Assembly: GCA_025201375.1 (NCBI GenBank) | Contig: JAIWZP010000034.1 | Coordinates: forward strand, 248,001-312,000 | DNA: 64,000 nt | Source of the DNA: Gongronella butleri | Lineage: Eukaryota; Mucoromycota; Mucoromycetes; Mucorales; Cunninghamellaceae | Reading direction: 5' to 3' | In this document: in pieces, positions 1-64,000 of the stretch | Position numbering within the stretch: position 1 is the first letter of the stretch | Layout of the letters: every line of letters starts with the position of its first letter | Notes under the pieces: model-generated | Databases searched by the model: none | What the model was told of the DNA's origin: nothing | What the model saw: the letters and a program-made list of their open reading frames with translations, nothing else | Program-made: the position numbers and the translations under genes

Positions 1-1191
1 GTACACAACCATATTCTCGTCCAACTTACCACGCTCCACCGCATCCGTGAGTTCCTCGTGGCAAACAGTCAGGCCAAACGCGCCACCCTCAAAGTAACGC
101 AACAAAAAAATATGAAAAAATTGGCAATATCGATGAAAAAGGTGCCAAAGGGCTCATTTTATCTCTTTTTTTCTGATCATTGTGTTGCATAGGAACGCGA
201 GGCCACGTTCGCCAAGGTGTCGTTTGATTTGCAGGAGATCTTTGCCACCCTCCGATCGTCCGAGATTGATCCAAACATTCTGCAGCTCAGTCGCGCCCCC
301 GATACCCTTCCATCCCACGCCAAAAGGACTCTCTTTGATTATATACAAGATGAAGCCGTCCTGGAGTTCCAGCAGCTCGCGGATGATGAAATTGGAAAAG
401 TGGAAGTGCGTATAAAAAGAATTAAAAAAAAAAAGGAACAAGATGATAAATCCGACTTTTTTTGCAGATTCTGTGTAGCTCCTTGGAAAATAGTGAAAAG
501 CAGTTGTCAACCAAGATCAGCGAGCTTGCTTCCATGCTCGAAACGGCCGTTTCCATCTCTCTCGACGACTCCACCGCCAATTTTGTCAGCACAAAGACGC
601 AGATCCAAGAATCCGAGATGGCCACCATGGCCGATATCCTCAACAGCCTCACAAATCATTATGATCAGCTTGGTGAAGCGACTAGGTAAGCAGATACATA
701 AAGTAAAACGAGGAAGGATGCCGTGTTATACGATTTTTCGTGTCATTCATGCCATCAAGTAGACTTTGGCGCTCCAATCTTGAGACAGGGCAGCAATTGG
801 ACATTTCAGGTAAGGAAAAGGGCCAATTGGGTGGGCATGTGGCATGCGAAACGTGCTTTGAAACGCATCGGTGACGCCTTTTTTTTTTTTTCCTCAATAG
901 TGCTGCAGGACGACAATGATCATCTACCTGACATTTTAGAAGATCTCAAAGAATCCCTCGAGATTGTCAGCAGCGTCAAAGAGGAATTAGACGTGCGTCT
1001 CAAGGTGCTTCAGACGGTGCAGGACGAGTTGCTCAAGGTCCTTGATCATTTGGACGTCATCAATATTGCCGGCGGCGTCGCGGACACGATTCTGGAGCGC
1101 ATGTCTCAGGTGGACGCAGAATCTGCAGAGCACGAGTCACACATGGATCACTATTTTGATCAACTTACTTCATTGACTGGCTGGTAATGCT

Positions 1192-1223
<32 letters not shown>

Positions 1224-1848
1224 AGTAAACAGGATTGAAAAAGTGAAAACATGATCCTCAATGGCTCTGTTTTGGGGCACAGGTACCAACAATTTATTCT
1301 CTCGTATCATCATTTGGTCTTGGAGGTGAATCGAAGGCAAAAAGTGGCATACCAGCAAGAACAGCTGCGGCAAGAGCTGATGCAGTCGCTCAAAAATGCA
1401 TATGAAGGTAAACCCATGCGCCAATTCGTCTCTCCCTTTATGCTTTTTCTGAGCTTTCCTTCTTTCGTCTGCAAAAATAGGCGAGGTACAGAAGCGGCAA
1501 GATTGGGTCACGGAACACGGCCAATTTCTACCCGAAGATCTGTGCGCATTCATTTTTGTAAGCAGGGGTTGACAGGGACATCAATTGGCAAGGGGATTTA
1601 CGCCCCACCCACCCTTTTTTTTTTTTTTGCAGGACCCACCTGCCAAACTCACCGTCCACAAAGACAATGAGGTACGTGTGCTGCCCGAAATACCAGAGGA
1701 AGCGATCCAAACGGTAAAGAAAAAAAAAAAAAGAAAAGATTGGGCTTTGAAAGCGCAACCCATCCCCCTTTTTTTTTGGCTTGTTCTTGGTGTCCTGATG
1801 CAATTTTTGTTTTATTTTTAGGCGATGCATAAAGTCAATAAGACGTAG
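1..1848 (+). CDS. ATG17: Autophagy scaffold ATG17, C-terminal part (5' end outside window)
   Basis: Nine exons can be joined in frame: 1-93, 193-405, 468-685, 763-809, 901-1183, 1283-1407, 1481-1557, 1633-1713 and 1822-1848, giving about 387 C-terminal residues. The chain is almost entirely helical/coiled coil. The most diagnostic stretch is exon 6 (YQQFILSYHHLVLEVNRR), followed by the HGQFLPEDL and DPPAKL motifs, the same order as in the fungal APG17 domain. In yeast, Atg17 is the curved dimeric scaffold of the Atg1 kinase complex at the phagophore assembly site. The stop lies 6 bp from the stop of the convergent small gene at 1854. Family assignment is by motif recognition only; the N-terminus is not in the window. 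Confidence 0.85.
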
Positions 1849-1853
1849 AGGGA

Positions 1854-2285
1854 TCATTGCTGTTGCGGGGTATTTTTGTCGGCGTCGTTTGCTTGTTTGC
1901 CAAAGGCAATTGCGCTCATGCGAGCCTGTAAATAAAGAAAGGAGCACAAAGAGTGAGCAATGGCGCCGTGGGGCTGTCACAATGACTCTGATTTACCAAT
2001 TCTTCCTCCAGACGGCCTTCTTTCTTCAATTCGATGCGATGGCGCACGTGCATGGTGATATTGGTCACGTAATACACTAGTAGACAAAAGCCAAAAAAAA
2101 AAAAGGGCAGAGTGAGTCACAGCACGGGCCGAGCAACCCAGGTAGACGCCTGCCAAGGCCGGGCTCCTGGCCAACAAAGCGGGAAAATCGAATTTTCAAT
2201 TGTTGAGCGACATACAAGTGGTGCCGGCAAGGAACAAGACCATGGACTTGTGGGCAATATCGGCAAGATTTGAAGGAAGCGCCAT
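1854..2285 (-). CDS. Small single-pass membrane protein, COX14-like
   Basis: Three small exons (2216-2285, 1997-2076, 1854-1925) join in frame into a 73-residue protein. Each intron has a consensus donor (GTATGT, GTAAAT) and an AG acceptor. The product has a short N-terminus, one hydrophobic segment (about residues 14-32, starting KSMVLFLAGTTLYYVTN), then a basic and acidic helical tail and a Gln-rich end. Size and topology resemble the mitochondrial cytochrome-oxidase assembly factor Cox14 (one membrane span near the N-terminus, soluble tail). That similarity is architectural, so the name is tentative; the gene model itself is firm. It is convergent with ATG17, with 5 bp between the stop codons. 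Confidence 0.6.
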
Positions 2286-2495
2286 GGCGAAATATCTACA
2301 GGGGAACCAGGGGGTGAAAGAAAAAGAAAAAAGTTTTTTTTTTGGCATAAAAGTGTTGCTTTTTGGCCTTCCCCTGGTTTGCGGCCAAAAATGATATTTT
2401 GACCGATTCTTGCTGGATTGCCGGGCGCGCGTTATTTTTTTTTTCTTTTTTTCATGGCGTGTCTCTTGCCTCTTTTATTCTTCTTTCTTCTCGCC

Positions 2496-3038
2496 ATGTC
2501 AACTACAACCGCTCATTTGCTTCCCTTTAAGGTGTTCAAGGAAGAAAAAGTGGACACTGACAAATTTCTATCCATCACACACGACAACCAGGCCCGATCT
2601 ACCGTCATAGCAGGCCGCATCCTGGAAGGCATCGAGCTGACGCCATCAGTGCCTGGTAAAAGCGCGACGCGCCTCTTTTTTTTCGCGCGAGGCGGGGCGC
2701 AAGAGGGCTCAATTCGTTTTTCTCCGTTTAATTAGGCTACATTTGGAAACAGAGCATTAATTATGACGCCATGGACGACGCCTATGACTCGGAAAATGAG
2801 GAAGAAAATACACAAACGCCGGCAAAGGAATGGACACGGACAGACACCAAGATTGAAAAGCTGATAGTGTGGAACAAAGACACGGCACCGGCGGCAAACA
2901 ACCCACAGGCCCTTGCTCTGGAGCATTGGGTGAAGATGGCTGATGTTGTAAGCACGATCATTCACAAACTCGGTCCTAGACCCATCTCACTTTTCTTTTT
3001 TGTTTTTATGACAGATCCATGGCGAAATTCCGCTGTAG
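2496..3038 (+). CDS. RNH203: Ribonuclease H2 subunit C (Rnh203-like)
   Basis: Three exons (2496-2655, 2736-2947, 3015-3038) give 131 residues. The N-terminus carries the subunit C signature HLLPFKV, then IAGRILEGIELTPSVPGYIW, matching the 'LLP...F.GR.L.G..v.lP.Gy.g' pattern. After an acidic insert comes the second conserved block, IEKLIVWNKDTAP, and the end ALEHWVKMADVIHGE fits the 'W..lA..iH' C-terminus. This is a structural, non-catalytic subunit of the heterotrimer that removes ribonucleotides from DNA. I chose the ATG at 2496 because the upstream in-frame stretch is a pyrimidine-rich leader. The last exon is only 24 nt. Confidence 0.8.
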
Positions 3039-3604
3039 ATATATTTCTTCCATCGCAAGTCCACATTTCTCATTGAATTAAACATCTCCTCCCATTCGTC
3101 ATTCATACATTTTACAACTTTCAACATAAACTCACGTTTTTTTCGCTAAAAACTTGGCCAGCAGCATACTAAGAAGTCACGTTTGGTGAAATGGTTCCAC
3201 TGTCGATGCGCGACCACTGACCCGGGTTTTCTGACAGATTTTGGATGGCTTTGCTGCGATTGACCACGAGGTATCTTATTATTTTGACATTTTGATGCAT
3301 CGACACTTCAACCTGCTTGAATCGGTGTGCATCAAATTTACAGCAGCTATTTTGGTCTTCTGTCAGTCGCGTGCAGCAAAATAAAAATGGAATTTGATTG
3401 ATGGCTGCCGATTCGTGTATGATTCGTGTAAAATTCTACGCACCTTGACAGAAAGCGTGTCAATTGAGCACTTTTTTTTTTTTGGACCGTGCTGCGCGCG
3501 TCTTGGCGTTTCAACTCCGCTGCGCCGCAATAAAAAAGGAACCAACAAGTGAGGCGACATTTTCTTATTTCTTTTAACGTCTTTTATACAATTTTGCGCC
3601 GGAT
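3039..3604. other. Intergenic, no gene seen
   Basis: AT-rich spacer between the RNase H2C stop and the F-box start. No ORF with convincing composition or motif was found on either strand; the right part is probably the F-box gene promoter/leader. Confidence 0.6.
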
Positions 3605-5509
3605 ATGCTTCCTTCTGAATTGTGGGCGCTTGTATTTAAACGACTGTGGCCCAAGGACTTGCTGGAGTGTGCGCTTGTCAACCGGCAGCTGAATGAGAAT
3701 GCTGCGCTTCCGCTTTACACAGTCGTGCACTTACGGAGCTATGACCAGTGCACTCTTCTCGCGCGCACGCTTGAGACGCGTCCTGAGCTTGGTGAATTGG
3801 TGCGCTACATCTATGCTTATAATGATATGGCACTGACGGGTGTCCTCATGGCGTCCTTGCAGCAATTTACGCCCAATGTCCGCTATTTTGATATGAAACG
3901 GCGGTCCTTTCTAGCGGACTCTGCTCTTTTTCGAGACGGTCCGCTTTGGCCGCAGCTGACACACCTTCCCCATTGGCAGAACGAGCCTTCGGGCGAAGAA
4001 TTGGAACGTCTGCCTCTCACATCGATCCATTGTCGATCATACATGATCTTTTCCTTGGTGCGACCGCTTACGCCCGTGTTTGCCTCGGTGACAAACATGA
4101 TAGTCATGTGGTCCGGCAGGTATGCGGTCGACTGCCTTGTTGGGCTGCTCGATGCGATCCATGAATTGGCTCCAGCTCTAACACATCTCACCTTTGGCCA
4201 AGGCGACAAGTCTTTGACTCACACGCCGTTCAATGAAAATCCACCAATGGGTGACACACTGGCAGCCATTGAGCCCGTCGTGGCGCTGCGGTCGCTTCAC
4301 ATCGATTTTTGCAAGCTGGATCAACCATGGATCAATTATGTTCACAAATTGTATCCGAATCTCACGTCACTCAGCATACGCGTCTTGTTCCATCTGGGCA
4401 CGCCATTCCACGACGAAATTCCGCGCCTGTCATTGCCCGTCGGCGCGCTTGAACACCTGGAAATTGATCTGAGCCGCCTGCGCCAGCCCATGCGATTGGT
4501 TCCTCATCTGCCGGCGCCCATGCTGATTCAATGGTTCCCCGACATTGAGCAATATGTCATTGGCAAAGGGCAAGAGGTGGAAAAGGTGGAAAAGGCAAAA
4601 AAGCGCGTCGTCGGGCCGTCAGACCGCGATTTGCCCCTGAAAAGCCTGAGTTGGAAATTTTATACCAGCGACTTTGCACCGTGGCAGATGGCCAATGTCC
4701 CTGTCCCTCTCTTTGATCAATTGACAGAGATCGAACTCTCGCTTTTGCCGGATGCCAATTCTCTGTGCTGGCTCCGATTGTGCGCGCACGACTATTGTCT
4801 GGACAATCACGCCACGCTGCCGCTGTTGCGCCGTCTTAGCCTGGCCAATTCACAGGTGACCAACGGCTCGTTCCCCATTGACTGGCGCCGGCTGATGCGC
4901 CGTGCGCCCTTGCTCGTGCATCTCGACATCAAAGGCTGGTTCTTGGTTTTTGATGGCGGCGATGGCATTGACTGCGCGCCGACGCGTGATCTGTCCTTGG
5001 CGACACGCTTCCCACGTCTGCAGAGTCTTCAATTTGGCCGCACCACGTTTCTATCACCCGCTGTGTTGCAGGATCTGCTGACATCGTGCCCCAATGCAAA
5101 AGATCTGCTCTTGTATGCCATCAGCCTTTGCATCTCGGACGACACGCTATTGCCCGTCCTCATTGATGCGCCCGATCGTGACTTTGACCGCCTCTGTACG
5201 TCCAACATTATATTCAAGGGAAAAGTGCCGTCCATCGATAACACAACGCATCATGTCAGCTTTCCATTAAATGGCACACCGCTTCGAGTGCCGTCCATTT
5301 CTGTCACGCTTGGCATTCTGAAGCTTACACAACCACTGCCGAGCACGCAAGTTTGTCGCCGCGAGTCCAAAATTTTTGACCGAAGGCAGAGATTGGACAT
5401 AACCAAGGCCACCATTCTTTTACGTTGCAGGCACGTCTACAAGCACGTCAATTATCTTAGTCTTGGAGACGAAAAGTTTAGTTTTGATTATATTCATGTT
5501 GATCATTAA
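3605..5509 (+). CDS. F-box protein with degenerate leucine-rich repeats
   Basis: A single uninterrupted ORF of 634 residues, unusual here because most neighbours have introns. Residues 1-45 form an F-box (LPSELWALVFKRL, then DLLECALVNRQ), the Skp1-binding module of SCF ubiquitin ligases. The rest shows irregular LRR-like units (LTSLSIRV, LEHLEIDLSRL, LPLLRRLSLANSQV, FPRLQSLQFGRTTF), probably the substrate-recognition part. A Lys-rich linker lies near residue 335. The substrate cannot be inferred. Large families of such F-box/LRR genes are common in early-diverging fungi. Confidence 0.75.
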   Translation: MLPSELWALVFKRLWPKDLLECALVNRQLNENAALPLYTVVHLRSYDQCTLLARTLETRPELGELVRYIYAYNDMALTGVLMASLQQFTPNVRYFDMKRRSFLADSALFRDGPLWPQLTHLPHWQNEPSGEELERLPLTSIHCRSYMIFSLVRPLTPVFASVTNMIVMWSGRYAVDCLVGLLDAIHELAPALTHLTFGQGDKSLTHTPFNENPPMGDTLAAIEPVVALRSLHIDFCKLDQPWINYVHKLYPNLTSLSIRVLFHLGTPFHDEIPRLSLPVGALEHLEIDLSRLRQPMRLVPHLPAPMLIQWFPDIEQYVIGKGQEVEKVEKAKKRVVGPSDRDLPLKSLSWKFYTSDFAPWQMANVPVPLFDQLTEIELSLLPDANSLCWLRLCAHDYCLDNHATLPLLRRLSLANSQVTNGSFPIDWRRLMRRAPLLVHLDIKGWFLVFDGGDGIDCAPTRDLSLATRFPRLQSLQFGRTTFLSPAVLQDLLTSCPNAKDLLLYAISLCISDDTLLPVLIDAPDRDFDRLCTSNIIFKGKVPSIDNTTHHVSFPLNGTPLRVPSISVTLGILKLTQPLPSTQVCRRESKIFDRRQRLDITKATILLRCRHVYKHVNYLSLGDEKFSFDYIHVDH

Positions 5510-5936
5510 ATTATCGGCCAAACTCGCCCTCAAAAAAAAAAAAAAGTTGCCACCTGGAACTCGATTTTTTTTATTTTGAGTTTTTGACATTTGTTTCGCA
5601 TTTTTAAGCTGCAATGAAAAGTGCCTCCACTGAGATTCTCATTGTAGTACTGTAGTATACTGTAAGTAGACACCGGGGGGCGAGTTTTCTAATAAAGAAA
5701 CGCCCCTTGATCTCGTATCTCGCTCCGGTCTCGTACCTTTTATTTTTCTGTCTACTGTACATGTCGCGAGCCAGACCTGGTTCTCGATTCTCGTAGATCA
5801 ACGCATCAGCAAGGCCAGCGAAGCGTGTAGCGCGGCGATGGACGCGCTTTTACAGTATTTAAAAAAAGAAAAAAAGAAAAAAAGACTTGAAAGAATCAAA
5901 ATCAAAAAAAGATACAAGACTACGTATTATTACTAG
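5510..5936. other. AT-rich intergenic, left edge of repeat island
   Basis: No gene seen. It contains four TAC(A/T)GTA heptamers (5648, 5658, 5753, 5851) and short CTCG-rich fragments resembling the MITE interior that follows. Confidence 0.55.
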
Positions 5937-6433
5937 TAGGGTTGTCTTTCGAGAGTCTTGCTCGAAATCTCGATTGTCTCGATTGAAATCAATTTGGATC
6001 TCGCTCGAAATCTTGATAAATCTCGAAAAAATATGATATCGAGAGGATCGAGCGAGACAATCGAGAATCTCGATCGCTCGCTCAATTGATCTCGATTGAT
6101 CTCGATTGATCTCGATAGGCAGATATTTATCTTACAGTAATATGTTTTTAGGCTTAGGTTGGCTGTAGTGTTGCTGCAAACTTTGTGCCAGCCACTTTTT
6201 TTACGAGCGTGCAGCAGTGTGGCGCCATGTCATCTTTTTTTCTAAAAAATTTATTGAATTCATATGACAACGTAAGAAATAAAAAAATCATGATGGCTCA
6301 GTGGTATTGGTGATGTGGTTTTGGTATTACAGTATGTGATCCGGGTTTCAATCCTGACGGGTGTATGTAAATTTTTTTGCTATCCCGATTACGTCATCTT
6401 GAGGGCGTCTCGCTCGCTCGATAGACAACCCTA
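5937..6433. mobile_element. hAT-like MITE with CTCGAT repeats, copy 1
   Basis: Non-autonomous element of 497 bp. Its ends are inverted: TAGGGTTGTCTTTCGAG at the left, and the right end read on the other strand is TAGGGTTGTCTATCGAG (16 of 17 identical). Behind the ends lie arrays of CTCGAT/CTCGAAAT units in inverted orientation, typical of subterminal transposase-binding repeats. The centre has a tRNA-like box A/box B pair (separate entry). The ends fit the hAT terminal pattern (T/C)A(G/A)NG. Flanks do not show a clean 8-bp duplication (ATTACTAG versus ATTTAATA), so this copy is probably old. No transposase is encoded. Confidence 0.7.
6294..6354 (+). other. tRNA-like internal Pol III promoter inside MITE copy 1
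   Basis: Box A TGGCTCAGTGG (6294-6304) fits TRGYNNARNGG exactly. Box B GGTTTCAATCC (6344-6354) is close to GGTTCGANTCC. The spacing is that of a tRNA gene, but no acceptor stem closes, so this is a tRNA-derived module and not a tRNA gene. Confidence 0.55.
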
Positions 6434-6832
6434 ATTTAATACAGTAGTACAACTACTATACATACAAGTGCTTCAAAAATCATCGCTCAATTCGGAGGTC
6501 GTTCAACCTTTTTAAATCGTTTGTCAATTTAATAAACGATTGTTGATTAATAAATCGTCGAAAATCTTATCGAATAGGGGTGGTTGAAATTGTGCGCTAT
6601 GCAGAATCGGAACGACCTGGCTTTATTAGATGTTGTCGATTAATACGTCGTTTATTGATCTTTGAACATAAAGCCGACCTAAATTAATAGACAGTTATCA
6701 AAGGGAATGTCATGCAAGTGGAATTGAATGACCTCCTTCGTAATTCTGTTCACGCAAGCATGAACCAGATGTCAAATATGATTTACGGTAGAATCGAATA
6801 AAGTTCTCCTCACACGGTGTCCGTTAACTTAA
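6434..6832. other. AT-rich spacer in repeat island
   Basis: No gene seen. It contains palindromic AATAAACGATTG/AATCGTT stretches and one TACAGTA (6440). Confidence 0.5.
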
Positions 6833-6963
6833 TACAGTAAAATTTCGAGATACAGTAATCGCATTTACGCGATTTTACGCGATTTGGCCTTTGGCTGCGG
6901 TAAAGTGCGATTATCAGGTGTTTTTAGCGTTTTACTAAACGAGCAAGGCTCGAAAGTACTGTA
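6833..6963. mobile_element. Short Tc1/pogo-like TIR element (131 bp)
   Basis: The left end TACAGTAAAATTTCGAG and the right end read in reverse, TACAGTACTTTCGAG, form imperfect terminal inverted repeats, each starting with TA-CAGTA. The TA target plus a CAGT terminus is the Tc1/mariner/pogo pattern. A second TACAGTA lies at 6851. Short and imperfect, hence the moderate score. Confidence 0.4.
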
Positions 6964-7768
6964 ACACCATTTGATTCCAAATCAAATTTTACTGTTTTAC
7001 ATCCAGAGGTATCGCGTTAATTCATCTCAGTGCATTCCTGGGCGCTCAGTAAGAGATTAAATAAAGTCAAAATGCAGCTGCCCAACTCTCGATTTACTGT
7101 ATGAACAGAAAATCATACCGGTAGGTAGGCGCCAAATTCAGTCAATATAAATGAAAAAATCGCAAAAACTGAGCATGCCATCCGGCACATCAACGGCGAA
7201 ATTGAGAATTTACATGACAGGAGGCTCTTAGATCTCACATACAGTATGTTACCAATCTTGTACAGCAAGAAAGGGAACAACGTGAGCATCTAAATGCCCG
7301 AATCAGCTCGTTATTACAGGCCACCATTGAAAGGCACGCCAAGGTCACACCACTGTTGAGGTTTGTGACGACACCAAAACCTCCTTCTTTTGTGTCCCAG
7401 AGGCAAAATCTGAACCTAAACATCAAGCGCCTACACATCACGCTGCGACTGAAAAGAAGCAAAAGTTCCCCAAAGAGTTATCTCAATGGGGCAAAATATC
7501 GTGGAAAACTTGGTGCACCTCAGACACGCACTCACGCACTCTACATTTTTATTGACAGAGCGTGCACACAGGCTGTTTCACAGGCCATTGACACTCAGTT
7601 CTTCTTCCTGTCCAATGCCACTGTAGACATGACAAGAAAGGCGGATCCGCCCGATTTTTTGGGCTCGACTTTGGGCTCGAAAATGCCAAAACTTTCTATT
7701 TGTACAAATTTGCATTCATCTGGCCATTTCTGCATCTTGGTCTTTTTTAAAAAAACATACCGGTAAAT
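6964..7768. other. Spacer with a few unassigned ORF fragments
   Basis: AT-rich sequence with TAC(A/T)GTA heptamers at 7095 and 7240. A 136-codon open frame at 7356-7766 (+) has no recognisable motif and composition like the surrounding spacer, so I do not call it a gene. Confidence 0.45.
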
Positions 7769-8215
7769 CTTTATTAAAACAAGCAATGATCATAAGGGGG
7801 TTTCAATCTGGGTGAGGGGGGAATGAATAGCCAGCTCGGCGGTAGCGAAACTTGTGGCTGGATGGGAAGAAATGAGAGGCGATCGGCCAAAAATATTTGT
7901 AAATCCCAAATTTTTTTGTCCATTGCTTGTCCAAGTGTCTATGATTTTCTGATAAAAATGGGGGGTGACGAAGTGGGGCAATCCCCCTAATAGTTCGCCA
8001 CCCCCTGTGGTGGAGAACTACCGTATGATTTCCGTGGCCCCACTCATCCAATCGACCTAATACTACTGTATCAAGAGTTTATTAAAGTCTACCTGAAAAT
8101 GCCACAAACATGGAATTCTGACTGTCCTCCAGAACGTAACTTAATGATACAGTAAATCAAATAATCAGGCGGGAGTGGGGGTGGGAATCATACAGTAATA
8201 GTCTTTTAGCAAGTC
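7769..8215 (-). mobile_element. LINE 3'-end fragment with two excision-like scars
   Basis: Segments 7769-7887 and 8144-8215 match the 3' end of the truncated LINE at 62,599-63,241 (shared landmarks: TCAATCTGGGTGAGG, CCAGCTCGGCGGTAGCG, AATCAAATAATCAGG). About 256 bp of unrelated sequence separates the two blocks. At two points where the other copy has plain TA, this copy has TACAGTA (8148-8154 and 8191-8197). Minus orientation is inferred from the poly(T) at the left end of the other copy. Confidence 0.65.
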
Positions 8216-9369
8216 GTCTGCTGTCTACTGTACTAGACGAGCATGCAACCAGCTAACCACTTTTTAAAAATCCAGGAGTCACTCAGGGGTCACACATTTC
8301 AACCTCAGAAAATACCAAATTCGGTAAATTTCGAACTCCGAGTGATCCGTGCATCCTAAACAGGTAACTCCGACGATTTAATATTGGCAAACAAAATGGC
8401 AGATCACCTCAAATTACCGTAATAAGAAGAAAAGTACAGTAGAAAACCCAACCCCCAAAAATGGAGGGTGACGCATGAACGTGCGTTAAACGCCGATCGA
8501 CTGAAAAAAGTGCCTACAGAGTACAGACTGTATTTTGGTGCAATTTTTTTGCAAAAATTTAGGGTTTGGGACTTCCAAACCAAGTTGCGTGGATTGCATG
8601 ATTGTCGTAGGGGGGTAACAGGGGGTCAAAGAGTACAAAGTGATAAAACAGAATCGGGATTCGTGATAGAAACGGGTTGGACTTTATTTCGACTATTGGG
8701 ATGATGCAAGGCTTTTATACTACAGTATTTGAAGCGATAGCCATTTGATACATAAGAAATTACGATTATTGACATACGCGACACGGGAGTGCCTTGCATC
8801 TCAAACCCTTTTTTTTTTGCGCGCACTTGGCTCTCTGTATGTTTTGTCGTGCGTGCCAATGCTCTTCCGTTATCTTGTGTCCATGAGCATCCATTATCTA
8901 TGACGTGTACAGGCTTTATGTGATCCATTCGCACGTCAATTGCTCATGACGTTGATACGCCTCTTTTTCGTGTATCATATCTTTTTTTTGAGAGAGAGTG
9001 AGGCAGTGCGGCACACTCCGCCTCACTTTGGGCTATTCAAGTGCCGCGGCCTGATTCATTGATAACCGGCCATGCACACTTTTTTTTTGAATTTACCGGT
9101 AAATTCCCTTTTTTCTTTTTTTTTTATCATACTGTATCTTATGCTGCCCGCGTTCAGTGTGCCTGACACGCGGTCGCATCTGTATCTCTTTTCGTTCCTT
9201 GATTCCTCGGGGCTGCTTGACCATAAGGCTACTGGGCTGCTTATCCTTTTTTTTATTTAATCGCGCCTTTTGTCCCCGTCTGGCCAATGATTCGCGATGC
9301 CTTTTTTGTACATGTCAATGGCCACATTGACATGCACGTGCACCAGGTCGTGTGTGCCTGGGGAGACGG
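8216..9369. other. Repeat-island spacer without a gene
   Basis: AT-rich, low-complexity sequence. TAC(A/T)GTA occurs at 8226, 8435, 8721 and 9130. Pyrimidine tracts appear around 9070-9130 and 9245-9260. No coding motif was seen in any frame. Confidence 0.5.
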
Positions 9370-9377
9370 CTCCAGAT

Positions 9378-9820
9378 TAGGGTTGTTAATTCGAGCGAGC
9401 GAGACGAGATTCACCTTGTCTCGTCTCGTCTCGACAAAATTTTGTGTCATCTCGATCTCGATCGAGATTCGAGCGAGATTCGAGAATGTCACAAGACAAA
9501 ACTCGAGCATTTTTCTTCAAAACTTTGTCTGGTGGGGCGAAAAAATCAACCAAAAAAAGTCGACACAAAGACAAGAGTTGAACCTTTCACATCCTGAGTG
9601 CCAAGACAAAGCTTTCTCCCATTGCACCACACCACTAATCTAAAATACATGATGAAACATTACACCTAACCTAATTTTTTTTGTTCGAGATTCGAGCGAG
9701 ACGAGCGAGATTTTAATTTCTTGTCGATCGAGACGAGCGAGATTCAGGTCGTCTCGATCGTCTCGATCTCGTCTCGAACCCTCGAGATTTTCGAGCGAGA
9801 TTCTCGATTTAACATCCCTA
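9378..9820. mobile_element. hAT-like MITE with CTCGAT repeats, copy 2 (8-bp TSD)
   Basis: This 443-bp element starts TAGGGTTGTTAATTCGAG; its right end read in reverse is TAGGGATGTTAAATCGAG (16 of 18 identical). It is flanked by a perfect 8-bp direct repeat CTCCAGAT (9370-9377 and 9821-9828), the duplication length made by hAT transposases. Subterminal GAGCGAGA/TCTCGAT arrays lie inside both ends and a tRNA-like core sits on the minus strand. It is the same family as 5937-6433. The intact duplication suggests a younger insertion. Confidence 0.8.
9574..9629 (-). other. tRNA-like internal Pol III promoter inside MITE copy 2
   Basis: On the minus strand box A is TGGTGCAATGG (9629-9619, exact fit to TRGYNNARNGG) and box B is GGTTCAACTCT (9584-9574). 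The intervening TTGGCACTCAGGATGTGA aligns with TTGGTATTACAGTATGTGA in copy 1, so the core is shared. Confidence 0.5.
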
Positions 9821-9978
9821 CTCCAGATGGCTGGCACCTGCATTGATTGATTTGATTTTTTTTCTCCACCGCCTGTTATCCGGGCAGTTCGCGCCGCAGC
9901 CGGCGCGCCAATGCATGGCTACCAGCGCTTGACACTACAATGATGGAGTTTTTATTTTTTATTTTTTACAGTACTGTG

Positions 9979-11001
9979 CAGTGCCCTACCAAAAACAACT
10001 TCTTCCGCCCTGAATATTGATATGCAGTGCGCGGTGTCACTTAATCACGTTAATCTGCTCTGTATTGATCAGCAATGGCTTCAATTACGTTAAATTTTGC
10101 AGAAACAATGATTAAAATAAAGTATAAAAACGATTATGAAATTATAAAATGGCTATAGCAAGTGGATTTTGAAACAGACTATAAAAAGGGTACCTGACGC
10201 GTCACGCGACGCGACGCGTACCCACGTGTATACAATGACCTGTGGAGATGAATTGGCGTTATGAAGCAGCATCTCCAAATTTTTCTGAGACAAGCAAGTT
10301 TGACGGTGCCTGATTGTATTTTGTTAATTAATAAATTTCACGGTACATGCGTAATTTCAAAGCTGAGCTCAACAAATATAAAATGACCACCGTGAGGCGT
10401 CAGACGCGTCATACTCGCAATTTCCTTAATAAATGGTTGTTGTGCTCTAATTTCGTGATATAACAACAACCAATTGATAGCATCCTATTCTAATCCTTCA
10501 AATTAAATAATCAAATGGCTGTAAGCCAGAAAAGTTATTAAAACTGTAGTTGCTGGAGGCGAAAATCGCCATTCCAGACGCGTCTGTCACGTGATGCGTC
10601 ACAGTGGTCATTTTATATTTGTTGAGCTCAGCTTTGACATGACGCATGTACCATGAAATTTATTAACAGAATACAATCAGGCATCATCAATCTTGTCTCA
10701 GAAAAATTGGGAGATATTGATTCATAATGTCAATTCGTCTCTATAGGCCATTGTATACGCGTGCGTACGCGTCGCGTCGCGTGACGCGTCAGGTACCCCT
10801 TTTTTGGTCTATTTCAAAACCCGCTTGCTATAGCCATTTCATAATTTTAGAATTGTTTTTTTACTTTTAAATCATTGTTCCTACAAAATTTCATGTCATT
10901 GGAGCCATTATTGATCAATACAGCAGAGATTAACGCGATTAATTGATACATTGCAGTGCAGAGAATTATGCACAGCGAAACTTTTTTTTGGTAGGGCACT
11001 G
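9979..11001. mobile_element. Tc1/mariner-like foldback element (1.02 kb)
   Basis: Two long inverted arms (about 9979-10405 and 10575-11001, roughly 85% alike by eye) surround a loop of about 170 bp. Both ends read CAGTGCCCTACCAAAAA; the right end is followed by TA and the left end by TG (a mutated TA), consistent with TA target duplication by a Tc1/mariner-type transposase. Landmarks mirrored in both arms include GCTGAGCTCAACAAATATAAA and the GACGCGTC/CGCGACGCG-rich block. No ORF is encoded, so mobilisation would be in trans. Confidence 0.7.
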
Positions 11002-11030
11002 TACAGTATTCATCCGATCACTGGTGACAC

Positions 11031-11700
11031 ATGTTCCGACCCGCCTGCCATGGAAGACGCGCTCAATTCGTTCTATTCGCGACTCTACATATACACCTGA
11101 CCCTATCGACCAATCCGCCATTGATCGACTCATTGCAGCCATCCCTGATCATCTACGTGTTTCCGAGGCAATGGCCGCCCGACGACGACTCGTGGCCTCT
11201 TTCACGCTTGAGGAGCTCGCCTTCGCCACAAATCGCGCCCCCCGCCGCAGCAGCCCGGATGATGACGAACCTGCGACCGACCATGAGCAACCCCCGCCAA
11301 GCCGCCGTGCATTGCCCCGCTTTTGCACGCATTGGATATGATCCCTCGCCCATCTTGGCAAGTTGCGCCGGCTCCTCATTTTTTGGGTTACTTGCCGATG
11401 CTCGTGCTTTGGTCTGCAGGCATTCTGCCGCCACGGTGCAAGACAGCAGCCAAAAAATACGCAAAAATGACTGCTGTAGTATCATCATATCCACGATCTT
11501 TTTGACTTCATACTGTAGGCACGCCCAATGGCTTTCGCATGGTCTTGGCCCGCGATGCCGAATGCCGATGGCGGCGAGCCGAGTCGTTCCCTGTCCCGAT
11601 TGATTGCATCCTTGTTCCCTCGCCGTGGACCGCCACATGATGGCACCACTCACTGTTTCGCTCAACTTTTCCGGCAAATAGCAGATGATATTACCCAGAG
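11031..11700 (+). pseudogene. Degenerate LINE polymerase fragment
   Basis: The frame around 11,090-11,260 reads DQSAIDRLIAAIPDHLRVSE, then FTLEELAFATNRAP and RRSSP. This resembles the linker just upstream of the reverse transcriptase domain in non-LTR elements ('F..eEl..a....p..ksPG.DG'). After that the reading frame is lost, and plausible continuation (CIAPLLHALDMIPRPSWQ) appears in another frame. Probably an old 5'-and-3' truncated LINE; it could be chance similarity. Confidence 0.35.
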
Positions 11701-11868
11701 TATATATAATAGGATCGAATTTTTGAAATTGGCCAAATATCACTGCGTAAAGTTTGTCTCCACAACCATCTCTGAGCAAGCTCTGAATTTTATTTATCAT
11801 AGTTTTCTGAACAGAGTGGCATCAGCAAAACACTTTTTTATTTGTGGAACCACGCACCAGGAACAAAT

Positions 11869-13923
11869 TTATAAGCTGTACTTGTCTAGTCGGATATCCA
11901 AGCGCCTTCCTCCGTAGACATAACCATGGAAGCGCCCAATGGCACGTTCACAGGTCGTCATATCCTGGAATCGCACGAGACCTGCGCCTTTGGGTCTGCC
12001 ATTCAACCACAAAACCTCGGTGCGCACTACGGGACCAACATGCTGGAAAAGGTCAATCAAATCCTGGCTTGTTGTGGGATACGGTAACTGACTGACGAAG
12101 ATCTGATTGCTGCCGTGCGATGGGAGATTGGCACCAGGGCCGCTGATAAGCGTGGCTGGCTGAGGAGGTATAGGTGGAGCAGGCTGATAACGAGAATGCT
12201 GCGCAGAACCGCCAGACGCGGGTGAAGACATGGATGATGGAGGCGGAAAGGGAGGAGGAGGTGGTGGTGGCGGTGGCGGTGGCGGCGGTGGATGCCGAGA
12301 AGAAACCAAGGTGGGTGTCGACAACGGTGGATGCGGATGAGATGTGGATGAATAATAAGGCTGCTTTGCTTGATCACGAGCATGGCCATTCATGTAATCA
12401 TCCGGTGCATCTGGAATGACGATAATGCGCAATCAGAGGTGACTATTGCTGTATTCTTATTTTTATACTTTTTTTTTTCTTACCTGGAGAAGACATTTGT
12501 CTGTCAGTTGCTGTAGGCATTTGCATTGCTGCCGTCGCGCTCTGGGGTGAATTGGATGCTGAAGGTCCATTGGACAGCCTGGCCTTGTCATCGTCGTGAT
12601 GTACTCGGGCGTTTCGGTCCAAGCTGACCTGAAGCTTGCTTCCCTTCCACTCATAGCCAGTGAACATATCTAATTTTGAGATGGGAGTGAGAAACCAACA
12701 TGGCACGCGTATTGCTGTTGCGCCTTTTTTTTTTTTTTTTTTTACCAATGGCAGCGCGGGCATCTCTTGCTTCATCATAGATGACCAAACCGGTCCCTGT
12801 AGGTCGTCGCGTGCGCGAATCAGAGTGGATGTCCGTGTGCAACACGCGCCCTGCTTGTCGGAAAATGTCCTTCAAGTCTTGCCAGCTCGCACCTACAGGA
12901 AGCTAACAATCCAATATAATGCGCAATGTGAGCCTGTCGCTTTCTTTTTTTTCATTTACATTTTTTTTTTTGAAAAGAAATCTTACGTTGCTAACATGAA
13001 GCTTACAGTCATCCGACGAAGCATAAGGGTCGCGTCGACCTTCATGTGGGCGGTCCTGAGATGTCATTGTAAAAAAAAAAAAAAAAAAAAAGGTGCATGA
13101 TCAGTATTTGCCCCTCCCATTCTCTTTGAAAGAAGCCTACCTCGCGGAGTAACAATGCACGTGACATGAACTCAGTGTTGTTGTAAGTGCGAATGGCCTT
13201 TTGCACGTCCTCGCTATGTTGGAATTCGACGATTCTATCAATTAGGGGTAAATTGGCAAATTAGCAAAGGTGATGGGAACAAAAGGCATGTCATTTTACT
13301 TACCCATATCCCAACGAGCGGTTTGATCCACTTTTCATGACATCGGCAAACATGACAGGACCGACTGGATGTGTCACAAAAAAAAAAATGAAAAAATGAA
13401 GCCAGGTACAAACATCCGCTAAAATCAAATGCGTTTTACCTTTTTCCATAAAGTTCTTTAGATCTGTCCAAGTGGCCTCATAAGCCAAATTGCCCACGTA
13501 GAGGCGACAGTCAGGATTAGATGCGTGTGGCGCACGTCGTTGGCGAGGGGATGGCGAGCGATTGTAGCGTGGTGGCGGCCCGGGCGGCGGGGAGCGTGAT
13601 GAATATCGATGACGCGAAGGGTGGTACGAGTCATGGTACCTGCTGCTGCGACCACGGTATTGAGAATAATAATCTGGGGGTGGACGGCGGGAATAATGGC
13701 GGTGGCGCGAGTATTCATAATAGGGCGACCTAGACCGGCTACGCGATCTTGAACGCGAGCGACTATATGACCGGTGACGCGAGTATGAGCGAGATCTAGG
13801 CGAGTACGAATAGCGTCTCTCGTCGTCGTAACGGTCGCGGCGATCACTGCCGTCGTCGGATACAGGCGCCGTCGCGGGCGGCGACGCAGACTCGTTGCTA
13901 GAACTTGCCTTGCTGTCGTCCAT
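11869..13923 (-). CDS. GBP2: SR-like RNA-binding protein with three RRMs, GBP2/HRB1 type
   Basis: Seven exons (13440-13923, 13304-13364, 13141-13234, 12987-13055, 12746-12902, 12484-12669, 11869-12410) give 530 residues. Residues 1-150 are Ser/Arg/Tyr rich (repeated SRSRSRS). RRM1 begins CRLYVGNLAYEATWTDLKNF; RRM2 is CKLHVSNLPVGASWQDLKDI ending with MFTGYEWKGSKLQV; after a Pro-rich linker (14 consecutive Pro), RRM3 is NQIFVSQLPYPTTSQDL. This order, and the TGYEW-type RRM2 end, match yeast Gbp2/Hrb1, shuttling proteins in nuclear mRNA quality control and export. RRM2 is split by two introns; the acceptor at 12902/12903 is chosen because it restores the RNP2 motif. Confidence 0.82.
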
Positions 13924-14154
13924 ATTGATAAAGAACCCTAACTTATATGATAAAAAGAGAGGGGGCACGAAAAAAAAAGACAGGGCAAGGGAAAAATAGA
14001 AAAAAAAGAGAGAAAGAGAGAGAAAATTGGGCGCAAGACTGTAAACAAAGAAAATTGGAAAAGTCCTCCTTGTTTTGTTCAATGCCAGCTGACAAGCAAT
14101 TATGCAAAAAAAAAAAAAAAGGGCAAAAGAAAACAAGCAAAATGATTTTATGAT

Positions 14155-17100
14155 TCAAGAAAGCAACGAACGCTGTTTGACGGCTAAACTGAGATTAGAT
14201 GCGCGCGAAAGCATGCGTTCTTGTTGATATGATGACAGAGATGAGAGGCTGGATGTCGACATGACGGACATCCGCTTGCGGTCGACGGTGTGAAGACTCA
14301 TGGCCACGGATGCGCGCTTGCCATGCTCCATGGCAGCCGACAGGATGGCGCGATTAGCGCTTGATCGCACGCTGGCCGTTCTTTTTTGTTTTGTTAAAAA
14401 AAAAATGGGAATGAGACACGTTGCAAAAAGAGAAAAAAATAAGCTTACGTGGATGCATTGGCCGACATGATGGATGTCTGTGAAGCATTGTGAGGAGCCG
14501 CAGGGGCATTGGTGGATGGCGCGGAAGGTGAGTGGGAAGACGACCATTTGCCGTCGACATTTGTTCCAGCGTCATGCATGCGAATTGCGTCGATCATGTC
14601 TGCAAAATGGTCGCTCAGGGACAAGAGGGAGATGTCGTTTTGCCCCACGAGCTTGTCGACCTGGGGTTCGATCAATGCAGTGGTGAGATGGCGGATGCGC
14701 TGGCCAAGATCGGTTTGTTCGCGTTTGAGATCCTCAATGGCATCCTGCAAGTTTTCGTGAACGATTTGGAAGCGTTCCAATTCGCGCAAGATCCACTGGT
14801 GGCGGTCGTGATCCTCATTGGTGGGCAACGTGGCGTCGTCATCATCATCAACATTGATTGCCGCGCGGTGCGGGTCATTGTCAGATGCAGCCAGGACCTG
14901 CCCGTGTTGCACCTTTGTGTCCAAGCCGGCAGACACTTCATCGACGACTTCCCACACCTTGACGACCTCTTCCTTGCGGTGGCGGATGATCATCTCGACT
15001 TCCGTTTTAAAGACATAAACTTGGCGCGCGACCTCGGCGGCCTCGTCATAGAGAATGGTCATTTGGCTGTGTGCTTCCTGGACCTCCAGGCTTGCCTGGC
15101 CAAGGGCTGTTTGCACGTCCACCAAGACCTGGCGCGCACGATTGATATGATGTTTGGCGAGCACCTTGAGGCAGTACAAGCTGGTATCCATGCGGGTCAA
15201 AAGGCACTGTAGGACCATTGGGTATTGACACATATGTTTCAAACGCGCCACATCGGCAGCATGGTTGTCTTTGCTGTTTCCTGACTTGAAAAGCAGCGCC
15301 AAATCCTTTTCGACATCGTCGACGACCAAGCCATCGGCGACAGACGCAGGCACATGCATAACGAGCGACGCGTCCTCTTGCCAATCCTTTTCCACGTGGA
15401 TATTTGGTCCGTCGACCGTCTCGAGACGCTCGAGCAAGCCTTGTAGCAGCAGCGGGGGACGTACCTGACGCAATGCATGCTTGGTCGCGTCCAATTGATC
15501 CTGTACGCGGTCGTGCTCGGTTTTTAGCAAGGAAAGACGCGCATCCACTTGCTTTTGGCGTTCGAATAGGGCCCTGGTGCAGTGCATGACGGTTTCAAGC
15601 TCCTCTTGGACAATCGACGACGAACGGCCGCCCAATGCGCGCTTGCTTTGATCGAGCTCCTTTTCCAGCGCGAGACACGCGTCGTACATTCGTTTTTTGC
15701 CGCCGAGAATTTGCTTGGTGTGGATCTGCGCGGCATTCATGTCGTGCTGGATTTCGCTCAAATTGGCGCTTAGAATCTCGAATTGCAGCTCCAACTCGTT
15801 TAGGGACTGTGCATCCATTGTAGACGGCGCGACTAGCGCACTTGAATAAAGTGTGGCTGTCAGTCGCTGCTGTTGCCAATAGGTGGTTGACAATGTGGAT
15901 GTGACAGTGGTATCTGTGGACGACGAGACCGATGACACCTGTGAGGAGCCATTGGAAATGGGTGTCGCGGCGGTATTGGTTGCGTCGGCCGAGGAAGACG
16001 ATGACGACGACGACGATGGATGTGGCGACAAGGTTGTTTTGTTGCCATTGGCTCCATTCTCGCGCTTCATCGTGTCCCGGACGAGACGCCATTTTTTTTC
16101 AAGAGCCGCCAAGTCGTCATTGTCGGTTTTTGCTTCGGGCGATTGCAGCAATTGTGTGATCACTTGTTCGAGATCATTCAAAAGGCGACACCAATCCTCG
16201 CGCAGGCGAAGGGTGGGGTCCGTGGATGGCACGGTGCTGAGGATGATGAGCGATTGAGTGAGATTGATGGCACAAAGCTTGAGATACGCGTCAGGGAGCG
16301 GAGTTGTCGCGGGTTCGCGCTTGAGGTATTGCATGACAATGCGACGCAATGCCTCGGCATGCATGGTGAGCTCGTCTTGCTCAATCTCCAGTTGGCAAAA
16401 GCGCGAATCAATGCGTTCAAACACGTCCAAGAGCTTGTTGACCTTGTCCTGTTGCAGCTCTAGCAATTCACAATCTGCTTGGTGGATTTGCTCAACTTGC
16501 TCCAATTCCTCGCGATAGTACAGCATCACTTTTTCTGCGCGCTCATCGGTCTGGTCAAACATATCATGGGCCTCGCGCAGCTCGTGTCTCAATCTGGCAA
16601 TCTTGCGGTCCAATTGAGCAATAGACAAGACGGGCTGATCACCGCTGGAAGAGCCAGATGACGACGACGGCGGGGCATTGGCAGCGTCCCCTTGCCAGGA
16701 GTGCAAGATGGTCTCGGTAATGATGGCCAGTGATTTTTCAATCGAGTCTGTAAAGGTCGTTTGGTACGTGAAGAATGTCTTGAGAATCAGCTCAAAATCC
16801 GAGTCGATTTGGTCCAACACGTCGCCCTTTTTCTTCATTTCTTTGCTCTTGTTGGCCATGACCTCGGAGATGGACGTCGGCAAAATGACCGATTGCGTGG
16901 CAGTTGACTCGCGGCATGACCATTTCGCATACGTGTCGTTTTGCGAGATGGACACGGACCGCGACAGCGATGCTTGTTGGTGATAGTCGCTGGCAGTGTC
17001 AAATGGCTTGATGTTATTGCCACTGATGTGCGATGCTAAGGATTTGTTGCGATTCACGGATTTGCGCTCTTGCTCCAAGCCTAAACCAAGAAAAAAAAAA

Positions 17101-19195
17101 AGAGAGAATGAGCCACCGTAATGTTGCTCCATTTTTTTGTTGTTGTTACCAAGCAAGCACTTTCGAATTTCATCCGTTTTGCAAATATCGAGGGGAGTTT
17201 GCTGCTTTTTGTTCTTTAGGTACAGATCGGCATTGCCTTCAATGACCAAAACTTCAAGCACCTCGCGCACAGCGCCGAATTCGGCGGCGAAATGCAAGGG
17301 CGTATTGCCTGTGGGGTCTGCAATGTTGACGAGCGCACCAAAGCGAATCAGCAAGGACGCGCAAAGCGCAAGATGGCCAGGGACGGTGGGTGCAGTCATG
17401 ATGGACTTTGTGAGAGGATCATGCATGACATCGACCATGGATGCGCGAGCCGCGGTGCCGTCGGAAGCATTGGAGCGCGAGGACACAGTGGAGAGGCGAT
17501 TGTGATAGCCTGGGGACGTTGGTGTCACTGGAGACATTGCTGCGGGTGGCGATGTGGCTGTGGGCGAAGACGCATTCGACGTGGCCGCTGGCGATGCGGA
17601 TGACGAGGCAGCGGTATTGTCAGGGACGACAGCAGACGCGTTGGAATTGGCACGTAGACGCGTCGGGGTTGTTTTGTTGCTCTTTTGGATCCCCCATGTC
17701 TTGCCCTCATTGTCGGTGCCAATGCGCGCGAGATGGTGCAATGCTGTGCGCCCATAGTAAGTCTGTGCGTTGACGTCAGCACCAGCTTGATAGAGCATGG
17801 CAATCGTATCGAGCGAGGGAAGTGGTTTAGCGCGCATTGCATGATGAACGCACGTCAGACCCGTCTTTGTGTCATGATAATTGACGAGCAGCGTCCCAGA
17901 CGGAACTTGATCTTGGCATTGAAGCGGCGGTGACCAAAGAAGAAGCGATTGCAGCGACGAGTGATCGTGGGCCTTGATGGCATGCAAAAACGCCGATTGC
18001 ACGAGCTGCACAATAGGTCCTGCCGTGGGATCCCCCAAATCGAGGTCATTCAAGGCCGCAAACTCGACGTGCGACAGGGATGTCTTGTATTGCGGGAGGT
18101 TGGCAATCATCGTTGACAATTTGGCATAATTGGATGGATAGCGTGCCACGGGGTTGCTCGGGACGTGATAAGCCTGTTTTTTTTTTTTCACAGAAAAATA
18201 AGGAGGGTGGAATTGGGGGGTTAGAGATTGAAAACAGAAAACATTGGCCCGCTTACAGTGACATCAGGGCGCTTTCTTCGAAGAGCATGCTCACACATTT
18301 GCACAATCTTTGGATTTCGCTCAGCATACTGGATGGCAGACCAGCCGTGACTGTCCGTCAGGTCAGGCGAAGCACCAAAGTTCAACAAAGCTTGTACAAT
18401 GCTCAAATTGCCATCGCGTGCTACCATTGGGTCATAAAATAAGAAAACAAAAAGAAAAAAAAAAGGAGGAGCGGGAGTCAGCGCGAGGTCTAGCTGAGGA
18501 GGGATGGGGAAGAGGCACTTTACCTGCATACATGAGAGCCGTGGCATTCTTGCTGTCAGTGCCATCGACGTCCACACGGCCATCCTCAAGCAGCAATTGT
18601 ATGATATCGGTCTTTCCGAGGTAGCTTGCGAGGCAAAGGGGTGTAATGCCTTTGATCTCGTACTGCGGGGCGTTGAGCGTGGCAACAAAAATGTTGGGAT
18701 GTTGCAAAAGAATGTTTTTCATGATGTGCAAGTGGCTCTTGTGGCTCTGCGAGATGAATGGCAGATTGGACGCGTTGATGTTGGCAGCATCCAGATCCAA
18801 CCCATAGATGGCGCAAATCAATGCCGTCCTGCACCATGGAGAGAGAAAAAGAGACAGAGAGCCTATGAGCAATCTCGTTGTCACCTTCCCTTCCCCCCCT
18901 TTTTTTTTTTATCCTTTTACCTTCCCAAACCATCTTTCATATTGATGTCGGCGCCGGCACTGAGCAGCAATCCGACCATTTCAACGTGGCCGCCCAAGAC
19001 AGCAATATTCAGCGGGCGCGCATAATAGTCCTGGTGTGTAAACAAGTCTGGGTTGGCGATGGCGTTGGAGGGAATCACGGGCGAGTAACTGTTTTTGGTG
19101 TTCCAAGGCACAGGGCTGTTCACGTCCACCCCAGACTGCAACAGCTGCCGCGTCCGCTCCAAGTCGTTCTGTACTATCGACAACAGAAAGTCCAT
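14155..19195 (-). CDS. Large ankyrin-repeat and coiled-coil protein
   Basis: Six exons (18921-19195, 18524-18828, 18257-18420, 17150-18173, 14449-17080, 14155-14380) give 1541 residues. The N-terminal third holds ankyrin repeats (RPLNIAVLGGHVEMVGLLLS, ITPLCLASYLGKTDIIQLLL, GNTPLHFAAEFGAVREVLEV), broken by a Ser/Ala/Thr/Pro-rich linker. After a second Ser-rich region, about 800 residues are mostly amphipathic helix and coiled coil (for example KIARLRHELREAHDMFDQTD). A short acidic run (DDDDDA) and a Ser-rich basic tail follow. There is no membrane segment and no PH or ORD domain, so it is not Osh1-like. Function not recognised; an adaptor or cytoskeletal scaffold is possible. Confidence 0.75.
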
Positions 19196-19430
19196 GCCTG
19201 TCAGTCAGCCTACAAACAAAGAAGAGAGAGAGAAAAGCGGATGAACGCGAGCGAGTGGGAAAAAAAAAGGGGAGAAGAAAAAGAATCGAGGCCCTGAAAA
19301 AAAAAAGGAGAGGCGCGGGGGCAAGGCGGAGATCAAAGCATGACAGGTGTACAAAAAAAACGAGCCTGCAAGTTGCCAAATGGACAATTTGGGCAATCTA
19401 TTGTGATCCACAAACATGTTTGTTTTATTT

Positions 19431-21640
19431 TTATGATTGACGTGCCATGGCAATCTTGCGCAGAGACACAAAATCAGCGAGTAGGGCTGTTTCTTCCTCA
19501 ATGACGCCCATGATGCTTGACCGCGTCTTGCCAACACGATGAAGAAGAAGATCAACATGCGCAGCGATCTCTGCATGAGCGTCGTCAGCGCCAAGCACGC
19601 CGAGCACAAGGCACACGCGCTGGAGCACAAACAGCCCCGCGTCCAGGCGCCGCAAATAAAATTCTTCTGCCAAGTCCGCGTCCACGTCGTCGCCATCCGC
19701 CTCCATTTCGCGTTCAATGGCCTGGCACACCGCGTCATCGCGTTCTTGGTATTGCTCCTTAAGCTCTACGAGGCGGTCAACCTTTTCGTGGTCGTTCTCC
19801 GTGAATTTGTTCAGCAGGCGCTGGCGCTCCACCGCAAATTCAGGGATCGTCAGATGACGGAGTAGCGACACCAAGATGCACATCACGTGCTCCTCGTCTT
19901 CTGCCTCACTGAACGACTTGTGCATCTTTTTCAACTTTTTGTTGCCCTTGCCCATGAAGAGTGCAAACAATGGCTTGAGACCGGCCGCCTGTACAAGACG
20001 CACAGCGCTTGCTTTGCCACTTTCTCCAGTCATGGCATAATTCAGCACCTTGACCGCCTTGACACGCGCCAGTGTCTTTTCTCTGGTGTAAAAAAAAAAA
20101 AAAAAATAGAGGGGGAGACAAACGTGAGCCATCAGCTGAAAAATTGAACAAAGCAGATCTTACTTTAGCATGATCAGCATCAATTCGACGCCTTCACCTT
20201 GGAAAAAGAGTTCCTTGGCCTTGTCTTCATTCAGCAGGAGCGTCAGAGCATTGAAAAGATTTTCAACCATCTCCTCTTCATCCTCCAGCTCCGGGTCCCG
20301 ACGCTTGTAAGCCTAAAAACCCCCGTGTAAGTCGTGAATTTTACTTTCTTTTTGGTCTCTCTTACAGCCACCACACGCAAACAAATATCCACAGCGTCCA
20401 GTTCGCAAAACTTGATGCGCACATCTAAAAAAGCAAATAGACGCGCGTTAATGCGTCAAAAAGTCGCGTGGAAAACGTGTAAACGCTTACCGTGATCGTT
20501 TTGCAACAAGATGGCCAGGATCTCGCTGGCATAACCTCTATTTGAGTCGAACTGCTTGGCTTGGATGCGCTTCAAAATCCATTGTGGTAGTTTGGTATCG
20601 ATGGTGATGCGACGCGCAAGCTCAGGGTCCAGAGACAAGACATTTTCGAAGATGCTGAGAATCTTGAAAATGCCTTGTCGATCGGATTCTTCGTTCTCAT
20701 TCAGACGCTCCAGATTCTGCACCAACAGAGGCAATAATTCGTGCTCGAGCTACCAAAAAAAAAAAACGAAAACGTGAGGCAAAAACCACATTGATCCTCC
20801 CTTGCCCTATTTTTCTTCTTTACCAGTGAGTCAAGAAGCACCTTGACACCCTGTGCAGCATCTTCTGAGCCATCTTGAACATCCATTGCCACAACATCCT
20901 CATCGAGCCATTCATTGATCAGGTCGACGGTGTCGATCATAATGTCGGAGTTCTCGTGTGCGAGCAGCGACATGAGCGACGCGACTGTGTTGAGATTCAC
21001 CAATTCGGGATACAATTGTGGCGCCTGGGTGAGCACCAGCAAGCCCTTGATTTCTTCGTCCAAGTCGGCCTCAGATTCCATGAATTTCGTCGGCTCGGAG
21101 CTGTAGCGCATGCGCAGCTCTTGATTTTTGTTGATCGCCTTTTCAAACTTGAGCAGCATGCGTTTGACCGAGCTGGCCGTCAGCGTGTCCTGAGAAGAAA
21201 AAATGGATGGGCTTGAGTTCACGCAGTTTAGGGCATGCCATTGGCTTTTATATACCTCTGCCACCTCTTCTGTATCGAGCTCATCCACCATATCCAACAG
21301 CCTGCTCTGTTCATCGGTCAAGCCGCCGCCAAAGAAGCGGCCCTCGGCGTCGTCAGCGACATCCAGCTCGTCGGCTCCCATGTAATCTGCAGCATCAAAT
21401 CCATGCGCGTTATCGTCGTCTTCTGCATCTTGGTCGATCGCGCGACGCTTGCCCTTGTGATCTGACGCGTCGTTTTGGTACTTTTCAAGAAATGCAACCT
21501 CGGGCGTGTCCGCCATTTTACGCTTGTTGCGCCCGCTTGGGATAGCAGGGATCTGTTTAAAACAAAGGTACGTATGAGAACCTCACCAAAATGCTTCTGA
21601 GCGCGTCTCTTTCTACCTTGAACATATCATCAATATTCAT
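19431..21640 (-). CDS. CTNNBL1: Beta-catenin-like protein 1 (CTNNBL1), spliceosome-associated
   Basis: Seven exons (21617-21640, 21256-21552, 20824-21189, 20491-20749, 20366-20424, 20164-20312, 19431-20082) give 601 residues. The order of conserved blocks is that of CTNNBL1: an acidic N-terminus, SSVKRMLLKFEKAINKNQEL, KFMESEADLDEEI, LLVQNLERLNE, EILAILLQNDHDV, LLNKFTENDHEKVDRL, and EEFYLRRLDAGLFVLQRVC. In animals and yeasts this ARM-like protein associates with the Prp19/CDC5L complex in the nucleus. The first exon is only eight codons; that ATG is chosen because the second exon opens in frame with a basic stretch (SGRNKRK) resembling the family's nuclear localisation signal. Confidence 0.9.
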
Positions 21641-21703
21641 TTTTTAATAAGCTGTCGAAAGTAAATGAGAAGGAAGCGAAAGAAAAAAAAAACATGTCAC
21701 CCA

Positions 21704-21947
21704 TCATTTTTTTGAGGGCCAGCGGACTTTATTTTGCTGGCTCTGCTGGAGCCTCCTTTGCAACTCCGTGCGTGCAAGGAACAAGAGCGCTTGTAGATCC
21801 ACTGCAAAAAAACGCAAAAAGTTAGCGACCAATCATATGTTTACAAAACAGGCGCTAAAGGTTCCCACTTTCCCGACTAGGCAATGCTCTTTTTTTTTTT
21901 TTTTTTTTTCTTTTTGTCAACTTACTGGACGACCTGGCGGAAGCCAT
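21704..21947 (-). CDS. Possible 39-residue spliced small protein
   Basis: Two exons (21926-21947, 21704-21801) separated by an intron with a strong donor (CCA/GTAAGT) and acceptor (TTTTTTGCAG) join to exactly 40 codons including stop. The product is one predicted amphipathic helix (DLQALLFLARTELQRRLQQ) with a basic end. It starts 10 bp after the Fanzor stop codon and ends before CTNNBL1 starts, on the same strand. I recognise no family. It may be a real microprotein, an alternative 3' end of the Fanzor transcript, or chance. Confidence 0.35.
21718..21741 (-). terminator. Hairpin with AATAAA in its loop
   Basis: On the minus strand GCCAGC and GCTGGC pair around a 12-nt loop that contains AATAAA (21733-21728). 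A plausible polyadenylation signal for the minus-strand transcript ending here (Fanzor or the small ORF); alternatively a structural piece of a Fanzor guide RNA. Confidence 0.3.
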
Positions 21948-21957
21948 GAAAACGTGG

Positions 21958-24900
21958 CTACTTTTGTTGTAGCCAGTAAGGTGGATGCTTTGAGTCGGTG
22001 TCGACAAATGCCTTTGTGAAGACGTGTGGGCGCGACTCGGGGTTGTTTTTGGCATCCAAAGCCGGGACACCGCGGCCGGCAATGCGCATGAGGGCGATTG
22101 AACGGATGTTGCGCGCAGCGTTCACATCCCGCTGCCAATTGCGTGCGCACCATTCACAGGTAAGCACACTGTGCAGCTTGAATGTGTCCATGCCACCATC
22201 GCGTTTTGTCATGTTTATCACGGAACGGCGACCGCACGACGAACAGGTCTTGCTGGTGTAGGGCTCGGGCACCTGGACGACCATCAATCGACATGCGCGC
22301 TGGGCGAGCGCCAATCCACGGCGGAGAAGAGCAACACGGCTGCTCGGCTTGCCGCGCCAATTGAGCCGCTTGAGCTGCGCGTCGCCAATGCAGATGAGAG
22401 GGCAGGCGGCAAAATCTCGACGATTGGGCTCCTTGCGCCACCTGCATGTCAAAAAAAAAAAGATCAATTCAATGTCTCTCGTACCAACCCGCTTGCTCGT
22501 GGCTCTCTTACTTCAAATCTCCTTGTGTAGTGCCTGGCACCTGCTCGCTATGTGTCAAAAAAGCAAAAAAAGAAAAAAAAAAGAAATAAAGGACAAAAAG
22601 GAAAAAAAAAAGACAAAGAAAATGAGTCAATGGCAAGATTTTCGGGGCAGCTGGCTCGCTCGTGCTCTCGTCCTTACCTTGGACCATCTTGTTGGTCTGT
22701 AGGCCGCGGCCCCGTGGTGTCTTTGGGCTTGTATTTTTTTCCACCGTGGCAAAGAATTGCCACCATTTCTTGGAGTGCGCGCTGACGTCCTTGAAAATTG
22801 AGAAATCTTAGTCCTTGATGGGCTTGTCCATAGAACGCAAGGAGCCGTGGCAGGGCAACCAACACACTTCGGACGTGCATGGCCATTCTCGCTGGGATGG
22901 CGGTTTTTGCGCTTGCCAAATTCGACTCGAGCTGTGCGATCGTCATCTCTTCTTGGTCTGCAGCATTCGCCTTGAGCGCCTTGAGCTTTTGGTTGGTCCG
23001 CGTGATGCCAGCGACATGGAAGAACTCTTGAGTCGAAAAGCTTCTAGCTTGATGTGGTTGCGCCATCTCCGTCGTGCGGCGGGACCGATTGGATGGCAAA
23101 GAGGCAGATCTCGTCCTTGTCGCTTGCGGATCACGCTCACGGCCACGCGTGTCTGGTACAACAGACGATGAACGCACTCTGATGCCAGCGGAGCGGGGAA
23201 GCCGCGGCAATCCTGGGCGTGTGGCACCATAAATGCCGTCTTGGTGGCTGGATCCGTCCACCGCTACAAAGACCTCATTGATACCAGGGTCAACGCCCCA
23301 AACGTGGCACCGCTTGAGATCCTCGGGATGGATATCGTCCAATGTAAGCTCGGGGAAGGCCTTGCTGATGACTGGAATGCGATAATACACCGATGTCGCC
23401 ATGCCATCCGTGGCGAGTGCATTGTCAAAGATAGCTGTCTTGGGCCTGAGGGAACAAAAAAATTGTCAGTCGCTTTTTTTTTTTATGTTGTTGTCCATCT
23501 TTTACTTTTGAATTTTCGTCCAATTGAACAGTCGCTCGAATACAGGATGGGTGGAGCCATCGCCTGGAGCTGTTTCATTGCCTTGTTTGTACCGGGTGAG
23601 GCCCACAAATGTCAAAAAACGCAAAAGAGTTCGATGCGACAAATGGATGTACCGCCATCGGAACGAGGGAGCTGGGATGATGGCAAAGAGGCGGATGGCA
23701 GGTCGGGCAATGTAGATTTCAGGCTTGAAGGTCTTGTTTTTGATTTTTTGCTTGGTTTCGGTGACAATGGCGTGTCGACCAATTGGTTTTGGTATGGGAG
23801 ACGTGTGATGTCCAGCGCGTCGTCGTTGCCATTGATGATCTTTGTAATGACGCGTGTGAGGCGCGATCGGCGGCGGAAGTTGAGATTGATCCAGGCAGGC
23901 ACCTTTTTTTCGAGCTGATGCTTGGTCCAAACGTACGTGGCCTTGGTGGCGACCTCTGCGGGTTTGGCCGCATCCTCGTCATTCCAAGCCTCCATCTGCT
24001 TGAGGGCATCAAACAGGATTTCCATGAAAAAGTGCGGGTATCGTGTCAATGTGGCGGTGGTGACGGCCAAACGGTCGGCGACTTGGAGACCTGCCATGGC
24101 TGTGGTGCCGATGGTGCTCGTGGACATGGCGTCCGATGTATGCATCATGGAAACGTCCTCGTCGTCGTCGTCGTCGTCGTCGTCGTCCAAAGGCTCGATT
24201 TCCATTGGATGGTCCCCGTCCTCGTTGTCATGACGAGTCAATGCGGTGTCATTGGCGGCCATGATGCTCGCCACTTGGGCGTCTGCGGCGGCGGCGTCGG
24301 CTTGGGCAGCCTCGGCGGCGGCGTTCTTGGCTGTGGACAATTCGATTGCTGTGGCGTGCACTTGCACGGCTTGCTGGGCAAGCAAATGGGACGCTTCTGC
24401 GTTACGCTTTGCATTTTCAACGGTGGCTATAAGAATTGCCGAGTAGTCCAATGCGCCACGATACGCTTGGTCTGCTTGCCGAAAGGACTCTTGCGCGATG
24501 GCGGCCATGGCGATGGGTGCTTGTTCCAAGGCGGCACGTGCAGCACTTGCAGCCTCGGCCAAAGGTGGGATCACTGCCGAATGATGAACATTTGCGGCTT
24601 GCGCACATGCATTGTACGCCAAGTGCGCGTTCCGTGCGCCGACATGCATCGTCGCGGCCACGTTGCCGGCAAATTCCGTCTCTTGTGCTTGAGCCATCGC
24701 GGCGACTTGTGCCTCGGCAGCGGCAGCGTGCAATTCGGCCGCTCGATCGCGTGCGGATTGCAATGCGGCGGCTTGGAGGGCAGCAGCTTCCGCAATGGCA
24801 GCTTCTTGGGCGGCAATGACAGCTTCTTGGGTGGCTTGCAATGCTGCTTCTTGGGCGGCAATGGCAGCTTCTCGGGCCGCAGCAGCAGCAGCTTGTGCGC

Positions 24901-26459
24901 CGGCAGATGACTCGGCGGCGACCATCTCTGGCGCAGGCGACATCTGGGGAGCGGATGAGCCGAAGGTCAAAGCGGCAATAATCGCATTGCGGTTGGCCAG
25001 GGACATTTCGCGCGCCCGATCATTGGCTTCTTGCCGCTTGCGCGAGGCTTCGGCAATCTGAGCCTTTTCTTCGACGACAAAGTCATAGACGCGGGCCCAT
25101 TGGGACTCTGCGTGCCGGGCCAAGTCATCGGCGTCATCCTTCAGCTTCTCCTTTTGCGCCGCCCTCAACGTTTTGTAGTCAGGGAGCTCAGGCGGAAACA
25201 TCGCGTCCTTGGCGGCTTTGTCATAAGCATACATGGCGTACGCGCGGCAATGATGCGGCTTGAGGTCCTAAACAAAAGAAAAAAAAAAAGAAAAAACAAA
25301 AATCAATGAGAAGGGGCCCACCATGAACATTTTTCTTCCCCTTTTTTTTTGCTTACTGGGTGGTCAATGGCAAACTTGGCTGCAAGGTAACGCATATACA
25401 ACACCTCAAAATTCTCCACGACCATGTTCTTCATCATGACGGCCAATTCTTTCGCCGTGTATCCCGTCACATCTGTAAACGCAGTGGCCTTGCCATTGAC
25501 ACCACGGGGCTTGGAGATGCTGATGGTCGGATGGTCGCTTTTGAAGCGGGTAAAGGCCTCTAGGAAGCTGGTGCGAGTCTCGTTGTCAGCAAACAGTGCT
25601 TTGTTGGTCACAGAGTCGCCAAGAAGCAATTGGAACACGGCTTGGAAAAATTCTTGCGAAAAGAGCGCACGTGGGACGTGGATACCCGTGTCAAGGAGGT
25701 CAATGACATATTGGCGGGTAAATAGCATGGCGTGGATGGTGAGATGGCGATTGAACTTGACAATGTCGTGGATGCCGTCCATGAACGCGTTCTTGTCGTC
25801 GTCCGGGATGTCGTCGCGCAGGAGCTTACGCAATCCATGCTTGATGGTCGTTCGACGCGTCTTACCAAGTCGCTCCTTTGTTTTCACCGACTTGCGCTTG
25901 ATGTAATCCGGGCAGATCTGATTCGTCGGTCTTGAGTGGGTATAAGCTAATTCGAGGCGCGCCTTGGCCTCGGCGCGTAGGCGCTCCACCTCGGGATCGT
26001 CCTGAGCAGCAACGGGGTCCGCACGTCCCTCGATCAGCGCAGTCGCCTCGCCATCCAGCCGGTCAGCCGCGCTCTTGCATCGAGGGCAAGGATTCTTCAC
26101 AGCCGCAGAGCTTGCCTTGGTCGCCGCCTGGAAATCGTCTTTTGCAGTCATCTTGGCCTTCTTCTCGTCGCTCTTTTGCTTTCTCTTGGTTGTCATGCGA
26201 CTTTTGCCCTTTTTTGAGCGCTTGTCTATGATCATAAAAAAAAAAGATAACAAATGAGAAGGAGTGATCAAGTGGAAATGAGCCCTTTCACGCTTTGTTT
26301 ACCATTTTTCTCGCTATCGCCTTGTCCACCGGTCGTCTCGCTTTGCTGATCGACGCGATCCGACGTCGCGGCAGACTCCCCTCCTTCGCCTTGCTCTTGT
26401 TCTTCGGCAGCACGTGCCTTGGCATCAAGCTTCTGCTTCACCAAAGAAAAATAGGGCAT
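21958..26459 (-). CDS. Fanzor (eukaryotic TnpB-like) RNA-guided nuclease, probable single frameshift
   Basis: Six exons (26303-26459, 25357-26225, 23506-25267, 22678-23445, 22512-22547, 21958-22441), about 1358 residues. C-terminal signatures are unmistakable: RuvC-I CHVWGVDPGINEVFVAVDG; the linker motif FSTQEFFHVAGIT; the RuvC-II region PLICIGDAQLK; a zinc ribbon TSKTCSSCG with C-x2-C partner CEWC; and RuvC-III RDVNAARNI. The canonical RuvC-II Glu is replaced by Gly/Asp, but a Glu about 40 residues later (VPEPYTSKTC) sits where fungal Fanzors carry their alternative Glu. The N-terminus has a CPRC motif and the FNRHLTIHAMLFTRQYVI helix. Residues about 400-690 are an Ala-rich insert plus an acidic run, making it longer than usual. 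In exon 3 the frame must shift by one base near the A6 run at 23744-23749. Flanks show no clear transposon ends. Confidence 0.9.
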
Positions 26460-26966
26460 GTTGGACCGTGTGGGAAAAGAAAGAAAGAGGAAAGAAGAGC
26501 AAAGGAACACATATCCCCGCTCGTTCAACTTTTATGATCCCTAATTTTTTCTGTCTCCCTGCCCATTTTTTTCTTTTTTTTTTTTTTAGTCCTCATACCC
26601 ATGACTCTCACCCATACCAAGGATAATTTTCTACCCTCATGGCCTTCTTGTTGTCTATTATAGGAGAGCAGTGGATAAACAAAACAACTCAGAGGATACC
26701 CCTTACTGCGCCACACCTGTTGAAACGGAGAAGCAACCGAGAAGACGCGTCGATTTCTTTTGTCACAATAGCAATCAATTCTCCTTTGACCCAATTAAGG
26801 CAATCGCTGAAGATGTTTTTTTTTGAAGTGATCGCGTGTTAGATTTTCGGGCCGAAAAAGGAAATTCCATGCGCACACACACGGTCGGGTCTTTTTTTTC
26901 TGCTTTTTTACTTTCTTTTTTTTTCTTTTCTCTCTCTCGTTCTCTTTCTTTCTTTTGGCGTATGCT
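26460..26966. other. Divergent intergenic region between Fanzor and USP gene
   Basis: Contains T-rich tracts and an unassigned 89-codon minus-strand frame (26,525-26,794) without motif. The stretch just before 26,967 is C/T-rich, as in other leaders in this window. Probably the shared promoter region; no terminal inverted repeat was seen. Confidence 0.45.
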
Positions 26967-28581
26967 ATGAGCGACGCGCAACACGACCACAAAGACACAA
27001 TTCATGGCCGCCAACGCGCGCCTTCCTATACAAAGTCTTTCCCCTTGACGACCGAGGAGCCGGTGCGTCGGACGTGGCTGAACAACACGCTAAAGGACCT
27101 CAACAGCGTCCCGACCACGCCTTATTCTCACGCTCCAGACGGCGTCTCGTCAAGCGCACATGAAACATCCACGCTGTCGACTGACTCGTCCAGCAGCGAC
27201 GAAGAGGACCCGGATGATATGAAGAACAAAATTGGCGCGAGCGACGAGGACGAGGACGGCACTGTGACGCCCCCTGTCTTGTCAGTGGAAAGTCCTTCCG
27301 CGGTGCAATCATCCGCACCTCCCGATGCACACGAACCGACAGACTCGTCGGCCTCTGCGACTCACACCAGGCCCCCATTGTCTTCTCAACATCTGCGATC
27401 GGGCATCACTCAGATGGATCTGTTGTGGAATGAGATGGAGTCGCGTCAATGGGAAGAAGAGTCGGCTGGCGAATCATCTGCGGACGAGATGGACGAAGAA
27501 TTGCGTAAAACTACAGAGGCGAACCGACATATTGAGGTAGAAGGCGCAGCTGTCGTTGTCCAGCGGCAACAATCGCTTGTACACGATGCGCAGCTGCGCA
27601 AATTGCTGTGTTTTGCGGACGTGGAGCAATTGACAGAGGGGCGCGACAGCTTGAAGATGACGATGATCTATGGCGCCGGATCACATGGCAATCTCGTGCG
27701 CAAGGATACAAAGACCACCGAAATCATGCAAAGCGACCCAGCAAAGCGCACATACAGAAACAAGTATCTTGTGGCCTGTGATTTCAGCCACGAGAGCCTT
27801 TATGCCATTGAGTGGCTGGCCGGCACCATGCTGCGCGATCGTGACGAGCTACATATCATCACCGTGTCGAATCGAGAGGACAATCCTGATGTTGTCAAGG
27901 AGTCAGGCATGTCGGAAGACGCTCTGGTAACACAAAAAAACAACTATGAAATCATAGGACCATATCCCGTCAGGCAACTTTTGTCTCATTCGCTATTTTT
28001 AAGCTTCATGTTGCTTTGAACGCCACGATTGATGAGGCAAAGAAACGCTTATCTAAGATGATGCTATATGATGTCAAGCTGGTGTGTTACTCTGACGTGG
28101 GGCGCGTCAAGGACGTGTTAAAATCAACGGTAAAACAAAAAAAAAAAAAAGGCAAAAAAATGAGAACATGTTGGATCTTGAACACTTAATCATGCTTGCA
28201 TAGATTCGAAAGCTGATGCCTACCATGGTTGTCTGCGGCAGCCGCGGCCGCGGCACAATGAAAGGGTGTGTAACCAGCTGTTTCAGCAGCAAAGCATTTT
28301 TTGCATGGCCCCTGATGTCCTTTTTTTTTTTTTGAAAGATTTCTTATGGGCTCCATTTCAACATACCTGGTGCACAAGTCCCCCGTTCCTGTGGCTGTGA
28401 TACGACCCAAGAAAAAGAAGAGAAAGGTCAAGCAGCAACTTTTGGTGCCATCACCTCTTAGTGAAAGTAAGATTTTTTTTTATTTTTGGCTCGTCACGAT
28501 TCGTCTCTTATATTTTTACGCGCATCCCCGTTTTCAATAGGTATGCGATCAGGCGATCTTCATGTTGATGAGCTTGGGTAG
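26967..28581 (+). CDS. Universal stress protein (UspA) family with disordered N-terminus
   Basis: Five exons (26967-27926, 28004-28129, 28204-28265, 28339-28466, 28541-28581) give 438 residues. The first 250 residues are Ser/Asp/Glu-rich and disordered. The Usp domain follows: strand 1 KYLVACDFSHESLYAIEWLA, then TVSNRED, and the ATP-binding signature GSRGRGTMKGFLMGSISTYL (pattern G-2x-G-9x-G-S/T), then VAVIRP and a basic tail KKKKRKVK that could be a nuclear localisation signal. Fungal members are often linked to stress or starvation, but the target is unknown. An in-frame TTG precedes the chosen ATG. Confidence 0.85.
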
Positions 28582-28658
28582 CAAGCACCCCTTGACTCGT
28601 TTTCTATCATATGAATGCGCCCGGGATGCAAAAAATAAAGGAGGCAAGCAAAAAGGAG

Positions 28659-31600
28659 CTAATTTATTTCCGCCGCGGCGGGAAGCAGGCATGTTAGAAT
28701 GGCTTGAGCAAAGTCTTCAGTGTCCAAAGTGTCGTGTGTGAACGCGTCAAAGGATGGCTGTTGCACGAGTCGGTCAAAATGCATTAGGAGAGCCTGGCAG
28801 CAAGTGTCTACAATAAATTGGAACGGCCAAGAAGACTGATGATGATGCATTGACGGATGGGCGCGATTGCGCAGCTTGTGAAAGACCGAGAGACAGCCGT
28901 CGAGATCCGCAGCAAAGGCAAATTTCGAGATCCTTAAGAAAACCCATGCGTCGCTGATCCATTGCAGCACCTTGCTCCCGAATCGGTCGGCCAATTGCAT
29001 CAAAGCAATCATGTCTTGCCACGGTTGCGTCGTGCCTTGCTCGATTTCTGCCAGCGCGCGCGGCAAGTCATCTTTGTGCTGGCGCACTTTTTGACTGGCA
29101 AAGACAAAGAATTGCAAATCGGCCATGGACACATCGTGGAGGCGGACATGTTCAGCACCCGATTCAGCGTAGCTGGAGACAAGCAGCATGGCATCAAAGG
29201 CAGGAGAGAGCCAAGTCAGGTCGCCGACGCGTGTATTCCACGATTTCGTGCTGTCATCTGTGTCAATGGCGATTTGGCGATCTTGATCCGGCGAGTTCAC
29301 CACTTGCTGCAGAGACTGGAGAGTCGATTGGCAGCGGCACACGCGTTCCTGGTGGCTGACAGGCCATTGCGACTTCCATGTTTCCTGTTGGGACCGCGAC
29401 AGAAACATCATTGCCTGCGCCCCCGCGATGCGCTGTGCCTGACGCGTGTCGTTGTTGACGTGTTCGTGCTCGGTAAGCAAAACCATGCGGAATAGATGGC
29501 CTAATGGGGTTGCGGCGTAAAGTACAAGCTCCATGCCGTTGTTGGCGGTAAAGGGTTGGTGATGAAGCACACGCTGCCACTGCGCCACCGGCTGATGAAA
29601 TAAGGCATACACGAGCCCAACCGAGATGTTGTCGCGCACGTGAAGGAATTGGCCATCGTCGTGGTGCTGGTAAAAACTATAGAGACGGCACAAGTCGTCG
29701 ACACGTGCCGCCAAAGACTCGTCGCTTTGCCGAACAGCCATGGACCACACGTGCGAATCAAATCGATAAGGTATAAAGGGCGCATACATGGCGGTCAGAT
29801 GGTCAAAGGCAAGAAGGCGTTTCAGGTTGGCCTGCGACGACAGCACTTTGGTAAGACATTGCATGAGCGACGTGCTAAAAGACGCGAACCAAGTAGGCAA
29901 ACCAGAAGCGGCAGATGTGCGAGCTGCATCATTGGACACGTCCTCCTCGGAAAGAGGCGCGTCGCCATCCTGGTCTGCCGTCATTGTCCTCCCCAACAAG
30001 ATGGACAAAATCGTGTCAGGATCGTCGTCGCCCGTGGTATCCATGTAAGAAGCGTCATCGGTATCATCCAATGTCCTTGTCAAGGATGTTTCCGAGCAAG
30101 TGCCATCCACCGGATCGTTTGGTGCAAATTGCAAGGCAACGTCCGAAATCGTATTATCTGAAAAGAAAAAAAAATGAGTTTTTTTATCTTTTTTTTTTTG
30201 GTTGATTTCTCACTTTTTTGTAGGCTTTCCGAGTTTGATGGATCCAAGGTATAAACGAGCCATTGTGCTATGCGCGGCAGATGTTGTTGGTCAATGAGCA
30301 GCTGTGCACCTTCATCTGTGCCTGCCAGCTGAGCAATCATTTCGATGGCATAGGCGACTTGCTTGACAAAGGGCATGCTGTTCCATGGTGTGCAAGCGGG
30401 AGGCGGGATAGTGGACGGCACGCCAATGGACACAAGCACAGATATAAGCGTCATCTTGTCGCGTTTCCAGGCCAGCCACGCGGTGATGGCGTCTTGATCA
30501 TAGCGAAAAGCATCAACAGCTTGGAGGCACGCAATGACAAGCCAACAAAAAGATGCGAGATTTGTCTGCTGGCCATTGGTGCGTGTCATGGCGCTCTGAG
30601 CATTGAGTGCAAACTGAGTAAAGCCCATGATCAGATCAAAGAGTGGGCAATCACACCTCAGGGTGGTGCGCATGATGGAGGTACGCTCGATCAACGACAC
30701 AAGCAGTCGCACATAGAGCGTGTAGCAAGTCCACACCGCTTTTGGGTATTCATGGCTACCGATGGCCCCACTATTGTTGTCATTGATGGTCGTGGTGCTG
30801 ACGTAGGGGAATAAATCGACATTCACGAGACCTAGCAGGCTGCTTTCATGTACCAATTGCTCGCATCCACGGCTGGATTTGCACACTTTGGCCAAGCAGG
30901 CGAGTGCCCGATTCGCCTTGCTGAGGACGCGGCTGGGGACGCGTGTGCCATCGTCCTTGATCGATTGGAACGCATGGAGAATCAATGAAATAGTGGGCTC
31001 CCAAATAAATTTGCCGAGGCCGCGCGCATGTGCTGCCAAGATTGGAATGGCATGCTCATCGTCCATCAAGCATATTGCCATTTTTTCATAACTTTGCTGC
31101 AAAGGGGCTTGAAGAGCAGAAGAAGCGTCCGGCAATTGATCCAGCACGGCCAAATGTGTCTTTGTCGCCCATGCCAATTTCCGCATCAAAGCTGGCCAAG
31201 CATGCACCAGGGTCATGCAACTCTGCACCGCGTCGAGGATGGCCGTCAATGGGACTTGAAGGCGCACAAGCATCGTGGGGGTCAGGGCAAGCAGTCCATA
31301 AGAGTCTACTAAATCGAGCACCTGGTCGTCCAAGAGCAATACATCACTGCTTCCGCTGTCGCTGGCAATGGTCGCCGTCATTTCGCGTGTCAGAGACGCA
31401 CAAGTGATGTGGAGGAGCGTGTTGAGTAAAGGACCAGCTATCTTTTTAGCTGCAATGACCAGGCATTGGCGATTTTCGGGATGGATGTCTTGTCGCGTGG
31501 ATACCATGCAGCGGCGCGCCAAATTGCAGAGTTGAGTGACCAAGCGTGCGTGGTCGGCATGATCGATTTCGACAGGGGGAGGCTGGTTTCGCTGCTGGCG

Positions 31601-32725
31601 ATGTGCATCATAGACCCATTGAGCGCAAATCTGAGGCAACAGCCAGTGCCAAGACCCCGCGGCGTCGTAAGCGGTCAATGCCCGGTATAGAGCGCGTCCA
31701 ACATCATCGGTCGCAGGCAGGCGCGTCAGCATGCCCAAAAAAGCAGTGAGAATCTGATATAATTTTGGTTTGATGCTCGATTGCTCTTGAGGCCGATTGA
31801 CAAGAGACATGGCGACGCAAGACCACGCGGTGCGCACGCTTTCCATGGCGCCTGAGCGTGACAATGAACTAATCAACCAAGCAGGGCGCTCTTTGGTGGC
31901 GACATGGCACAATTGCTCCAAAAGTCGGGTGGACACGACACAATAGGCAAGACGCTGCTCAATATCGTCCATATCGGCCTGCCAGAGGTTTGGCAAGCGT
32001 GTCAGGCACGATTGAAGCGGGAAAATAAGGCGCTCCAGGGCGTCCGGTCGTTGGTCAAGGATGTCGAGGGCAAATATGTCTTTTTGGGCAAGCAATCCGC
32101 GTAAACACAGCATTTTGGCCTTGAGCAGCTTGAGGTCTGTTGAAGAAGGCTGATGTGTAAGGGCCATCGTCGTGTCCGAGACGTCGGTTGCCCAAACGAA
32201 TTGATTGACGTGATCGCTCCTTGTCCGGATGTCTTTGAGGACGGCTTTGACGAGGCTACGATGCGCACGGCTTTCTGCAGACTCATTGGCCAGCTTGGCC
32301 AGACAAATTAGAAGCGTGCACCAACAACGACACGCCTGCACTTTGACCTGAGGCAAGGCATCGATCTCGCGTGCCATGCTGCGGAGCACAAGACGGACAC
32401 CGGCCTTGAACGACTGGAGCGACAAGACTTCCAAGGATTGCGGGCGCTCAACCAGGGTCTCCAGCACCGCATTGAAGCAGCGAAGCAAATAATCCATGGA
32501 CACGCCCTCATACGGTTCTTCGGCGGTATGCGCCACCAACCACCGGTGTGCCTGGTGGTGGATCTTCTTCAAGAGGTGGTCGACCTGCGAGCAAGGGACC
32601 GACTTTAGCAAAGCAAGCTGCTGTATCGACTGGCTGGAATTAGGAGCCCTCAGGCTCTTGCACAGCTCACGCAGAGATAGATGATTGCTGCGCCTTGTGT
32701 TCGTGCCGCTGCTGCGAGGGGGCAT
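28659..32725 (-). CDS. Large helical-repeat protein with C-terminal BTB-like segment
   Basis: Two exons (30214-32725, 28659-30157) give 1336 residues. The N-terminal two thirds are Leu-rich helical repeats of ARM/HEAT character (for example YGLLALTPTMLVRLQVPLTA and ALACLAKVCKSSRGCEQLV). Near the C-terminus, SPAFDAMLLVSSYAESGAEH, VRLHDVSMADLQFFVF and MIALMQLADRFGSKVLQWIS follow the order of the second half of a BTB/POZ fold, suggesting an ARM-BTB protein, possibly a Cullin-3 adaptor. That role is inference. The 5' end of this gene is partly duplicated 2 kb upstream (34,605-34,985). Confidence 0.6.
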
Positions 32726-33551
32726 CGTGTCGCCTTGCTTGCACGTACAAAAAAAAAAAAAAGAAAAAAAAAAGAAAAAAAAGAAAAAACGGTAAAGGTA
32801 AAAGAAAGGGGAGTTCAAAATGCCCGCCTCCTCCTTTTGTACGAGGGTCTGGTCGCACAAAGCCGGCTTATTCTCACTGAGCAAAACACGCGTCAGGTAG
32901 TGTTCTTTGTTTTGCGGCACTGTGACGCGTCTTTGCCAACTTGGCTCTTGCGTCGAAAGTGCACCTTTTTTTTTTTTCTCTCAGTATAATGGCCATGGTG
33001 ATCCCGGTCGCGCCGTGTTTGTTCGCCTTTCCTCGAGCGCTGTTTTGAATTAAAACATGAAAGCGTTGAGCCCACACAAAGAAAGAATACAACGAATGAG
33101 GATGCGCAGACACCCGAAAGAAACTACTTGAGCCACAGAGGGCGAAGCATGAGGATGATGACGCACACAAACTCAAATGAAAGCAATTATTGGACCCACA
33201 CACTGGAGTGATATTAGTGATATTAAGGGATGAGGAATCGGGGATACGGTATGGGTAAAAAGTTTATTTTTCATCAAATGGGGGACTTTGGTGTTTGGGT
33301 GAGGGTAATGTGGAAAAAAAGGGTCGAGAGGGGGCGGGAAGCAAGCGGCGCGTATGATATTGTAAACGGGGGCTGCATGGAGAGGCGAAAGTTTCATTGA
33401 TGGCCAATGCGACATTTTTGTTTGCCGACGAGATGTAAGGGTGCAAGAAGATGGCGAGCTTTTCGAGATGTGTCGTCAATTGGGTATTGTGCAGGATGGT
33501 GTGTCAAGATTTTGGATTCATCTGCCCAACGATCCAGTCAACCTCTGGTTT
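32726..33551. other. Intergenic
   Basis: A-rich leader of the ARM gene (32,748-32,790), then spacer. Short open frames carry no recognisable motif. Confidence 0.45.
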
Positions 33552-34604
33552 TCAACGTCTTGCTGAAACAAGGTACGGCAAAATAGTCAGAGGGCAGAGA
33601 TTGGCGTCGTTGCCATGTTGCAATACAAGCGCAGCCACCGAGTTCATCAACATGGCGCCGCCATACTTGGTATTGCCGAAATTGGCCAGAGTGACGACGG
33701 TGTAGGGCTGTACGTTGTGGGCACGTGTCAAAGGCCTGTGCATCGCGTCAAAAGTAAGAGCTGGCGTCGTCGAACTTTGAGTTGAGTTGGCGCAGTTGAT
33801 CGACGATGTTGGCCAATTTGTAAAGTCTTGGTCACGCAATCCGTGCCCAAAAAGATGCTGGTGGCCTTCGAGGCGTCTTGATAGTGAGCGCCAAATGCAG
33901 GGGGAAGCGATGTTTGAACTGTGATGCCTTTGACCACACCAAATGGTTCTCTGTGGCATCAATAGTCTTGTCTCGGCCATAAGCTTCGACTGCGTGGACT
34001 AGAACGGCTTGATGGGTGTCTGAGCGGAATAAAATGGCACCTGAAAAGAGCTGAGCCACCACAAACTTGGATTGTGGATGAAATTGCCAATAACAATTGG
34101 CCAATTCGCAGTGATCACTCAACAGCAAGATGACTTTGCGCTGACACAGTATTAGCGCGCATAGTGGCATGGCCAAGAGCGAATTGACATCGCGGTGGGA
34201 GTTTGCCAATCTTGTGTGTCGCTGTCGATCGTGTCAAAGGTGCGCTATTGTGGGAGCATCTTGCGAATTGTGTATGTGCTACCAGTGGCCTTGTGGATGA
34301 TGATTTGATGCGCCAGGCCATTGTGTTCGAGGTCATCTGCGCAAAACACGGAGAATGGCTGCGGATTCATGGCATCCACGAGTTTGATCATTTGTTGGTG
34401 CGTGTCAGGACGATCCACAGCATAACACGCGTAAATTATGGCTTCATTGTAGTCGCGCTCTTGCCGCATGTCTACAGCAGCAACTTCGACTTCGACGGCA
34501 ATCTCGGGGATGTACATGTCCGGCGCGATCATCATAGGGCTCAGCTGCGTCACGTCGGCCGTGTCCTCGCTTCTCGCGTCGTCGTCCGCGTCTTCCGTGT
34601 CCAT
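33552..34604 (-). pseudogene. Broken gene of unknown family
   Basis: Three minus-strand reading blocks follow one another in different frames: 34604-34245 (starts MDTEDADDDARSEDT, includes NEAIIYACYAVDRPDTHQQM), 34209-33832 (CELANCYWQFHPQSKFVVAQ, FRSDTHQAVLVHAVEAYGRD) and 33980-33552. No convincing introns join them. The composition is protein-like and intervening stops suggest decay. I do not recognise the family. The upstream end abuts a duplicated piece of the neighbouring ARM gene. Confidence 0.4.
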
Positions 34605-34985
34605 GGGACAAGATTTCCAAGAATTGCGGGCGATCAACCAGAGTCTCCAGCACCGCATTGCCCTCATAGGGCTCCTCGCCGGCATGCGCCACCAACCACT
34701 GGTGTGCTTGGTGGAGGATTTTCTTCAAGAGGTGGTCGACCTGCGAGCAAGGGGCCGACTTTAGCAAAGCAAGCTGCTGTATCGACTGGCTGGAATTAGG
34801 GACCCTCAGATTCTTGCACAGCTCACGTAGAGATAGATGGTTGCTTCACCTTGTGCTTGTGCCGCTGCTGCGAGGGGAGCATCGTATCGCCTTGCTTGCA
34901 CGTACAAAAAAAAAAAAAAAAAAAATGTGTAAAGAAAGGGGGAGTTCAAAAACCCAAAATGCCTTCCGCCTTTTGTGGTAAGGCT
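34605..34985 (-). pseudogene. Truncated duplicate of the ARM/BTB-like gene's 5' end
   Basis: This segment repeats the start and leader of the gene at 28,659-32,725 (compare 32,445-32,830): shared blocks encode QVDHLLKKI, HQAH, WLVAH, EEPYEG and NAVLETLV, and the poly(A)-containing leader is copied too. The copy has an internal deletion of about 30 nt, a frame disruption after the start (stop within about 22 codons) and ends abruptly at 34,605, so it cannot make the parent protein. Confidence 0.75.
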
Positions 34986-35066
34986 GTCGGACGTTTAAAA
35001 TTGCTCCTGTATGGGTTGCTGTTTTCTACTTTTTTTTAACCGTCTTTTTCTTTTTCTTTCTTTCGT

Positions 35067-36951
35067 ATGAACAAACTCGTTGGCAAGCTGGTAAAGGAGG
35101 CTGTACACTCTTTGGAGCGCATGAGTGTGCAGGACCACGCTGGCTATGAGTCTCAGCAGCAGGCACCACAGCAGCATTTTTCCAACGTGTCGTTTCCCGC
35201 GTATTCCAACTGGCAGCAGCCAACAGCAGGTGGTGGCGCCCTGTCCAAGCTAATTTACCCTGACCCTCACACTGGACGCCTTGTCTATCAGCCGTACAAT
35301 CCAGGGAACGACAAAATCATTGATTTTTCCACAGTTGGCTATCAGGATGGGCGGGTGGCCTTGCCTGTGGTGGAAGCCATTCCTGAATTGACGACATTTG
35401 TGGTGCATCCGACCCCTGCGGCCAGTGGCGGCGACTCGGCGGCGATTCAGCAGGCATTGGACGAGGTTGGCCAGCTGCCCATGCGCAAAGATGGTTTCCG
35501 AGGCGTTGTTCAGCTCGCGCGTGGCGTCTATCGTCTGGAAAAGTGCCTGGAGATTACGACATCAGGCACAATTCTGCAGGGCACGCCAGATGGCGGCACA
35601 GTGCTCGAGCACGAAGGCACCGGCCGCCATCTTTTGCGCATTGTTGGGCAGGCCAATGTCTTGGCAAAGAAACGCGCGCCAATTGCCGATGAACAGATTC
35701 CAGTGGGCGCAACAGAGCTCCACGTCAAACACGCTGCTAAGCGCTACAAGGCCGGTGACCAAGTTGTCGTTGCTGTGCAATTCAACGCCACGTGGGTCAG
35801 CGACATTGGCATGGATGTCATCCATCCAAAAGGCGACACCACAAAGAACAATGGCTGGCGACCCGGCAAATTCGAGCATTTGCGAACAATCCTGACTGTG
35901 CAAGGCGATAAAGTGACGCTCAACAGCCCTTTGACAACTCGACTCGAACAACGCTACGGCGGCGGGTATGTCGAGATTTACACATCGCACCGCGTCCATC
36001 ACGTGGGCATTGAGCACCTGACGTTCATTGATCGGCGCAATGCCAACAAAACCAAGGAGCAAATCATGCAACAAGAGAAAAACAAGGTCAAGGACTATCG
36101 ATTTGCTGCAGAGCTATTTGACCAAGTGCTGATCGATATGGACCATGCCGATAATTGCTGGATTCGCCAGGTCACCTCTGTCTGGTGGCGCAATTTCATT
36201 CGTTTGGGTGTCAACACATTGAACATCACATTGCAGGTAAAAAAAAAAAATCAAGGAAAAAGGCGGCAGCAGCTCATACCATACAATGAATTTATGTAGC
36301 AATGTCGCCACACGTTTCCACCTGCGTCCGCTGGATCGTCGCAGCCTGTCACCCCTCTGGTCGGCCAATTTGCATTTGAAATCTCAGGACAGCAGATTTT
36401 GGTAGAGCAATGTCATGCTGAATTCAGCTTCCATGCTTTTTCATACAAAGGCCGCATTCCGGGACCCAATGTGATCTTCCAATGTCAAAGCGTCGGCAAG
36501 CTTGGTGACGTTGGGCCACACATGAAGTGGTGTAAGCCCCAAAGATGAAGAACAAAGGTAAAAAAGGCTCACTTTTTATTTTTTTTCCTTTTAGCCTCGG
36601 GTCAATTGTACGATGGATGTAACTTTGAAGGGCAATTGATTATCCAGGATCGATTTGATGCTGGCAGTGGCCATGGCTGGTCGGGCGCCAATAGTGTCGT
36701 GTGGAACACGGTAGCTCACAGCGGCATGGTGATCCAGCAACCACCTCTCGCGCAAAATTTCCAGAGTAAGTCATCCAAGACGACGACAAATTAGCAATTG
36801 ACATTTGTTTTTATTAGTTGGAAGTACATCCACTAGAAGCAAGGCGAGGAAAGACCATCCATGGGCGTGGGAGGAATCTCCCAATTGTAAAGTGCATCCT
36901 CCAAGCCTGTTCCTTGCCCAGCGGGCGGACAGACAAAATCAAAATCAATAA
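35067..36951 (+). CDS. Right-handed beta-helix (pectin-lyase fold) protein
   Basis: Four exons (35067-36236, 36300-36531, 36595-36765, 36818-36951) give 568 residues. The section GGDSAAIQQALDEVG, then GVVQLARGVYRLEKCLEITT and SGTILQG, is the standard entry into a pectate-lyase-3-like beta helix, followed by repeated short strands (VEIYTSHRVHHVGIEHLTFI, DHADNCWIRQVTSVWWRNFI, SFHAFSYKGRIPGPN). No signal peptide is visible; the N-terminus is Gln-rich. Substrate and catalysis cannot be assigned. It may act on a cell-wall or bacterial-type polysaccharide, but that is a guess. Confidence 0.65.
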
Positions 36952-37066
36952 AAATGGCTTGGGTCCGATTTATTTTGCAGTGGAGCAAGGGTCGGACAAG
37001 GTACATTCTTTTTCTTTTTTCGTTTTCTTTCTTTCTTTCTTTTTTTTTTTTTTTTTCCCTTGTATT

Positions 37067-38126
37067 ATGCTTCGACACTTGATCCAGCCTTCAAAAAGTC
37101 TGCAGTCGGCTGTTTGCGCGACGCAAAAGCGGTCTCTATGGTCTACTTTGCCTCGATTCGCCGAGGAAGAGCAGTCTAACCAGCAAGATCAGCCTTCCGA
37201 CGTCGATCAAAGCGAGCCTGTCAAGCTCTCCCGTCGACGACGCCGCTTTCACGAGTGGGTCAAAGCGGAGGGCAGCAAATACACTCGCCCTGCCGAAGGC
37301 ACCACCAATTACCTAGGCAACACGGTAAGTTTGGGCTTAGATACGGGGAATAGCGAGGAATTGAGAGCGGCAAACACCTGCAACAGTGGACCCAGCGGCC
37401 ATTGTGAGCAGTTGTGATCAATTTTGAGCAATTGGGCGATCCAGAGCGACGATCCCAGGCCCACAAAAGCACAGATGGGAAAAAAAAAAGTTGAAAAAGC
37501 AGCATTAAGCCCCGTGTTCTTACTTTTTTTTTTTTTTTTTTTCCTGTAGCCCTTTCCCAACAACCCGCAATTCCAGCCTCGTCCTCCCCTTTCTGACGCC
37601 CGACGTGAGGAAGTATATCAACTGTACCTGTCCGACCCCGAGACCTGGACAATTCGCCAGCTCGCTGTCAAGTACGGCTACTCCTTAAAGCGCATTGAAG
37701 CCATTCTCAAGCTCAAGCAATCTGAAAAGGACATGGAAGCCAATGTACACTTGATTTTTTTTCTTTTGATGGCAAGGTCTCACTCCCATTTTTTTTCTTT
37801 TTTGCGTCACTTAGGGTGTGACATTGCAGCGCCAATTCGCCAAGGGCATGGAGCAGTACATGGGTGCGGATCAGCCGGTCGCCGAGCTACAAGAACCCTT
37901 GATTGATATCTTCCCCAATGTTGGCAAGCCGCGCATGGAGCTGCTCGAGGAAAACCAGCCGTTCACGGCCAAGGAGGCCGCAGAGATTCTGCACCGAAAA
38001 CCTTACAAGCAGCTGGAGAAGAGGGCCATTGCCTTGGAAGAGGCCAAGTTTGGCTCGCACACGGCCCCCACCACACCCAAGCAGACCAACTCCAAGTTCA
38101 TCATTGTAGATTCAAGCAAGAAATAG
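37067..38126 (+). CDS. Mitochondrial small-subunit ribosomal protein mS45 / Bot1p family
   Basis: Three exons (37067-37324, 37550-37744, 37815-38126) give 254 residues. A basic, acid-poor N-terminus (MLRHLIQPSKSLQSAV, KRSLWST) looks like a mitochondrial presequence. The Bot1p/MRPS35 signature follows: TNYLGNTPFPNNPQFQPRPP, LSDARREEVYQLYL, then TIRQLAVKYGYSLKRIEAIL. In S. pombe Bot1p is needed for mitochondrial protein synthesis; the yeast counterpart Mrps35 (mS45) belongs to the mitoribosome small subunit. The C-terminal half is helical and fits the family. Confidence 0.82.
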
Positions 38127-38289
38127 ATTTGCCCCCTTCCTTCCCCCGACCCCACCCCATTTTTTCGTGTATTCATTTTTCGCACCTTTCGCGTGACGCG
38201 TGCAAATTTTTTTTTTTTAAAAAACTCAATTGTATAGATTTAATTGTGTGTGACTGACTTGGTATGCTATGATTTATTATTTTTATGGA

Positions 38290-39559
38290 TTACATGGAGG
38301 GATACGCGGCGGACAAGTCGACCGTCGAGTTGTTACCCGAAGAGGCAGGCGAGCAAATAGCACTGTCATCGTCTTGGCGGCTGATCTTTTGCGCTTTGGC
38401 CACGTCGGCCGCAACAGCAAGGAATTGATCAATGACACTTGCAGGGATTTGGTAGTGGAGCACAATGCGGCACATGGACGACCCGGGAGTGTTTGAGATC
38501 TTGATGCCGTGCTCCAATAGGGGCGCCGCCACGTCTGCGACGCGTGCCGGGCTAAAATCGACAAAGGCCATGTTTGTCTGGCACGGGACCAGCAGCTTGA
38601 AGCCAAGTGCCACGAGACCGTCGGCAAGGCGCTTGGTCTGTTTGTGCGTCGCCGGCATCGACGGCACGATCGTCTGAACGCAGTGGAGCGCTGCCTTGGC
38701 GAGCATGCCGGCCTGGCGCCAGCCGCCGCCCATCAACTTGCGAAGGTGGCGCGCGTGTTCAATCGTGCGCTTGTCACTGACCAAAATGGAACCAATCGGT
38801 GCGCCCACACCCTTGGACAGGCACACGGACACGCTGTCAAAGCATTGGCCATACTCCTTCATGCTGACCCCTGTCGCCTGCGATGCCTCAAACAAGCGCG
38901 CACCATCCATGTGCATCTTGATGCCACGGGCACGGCCCAATTCACTGATACGCTTAATCTCCTCGTACGGCAAAATCGTGCCGTTGAGCGTGTTTTCAAG
39001 CGAGATCACTGAAAAATAAGCGGGGATTAAGCAATGGATCAGTCTGGGCTTTTTTTTTTTTTTTTTGGCTATTTTTACCTTTTGTGGGAGCACCAGTGAG
39101 GGTGTCGGTGCTGATATTCGCCTCAACATCTTCCTTGGTGAGATACATGCCATTGGAGGGAATGACAGCCGAGACAGCCGCCTGCGAGTGATAAGCAATG
39201 CCACCGCACTCATGCACGTGGACATGAGCACGATAATCGCAGAGCACAGATTGAGGAGGATGCAGGAGCCAGCATCGAAGGCCGAGTTGATTGCTGGCTG
39301 TGCCACTCGCACAGAACAATGCAGCTTCATGGCCCAAGAGATCTGCCATGTAGGCTTCCAGTTCATGGACAGAGGCATCAGCCTACGGGATCAAAAAGAA
39401 ATAAATCAATCCAGCTGCTTGCCAATTGGCCAAAAAAAAAAAAACTTTTCTACGTACATTGAAGACATCATCGCCTCGAGAGGCAGTCTTCATCACCTCA
39501 AAGAGCTCATCAGTGGGCTGGGTGGCGGTGTCGCTGGTGATGTCGTATTTCACAGACAT
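38290..39559 (-). CDS. GLY1: L-threonine aldolase (low-specificity, Gly1-like)
   Basis: Three exons (39458-39559, 39079-39382, 38290-39008) give 374 residues. It starts MSVKYDITSDTATQPTDELF, the typical N-terminus of threonine aldolases, with GDDVFNADASVHELE, ALFCASGTASNQLG, ENTLNGTILP, MHMDGARLFEA and the pyridoxal-phosphate Lys in SVCLSKGVGAPIGS. The enzyme splits threonine/allo-threonine to glycine and acetaldehyde and is a cytosolic source of glycine in fungi. The in-frame upstream stretch is hydrophobic leader sequence without family support, so I start at 39559. Confidence 0.92.
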
Positions 39560-40104
39560 TGCAAGGCTGGAACAATTAATTGTGATGAAAATAAAAGAGA
39601 GAGAGAAAAAGTGAAAAAGAAGAAAAGTTCGATAAAAAAAAAAAGAAGCCCTGAATGTCAATAAAACCAAACAGTGGATTAAAAAAAACCCGTGGGAAAC
39701 CACCTATCGCGTGCATCCCAAGCACCTGGGCCATTGTTCCCATTGGATGGGAGCTTCCGGACCCATCACTTTCCCGGTGCATCGGCCTTTGCACCGCCGA
39801 CCAACAATTCTCCTTGACACATGCGCGACGCGCCAAAAAGTACCCTGGGCCATTCAATTGTTTGCTGTCGCACTGACGGAGGGGGCCGCGATCGCGTCTT
39901 CCAAAAGGCAACTTTCGCACGCTCCACGTTGCAGTCATCAAGACCCCAGTTCCTTTACGGGTCCCCCAGCCCGTGCGACCTGTGCGCAACAGCACCCTTT
40001 CCGTGCCGACTGCCCTGATATTTACAGTAAAAAAAAAAAGTGGTCAATCTCACACAATGCCTTATTCAAAATGTCTTTTTTTTTATTGACATGTTTTCAA
40101 AATG
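39560..40104. other. Intergenic
   Basis: Overlapping open frames on both strands between 39,680 and 40,020 are GC-richer than the surroundings but show no motif. One TACAGTA lies at 40,023. No gene is called. Confidence 0.4.
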
Positions 40105-40889
40105 CTAATCATCTCGGTGGCGTCGTCGTCGACGTTGCTTTTCTTTATCATAGTCATCATCGCTGTGATCGCGCTCGCGTCTTCGCTTTTGCCGCTCGTG
40201 CTCCTCCTGGCGAGCCTCACGATCACGGATGCGCTGTTCCTTCTTTTGCTGCTGCAATTCCTGATTAAAAGCTTGTCCTTCCTCGTATTGACGATCGATG
40301 CGGAATGCCCTTGCAACTTTTTCATTTTCCTTGGACTTGGCTTCCTTCAGCAGATGAGTCTCGTGCACCTTGAGGCTAATAAAAAAAAAAAGAAAAAGAA
40401 ATAAATATTGCTGATTCTCATTGCCCATTTTTGGTGCATTGCATACCTCTTTGCGTCGCGCGGTTGTGCAAAATCAATGTTTTTCAGCTTCTGTTGGCGA
40501 AATTCGTCCACTTTGGTATCAATTTCGTCTTGGGCGAGTCTACAAGGAAGATGACTATTAGTTTCTCGTTCTCTGTCTTGCTCTCTTTTTTTTTTTCTCG
40601 CTTACCCTTTTTCTTCCAGCTTCAATTGCAATTTCATGCACTCCACTTCCACTTTGCGTTTCAAGTCGTGCGCTGTGATCTCTTTGTTGGGCTTGCGAGC
40701 AGCCGGCTGAGACTGATCAATAGGACGCTCGTCTCGCTTTTGTGGTCTCGCTTGAATGTGGGACAAATTGCGCACAACGTAGCCGTTCGTGCCTATGACG
40801 CAAAGAGGTGAATTCCAATTCTCTATTCGTGATCATGTACCAAACTTACCAGATCCTCGGGGTGTTGACAAACCAATACCGTTGTACAT
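40105..40889 (-). CDS. CWC21: Spliceosome factor CWC21/SRRM2 (cwf21 domain)
   Basis: Four exons (40850-40889, 40606-40792, 40447-40539, 40105-40375) give 196 residues. The N-terminus MYNGIGLSTPRGSGTNGYV is the near-invariant start of Cwc21/SRRM2. The cwf21 helix pair follows: KRKVEVECMKLQLKLEEKGL and DEIDTKVDEFRQQKL. The C-terminus is charged coiled coil ending in an Arg/Asp-rich tail. In the spliceosome this protein contacts Prp8 and Snu114 near the catalytic centre. The first intron lies just after the invariant first 13 codons. Confidence 0.92.
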
Positions 40890-42045
40890 TTTAAAAAAAA
40901 GTATGAACGAGCGAAGAAAAGATGCCGTCCTGCAGAGGGGAGAAACCGACAAAAGCGAAAACATGAACCAATCAAAGTCCGATTGTCCAGAAACGTAAAA
41001 AAAACACCGCCAATGGCGCTCAAAAAGCCATTTTTTGCCCATTCGGCATATGCATGGCGATAAAGACACTTTAAGGCGGCATCGACCAATTGCAAAATAT
41101 GCAGTGCCGAGAGCAAACCTGATTTTCTCCATCAGTATTTGCTTGACGCTGATGAAACTGCTTTTATTCAACAGAGATTTAACGGCGGCTTTGCACGTTA
41201 AAATGCGGCCTGGCCAGCCTTGGTCGGCGTCAAGAAATTGGCGATTGAAGCTATCATAGATGAAAGTTTTGATCCTCTGCAAGCATATAAACGTCGTTCA
41301 TCAGGCGGACTTGCATCCCAGAAATGACGTCGTGCTGGTCTCTTTCAAGTGGTACAAGTTTCACGGCGATCGAAAGAACAATTTGACATGTTGTCAGTGA
41401 TGGATTTGTGAAAATATCAAAGTTTCCTAGCTGCTCGATGCGCCGCCTGTGACGCGCGAAAGTACGGGTGAGCGTCAAGCGGCGGCGCGGGAGCATCTAC
41501 ACGTTTAACAGACTTTGACGCGTCATGCTCGCGTATTGCACGCTGTGCAAAGCGCGTTACACGCGTCGAAGGCAAAATAACGCGTTTGGCCGCATGCTTT
41601 TTATTCGCGAGAACCCACGAAAAGGGGATGATGGCGTGCGACTCTCTAACTTGAATTTTTCGCATTTTGCTGTAAAACAAGAGTTTAAAGTGCTCATGAT
41701 GGCCAATTGTACTTGTTGTCGCGTTTTTCATGGGTCACAAATCCGGACAATGTGCGCGTCGCTTTGCCGCACGACACGCCCGACGTCCTGGCCAATATTG
41801 TGCATGTGTCATTTTGTTTTCCTCCTTTCTCTCTCTCTCTCTCTCTTTCGCTTCGCTTTTTTAGCGTTTTCTCTCATTTTTTCCTTCTTCAATTCAGTAC
41901 CCCTTTTCTCTGTTCCTTCTTGATTTAAAATAATCACGTCCCTTGGCCTACGCAATTGCGCACACTGGTCATTCCAAATTACTCCTCGCGTCAAAATAGG
42001 ACGTGTGATAGACCTCACGACCGCGCGCGGCGAGTATTGTAGGGG
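40890..42045. other. Unresolved region with ORF fragments
   Basis: About 1.1 kb with short open frames on both strands that I could not join: a plus-strand piece at 41,525-41,760 with CxxC pairs (CTLCKARYTRR, NCTCCRVFHG), a plus piece at 41,261-41,400 (VVLVSFKWYKFHGDRKNN) and minus pieces at 40,833-41,282 and 41,809-42,108 (RCKFCAELASGQTYV). It may be a decayed or multi-exon gene upstream of the bZIP gene. No family recognised. Confidence 0.35.
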
Positions 42046-42075
42046 ATGAGAGACGTAGGTTTGCCCGGAAGCTAG
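42046..42075 (+). promoter_or_regulatory. Possible upstream ORF before the bZIP gene
   Basis: ATG at 42046 opens a nine-codon frame ending TAG at 42075, 147 nt before the bZIP start. Short uORFs control translation of Gcn4/Cpc1-type factors in other fungi. Whether this ATG lies in the mRNA is unknown. Confidence 0.3.
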
Positions 42076-42222
42076 TTCAGCACAAAATTTACAACGGAAA
42101 AGCGACAAACACCAAAAGCGCGCGTATCATTGAGGCGCTCAAAAGCTGGCAAATTTAAAAACCCGCATCATCTGTTCAATTGGAAACCTGCACTTTTTTA
42201 TCCCCTTTCCGTGTGTTGCCTC

Positions 42223-42900
42223 ATGGACGACAACAGGTACTCTTTTTTTCCTCCCTTGAGAGATTCAACAGCCACGGAAGGCACCGTCGAAGGAACAAGC
42301 CCAGTCTCGGAATTATCGTCTTCAATTTATAGTACAACCAGTGCGCCAGGTGCGACCCCGATATCTTCCACGACATCACCAGGGAAAGATACTTCCGTTT
42401 TCAATATTTCATGGGGAGGAAGCAACGATAAGCCACCTTTGGAATTACACCGCGAGGAAATAACCTTGTCGGCCATACCAACAAAGCCTTTGCCAAAGCC
42501 TAGAGGCGTAAGAAGGCTCCCTGAGCCCGAGCCTGGAGAAGATGGCTCCCTGGATGAGGACACCCTCAAACGCCGCAAGGTAAAAAAAAAAAGGATTTTT
42601 TCCCCCAAAAAAGCCAATTCAAAGGCAAAACTTTCATTTTTTTTGGGTCGTTTTTTTTTTTTGCAGAACACTCATGCAGCTCGCAAATCGAGATTGAAAA
42701 AGCTATTGCACATTGAGCATCTTGAAAATCAGATCAAGGAATTGCAAAGTGAAAATGCGCAACTGGTGCTGAACAACGCGCTCTTGGAGTCCGAGAAAAA
42801 ATCAATGGCAGCAAGAGAACAAGAATACAAAAAGAGGATACAGTATTTGGAAGAAGTCGTGCGGATGAGCTGCCATGGCGTTGGTGGGAACACATCCTGA
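42223..42900 (+). CDS. bZIP transcription factor, Gcn4/Cpc1-like
   Basis: Two exons (42223-42579, 42667-42900) give 196 residues. The C-terminal basic region KRRKNTHAARKSRLKKLLHI has the N-x7-R spacing and the NT.AAR.SR core of the Gcn4 class, which binds TGACTCA-like sites. A leucine zipper follows (heptads around LENQIKELQSENAQLVLNNA). The N-terminus is Ser/Thr/Pro-rich, then acidic (EPEPGEDGSLDED), suitable as an activation domain. Regulation of amino-acid biosynthesis is the usual role but is inferred from the DNA-binding region only. The intron splits the basic region, as in several fungal homologues. Confidence 0.78.
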   Translation: MDDNRYSFFPPLRDSTATEGTVEGTSPVSELSSSIYSTTSAPGATPISSTTSPGKDTSVFNISWGGSNDKPPLELHREEITLSAIPTKPLPKPRGVRRLPEPEPGEDGSLDEDTLKRRKVKKKRIFSPKKANSKAKLSFFLGRFFFLQNTHAARKSRLKKLLHIEHLENQIKELQSENAQLVLNNALLESEKKSMAAREQEYKKRIQYLEEVVRMSCHGVGGNTS

Positions 42901-43295
42901 AGACGATGCCCTAGGCTCCCCCTGTTGGCGCAATTGCTGATTTTGGTTTAGGTCGGCTGGGTTTGTTTTGCGCTTCTTTTGATGATCGCCCTTGCATTCT
43001 TCATCTTGCAGTAAAGGATTGGTTTGTCTTCAGGGCAAGGCATGAATAAAATTCATTTATTAAACATCCTTGCTTGCACCAGAAATGAAAGAAATGAAAA
43101 TCTGAGGAGGGGAGGGGGGTTAGAAGTCTGGACAAGATACCCGTTATTTTTATTGTTGTTTACAGAAACCAAGAGCAAATTTTTTTGGTCCCCGAATCCC
43201 ATTTTGAGGATTTTAGTTTGGTTCCTTGATTTGTTTTTGCTTTTCTTCTTTTTCTTCTTTCTTTTTTTTTTTCATAGCAGCCACTGGTGACACGT
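42901..43295. other. Intergenic, promoter/leader of MscS channel gene
   Basis: No ORF with support. The right side is a long T/C tract ending TTTTCATAG/CAG shortly before the ATG at 43,296, which could be the acceptor of a leader intron. Confidence 0.4.
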
Positions 43296-46200
43296 ATGAG
43301 CGAGAAAACCGAAACACAGGTGGTCGATGATATCCCGAATGATGAGGTGGTGGCGATTTATGAAACCGAGGAAGAACAGCCCGGCACTACAGCCAACAGC
43401 AGCACTGCCAACACGACAGACGACGAGGTGTTGCTTGAAGACGGTCTCAATGCATCAATTCCACTCTCAACATTAGCGGGACCGGCTCTTGTGATGGCAC
43501 CCGACTTGCCCATGTCTGGAGAGGAGGATGAGCCCGTGAAAAAGGACAACTTTGATTGGGCTGGGCGTGATGATGAAGACGATGAAGATCGCAAAAAGAT
43601 CAAACACAGCCGCCTGTTTATATGCTTGTCGCAGAATTCTTCCTATCTTGTCTGGACTGGTGTCATCTTGTTCTCGCTGTGTCTCATAGCTGTGGATGTT
43701 GCCATTTTTACGGTGTACCAAAACGACATTTCGATGGTTTCTTACAATCTGCAGGTGTGGTTTACCTTTTTGGCCTTCATGTGGGGAATTGGTTTCTTGT
43801 CGCAGGTGTTTGTCGAGCTTGTGCCCTGGGCAATCAAAAAAGTGGCCAATTATCTTCGACCTCAAAACACCGAGGTGCTGCGAATGCGTCTTTCGGTAAG
43901 AATGCTTGCTCAAAAGCATCGAGTGTTTTGTCTCAGTCATCTTTTTTTATAGTATTACATGGCACTGCGCTCGTTTATCAAGCTTGTCATCATTATTGCT
44001 TGGTGCTGGGGGTCGTGGCAATTCATCATCTGGCACATCCCATTGCCACCTGGCGGTTCTGTTCCTGACTATGCAAGGGTGATCTACAGCATTTGGCAAT
44101 GTGCCTTTTTCGCCTCTCTGCTGCTTTTTATTGAGAAATTTTTCTTGCAGCTCATTGGTAATTCACGAGGAGCTTGAATTCAACATATCTAATTGATCCC
44201 TGTCTCGTTGTTCCCCTTCATAGTGACATCGTTTCACAAGTAAGCTCCTTTTTATTTTGTTTTCACAAAAAAATTCATAACTTTTTTTTGTCAACAGAAA
44301 GGCCTATGGCAACCGCATCGAGGACAATGACCGTGCGCTAAAAGTTCTGGACAAGCTCAAGAAAGTGAAGCGTAAAAACCCGCAAGAATTTCTGCTGAAG
44401 AAAATCGGTCGCAAAGCCGCCAAGAATGTGACCAATATGGCGTCCAACGTTACACACATGACTACACGATCCGGGGATGGGAAGAAAAGTCAGCCGGCGT
44501 CCATCATGAACACACCATCCAGCAATATGGATTCGTCAAACAATGTGCGATTCCCGCAGCAAAATGTAGACACTCTGATCGCCATTCCTCCCCTCGAGAA
44601 CCAACAGCAGGATGACTACTTTAGCCAGGAATCGGATCACAACGCGTCGTCGCCCCGGCCAAAATACCGCCTTCCACAGCTTTCGAAGAGAAGCAGCAAT
44701 AAGCGGCAAGATAGCACTGATTCTTCCATCCGCATGCAACCCGAGGACTCGCCTCAGCCGGCAGAGATAACGCGATCTGATGGCGAGGAACCCGCTGGCC
44801 GATCAACCGGAAGCATTGACGAGCATCGTAGCTCCTCTGAGCAAACTCTTCGCCGCCGACGCCCTCAAATGATTTCTCGTGACACGACATTCCTGAATTC
44901 GACCTCCGCTATCCCTGGCAAAATCCTAAAAGGAGGTTACAAGCGCATAAAGTCAAACACTGGCACGAAACAGCAAAGCACCTCGGAACAAGCCAAGTCC
45001 CTTGCCAAACGAATCTACTACAACCTCATGGGCCCCAATCCTAGTCGTGATCATGTTGTTGAATCAGATTTGTATCCTTACTTCCGCACGCAGGCCGAGG
45101 CATCGGCAGCGTTTCATCTCTTTGACGTGGACGACAATGGTGACATCAGCAAACGCGAATTGCGATCTGGATGCATCCGCATTTACAGAGAGCGAAAAAA
45201 TCTGGCACGTTCCATGCGCGACTTGTCGCAAGCTACGGGCAAGATGGATCTGATCTTGCTGGTGATTTTCACCGCTATCTGGGTAATTCGCTTATTTTTG
45301 GCATTTCTGTCAAGCAAATCTAATCGAATGGTGCAATCCTTTAGGTCATCATTGTGTGTGCTTCGTTTGGCGTTAGTGTTGGCTCCGAATTGATGCCTCT
45401 GTGGAGCGCTTTCATTGCTGCAAGCTTTATTTTTGGCAATAGCGCCAAGGAGGCGTTTGACTCGATTATTTTTGTGTTTGTGACTGTAAGTATCGAAATA
45501 TGAGTGTACCAGACGCGGTGCTAAACATTCTGTTTCTCTGTCTCTGTCTCTCTTTTTTTGCGCGTAAAAGCATCCCTTTGATGCTGGTGACCGTGTTTTT
45601 ATTGCCACCGACAATTTTATTGTTGACAATGTTGGATTGTTGGTGACAACATTCATGTAAGATTATCGAGCGAACCATTGGTGCACAGTCATACTAATTT
45701 CCTTTGTAGCAAATGGGATGGCTCGGTCGTTTATGTCAAAAATGCCGTTCTTTCTGCGCTCTATATCATCAACGTTCGACGTGCGGGCCCCATGGGCGAA
45801 ACAATCCGTAAGCAACGATCATTATTGCCACAGATTCCTTTTTAATTTTTTTCTTTTTTAGCATTAAATATCGATTTCAAGACGCCCACTTGGAAGATTC
45901 ATCAGCTACGTGAGCACATGTTCGAGTGGTGCAACCAATTCCCCAAGATGTACCTTCCCAACTGTGTCTCGCTTACTGTTGTGGCCGTGGAAAATCAAAA
46001 CAGATTGGATCTCAGCATGTACTTTTGTCATGCAAGCAATTGGCAGGATGCAACCGATCGTGGCATGCGACACAACAACTTTATGTTTGAACTTAAGGAC
46101 GAATGCGACCGGCTCTCGATCAATTATGTTTTGCCACGCCAGCCGCTTGGCGACAATGAAAATGCTGGCACGAATGACAAGCACCATCCATTGGACCAGA

Positions 46201-46403
46201 GCCACTTGGAAGGAAATCGTATGATGTCAGAATCTCAACGACGTCGCAACTACCGCAGCGAAGATGAGGATGACGAAATGATGCAGTACATGCATGGCAA
46301 TGGTGGCACCAATGGTGGTGCCGGTGGCGCCAATGCTGGCCCTGCTGGCGATGGCGGTGCAGCCGGTGCTGCTGCAACAATGATGTTTGCCAGCACTTTG
46401 TAA
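43296..46403 (+). CDS. MscS-type mechanosensitive channel with EF-hand (Msy1/Msy2-like)
   Basis: Eight exons (43296-43895, 43953-44157, 44224-44239, 44298-45282, 45345-45485, 45571-45656, 45710-45807, 45862-46403) give 890 residues. After an acidic N-terminus come hydrophobic segments (YLVWTGVILFSLCLIAVDVA, VWFTF..MWGIGFL, FIKLVIIIAWCWG, VIYSIWQCAFFASLLLFI). A disordered basic loop precedes the EF-hand FDVDDNGDISKREL. The pore helix and MscS core follow: VCASFGVSVGSELMP, FIFGNSAKEAFDSIIFVFVTHPFDAGDRV. This is the plan of S. pombe Msy1/Msy2, ER channels that act in hypo-osmotic Ca2+ signalling. Exon 3 is a 16-nt microexon. The C-terminus is Gly/Ala-rich. Confidence 0.88.
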
Positions 46404-46544
46404 ATTTGTAGAAATTAAAAAGAAAATTAATAAAATTAAACGCCATGTTCGTTTGAATCACATTGTACGACTGAAAAGCATCATAAAGAAAAAAGAAATG
46501 AAGAGCGACACGACCGCCGCTCGATTTATTGGCAAGACTGAATT

Positions 46545-47714
46545 TTAGAGCTACCCAAAAAAAAAAAAAAAGATTAGTCCTTATGTTTGAGAGGCAACGA
46601 GACTTACAATTGCATCCATTTTTGTCAGGACATTCAAGACACTTGCAACAACCTCTATCGAAAGCTCCATTCCTTTGGGTATTTCTATTTTGGCTCCTTC
46701 ACCAGTAAATGGCCACGTTGAATAGTCGTTCATCAATTCATCGACCTTGTTGAATGCTTGTTCTCGGGAGTCAGGTTCCAGCACCATCAGTGCGTTTTCC
46801 AGCACATTGGCAGCATATGCCGCACAGATCATGGCAATGGCGCGAGGATACGCAAGAGGAATCTCTGTGATGGATTCCAATGACTTTGGCGACATGTGAG
46901 AGGTTAGCATGGTGCAAACAAGCTTGACAAGGTTGCTTTTCACGGCGGTGTCCGCGACAGGATGCGTTGCCATATCAAAAAGCAAGAAATTGCGCTTTTC
47001 GGTGCGAAGAATACCCTTGTCAACGAGGCCTTTCGCTAATCGTTCGCGCACTTGCTTTAGTTGATACCCAATTTTCATGACATTCCAGGTTTCACCTATA
47101 CAATGGAAGGCATTGTGAGCACGCAAGTGAAAAAAGAAAAAAAAAAAGGTCTTACCACTCATCAAATCAATCCAGCTGGATACTGACATTTTCTCGCTGA
47201 TTTTCATCATCTTCAAGGCCTCATCCAGCAAAACTTCTCCTGTCAACTTGTCGTCAATCACTTCGATATATCGGTCGGACAAAGGGTATTTGCGACGATT
47301 CGCATCTTTGACCATGGCGATGCGGCCTCGAAATGCGAGTTCCATCACAATGCAGCCTCGTAGCGCGTAGCTAATACTGTCGTTCCAAAAAGACAGATAC
47401 CCCTAAGAATAGACCAAAAAAAAAAAAAAAAAAAAAGCGGGTCAGTATTTTTTTGTTCTTGGCCATCATCAAATAAACGAAATACTTGCCTGTTTGTCTT
47501 TCAAGCCGAGCAACAGCACTTCTTCCATCAGAGTGAGCTTCGGTGTCGACTTTGAGTCGTCCATATCCCGAGGATCGTATGCAACTTTCTTTTCTGTTGC
47601 TTGTTGTTCGAGATGATGCCGATTTTCCTGGGACGAGTCGCTGCCTTGCGTGGTTGAACCGTCGCCGTTGCCGCTGCCGCCAGCCCCGACTCGCCGTCTC
47701 GTCATAGTGGACAT
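46545..47714 (-). CDS. VPS74: Golgi PI4P-binding adaptor Vps74/GOLPH3
   Basis: Four exons (47490-47714, 47156-47402, 46608-47095, 46545-46550) give 321 residues. The GPP34 domain starts KLTLMEEVLLLGLKDKQGYL, then SYALRGCIVMELAFRGRI, RERLAKGLVDKGILRTEKRN, FLLFDMATHPV and ends ALMVLEPDSREQAFNKVDEL. Vps74 binds PI4P and retains glycosyltransferases in the Golgi; notably a protein O-mannosyltransferase gene lies next door. The first intron uses a GC donor (CAG/GCAAGT). The last coding exon is only CTC TAA, supported by a good donor and acceptor. Confidence 0.9.
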
Positions 47715-47970
47715 TTTAGGTGTATTTGAGTTGATTCAAGACGGTGGGAGGCACAGGATACAAAAAAAAAAAAAAAGGTCAAGGGGAAAGAAGGAGAACA
47801 AGGGACAAAAGAAAGTGTCCCTTTGGTCCGAATCCAAATGGTGCGACAAAAGGAGTTCTCGGGCAAGGAATGTGTTCTATTTTAGGCAATATTGACACTG
47901 AGAATTTGGCTTGTATAAAAAGGTTTCTTTTGATGTAATGCTTTGCAAAATGTAGCTTGGAGTCAGCCCA

Positions 47971-50900
47971 ATGTCATTACGTTATCGACACGCGCACGCC
48001 GACAATACTGATCAAGAGGTTGACACGGCTGCCACCTGCTACGATGATCATCAAGGCGTGGAAACATACAAAACAAGACATGCTTCTGCTGCGGACAAGG
48101 GCAGTTGGCGAAATCAGATGATGCAGCTGGCACTCATGACTGGGATCGCGTTCGCGACGCGTATTTGGAATCTTGGCATTGCCAAATCGATTGTCTTTAG
48201 CGAAACAGTCTTTGCACAGCAAATAAATTGGATGTTGCAAGGAAAGTTCTATATTGGCGCCGAACCCCCATTGGCAACGATCTTGTATGCATTTGTGGCT
48301 CGCATGGCCGGCTACAGTGGCGATGAAACCATTCTATACGACGGACAGTAAGTGAAAAAGGTGAAAAAAGCACACAAGATGCATAAATCTAACTAGAAAA
48401 ATTATATTAGGGTCCTGACTCGCTTCCCTTTGGAAACCTTGCGTCATTTTTCAATTCTTCTGAGCACTCTTTTAACACCTGCTGTGTATTTTCTCAGCCG
48501 ATCTTTGCAAGCCCGTCATCAAACAGCTTTATTGGTTTCCATGTTGGCAGCGTTTGGTATTTTTTTTTTATCTCTTCAAGTAGCATTGCTGACAGAATTT
48601 CTTTTTTAGAAAATGGCATGGTCGTCGGATCAAGACTTGTGTCCCCTGACAATGTGTTTGTCTTGTTAAGTTGCTTGGCAGCCATTTCTTTCTTTAAAAC
48701 CGGAATCAGCAGGTATTAGAGCAGCATTTTTTGATTATGCTGCATTGGCTAAATGATTTCCCCCTGTCATTCAGTGCAAAATCCATGTGCAGCACAGGGT
48801 TGCTGATCGGCATGGCTGCATCCACCAAATGGCAAGGCGCATTGCTTGTTGTGCAAGCATTGTTGTTTTGCTCCGTTGATGCATGGCACAATCTTTGCAA
48901 TTCCAAGATCCCAGTGGTAAGCTTGATCAATTGCCACGGACATGCATATTTTAACTTTTTTTTTTTTTTTTTTTTTTAGAAAACAAGCTTGACAAGAGTT
49001 TTTCATCAATTGGTGCTTTTGGGCTTACTACCAGTCTTGGTCTACACGTATTTCTTCCATTGGCAATTTTCTGCCACCCCAAACAATGGCGATCACGATT
49101 TGTTCCTTGATGCTTCGATTCGATACTCTTTAAACGGCAATCAGATCAATGCGACCTCGCGCTGTAAGTTTTTGACGCAATAATTGCGCACTTTACTAAT
49201 AGAAAACATTAGACATTCCGTTTGGAGCCATGGTAAAAATCAAGCATGTTGGCACCAACAATGGCTACCTCCATTCGCATAACGAGCTATATATCACGGG
49301 CAGCAAACGTAAGTTTTTCATTAAATGGGCCAAGTTCTGAACTAACTTGTACTATTTTAATAGAGCATCAAGTCACTGTTTATCCCTTTGATGATGTGAA
49401 CAATATTTGGATTCTCGAGAAATTGAATTCGAAAAAAAAAGATGTTGAGTATCTCAAGAACAATGACGCGCTAAAGTTGCAGCATTGGCCCAGCGGTCGA
49501 CGTTTACACAGCCACGACCCAAAGCCTCCCGTACATCAGGGTGACGGATTTCATGAAGTTTCGTAAGGGTGGATTGGTCAATTCAAATATTAGCGCACAA
49601 TTTTAACATATTTTCGGGTAGATCGTATGGTGATCCCATGATGAACGACTCCAATGACATATGGTGGGTGCGCATTGTCTCTGATGACGAAGGATATGAC
49701 TCGAATTACAAGGAAAAAATCGAGGCTCGTCAAAAAATACGATTATTCCATTCCAAAGGATGTTATCTCAGCAGTCATTATCAACCTTTGCCATTCGATC
49801 ATGTGCAGCAAGAAGTCACCTGCATGGGTTCTGCTAGACAATCAGTCTCTGCTTGGACAATTGAACAAGTGCTTCCGACTGAGGGTATGCCAAAAAAAAA
49901 GGGGTCGATCGACACTACACGTTGGCTCAGTTTTTAATTTCTAATTTTAATTTTTAGAAGAATCCAAGGATACTATTCAATATCCTTCGCCTTCGTTTTT
50001 GTACAAGCTCAGATATGTGCACAGAATCATGTGGAAGTTTGATCGTGTTGTGTATGATCGATTGTCAAAAATTAATCCATCCGACGTCAAAACAAAGCCC
50101 AAACAGAAGCCCAGCCGTTGGTATTCCGAGATGAAGGCAGAATTGTTGTGGAACGATTTGTTCGGCCGGTCCGTTTTCGTCATTTTGCATCCTGCTCTCC
50201 GAGTGTTTTCGGTTACTGTCATTTTCATCTGCGCGGCGTTGCAAATAAGTGCCATGGTCACTCAAAAATGTCATTGGAAAGCAAGTGCTGAATGGTTGCA
50301 AAAGCAGTTTGATGGTAAGTCAAAATGTAGGACATTGTGTAGTGTAGATCTAACTTTTTTTTTTCATAGATTCAAATGTGAAGGCCATGATACTATCATC
50401 TTGCAGCATCATTTTGCAGTCATTTGGCAACACGGTCCTCCCTGGTCATGCAACATCGCTCTCGGACGCGTTTGTTCCTTTGACATTCGCGTGCGTCGGA
50501 GTTGCAAGTGGGTTGGAATGGGCCGGCAGCAATGCTTGTGTCCTTTGGACAATGCTTTGCCGAAAATTCAACAATCGTGTCGGCATGAATTCTTACCCTG
50601 GTCGCAAATCTGCTGTGTGGAACAAGATGCAGCTTTTAATCTTCCTCGTATTTGGTTACATGTACGTTATGCAATTCCTCAAATTGGAACTCTACATCAG
50701 TGGCCACACACCTTGGACTTTGCAAAAGTGTGAATCGCTCAACATTGGTGACATTGCCTGCGATATCTTCCCTGATTTGGAGACTGCAAGCCAAGATCCT
50801 CTTGCTGTGCCAAAGCAACAAGTGCGCATACCTTTCCCCGGAAGAAACAAAATTTACATGTATCAATTGGGCGATGAAGAAAATACGCAAAACACAATTG

Positions 50901-51241
50901 ACAAAGACCGTGCCGCAGCATACCAATCAAGCTACGAAGTCGCACCTGGTCCCCGACGATACATGCGAGCATTGGAAACGCCTGGCATGTCTACACAGAG
51001 AGTAGAAGAAGATCGCGAAGTTATTCTCAAAGAAGCCAAGGCACGAGCCGCCGAAGAAAGAAAAAAGAAGAAGGAAGAAGAAGAAAAGAAAAAGGAGGAA
51101 GAAAAGAAAAAAAAGAAAGAGAAAAAAGACGACAAAGACCATGACAACAAGGCGCAACAAGTGAACGAGGACAAGGAACACAAGGAAAAGCACAAAAAGC
51201 ATAAAAAGAATCCAAAGAAACACGAAGATGACCACAAATAA
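47971..51241 (+). CDS. Divergent protein O-mannosyltransferase (PMT) with MIR domain
   Basis: Ten exons (47971-48347, 48411-48556, 48610-48712, 48775-48916, 48980-49163, 49213-49308, 49364-49562, 49622-49884, 49958-50314, 50370-51241) give 912 residues. The order is that of PMTs: N-terminal membrane segments, a luminal MIR region (PFGAMVKIKHVGTNNGYLHS, WWVRIVSDDEGY, IRLFHSKGCYLSSHYQPLP), then C-terminal membrane segments with NSYPGRKSAVWNKMQLLIFL. PMTs transfer mannose from dolichol-P-mannose to Ser/Thr in the ER. Here the usual loop-1 'DE' and 'D.HPPL' motifs read SIVFSETVFAQ and GAEPPLATIL, so key residues differ. The C-terminus is a Lys/Glu-rich tail over 90 residues long, unusual for PMTs. 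Confidence 0.85.
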
Positions 51242-51332
51242 AGCCATTGTCCAGACGCTCGAGGTTTTTTTTTTTTTTTTTTTTATTCTACGCAGCGGGC
51301 ATTAAAATAGCAACGCGACGCGTGCCAAAAAT

Positions 51333-52498
51333 TCATCCTTGAACTCTTCGGAACATCTCTGCGAAATGAGCAAGGTCTGACGTGCAGTCACTCTGAGCTC
51401 GCAATTGTAACGCCTCTGGGATCTAAAATGCGAAGATTTGTCATTGACAATCCTCACAAAAAAAAAAAAAACATCTCGCAATTACCTTTTCTTCAAGATA
51501 CACAATGCGATTCTTGTGACTTGGATGCGTGCTTGCAAACTGCGGGACACCTTTTCCCGTTCCTGATGCCTCCATCCGCTGCCAAACCATGGTGGCCTCC
51601 TTGGGGTTGAAACACGCTTGAGCCATCAGATCCAAGCCCATCAAGTCGGCTTCTTTTTCGCATTTTCTCGAAAAAGGCTTCATCATCATGAAATTCAGCG
51701 TCAGCTGGTTGAATATAAAGCTTGGGTCGATGCCAAAAATAACCAGAGTGAGCTTCGCTGCCATGAGCACCTTGGCAAAGCTTAGTTTTTCAGCACTGTG
51801 TCTAGCAATCTGATGGGCAATCTCATGACCAAGAACCGCCGCCATGCCATCTTCATTCTCCACAATGGGTAAGATGCCAGTGAATACAAAAACTTTTCCA
51901 CCAGGTAAAACAAAAGCGCTGGAACAAAAAAAAAAAAAAAAAAGGTTAGTCTTGCGTGACGAAAGCACTTTGGGAAAAGAAAATCAACTTGCTTTCTCTC
52001 GGGCGAATCAATGACATGAAATTCCCATTGCAACGCATCCATTCCGGAAACACGCACCAATCTTTTGGCAATTTTCGTCACAAATCTCGCATAGGGATGA
52101 TTGGGCGGCAAGATGCGATGTCCATATGTGGCCATGACCTCATCATATGCTTGTTTTGCCATTGCTGCCACAAAACAAGCTCGTTTAGATTTGGTCAATT
52201 GGCCACGCTATGCCTGCCTACCTTGCTCTTGTTTTGCAGTGACATCCATAAATCGGAGACGACCAGAAATTGGCACTCGCTCAAGGTGAGCAACATAATA
52301 CCCGCCATACAAAGCTGTGCCCGTGCCTACAGTGATCCAAAATCGCTTCGAGGTGTAAAAGGGCTGCTTATCGTTAAAACGTCGATATTGATTAGAATGA
52401 GCCGGTGGACGGTATCTTGAAAGCGATCCTGAAGGGTGGCTGGTGGACATAAAGCCCTTTTGGCAAACCAGTTTTATTCTTCGAGCAACTGACAGCAT
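51333..52498 (-). CDS. OMA1: Mitochondrial metallopeptidase OMA1
   Basis: Four exons (52222-52498, 51993-52164, 51486-51918, 51333-51422) give 323 residues. The M48 zinc motif is HEIAHQIARH within GMAAVLGHEIAH; the third zinc-ligand region is EKEADLMGLDLMAQA. The family block NAFVLPGGKVFVFTGIL spans an intron with a GC donor (AAA/GCAAGT). I start at 52498 because MLSVARRIKLVCQKGF is a classic mitochondrial presequence; an in-frame ATG at 52612 would add 38 residues. A hydrophobic segment (FWITVGTGTALYGGYYVA) follows the presequence. OMA1 is an inner-membrane quality-control protease. Confidence 0.92.
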
Positions 52499-52649
52499 AT
52501 GCCAAGAAAGGGGCCAGAGAAACCAAGAAGGAGCATCCAAAAATGCCAAGATGGGCACACTTTTTTGTGCTGGGATTGAAAAAATATATATTTTTGGGTT
52601 TGAAGAATGCATTCATTCCTTCGTTTCTTGTTCCTGTATTCTCTCAATT

Positions 52650-53259
52650 ATGGCACAACCTCTCTTGTCTTCGCAAACTGCTCAACAGCTTGGAGAAACC
52701 ATTGGGTCTCTTGGCAATATGGAAAATGATGAGCGCTTTTCTTTTCTTCGCAAGTTTAAGGAAGAACGCCTATCCAACGTCAGGCCTCTCTCTGACTTTT
52801 TTGACAAGAATCGTATAAACTTCACCTCATCTCTGCCAACTATTACGAAGCGATGGAAGTAAGTTTGCAAGCATATGCACAATCTGCAATTTGCTCATTC
52901 TTTCTCATTTTAGCTACAATTTGGGCTACTTTTCAGGAAACTACATGATTATTTTGTTATTGCTCTCGATTTATGCAATCATTACGAACTGGTGGCTGCT
53001 TTTTACCATTGCATTCTTGATTGGCGGCTTTTATCTGATCTCCAGAATTAATGCACCTACTCTCGAATTCGCAGGAAAATCTGTGCCAGTGTCAACTCTT
53101 TATGGATGCTATGTCGGAGGCTCGTTTATCTTGCTTTTGTTCTCTGGTGCTACAGGTGCCGTCTTTTGGGTGCTTGGCGCCGGTGCCTTGTTGATTTTGG
53201 GTCACGCAGCCATCATTGAACCTGATGTTGCTGGTGATTTTGCTGATCAACAGGTGTAA
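52650..53259 (+). CDS. PRA1 family protein (Yip3-like)
   Basis: Two exons (52650-52858, 52914-53259) give 184 residues. The N-terminus includes FFDKNRINFTSSLPTITKRW followed by NYNLGYFSGNYMIILLLLSI, the conserved PRA1 block, then two hydrophobic hairpins (about residues 85-120 and 135-165). PRA1/Yip3 proteins are ER-Golgi membrane proteins that interact with Rab GTPases. It is divergent from OMA1 with a spacer of about 150 bp. Confidence 0.87.
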
Positions 53260-53308
53260 TAATATTATTTTATATTAAATCGTTCTCAAATCGCCATGTT
53301 GCGTTTTG

Positions 53309-54430
53309 CTAATACTGAGACAGGTTTATTCTACCCAAATCAGCAACTATGAGGTCCAATTCGTTTTCATTGGATGCGAGGGAAGATCGTTGAGATAGTT
53401 GCTGTCGCTGGGGATTTGTTGTGCGCACCACTGGGTATGAATCGTTAGATGATGTTGGGCGCGTTAAGCGCTGAGTCCATCGTGGATTTTGTCTGACAAC
53501 ACCAAAAGAGAGTAGCAGTGCCTTTTCAACACAAAAAAAAAAAAAAAAGAATTAAAATTACGCCAGCAGCTTAAAACGATGGCTTACAGTCAAGTACATG
53601 AGCATTAGGCATGTTTGTGCTTGTCGATCCAGGTGGTACCCGTTGGATAAATAGAAGAGAGAGCGTATCAAGTAGAGAGCAATCTGGAATGCCTTGTACG
53701 TAGTCCAATGCTGATACTTGGAAGGCGTCCAATAAGTCTTTGTGGCTGCAGGGTGCCAGTCCAAGAAAGCAATCGAAACCAGGTGCAACAACAGATAGCC
53801 ATACACTAGGCTGGAGCTTGAGAATGTGACTGAAGCCACACGAGTGAGTATGAGGTCAGATTGCCAATCGTTGATGAATGTCGCAAGCAGATCCCAAGCA
53901 GTGAAGATCAGCATAATTTGATAGCAGGTTGAAATGCGGCTAACAATCTGATCCCAAGAAAACGCAGCAGAAATGACATCTGGTAACGCAAAGTACATAT
54001 GAATAACCGACATGTGCACGGTGCACCAAAACAAGGCTTGGAACCAGTAAGACGCTTTGGATGGTTTCGTGGGCACAGCTGCAGCAAGTGATTCCTCGCG
54101 CCGGACATTGATGCGATAATTTTGCAAAAAATGCTCCTCATCCCGTATGACATTTTGAACCAGGCGCTGGCAGTCGGCACAAAGTGGATATCTTTCTTGC
54201 AGCCGGCGATGGTATGCGCGAGATTCGGCAAGTGCTTGATCGTCCTCGTTACCCTACCGGAGACAATGGTTCAATTCGTCTATTTTGATCCTCATGTTTG
54301 TCTTACCTCTGGTAGAAAGTCACTCATATACTGGTAAATGCGCTCTTCATTATCGGCGCATCTCTGACACAACTGATTTCGAGCTGATGTTCGTGCCAAC
54401 GGACCGTGATTTGCCAGGTGATCTGCTGTC

Positions 54431-54478
<48 letters not shown>

Positions 54479-54807
54479 CACACAGAAATATAAAACAAAC
54501 CATCAATGTCACCGGCTTTTTGGGTTACAATAAATTTACCTCGTGCGGCGGCTGACGGCAGCAATGGTGCATCAAGAATTTCGCCATTCTAGAGTGATTG
54601 GGATCAGATCGTTCTGCTGGCTTGCATCTCTCGTCTTCTTACCTCGTCCAAAGCATTTAGATTTTCACAAGCATGGCAGTACCAATAGTGCTCTGTCTGT
54701 CTACCTCCCAAAGTAAAGATCGTGTCTCTATTGCAATACCAGCAGTTCACAGTAATGGTAGCGTCCAACCCAATTTTGCGGGCTATCCATTGTCTGATCC
54801 CAAGCAT
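53309..54807 (-). CDS. IMA1: Inner nuclear membrane protein Ima1/Samp1
   Basis: Five exons (54643-54807, 54540-54588, 54307-54425, 53588-54253, 53309-53521) give 403 residues. The Ima1_N cysteine-rich domain is clear: VNCWYCNRDTIF, HYWYCHACENLNALDENGEI, NQLCQRCADNEERIYQYMSD and RYPLCADCQRLVQNVI, i.e. four CxxC pairs in the family order. Several membrane segments follow (YWFQALFWCTVHMSVIHMYF, LVYGYLLLHLVSIAFL). In S. pombe Ima1 links heterochromatin and the nuclear envelope/LINC complex. The acceptor used for exon 4 restores the fourth CxxC. It shares a 166-bp divergent promoter with oligoribonuclease. Confidence 0.87.
54436..54484. repeat. Poly(A) plus (AC)n microsatellite in an IMA1 intron
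   Basis: About 29 A residues run directly into roughly ten AC units inside the intron between IMA1 exons 2 and 3. Confidence 0.85.
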
Positions 54808-54973
54808 AAGCTCCCAGGTCTTGCGGAAGAAAATCGGAAAAGCAAAAGAAAACGAGCGAAAAAGGGGTCCGCTGCTTCTTTTTTTGTGCTGCGTGCGACC
54901 AAAAATAAACCTTCTTCCGACTTTTCTTGTTCTTTTTCTTTCTTTTTTTTTTTTTTTTCCAATACAAATAGAT

Positions 54974-55725
54974 ATGACAGCTCCTATTGTTTGGATTGAC
55001 TGCGAGGTATGAAACGAGCTTACTCTTTCTGTTGGGGAATACTGACAGCCATATGATGCGGCGCCTTTCATAAAGATGACCGGGCTGGACCTTAGTCGAG
55101 ACCACATAATAGAAATTGCCGTCCTTCTCACTGACGAGAACTTGAATATTATTGCTGAGGTAAAAAATAAAGAGATAAAAAACGAGCACTAATTTACGAA
55201 ATCAGGGTCCAGAGCTTGTGATACATCAGGAGCAGCATGTCATGGACGGCATGGATGGTAAATACAATACCAAGCCTTTTTTTTCGCTATCGATTGGCAC
55301 GCTTATGCCTTTTCATAGAGTGGTGCACAGAACATCATGGCAAGAGCGGTTTGACAAGCGCCGTGTTGGCATCCAAAGTGACAACGAAAGATGCACAAGA
55401 TCAAATTCTCGAGTTTTTACAGTCTCATTACCCTGCCAGCTCCTGGAAGGGCAAGATTCCCCTTGGTGGCAACTCGGTGCATGCTGACAAGCAATTTCTA
55501 CAAAAAGAAATGCCAGCCTTGGTTGATTATTTGCACTATCGTATCATTGACGTGAGCACCATCAAGGAGCTTGTGATAAGGTGGTACCCAGCCGTGGCTG
55601 GAAGCATGAAAAAATTAGAAAAGCATCGAGCTTTGGATGACATCAAAGAGAGCATTGCCGAACTGCAATTTTACCGCGACAATGTGTTTATTTCTCAAGA
55701 CGCAACAAGTAGCCGCATGAGTTGA
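54974..55725 (+). CDS. REX2: Oligoribonuclease (REX2-like, DEDD 3'-5' exonuclease)
   Basis: Four exons (54974-55006, 55076-55159, 55206-55257, 55319-55725) give 191 residues. The first two exons join to [20 protein letters not shown], the Exo I motif with the catalytic D and E. Exo II is [19 protein letters not shown] and Exo III is [14 protein letters not shown]. The family degrades 2-5 nt RNA oligomers; the yeast enzyme is mitochondrial, though no presequence is seen here. The last 31 bp overlap the end of DNMT2 on the other strand. Confidence 0.93.
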
Positions 55726-56836
55726 GCCACCAGAGCCACATTGATGCTATTGCCAAGGGTTCGGTAGCGCTGCTTGATTGACGTCGTCTCTGGAAAGCCG
55801 AATTCTACGGGAAATCCCATCAGATTGGCAACTTCCCTTGGCGTAAAGTAACGCAAACGCAATAAATGATAGAGCTCAACTTGACGGTCCACATTGCCGG
55901 TCTGTTTAGCTTGCTCAATTTCATCGAATACAGATTGGGTCTACATGGAGAAGTGGTGAATGATAAGTCTTGAAGAGGGGCAGAGACTTGCTAACTTACG
56001 TTGGCTTCCTCGTTCAATTGCAGGATCGACCCCGTGCCTTGCGCATAATGGAAATAACCCTTTGTGAAACAACAGCTATGGTCGCTTGAAGGTTTCACAA
56101 TGTCAAAGACAGGTCCCATCTTCAACAATATCTTGTCAGGCACGCGATAGGATTGAAAATCCGCGTCCAACTCCAGGTAATCTTGGATCAGAGGCGGAAA
56201 TCCGACCATAGTTCTATCAAGAGCTAATGTTTCCAAGACGCGTCCTTGGTCGACAAATGGGTCGTGTCGCCTGGCAAGCATATAATAGCGTAGGCGGGAG
56301 TTTGGGATGCCTAGGGTCGTATTCGGATTCAAAAGATACTCTTGGAAATAATAACCAGATTTTTCGAGTTGTTGAACGAGCATGTCACGAGAATCTGACG
56401 TCTCAAATCCTTTGACATTCTCGACAAATATGTATGTAGGGCTGTTTTTCATTTTGTCGAGAATGTTCAGCAAATACAAGAATGATTTTGATCGCGGATC
56501 ACAACTTGCTTGCTGGAGACCCGTTCTTGTGTATGGTTGGCAAGGTGGTGACATTGTCCAAACATCAGCATGCCAATTTTCAAAGTCGTTCAGATTCAAG
56601 CCTTCTATCATATGCTGACATAAAAGTCAGCACTTTGCATACCAACATCTGTTATATTAAGGCGGTCGAAAAGTTACCTGTCCAACAGCTTTTGTGCCAA
56701 AATTGTGCTTGTACACGTTATTTGCTACGTCATTGATGTCAAAGGCTTTCAGAACTTGCACATCCCAATCGGCTAAGCGAGACGCAAAATGCATCCCCCC
56801 CAAGCCCGAATAGAACTCGAGAATCTTCAACGTCAT
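55695..56836 (-). CDS. tRNA cytosine-38 methyltransferase DNMT2/TRDMT1
   Basis: Three exons (56678-56836, 56000-56614, 55695-55940) give 339 residues. Motif I is [15 protein letters not shown]; motif [17 protein letters not shown] holds the catalytic Cys; motif VI is [10 protein letters not shown]; the Dnmt2-specific CFT motif appears in [11 protein letters not shown]; motifs IX-X are [14 protein letters not shown] and [15 protein letters not shown]. Dnmt2 methylates C38 of tRNA-Asp. All key residues are present, so it should be active. Its 3' end overlaps REX2 by 31 bp and its 5' side borders the retroelement palindrome. Confidence 0.93.
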
Positions 56837-57475
56837 ACAGGTCACAAAAACGAAAAAGAATTGCACCAACAGAGCATCACTCGAGCGCACAAAAAAATGC
56901 ACTGAGCTGAGTCCAAAATTGGAACTGCGCCAAGAAAAGCTCTTTTTTTTGCAAATGCAGAAGAAACTTGACTTCATTTTTTTTGTATTAAAGAAACTTG
57001 ACTTCCAGGTGGAAAGCGTTTCAACCACAATTATCTTGCAAACTAGCGATGGTACGTCGCTTTTGATGGCATTTTAACAAAGAAAAAGGGAATCATAATC
57101 CAAGGGACGGGTCGCAGAGCGGTGGGATCAGCACACGGGCAGTAACATTTTTTTTTGTATAAATAATGATTAATTTTTAATGAGGCTACATTAATATCAT
57201 TTGATATATGGGCGAGCAGCGAGGAGGGGCAAAACGAAGCAAAACGAGTAACGGACGGACGAGAAACAAGGAAAAAAATCAGCCTTCGGCCATCTCAGTG
57301 TCCTGAGCGGTCTTGGGCGCGCGGGGCGGGGACGCGACGCGACATGCGTTGGCTTCAGCAGGAGTTAGCCAGCCTTACGAGACGAACGAGCGTGCCAGCG
57401 GGCCGATGTGGCGGACGCGCGCGTGTGTCAGGGTGCGGAAGATGCCCTTGGCGTGAGGCACCCGTTCCTCGTGGC

Positions 57476-57898
57476 TCAAAGCCATGAGGGCCGGGTCTGC
57501 CAAGAATCTTGGCTCCGGGGAGTGGTAATCGGCGGCAAAGGGTTGGTCGTGGTGGCGGAGGGCTTCTTCCAGATAGCCTGATAGCCCTGGTGGACCAAAA
57601 GCGCCATTACATTCCTTGCGGGGAACTGGATGTCAATGATGCGGTGCGTCTGGACTCCAAGCGCACCGAGCTGCGCGCGTGCAGTCTTGAAAGTGAGGCG
57701 ATGGCGTGTGGGGACGTGCAGGGACGTGAATTCCTTTGCTTCTGAGGGGGGCAGCGAGAAAGCGAGCTTGGCACTGGCGACTCGTACGGCAGGCGAGGGC
57801 GTGTTCTTCTGTTTTGGGCGGCGGCGCGACGCGACGACGGCCCAGGACGCGTCTTTGCGGGGGTGGATCGGGTTTCGCGGGCGACGGGGCAGGGACAA
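57476..57898 (-). pseudogene. Retroelement ORF1-like reading frame, left arm
   Basis: An open frame of about 140 codons (contains RNPIHPRKDASWAVVASRRR, HRLTFKTARAQLGALGVQTH, RIIDIQFPARNVMALLVHQG). No ATG starts it; the frame opens at TTG. The basic N-terminus and its location in a repeat, with a near-identical copy at 61,149-61,926, suggest ORF1 of a non-LTR element. There is no zinc knuckle in the visible part. Confidence 0.5.
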
Positions 57899-57905
57899 TC
57901 GCTAT

Positions 57906-59148
57906 AACACAGGCCGTAACAGCAGAATATAGAACAAAACTAAAATTGCGTGTAACTTGTGAACGCGTGGTCCGATTTCGATTCTGAGAGCAGTTTTACT
58001 AATGCAACGGGGGTCAAAGCATCGAATGGTACAAATTTCGAGGAGCTCTGAGGCGTACCAAAAGTTGCACGATGAGACACCGGCAGGCTGCATGGCCATT
58101 TTTTATTTTGGAAAAAAGTGTATACAACTCACGTGACTTTTTTGTTCGCATAAAAAAAATTAAAACACGTGACTTTTTTTGCACATTAAAACACGTGACA
58201 AACAAGCAGAAAAAAAGGGTAAAAAAAAGCGCAAAAAATAAAAAAACTATGAAAAAAAGTAAATAAAATGAAAAAAAATCACAAAAAAATATTTATTTTC
58301 AAATGTTGACTTTAAAAAATGAAAATAAAAAATTGTAAAAAAAAGTCCAAAATTCCATGCAAACCAAAGGAACTTAATTTGGAAGACTCCAACCGTACAT
58401 TTTGGTAACAAAATACTACCATATTAGGAGATTTCGTGCTCTCGCAGATGGATTTTATTGACCATATTTGGAAAGTAATTTACTAAATTTCACCAATTTG
58501 AAGCCTACTAAAACAGTAATTAATTTATTTCCTCTTTAAAAGGCTTTCAAAATAGGAATATTTATTAAACTATTTTCCAAATATGGTCAATAAAATCCAT
58601 TTGCGAGAACACGAAATCTCCTAATATGGTAGTATTTTGTTACCAAAATGTACGGTTTGAGTCTTCCAAATTAAGTTCCTTTGGTTTGCATGGAATTTTG
58701 GACTTTTTTTTACAATTTTTTATTTTCATTTTTTAAAGTCAACATTTGAAAATAAATATTTTTTTGTGATTTTTTTTCATTTTATTTACTTTTTTTCATA
58801 GTTTTTTTATTTTTTGCGCTTTTTTTACCCTTTTTTTCTGCTTGTTTGTCACGTGTTTTAATGTGCAAAAAAAGTCACGTGTTTTAATTTTTTTATGCGA
58901 ACAAAAAAGTCACGTGAGTTGTATACACTTTTTTCCAAAATAAAAAATGGCCATGCAGCCTACCGGTGTCTCATCGTGCAACTTTTGGTACGCCTCAGAG
59001 CTCCTCGAAATTTGTACCATTCGATGCTTTGACCCCCGTTTCATTAGTAAAACTGCTCTCAGAATCGAAATCGGACCACGCGTTCACAAGTTACACGCAA
59101 TTTTAGTTTTGTTCTATATTCTGCTGTTACGGCCTGTGTTGTAGCGAT
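57906..59148. repeat. Near-perfect palindrome, arms about 570 bp
   Basis: Left arm 57,906-58,475 and right arm 58,575-59,148 are almost identical in reverse (one difference seen in GGAAGACTC(C/A)AACCGTACAT); the loop is about 100 bp and AT-rich. It contains repeated AACACGTGAC units. The arms continue outward into the ORF1 copies. Confidence 0.85.
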
Positions 59149-61138
59149 TTTTTTTTTTTTTTTTTTTTTGTGTGATAATTGATATTTTATTTTTGCTATA
59201 TGGGCAATATTTCACATAATTTCAGAGGGGTAGGCATGGTGGGGAGGGGGAGAGACAAAAGAAAGGGGGGTCTCAAGTAGGCAGGGGAGAAAAAGGGAGG
59301 GTGTTCAGCCGCTAAGGCCAAGTGACCGCAGTCGGTCTACCCAGGACGTTGCCGTGAGGGGAGTGCCCTCTCGAGATGCCGCGTAATGGGCCAGCCATAC
59401 GGTGTATAGCATGTGGGCTATCATCGGGACTTTGTCATCATGGAAGCAAGGGCGCCTGGCTGGTAGGTAGAGGGTGCTGCGGACGCGGTCTTGCAGGTTG
59501 ATTGGCGAGAGACCTGACTCTTCACAGAGGCTCCTCCAGAGAGACAGTTTTGCAGGGCAGGATATGAGCATGTGGTCCGTGTCTTCAATGGCTGCGGCGC
59601 AGTGTTCGCATGTTGGGCTGTCGATCACTTGCCACTGGTGTCTGCGCTTCGCCGTGGGCACCTTGTCGTGGAGTAGGCGCCACCAGACTTCCTTCGCCTT
59701 TGGCTGGATGCGGCGTTTCCAAAACCTGCGCCAGCCATGCTCCGTGACGCGATGGATGACGTGCGGCTGGCTGTTGCCTTCGACCGGATACAGGTTTGCC
59801 TTGCCCTCAGTGGAGAGAGTCTTGCGGATTGTCTTGGCATTGTCGCTCCATGACAGGGTCGGGTGCTCGTCGATGGTGCGGATCGCCTGAGCCGTTTCCC
59901 ATAGGCAGGATTGTCGACCAGGTTTACGCTTTACGGGTCCTTGTAGGTAGGCGCGTGCTCGTGTCGCGAAGGTGTCTTCTAGGTTGTCGTCCTCATGGAT
60001 GCGCTGCCCGACGAAAGAGCGTAGGGCTAGTGCCTGGTGCCTTGTGTCGATCACGCCTAGGCCTCCTTCAGTCTTGGGGAGGCATGCCACTTCGTTTTTT
60101 AGTCTGGGGCTCTTTCCGAAGGCGAAGTCAATCGCGATGCGCCGAATTTGTTGGAGGCATTTGGAGCGGATGGGAGTTACACGCAGTTGGTGCCACATTC
60201 GGGAGAGCACGACAGCATTGACAAGCAGTGAGTTGCCCGCGATGGAGAGTCTACGCCACGATAGTAATTTACAGTGGGCGTTGATCTTCTGGATCAGTTC
60301 GACCTCGTGTCCGATGCGCTGTTCCTTGGACAAGCTGAGCCTGTAGCCAAGGTACACCAATGGGCTAACTGCGGATTCGTCGTGCCAGGTAGCGTCTTGG
60401 TCCCTGGCGATTTTTCTCCAAGATCTGTCCAATTTGCCAGATAAGGGGAAAAAGATCGTCTTGGCCTTGTTGAATTTGGCGTTGGATGCAGCGCAGTACA
60501 GTCTTAGCGTGTTGTCGGTGAGGTGCCAATTGTGTGCTTCCCCCGTGAGCAATAGTATGTCGTCGGCGTACGCTAGTGCTTCCGGTCGAAGAGGTCGAGG
60601 AGGGACTAGTCTTGTTCGTCGGCCATATCGATCTTTGGGCGGTGGTGTTGCAGGCCATATTTGCTCGGGATTCCTCAGGGCGTTGAGCAGCGGTTCAATG
60701 GCCAGGTTGAAGAGGAGAGGTGACAATGGATCGCCTTGGCGTAAGCCCCGTGACTGCCGGATTGGTGCCGTGAGCCAACCGTTAATGGATGCCAAGATGT
60801 TGTTATCAAAATACAGTTCTCGGATGCAGTGGATGAAGCCCTTTGGTAGACCGTAGTGGGCCATGACCTGGGATAGGTACTCAGGGTGTACCCGGTCATA
60901 GGCTTTCTCTTGATCTAGCATCACGCCGATGTGTCGTCGGTGTTCGTTTCCAGCCTGCGCCATCTCGATCGATGTCTGCACGTACCAACCGTGGTCTGCG
61001 ATCTGCCTGCCTTCTATAAAACCCTTTTGGTCGGGGTGGATGAGTGGCTGGAGGACGGTTTGCATGCGACACGCCAAAATCTTGGTGAAGAGTTTGCAGT
61101 CGACGTTGAGCATTGCTAGAGGTCGCCAGTTGGCCAAC
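59149..61138 (-). mobile_element. 5'-truncated LINE with reverse transcriptase ORF
   Basis: Minus-strand insertion with poly(A) tail (poly(T) at 59,149-59,169) and target-site duplication GTGTTGTAGCGAT at 59,136-59,148 and 61,139-61,151. The ORF runs to the stop at 59,305 and enters the element at LANWRPLAMLNVDCKLFTKI. RT motifs: HPDQKGFIEGRQI, MLDQEKAYDRVH, RQSRGLRQGDPLSPLLFNLA, LAYADDILLL and VYLGYRLS. A zf-RVT ends it: CEHCAAAIEDTDHMLISC. About 1.99 kb, lacking the endonuclease and the RT start, so dead on arrival; the open frame extending upstream of 61,138 is antisense ORF1 and not part of the LINE. Confidence 0.9.
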
Positions 61139-61337
61139 GTGTTGTAGCGATTGTCCCTGCCCCGTCGCCCGCGAAACCCGATCCACCCCCGCAAAGACGC
61201 GTCCTGGGCCGTCGTCGCGTCGCGCCGCCGCCCAAAACAGAAGAACACGCCCTCGCCTGCCGTACGAGTCGCCAGTGCCAAGCTCGCTTTCTCGCTGCCC
61301 CCCTCAGAAGCAAAGGAATTCACGTCCCTGCACGTCT

Positions 61338-61739
61338 ACCTGCGTCATTTGCCAACAAACTCAAGAAGACGAGGAGCACTTTCTTCTGGCCTGCCCGAAA
61401 AAGTGGCCCATCTGGCAGCATTTCCTTCCTGGCCTCACCAAGGAGGTCATCTCGAAATGGATTTGGTCATCCCACAAAAAAAAAAAAAAAAAGAATGGAT
61501 TTGGTCCCCAGCCGACGCTCCACCTAATTTTTGTCTCTATCTGCTGCGCCATCACCTCCTTTTTTTTTTTTTTGTGTGGAATGCGCCATCAACTCCAGTT
61601 GGGCCACCCATTGGAGTTTCATCTTCACCCCTCCTGGCTCTGTCCAACCGTCGGACATCCAGATGACATAGATAGAGTTATAATTATGAAATATTTATTA
61701 TTATTAAAGTACCCTTTTTGTATACAAAAAAAAATTGTT
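61338..61739 (+). mobile_element. Severely 5'-truncated LINE fragment (zf-RVT end)
   Basis: Flanked by CCTGCACGTCT at 61,327-61,337 and 61,740-61,750 and ending in an A tract, so a retroposed insertion. The visible coding piece TCVICQQTQEDEEHFLLACP is the zinc-binding end of a LINE reverse transcriptase, from a family different from that at 59-61 kb. Confidence 0.75.
61457..61506 (+). mobile_element. Poly(A)-only retro-insertion with 13-bp TSD
   Basis: AATGGATTTGGTC (61,457-61,469) is repeated at 61,494-61,506. Between the copies lie only ATCCCAC and about 16 A residues plus G, as expected if target-primed reverse transcription stopped just after the tail. Confidence 0.65.
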
Positions 61740-62598
61740 CCTGCACGTCTCCACACGCCATCGCCTCACTTTCAAGACTGCACGCGCGCAGCTCGGTGCG
61801 CCTGGAGTCCAAACACACCGCATCATTGACATCCAGTTCCCCGCAAGGAATGTAATGGTGCTTTTGGTCCACCAGGAGTATCAGGTCCATCTGGAAGAAG
61901 CCCTCCGCCAGAATTATGCGAAATAAAAGTGTTTTTAATACAAAAAAAAAAGCCCTCACCACGACCAACCCATTGCCGCCGAATACCATCCCCACGAGCC
62001 AAGATTCCTGGCAGACCCGGCCCTCACGGCTCTGAGCCATGAGGAACAGGTGTCTCACGCCAAGGGCATCTTCCGCACCCTGACACACGCGCGCGCCCGC
62101 CACATCGGCCCGCTGGCACGCTCGTTCGTCTCGCAAGGTTGGCTGACACAAGCAGAAGCCGATGCATGTTGCGTCGCGCCCCCATCCCCCGCGCCTAAGG
62201 CCTCTCAGGATTCTGAGATGGTCGAAGGCTGATTTTCGTCTTTTTTTTCTAGTTTCTTTTCGTCGTTCTCGTGTCGCTCTCTTCTCGTTCTTTGTCTCGT
62301 ACTCTCTATTGTTCTCTTCTCGAACTGTTTTGCTCTCGTGCCTCTTGTAGGCTTTTTATAATCTTGATCTATTATTTCATACAAAAAAAAAAAAAAAATC
62401 CTCGACCATCCACCACTGCGATCAATACCAAAAATTATTAGTTGAATTCCAATAAAACTAATCATTCATACAAAAAAATGTTACTGCCCGTGTGCTGATC
62501 CCACCGCTCTGCAACCCGTCCCCTTGGGTTTGGATTCCTCTTTTCTTTGTTAAAGTGCCATCAAAAACGACGTGCCATCGCTGGTTTGCAAGATAATT

Positions 62599-63241
62599 GT
62601 TTTTTTTAAAAAAAACACACACACGTCTTTATTAGAACAATAATCATAAGGGGATTTCAATCTGGGTGAGGGGGGGAGAATTGCCAGCTCGGCGGTAGCG
62701 AACTTGTGGATGGAAGAAATGAGAGGATAAATGATAAATCAAATAATCAGGTGGGAGTGGGGGTGGGGATCATAATCTTTTAGCGATTGAAAAGTCTGTC
62801 CAGTATCGGCGCCACACCTCATAGAGGGTGGACACGAATTCGACATGGATAGGGAGAGAGGGTCGGGATGGTGGGTACAGTAGTAATCGGAAAGGGTGCC
62901 CCTTTGCATGTCTGGGGGCGTGGTATTAAGCCATATGTTTTGGGCTTTCGGGCATAGAAACAGCATATGTAAAGTGTCAGATTCTACTTCGCCTGGGCAA
63001 GACTGACAGAAAGGGGACGTGTCCGGGTCCCATTTCCGCTTGTTGGCCGCGGGTATTCGGTCCATGATGTACAGGCACCAAATCTGACGCGCGGCTGGTG
63101 TTACTAGTAACCGCCAGAAGGCCCCTCCAGTGCGCCTCTTTGTCCCACCGGTGGATAATGTGGGGGATGTTGGTCACCGAGGTCGGATAGAGCTCTTCTT
63201 TGGCCGCTGTGGCGCAGATTTGACGCATTGCTCGGGGAGGC
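62599..63241 (-). mobile_element. 5'-truncated LINE fragment, second family
   Basis: Flanked by GCAAGATAATT at 62,588-62,598 and 63,242-63,252, with T-rich sequence at the left end representing the tail. The coding remnant in two frames includes ICATAAKEELYPTS, HWRGLLAVTSNTSRA and the zinc motif FCQSCPGEVESDTLHMLFLC. Its 3' end is the same family as the fragment at 7769-8215. Confidence 0.8.
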
Positions 63242-63433
63242 GCAAGATAATTATGGTTGAAGCGCTTTTCACCTTGAAGTCAAGCTTGTCCCTTTTTTTT
63301 TTTTTTTTTTTTGCAGTGCAAACTCGATGATTCACATGATATAGTAATCGGAGTGCAAATGTGATATTTTAACGGCAGTTGCGTGAATTACTCCTGAACT
63401 TTTCTTCTCCCAATTTTTTTTTTTTTTGAACGG

Positions 63434-64000
63434 ATGGATATTAAATCGACTCGGCATGTCTCAACAGATCTTGATGATATTAATGACAAAATAGCGCGCA
63501 TATTACAGGATCCAAAGGTGGCAGAATTGGACAAAGACATTGATTTGGACAATTTGACGTTGCCGGAGCTGAAGGCGTTCGCCGAAAAAGGTACTTTATA
63601 ACGACCGTGCTTCATAAGCTCAAAGACTTCATATCTTATAGGCGGCCTGGGTGCATGTGTATCCAAGGCAGATGTTATTGCTGAAACGACAGATGATCTC
63701 ATGTATCTGTCAGGTAAAGCGCCGAGAATGGTGCTTATGCGGTATTCACGCCGTTTTTTTTTTTTCTCATTCAAGGAGAGCGCATCGTTGTTTTAAAACA
63801 TCTCGAAGACGACATTTACCTGGTAAATGCCTGCAATGCGCGCGACTAGGACCTGCTGTTCAAATAGCGATTTGCCTTGCCTTTCTGGTAGGGATACTGC
63901 GAAGGTGTCATTGGGCGATTCAACGCAGAAAACGTGCACTTTGTGGAACTTGATCCTCGCGTGCTCGACTCCTTGGATGCGGAGCTCGACATCGAATCTC
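63434..64000 (+). CDS. SH3-domain protein, N-terminal part (3' end outside window)
   Basis: Four exons so far (63434-63590, 63642-63713, 63776-63822, 63892-64000+). After a helical N-terminus (DDINDKIARILQDPK) and a Leu-rich linker comes an SH3 fold split by two introns: LMYLSGERIVVLKHLEDDIY, then LGYCEGVIGRFNAENVHFVE, which matches the 'G.w..G...GrFP..yV' end. The overall family cannot be told from this fragment; cortical actin, polarity or GEF scaffolds in fungi often look like this. Confidence 0.65.

Follow-up and report, generated by a model that had tools for sequence, protein, structure and literature searches.

A probable Fanzor1-carrying transposon copy with CACTA-like ends and a broken nuclease gene in Gongronella butleri

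A locus in the 33 Mb genome of Gongronella butleri, a soil fungus, is very probably one copy of a DNA transposon that carries a Fanzor1 and has ends resembling those of CACTA (En/Spm) elements. The copy appears to have lost its protein recently, and a guide role is proposed for it. The locus was analysed within a stretch of 64 000 nucleotides (the window), and all features given below lie on its minus strand. It reads as a transposon copy and not as a tamed host gene because it was recently broken, with close relatives intact in the genome.

Fanzor identity and the broken frame

The Fanzor gene runs from ATG to stop over positions 26459–21958, exactly the span of the original prediction, and consists of six exons separated by five introns. 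Exon 1 (26303–26459) bears the ATG, exon 2 (25357–26225) probably encodes the N-terminal REC/WED part, exon 3 (23506–25267) has a broken frame, exon 4 (22678–23445) encodes RuvC-I and then a helical part, exon 5 (22512–22547) is a mini-exon of 36 nt, and exon 6 (21958–22441) carries the RuvC-II region, zinc ribbon, RuvC-III and stop. All five introns, as had been claimed, are spliceosomal, with GT–AG borders, and they occur at matching places in four paralogs (L027, L009, L026 and L023); L015 and L016 have four introns and lack the mini-exon. These introns bear out the eukaryotic origin proposed for the gene, and bacterial contamination was rejected on account of them.

Each of the motifs named in the original prediction was located. 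GVDPG is found at RuvC-I (23283–23297) in the window copy and in intact paralogs. The alternative, relocated RuvC-II Glu is followed, after six residues, by the CSSC that opens the zinc ribbon (about 22228–22266), while the presumed old position of this Glu, judged by eye, is occupied by the Gly of 'ICIGD'. The C4 zinc ribbon in exon 6 is in turn followed by the RD of RuvC-III (RDVNAARNI, 22105–22131). DPG, RD and a Glu placed six residues ahead of the zinc ribbon are published Fanzor marks. The terminal exon matched PF07282 (Cas12f1-like_TNB) at 3.3e-12, above the curated cut-off, and 20 exon matches to this family were detected in the genome, 19 of which exceeded the cut-off. The NCBIfam profile guided_TnpB was matched by all six subfamily representatives, with NCBIfam scores below the curated cut-offs. 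In a profile search against solved structures the best match was the Fanzor1 of Guillardia theta (E=1.2e-8), with the Spizellomyces punctatus Fanzor also among the matches (0.0016). The predicted membership of the Fanzor/TnpB clan is therefore supported, and the profile evidence tentatively favours Fanzor1 within it.

A feature missed in the original prediction is a break at 23772–23778, where exon 3 falls 22 bp short of its counterpart in the nearest paralog, L027, so that the frame shifts before RuvC-I. All six close paralogs have an open frame of at least 1353 residues, and the intact family members, as their sequences show, encode a RuvC nuclease of ~1350–1390 residues with the Fanzor catalytic triad. 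Between subfamilies dN/dS was 0.20, for pieces of the window copy it was 0.242 and 0.365, and across all seven comparisons it ranged from 0.20 to 0.37; on the strength of these ratios the frame break looks recent. Splice sites and catalytic residues of the window copy are intact.

The size of these proteins, an alanine-rich insert and CACTA-type ends are unusual for a Fanzor; reported Fanzor proteins reach ~800 residues. The insert (24140–24910) comprises ~250 residues, 36 % of them Ala, with an Asp run at its end. It is also present in the six close paralogs and absent from exon 3 of L021, L022 and L025. Deposited models for four of these Fanzor loci are fragments (956, 960, 242 and 196 residues), none of which covers both halves, so that protein-database surveys can miss such enzymes.

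Element ends and origin of the locus

The whole mobile element spans 5031 bp (21800–26830), with tips set by repeat and duplication. Identity to L027 is 90 % over 5.1 kb and stops at both ends, and in independent copies it ends at the same repeat-bearing tips, beyond which the flanks are unrelated. The left terminal inverted repeat (CACTTCAAAAAAA, 26818–26830) matches the right one (21800–21812, reverse complement CACTGCAAAAAAA) at 12 of 13 positions, compared with 10–13 of 13 among family copies, and the element is flanked by a GAT target-site duplication (left copy 26831–26833, right copy 21797–21799). The original prediction of no obvious transposon ends was thus overturned by paralog comparison. 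The duplication could be tested in six of the nine copies with paralog-defined ends, and was exact in four and retained two of three bases in two; the duplicated triplets were GAT, CAA, ATA and AGA. Outside this test were L027, whose right tip is without its last two bases, and L015 and L016, which have no CAC-type left tip. L021, L022, L025 and L014 yielded no left tip that carried a matching duplication, and duplications of 4 or 5 bp at the tips were not detected. Right tips read CACTG or CACTA, and left tips (CACTT, CACAG or CACTG) are CACTA-like only approximately. DNA searches with the window right end gave real matches only to itself and L027, the five others being short and of low complexity. 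The left end matched itself, L027 and an orphan left end on C24 (L044), with further weak matches to the L009 group. A pattern search for right ends gave no result.

The Fanzor gene fills the element, within which no ORF for a transposase was seen, in agreement with the absence of a co-encoded transposase noted before. Nine matches to the CACTA transposase family PF02992 were present in the genome; L050, the only such element read, had no convincing tip pair and none in common with the ends of the Fanzor element. Both neighbours had been named correctly, with PF08216 matches on two exons of CTNNBL1 (7.1e-46 and 5.7e-48) and a PF00582 match for the universal stress protein (3e-17, exon pieces joined by hand). 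The sequence indicates that the 5 kb unit moved whole into the short gap between these divergent genes, and that this insertion left the 3 bp duplication. As the element contains no transposase, movement would need one in trans. The protein of the window copy would then have been lost, recently, through the frame-shifting length change.

Two origins had been offered for this copy, domestication and stranded cargo. Domestication of the window Fanzor is unlikely, and a single-copy host gene retained for a cellular function would be an extremely improbable account of it. Such a gene would fit the purifying selection on the pieces of the window copy (0.242 and 0.365), its intact splice sites and catalytic residues, and its position between two host genes, but the locus is not intact (the frame of exon 3 is broken), it is not single-copy (the family is multicopy, with a 90 % identical copy elsewhere) and transposon ends are present (inverted repeats and a target duplication); on these grounds a domesticated gene was rejected. 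Stranded cargo was the nearer of the two guesses, and to it is added that the insertion is a complete Fanzor element with a duplicated target, which has since lost its protein. A stranded segmental duplication, in which the 5 kb unit was copied by host recombination instead of transposition, is in turn very improbable. It would accord with the lack of a transposase in the element or linked to its ends, but not with the loss of identity at the same repeat-bearing tips within unrelated flanks, nor with short duplications that match at exactly those tips.

It is conceivable, if doubtful, that the Fanzor is the cargo of another superfamily, either MuDR-like (9 bp duplications) or of Harbinger type (3 bp duplications). 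Bao and Jurka placed Fanzor1s of related fungi in MuDR or left them unclassified, and the CACTA assignment is based on short A-rich repeats. Against this, the right-side tips read CACTG or CACTA, and a 9 bp duplication of MuDR type was rejected because not even 4 or 5 bp matched at the tips. Harbinger elements prefer TAA-like targets, a preference that GAT, CAA, ATA and AGA do not follow.

The right end and the presumed guide

The terminal unit of the window copy (21802–21925; GTAAGT ... GCTAAC ... TTTTTTTGCAG) resembles an intron, with splicing as a prediction, and overlaps the presumed guide-RNA scaffold. The presumed guide comprises the first 15 nt past the duplication (21782–21796), by analogy with published Fanzor1 guide RNAs. 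Of the 13 right ends that were scored, 12 close with 61–126 nt that resemble a spliceosomal intron stopping two bases from the tip. It is slightly more likely than not that this resemblance reflects the inverted repeat only, the poly-T and AG mirroring the A-rich left repeat with nothing spliced. The repeat by itself yields a T-run, CAG and TG; L014 has CTG where AG is expected; the donor of L010 and L011 overlaps a differently aligned motif; and, in scoring trained on 14 internal introns, six of 12 acceptors and six of 12 donors fell below the lowest of those introns. Less readily explained by a repeat are the GTAAG or GTAAAC donor found 61–126 nt upstream in all 13 ends (AG missing in one), the rank of donors (96.5–99.8th percentile of all GT in the loci) and acceptors (96.0–99.6th percentile of all AG), unit lengths within the 60–130 nt range of internal introns or at most 1 nt outside it, and a branch-point-like CTNAY or TCACAT ahead of the T-run. 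RNAalifold detected no consensus structure in the 13 right ends, and scans of the window gave no Rfam match and no tRNA.

If the family behaves like the Fanzor1s already studied, transcription of the right end would give a scaffold that continues into the flanking DNA, and each insertion would thereby specify a guide against its matching empty site; cutting there may favour retention or copying of the element. The right end is intact in sequence, and the window copy could therefore go on providing paralogous proteins with a guide, in the manner of published 'ghost' elements. A bolder proposal is that the intron-like unit lies inside the expected scaffold, where splicing would cut scaffold from guide. 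An extension of it, tentative and rather unlikely, is that the tip serves at once as inverted repeat, scaffold end and spliceosomal 3′ splice site, with the spliceosome balancing enzyme against guide and broken copies donating guides. If so, unspliced or half-spliced RNA would retain scaffold and guide and become guide RNA, while splicing two bases before the tip would drop the scaffold and leave a clean mRNA for the nuclease, joined by the splice to host DNA. The T-rich tip of En/Spm (CACTA) elements, ending AG|TG, can reportedly act as a 3′ splice site, a finding ascribed to Menssen et al. in 1990. The window right end shares this T-rich tip and AG|TG; in En/Spm tip splicing makes the inserted element an intron of a host gene, whereas in the window family the splice would lie where the scaffold of a guide RNA meets its guide.

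Relation to known Fanzor1 elements

The Spu-1 element of S. punctatus, which encodes SpuFz1, resembles the window family in its Fanzor1 motifs, in being multicopy, bounded by terminal inverted repeats and flanked by a short duplication, and in the occurrence of copies without a working protein gene. It differs in size (~2.1 kb and a single ORF of 633 residues, against 5.0 kb, five introns and ~1350–1390 residues) and in its ends (30–33 bp repeats and a TA duplication, against ~13 bp CACTA-like repeats and a 3 bp duplication). Published Fanzor1s are carried by transposons of several types, and the carrier in the window likewise is a eukaryotic transposon other than IS607, as expected of a Fanzor1. 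Among Mucoromycota, Bao and Jurka (2013) list the MuDR-like ROr-4, PBl-3 and MCi-4 as well as MCi-2 and MCi-5, and describe MuDR-like Fanzor1 elements with 9 bp duplications in Rhizopus, Phycomyces and Mucor. Like the window element, these five carry a Fanzor1 and, as described there, no matching transposase of their own, but they have duplications of 9, 11–12 or 6 bp instead of 3 bp, and other or no inverted repeats instead of CACTA-like ones. The alignment of the G. theta Fanzor1 (9cer) to the window family spans the RuvC-I region and zinc ribbon; its identity is low, it is much smaller (the size being that of a chain including a fusion tag), and it presumably lacks the alanine-rich insert.

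Outside this genome, the nearest full or partial homologs in the database searched came from Hesseltinella vesiculosa (P0004, 624 residues as deposited) and Absidia cylindrospora (P0007, 755 residues), both with PF07282 and with 32–36 % identity over part of the query. A protein search for N-terminal relatives gave only the two known fragments among candidates limited to 7994. Deposited relatives of the window Fanzor are few. A limited literature search returned no paper on Fanzor with CACTA or on Fanzor with Mucoromycota, and one entry for EnSpm. A CACTA-like carrier and proteins of ~1350–1390 residues would widen the range known for Fanzor1s and, if the tip is spliced, the family would offer a direct test of how one transcript makes both a eukaryotic guide RNA and an mRNA.

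Structure and integrity of the window gene

The span assigned to a Fanzor nuclease in the original prediction holds exactly one gene, which runs on the minus strand from an ATG at window position 26459 to a stop at 21958 and has six exons, including a 36-nt mini-exon, once five GT-AG introns are removed. Its terminal exon matched PF07282 (Cas12f1-like_TNB) above the cut-off (3.3e-12) and guided_TnpB below it (3.2e-8). The predicted RuvC-I (GVDPG) and RuvC-III (RDVNAARNI) motifs were both read in the sequence, with the catalytic Glu six residues ahead of a zinc-ribbon cysteine. Yoon et al. 2023 (PMC10711439) give DPG and a relocated Glu as hallmarks that Fanzors share with the bacterial proteins most closely related to them. 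For a profile built from six subfamilies of the Gongronella butleri genome, the best solved-structure match was the Guillardia theta Fanzor1 (E 1.2e-8); the S. punctatus Fanzor scored 0.0016, and several TnpB, TranC and Cas12f chains ranked between the two. Judged by its sequence, the window locus is a disrupted copy of a large element that has CACTA-like ends and carries a probable Fanzor1.

Intact family members have 1,353 to about 1,390 residues, whereas Yoon et al. 2023 (PMC10711439) put Fanzor1s at ~800 residues at most. Part of this size is accounted for by an exon 3 insert of ~250 residues, with an alanine content of 36 % in the window copy; the insert was present in all seven close copies and missing from the shorter exon 3 of three other loci (L021, L022 and L025); our guess is a long helical or coiled-coil spacer. 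Deposited gene models are only fragments, with 956 and 960 residues at two loci, both ending at exon 3, 242 at L027 and 196 at L015. Read-through of the intron 3 donor meets an immediate in-frame TAA in 7/7 copies (window 23500–23506; L027, L009, L026, L023, L015 and L016), and intron 3 retention would yield a protein of ~960 residues without RuvC, exactly what two of the deposited models show.

Exon 3 of the window copy loses its frame past 23772–23778, a place at which L027 has 22 bp more. All exons are open in L027, L009, L026, L023, L015 and L016 (1,353 to 1,385 residues to the aligned end), and all six close paralogs are therefore intact. The dN/dS was 0.20 for L027 against L026 or L023, and 0.31–0.35 among L009, L026 and L023. 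Comparing each half of the window copy with L027 gave 0.365 and 0.242. These ratios indicate that the window coding sequence was constrained for most of its history and that the break is recent. With a recently broken frame and six of six close paralogs intact, host domestication, which had been raised for this gene, is unlikely.

Copies, ends and carrier

In the 33.0-Mb assembly of 110 contigs, PF07282 matched exons at 20 places, 19 of them above the cut-off, and 10 kb was taken around each of the 19 matches other than that of the window (6 kb for one, at a contig end). L027, on contig C55, was 90 % identical to the window copy across 5.1 kb, with a sharp stop of similarity at both ends. L009, L026 and L023 were 94.6–94.8 % alike across 5.1 kb, and L015 and L016 97 % alike across 4.9 kb. 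Ends could be defined from paralogs in nine copies, six of which had the form CAC...GTG at both tips, with 10 to 13 of 13 inverted-repeat bases matching. A 3-base flank duplication was exact in four of these six (window, GAT; L023, CAA; L010, ATA; L011, AGA), and the flanking triplets of L009 and L026 matched at two of three bases (CAG/CAA). This count leaves out L027, with a right tip lacking the final TG, and L015 and L016, with no CAC-type left tip. When 289 shifts, none larger than 8 bases, were compared, only the tip position reached four duplication matches without moving into the element; shifts with equal or higher counts fall within the inverted repeats. The window element (21800–26830, minus strand) thus has the transposon ends that the original prediction had found not to be obvious: inverted repeats, a GAT duplication and a sharp end of similarity to L027.

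In their tips these elements resemble CACTA (En/Spm) transposons. Nine matches to PF02992, a family of CACTA transposases, were present in the genome, but tips matching the Fanzor elements were not found at L050, the single PF02992 locus read; the CACTA-type carrier is for that reason only probable. In the collection of papers searched, none was found for Fanzor with CACTA or with Mucoromycota; Fanzor with EnSpm gave one. At L050 (C53:90500–99500), oriented positions 8780–8940 hold a long, almost perfect palindrome 3' of a Transposase_21 gene, its CACTGATACAAAAC arms being ~100 bp apart.

Other remnants and surroundings were also observed. L018 (C2) and L020 (C32) represent a second TnpB-like lineage (oriented 2600–6000), 93 % identical as a pair, with an ORF of ~725–750 residues, VDCGRRD instead of DPG at RuvC-I and stop codons within the zinc-ribbon match. 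An orphan left end, L044 (C24:432068–432453), was 84 % identical to L027 across 0.5 kb with no Fanzor coding match past the exon 1 start, and is either a solitary end or a relic. At G000:C55:48405–48445 (minus strand), the right-end motif GGGAGCATAG...CATTGGCCACT has no PF07282 match listed nearby and marks a possible 'ghost' element. The flanks of the window element (21517–21799 and 26834–26966) separate it by ~280 bp from the start of CTNNBL1 and by ~135 bp from that of the stress-protein gene, and the insertion site must have been inside a former short divergent promoter of these genes. A large ankyrin-repeat protein gene, whose reading runs through simple repeats, occupies 14445–18263 (minus strand).

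The right end as a candidate splice unit

Subfamilies that align only with difficulty have in common, 3' of the stop, a GTAAG-type donor, a GGGGAGCATAGCA-like block, a ATTGGNNNCTNAC-like block, a T-run and the tip AG|TG. Thirteen right ends were scored with weight matrices for which three copies supplied 14 internal introns; L012, L013, L017–L020 and L024 were excluded, their tips being missing or not identified. Donors fell in the 96.5–99.8th percentile among all GT in the loci and acceptors in the 96.0–99.6th among all AG, and the units were 61–126 nt long, against 60–130 nt for internal introns. L014 reads TG where AG is expected, and complete intron-like units were therefore present in 12 of 13. 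The T-run and AG at the tip are, however, explained by the inverted repeat alone. The weaker scores favour this explanation, as 6/12 donors and 6/12 acceptors lie below the weakest internal site, and the donors of L010 and L011 may be part of another motif. The high percentiles and intron-like lengths are consistent with a splice unit. En/Spm tips are known to serve as splice sites, as reportedly described by Menssen et al. (1990). No consensus RNA fold was found when one was looked for in the right ends.

At the level of sequence, the copies establish the nuclease motifs, the mobile unit and its duplication, the broken window frame and the constrained, intact paralogs. By analogy with studied Fanzors, a guide RNA from the right end would let the nuclease find the empty site, which would benefit the element. 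The transposase would probably be supplied in trans. The remaining right end of the window copy could act as a guide donor for intact paralogs despite its broken protein, a proposal likewise made for the ghost elements of S. punctatus. The Fanzor1 guide-RNA scaffold is reported to take in the inverted repeat and duplication, with about 15 nt of flank forming the guide; splicing only two bases away from the tip would therefore separate scaffold from guide. This coincidence of a candidate splice site with the tip is the part of the finding that is worth an experiment.
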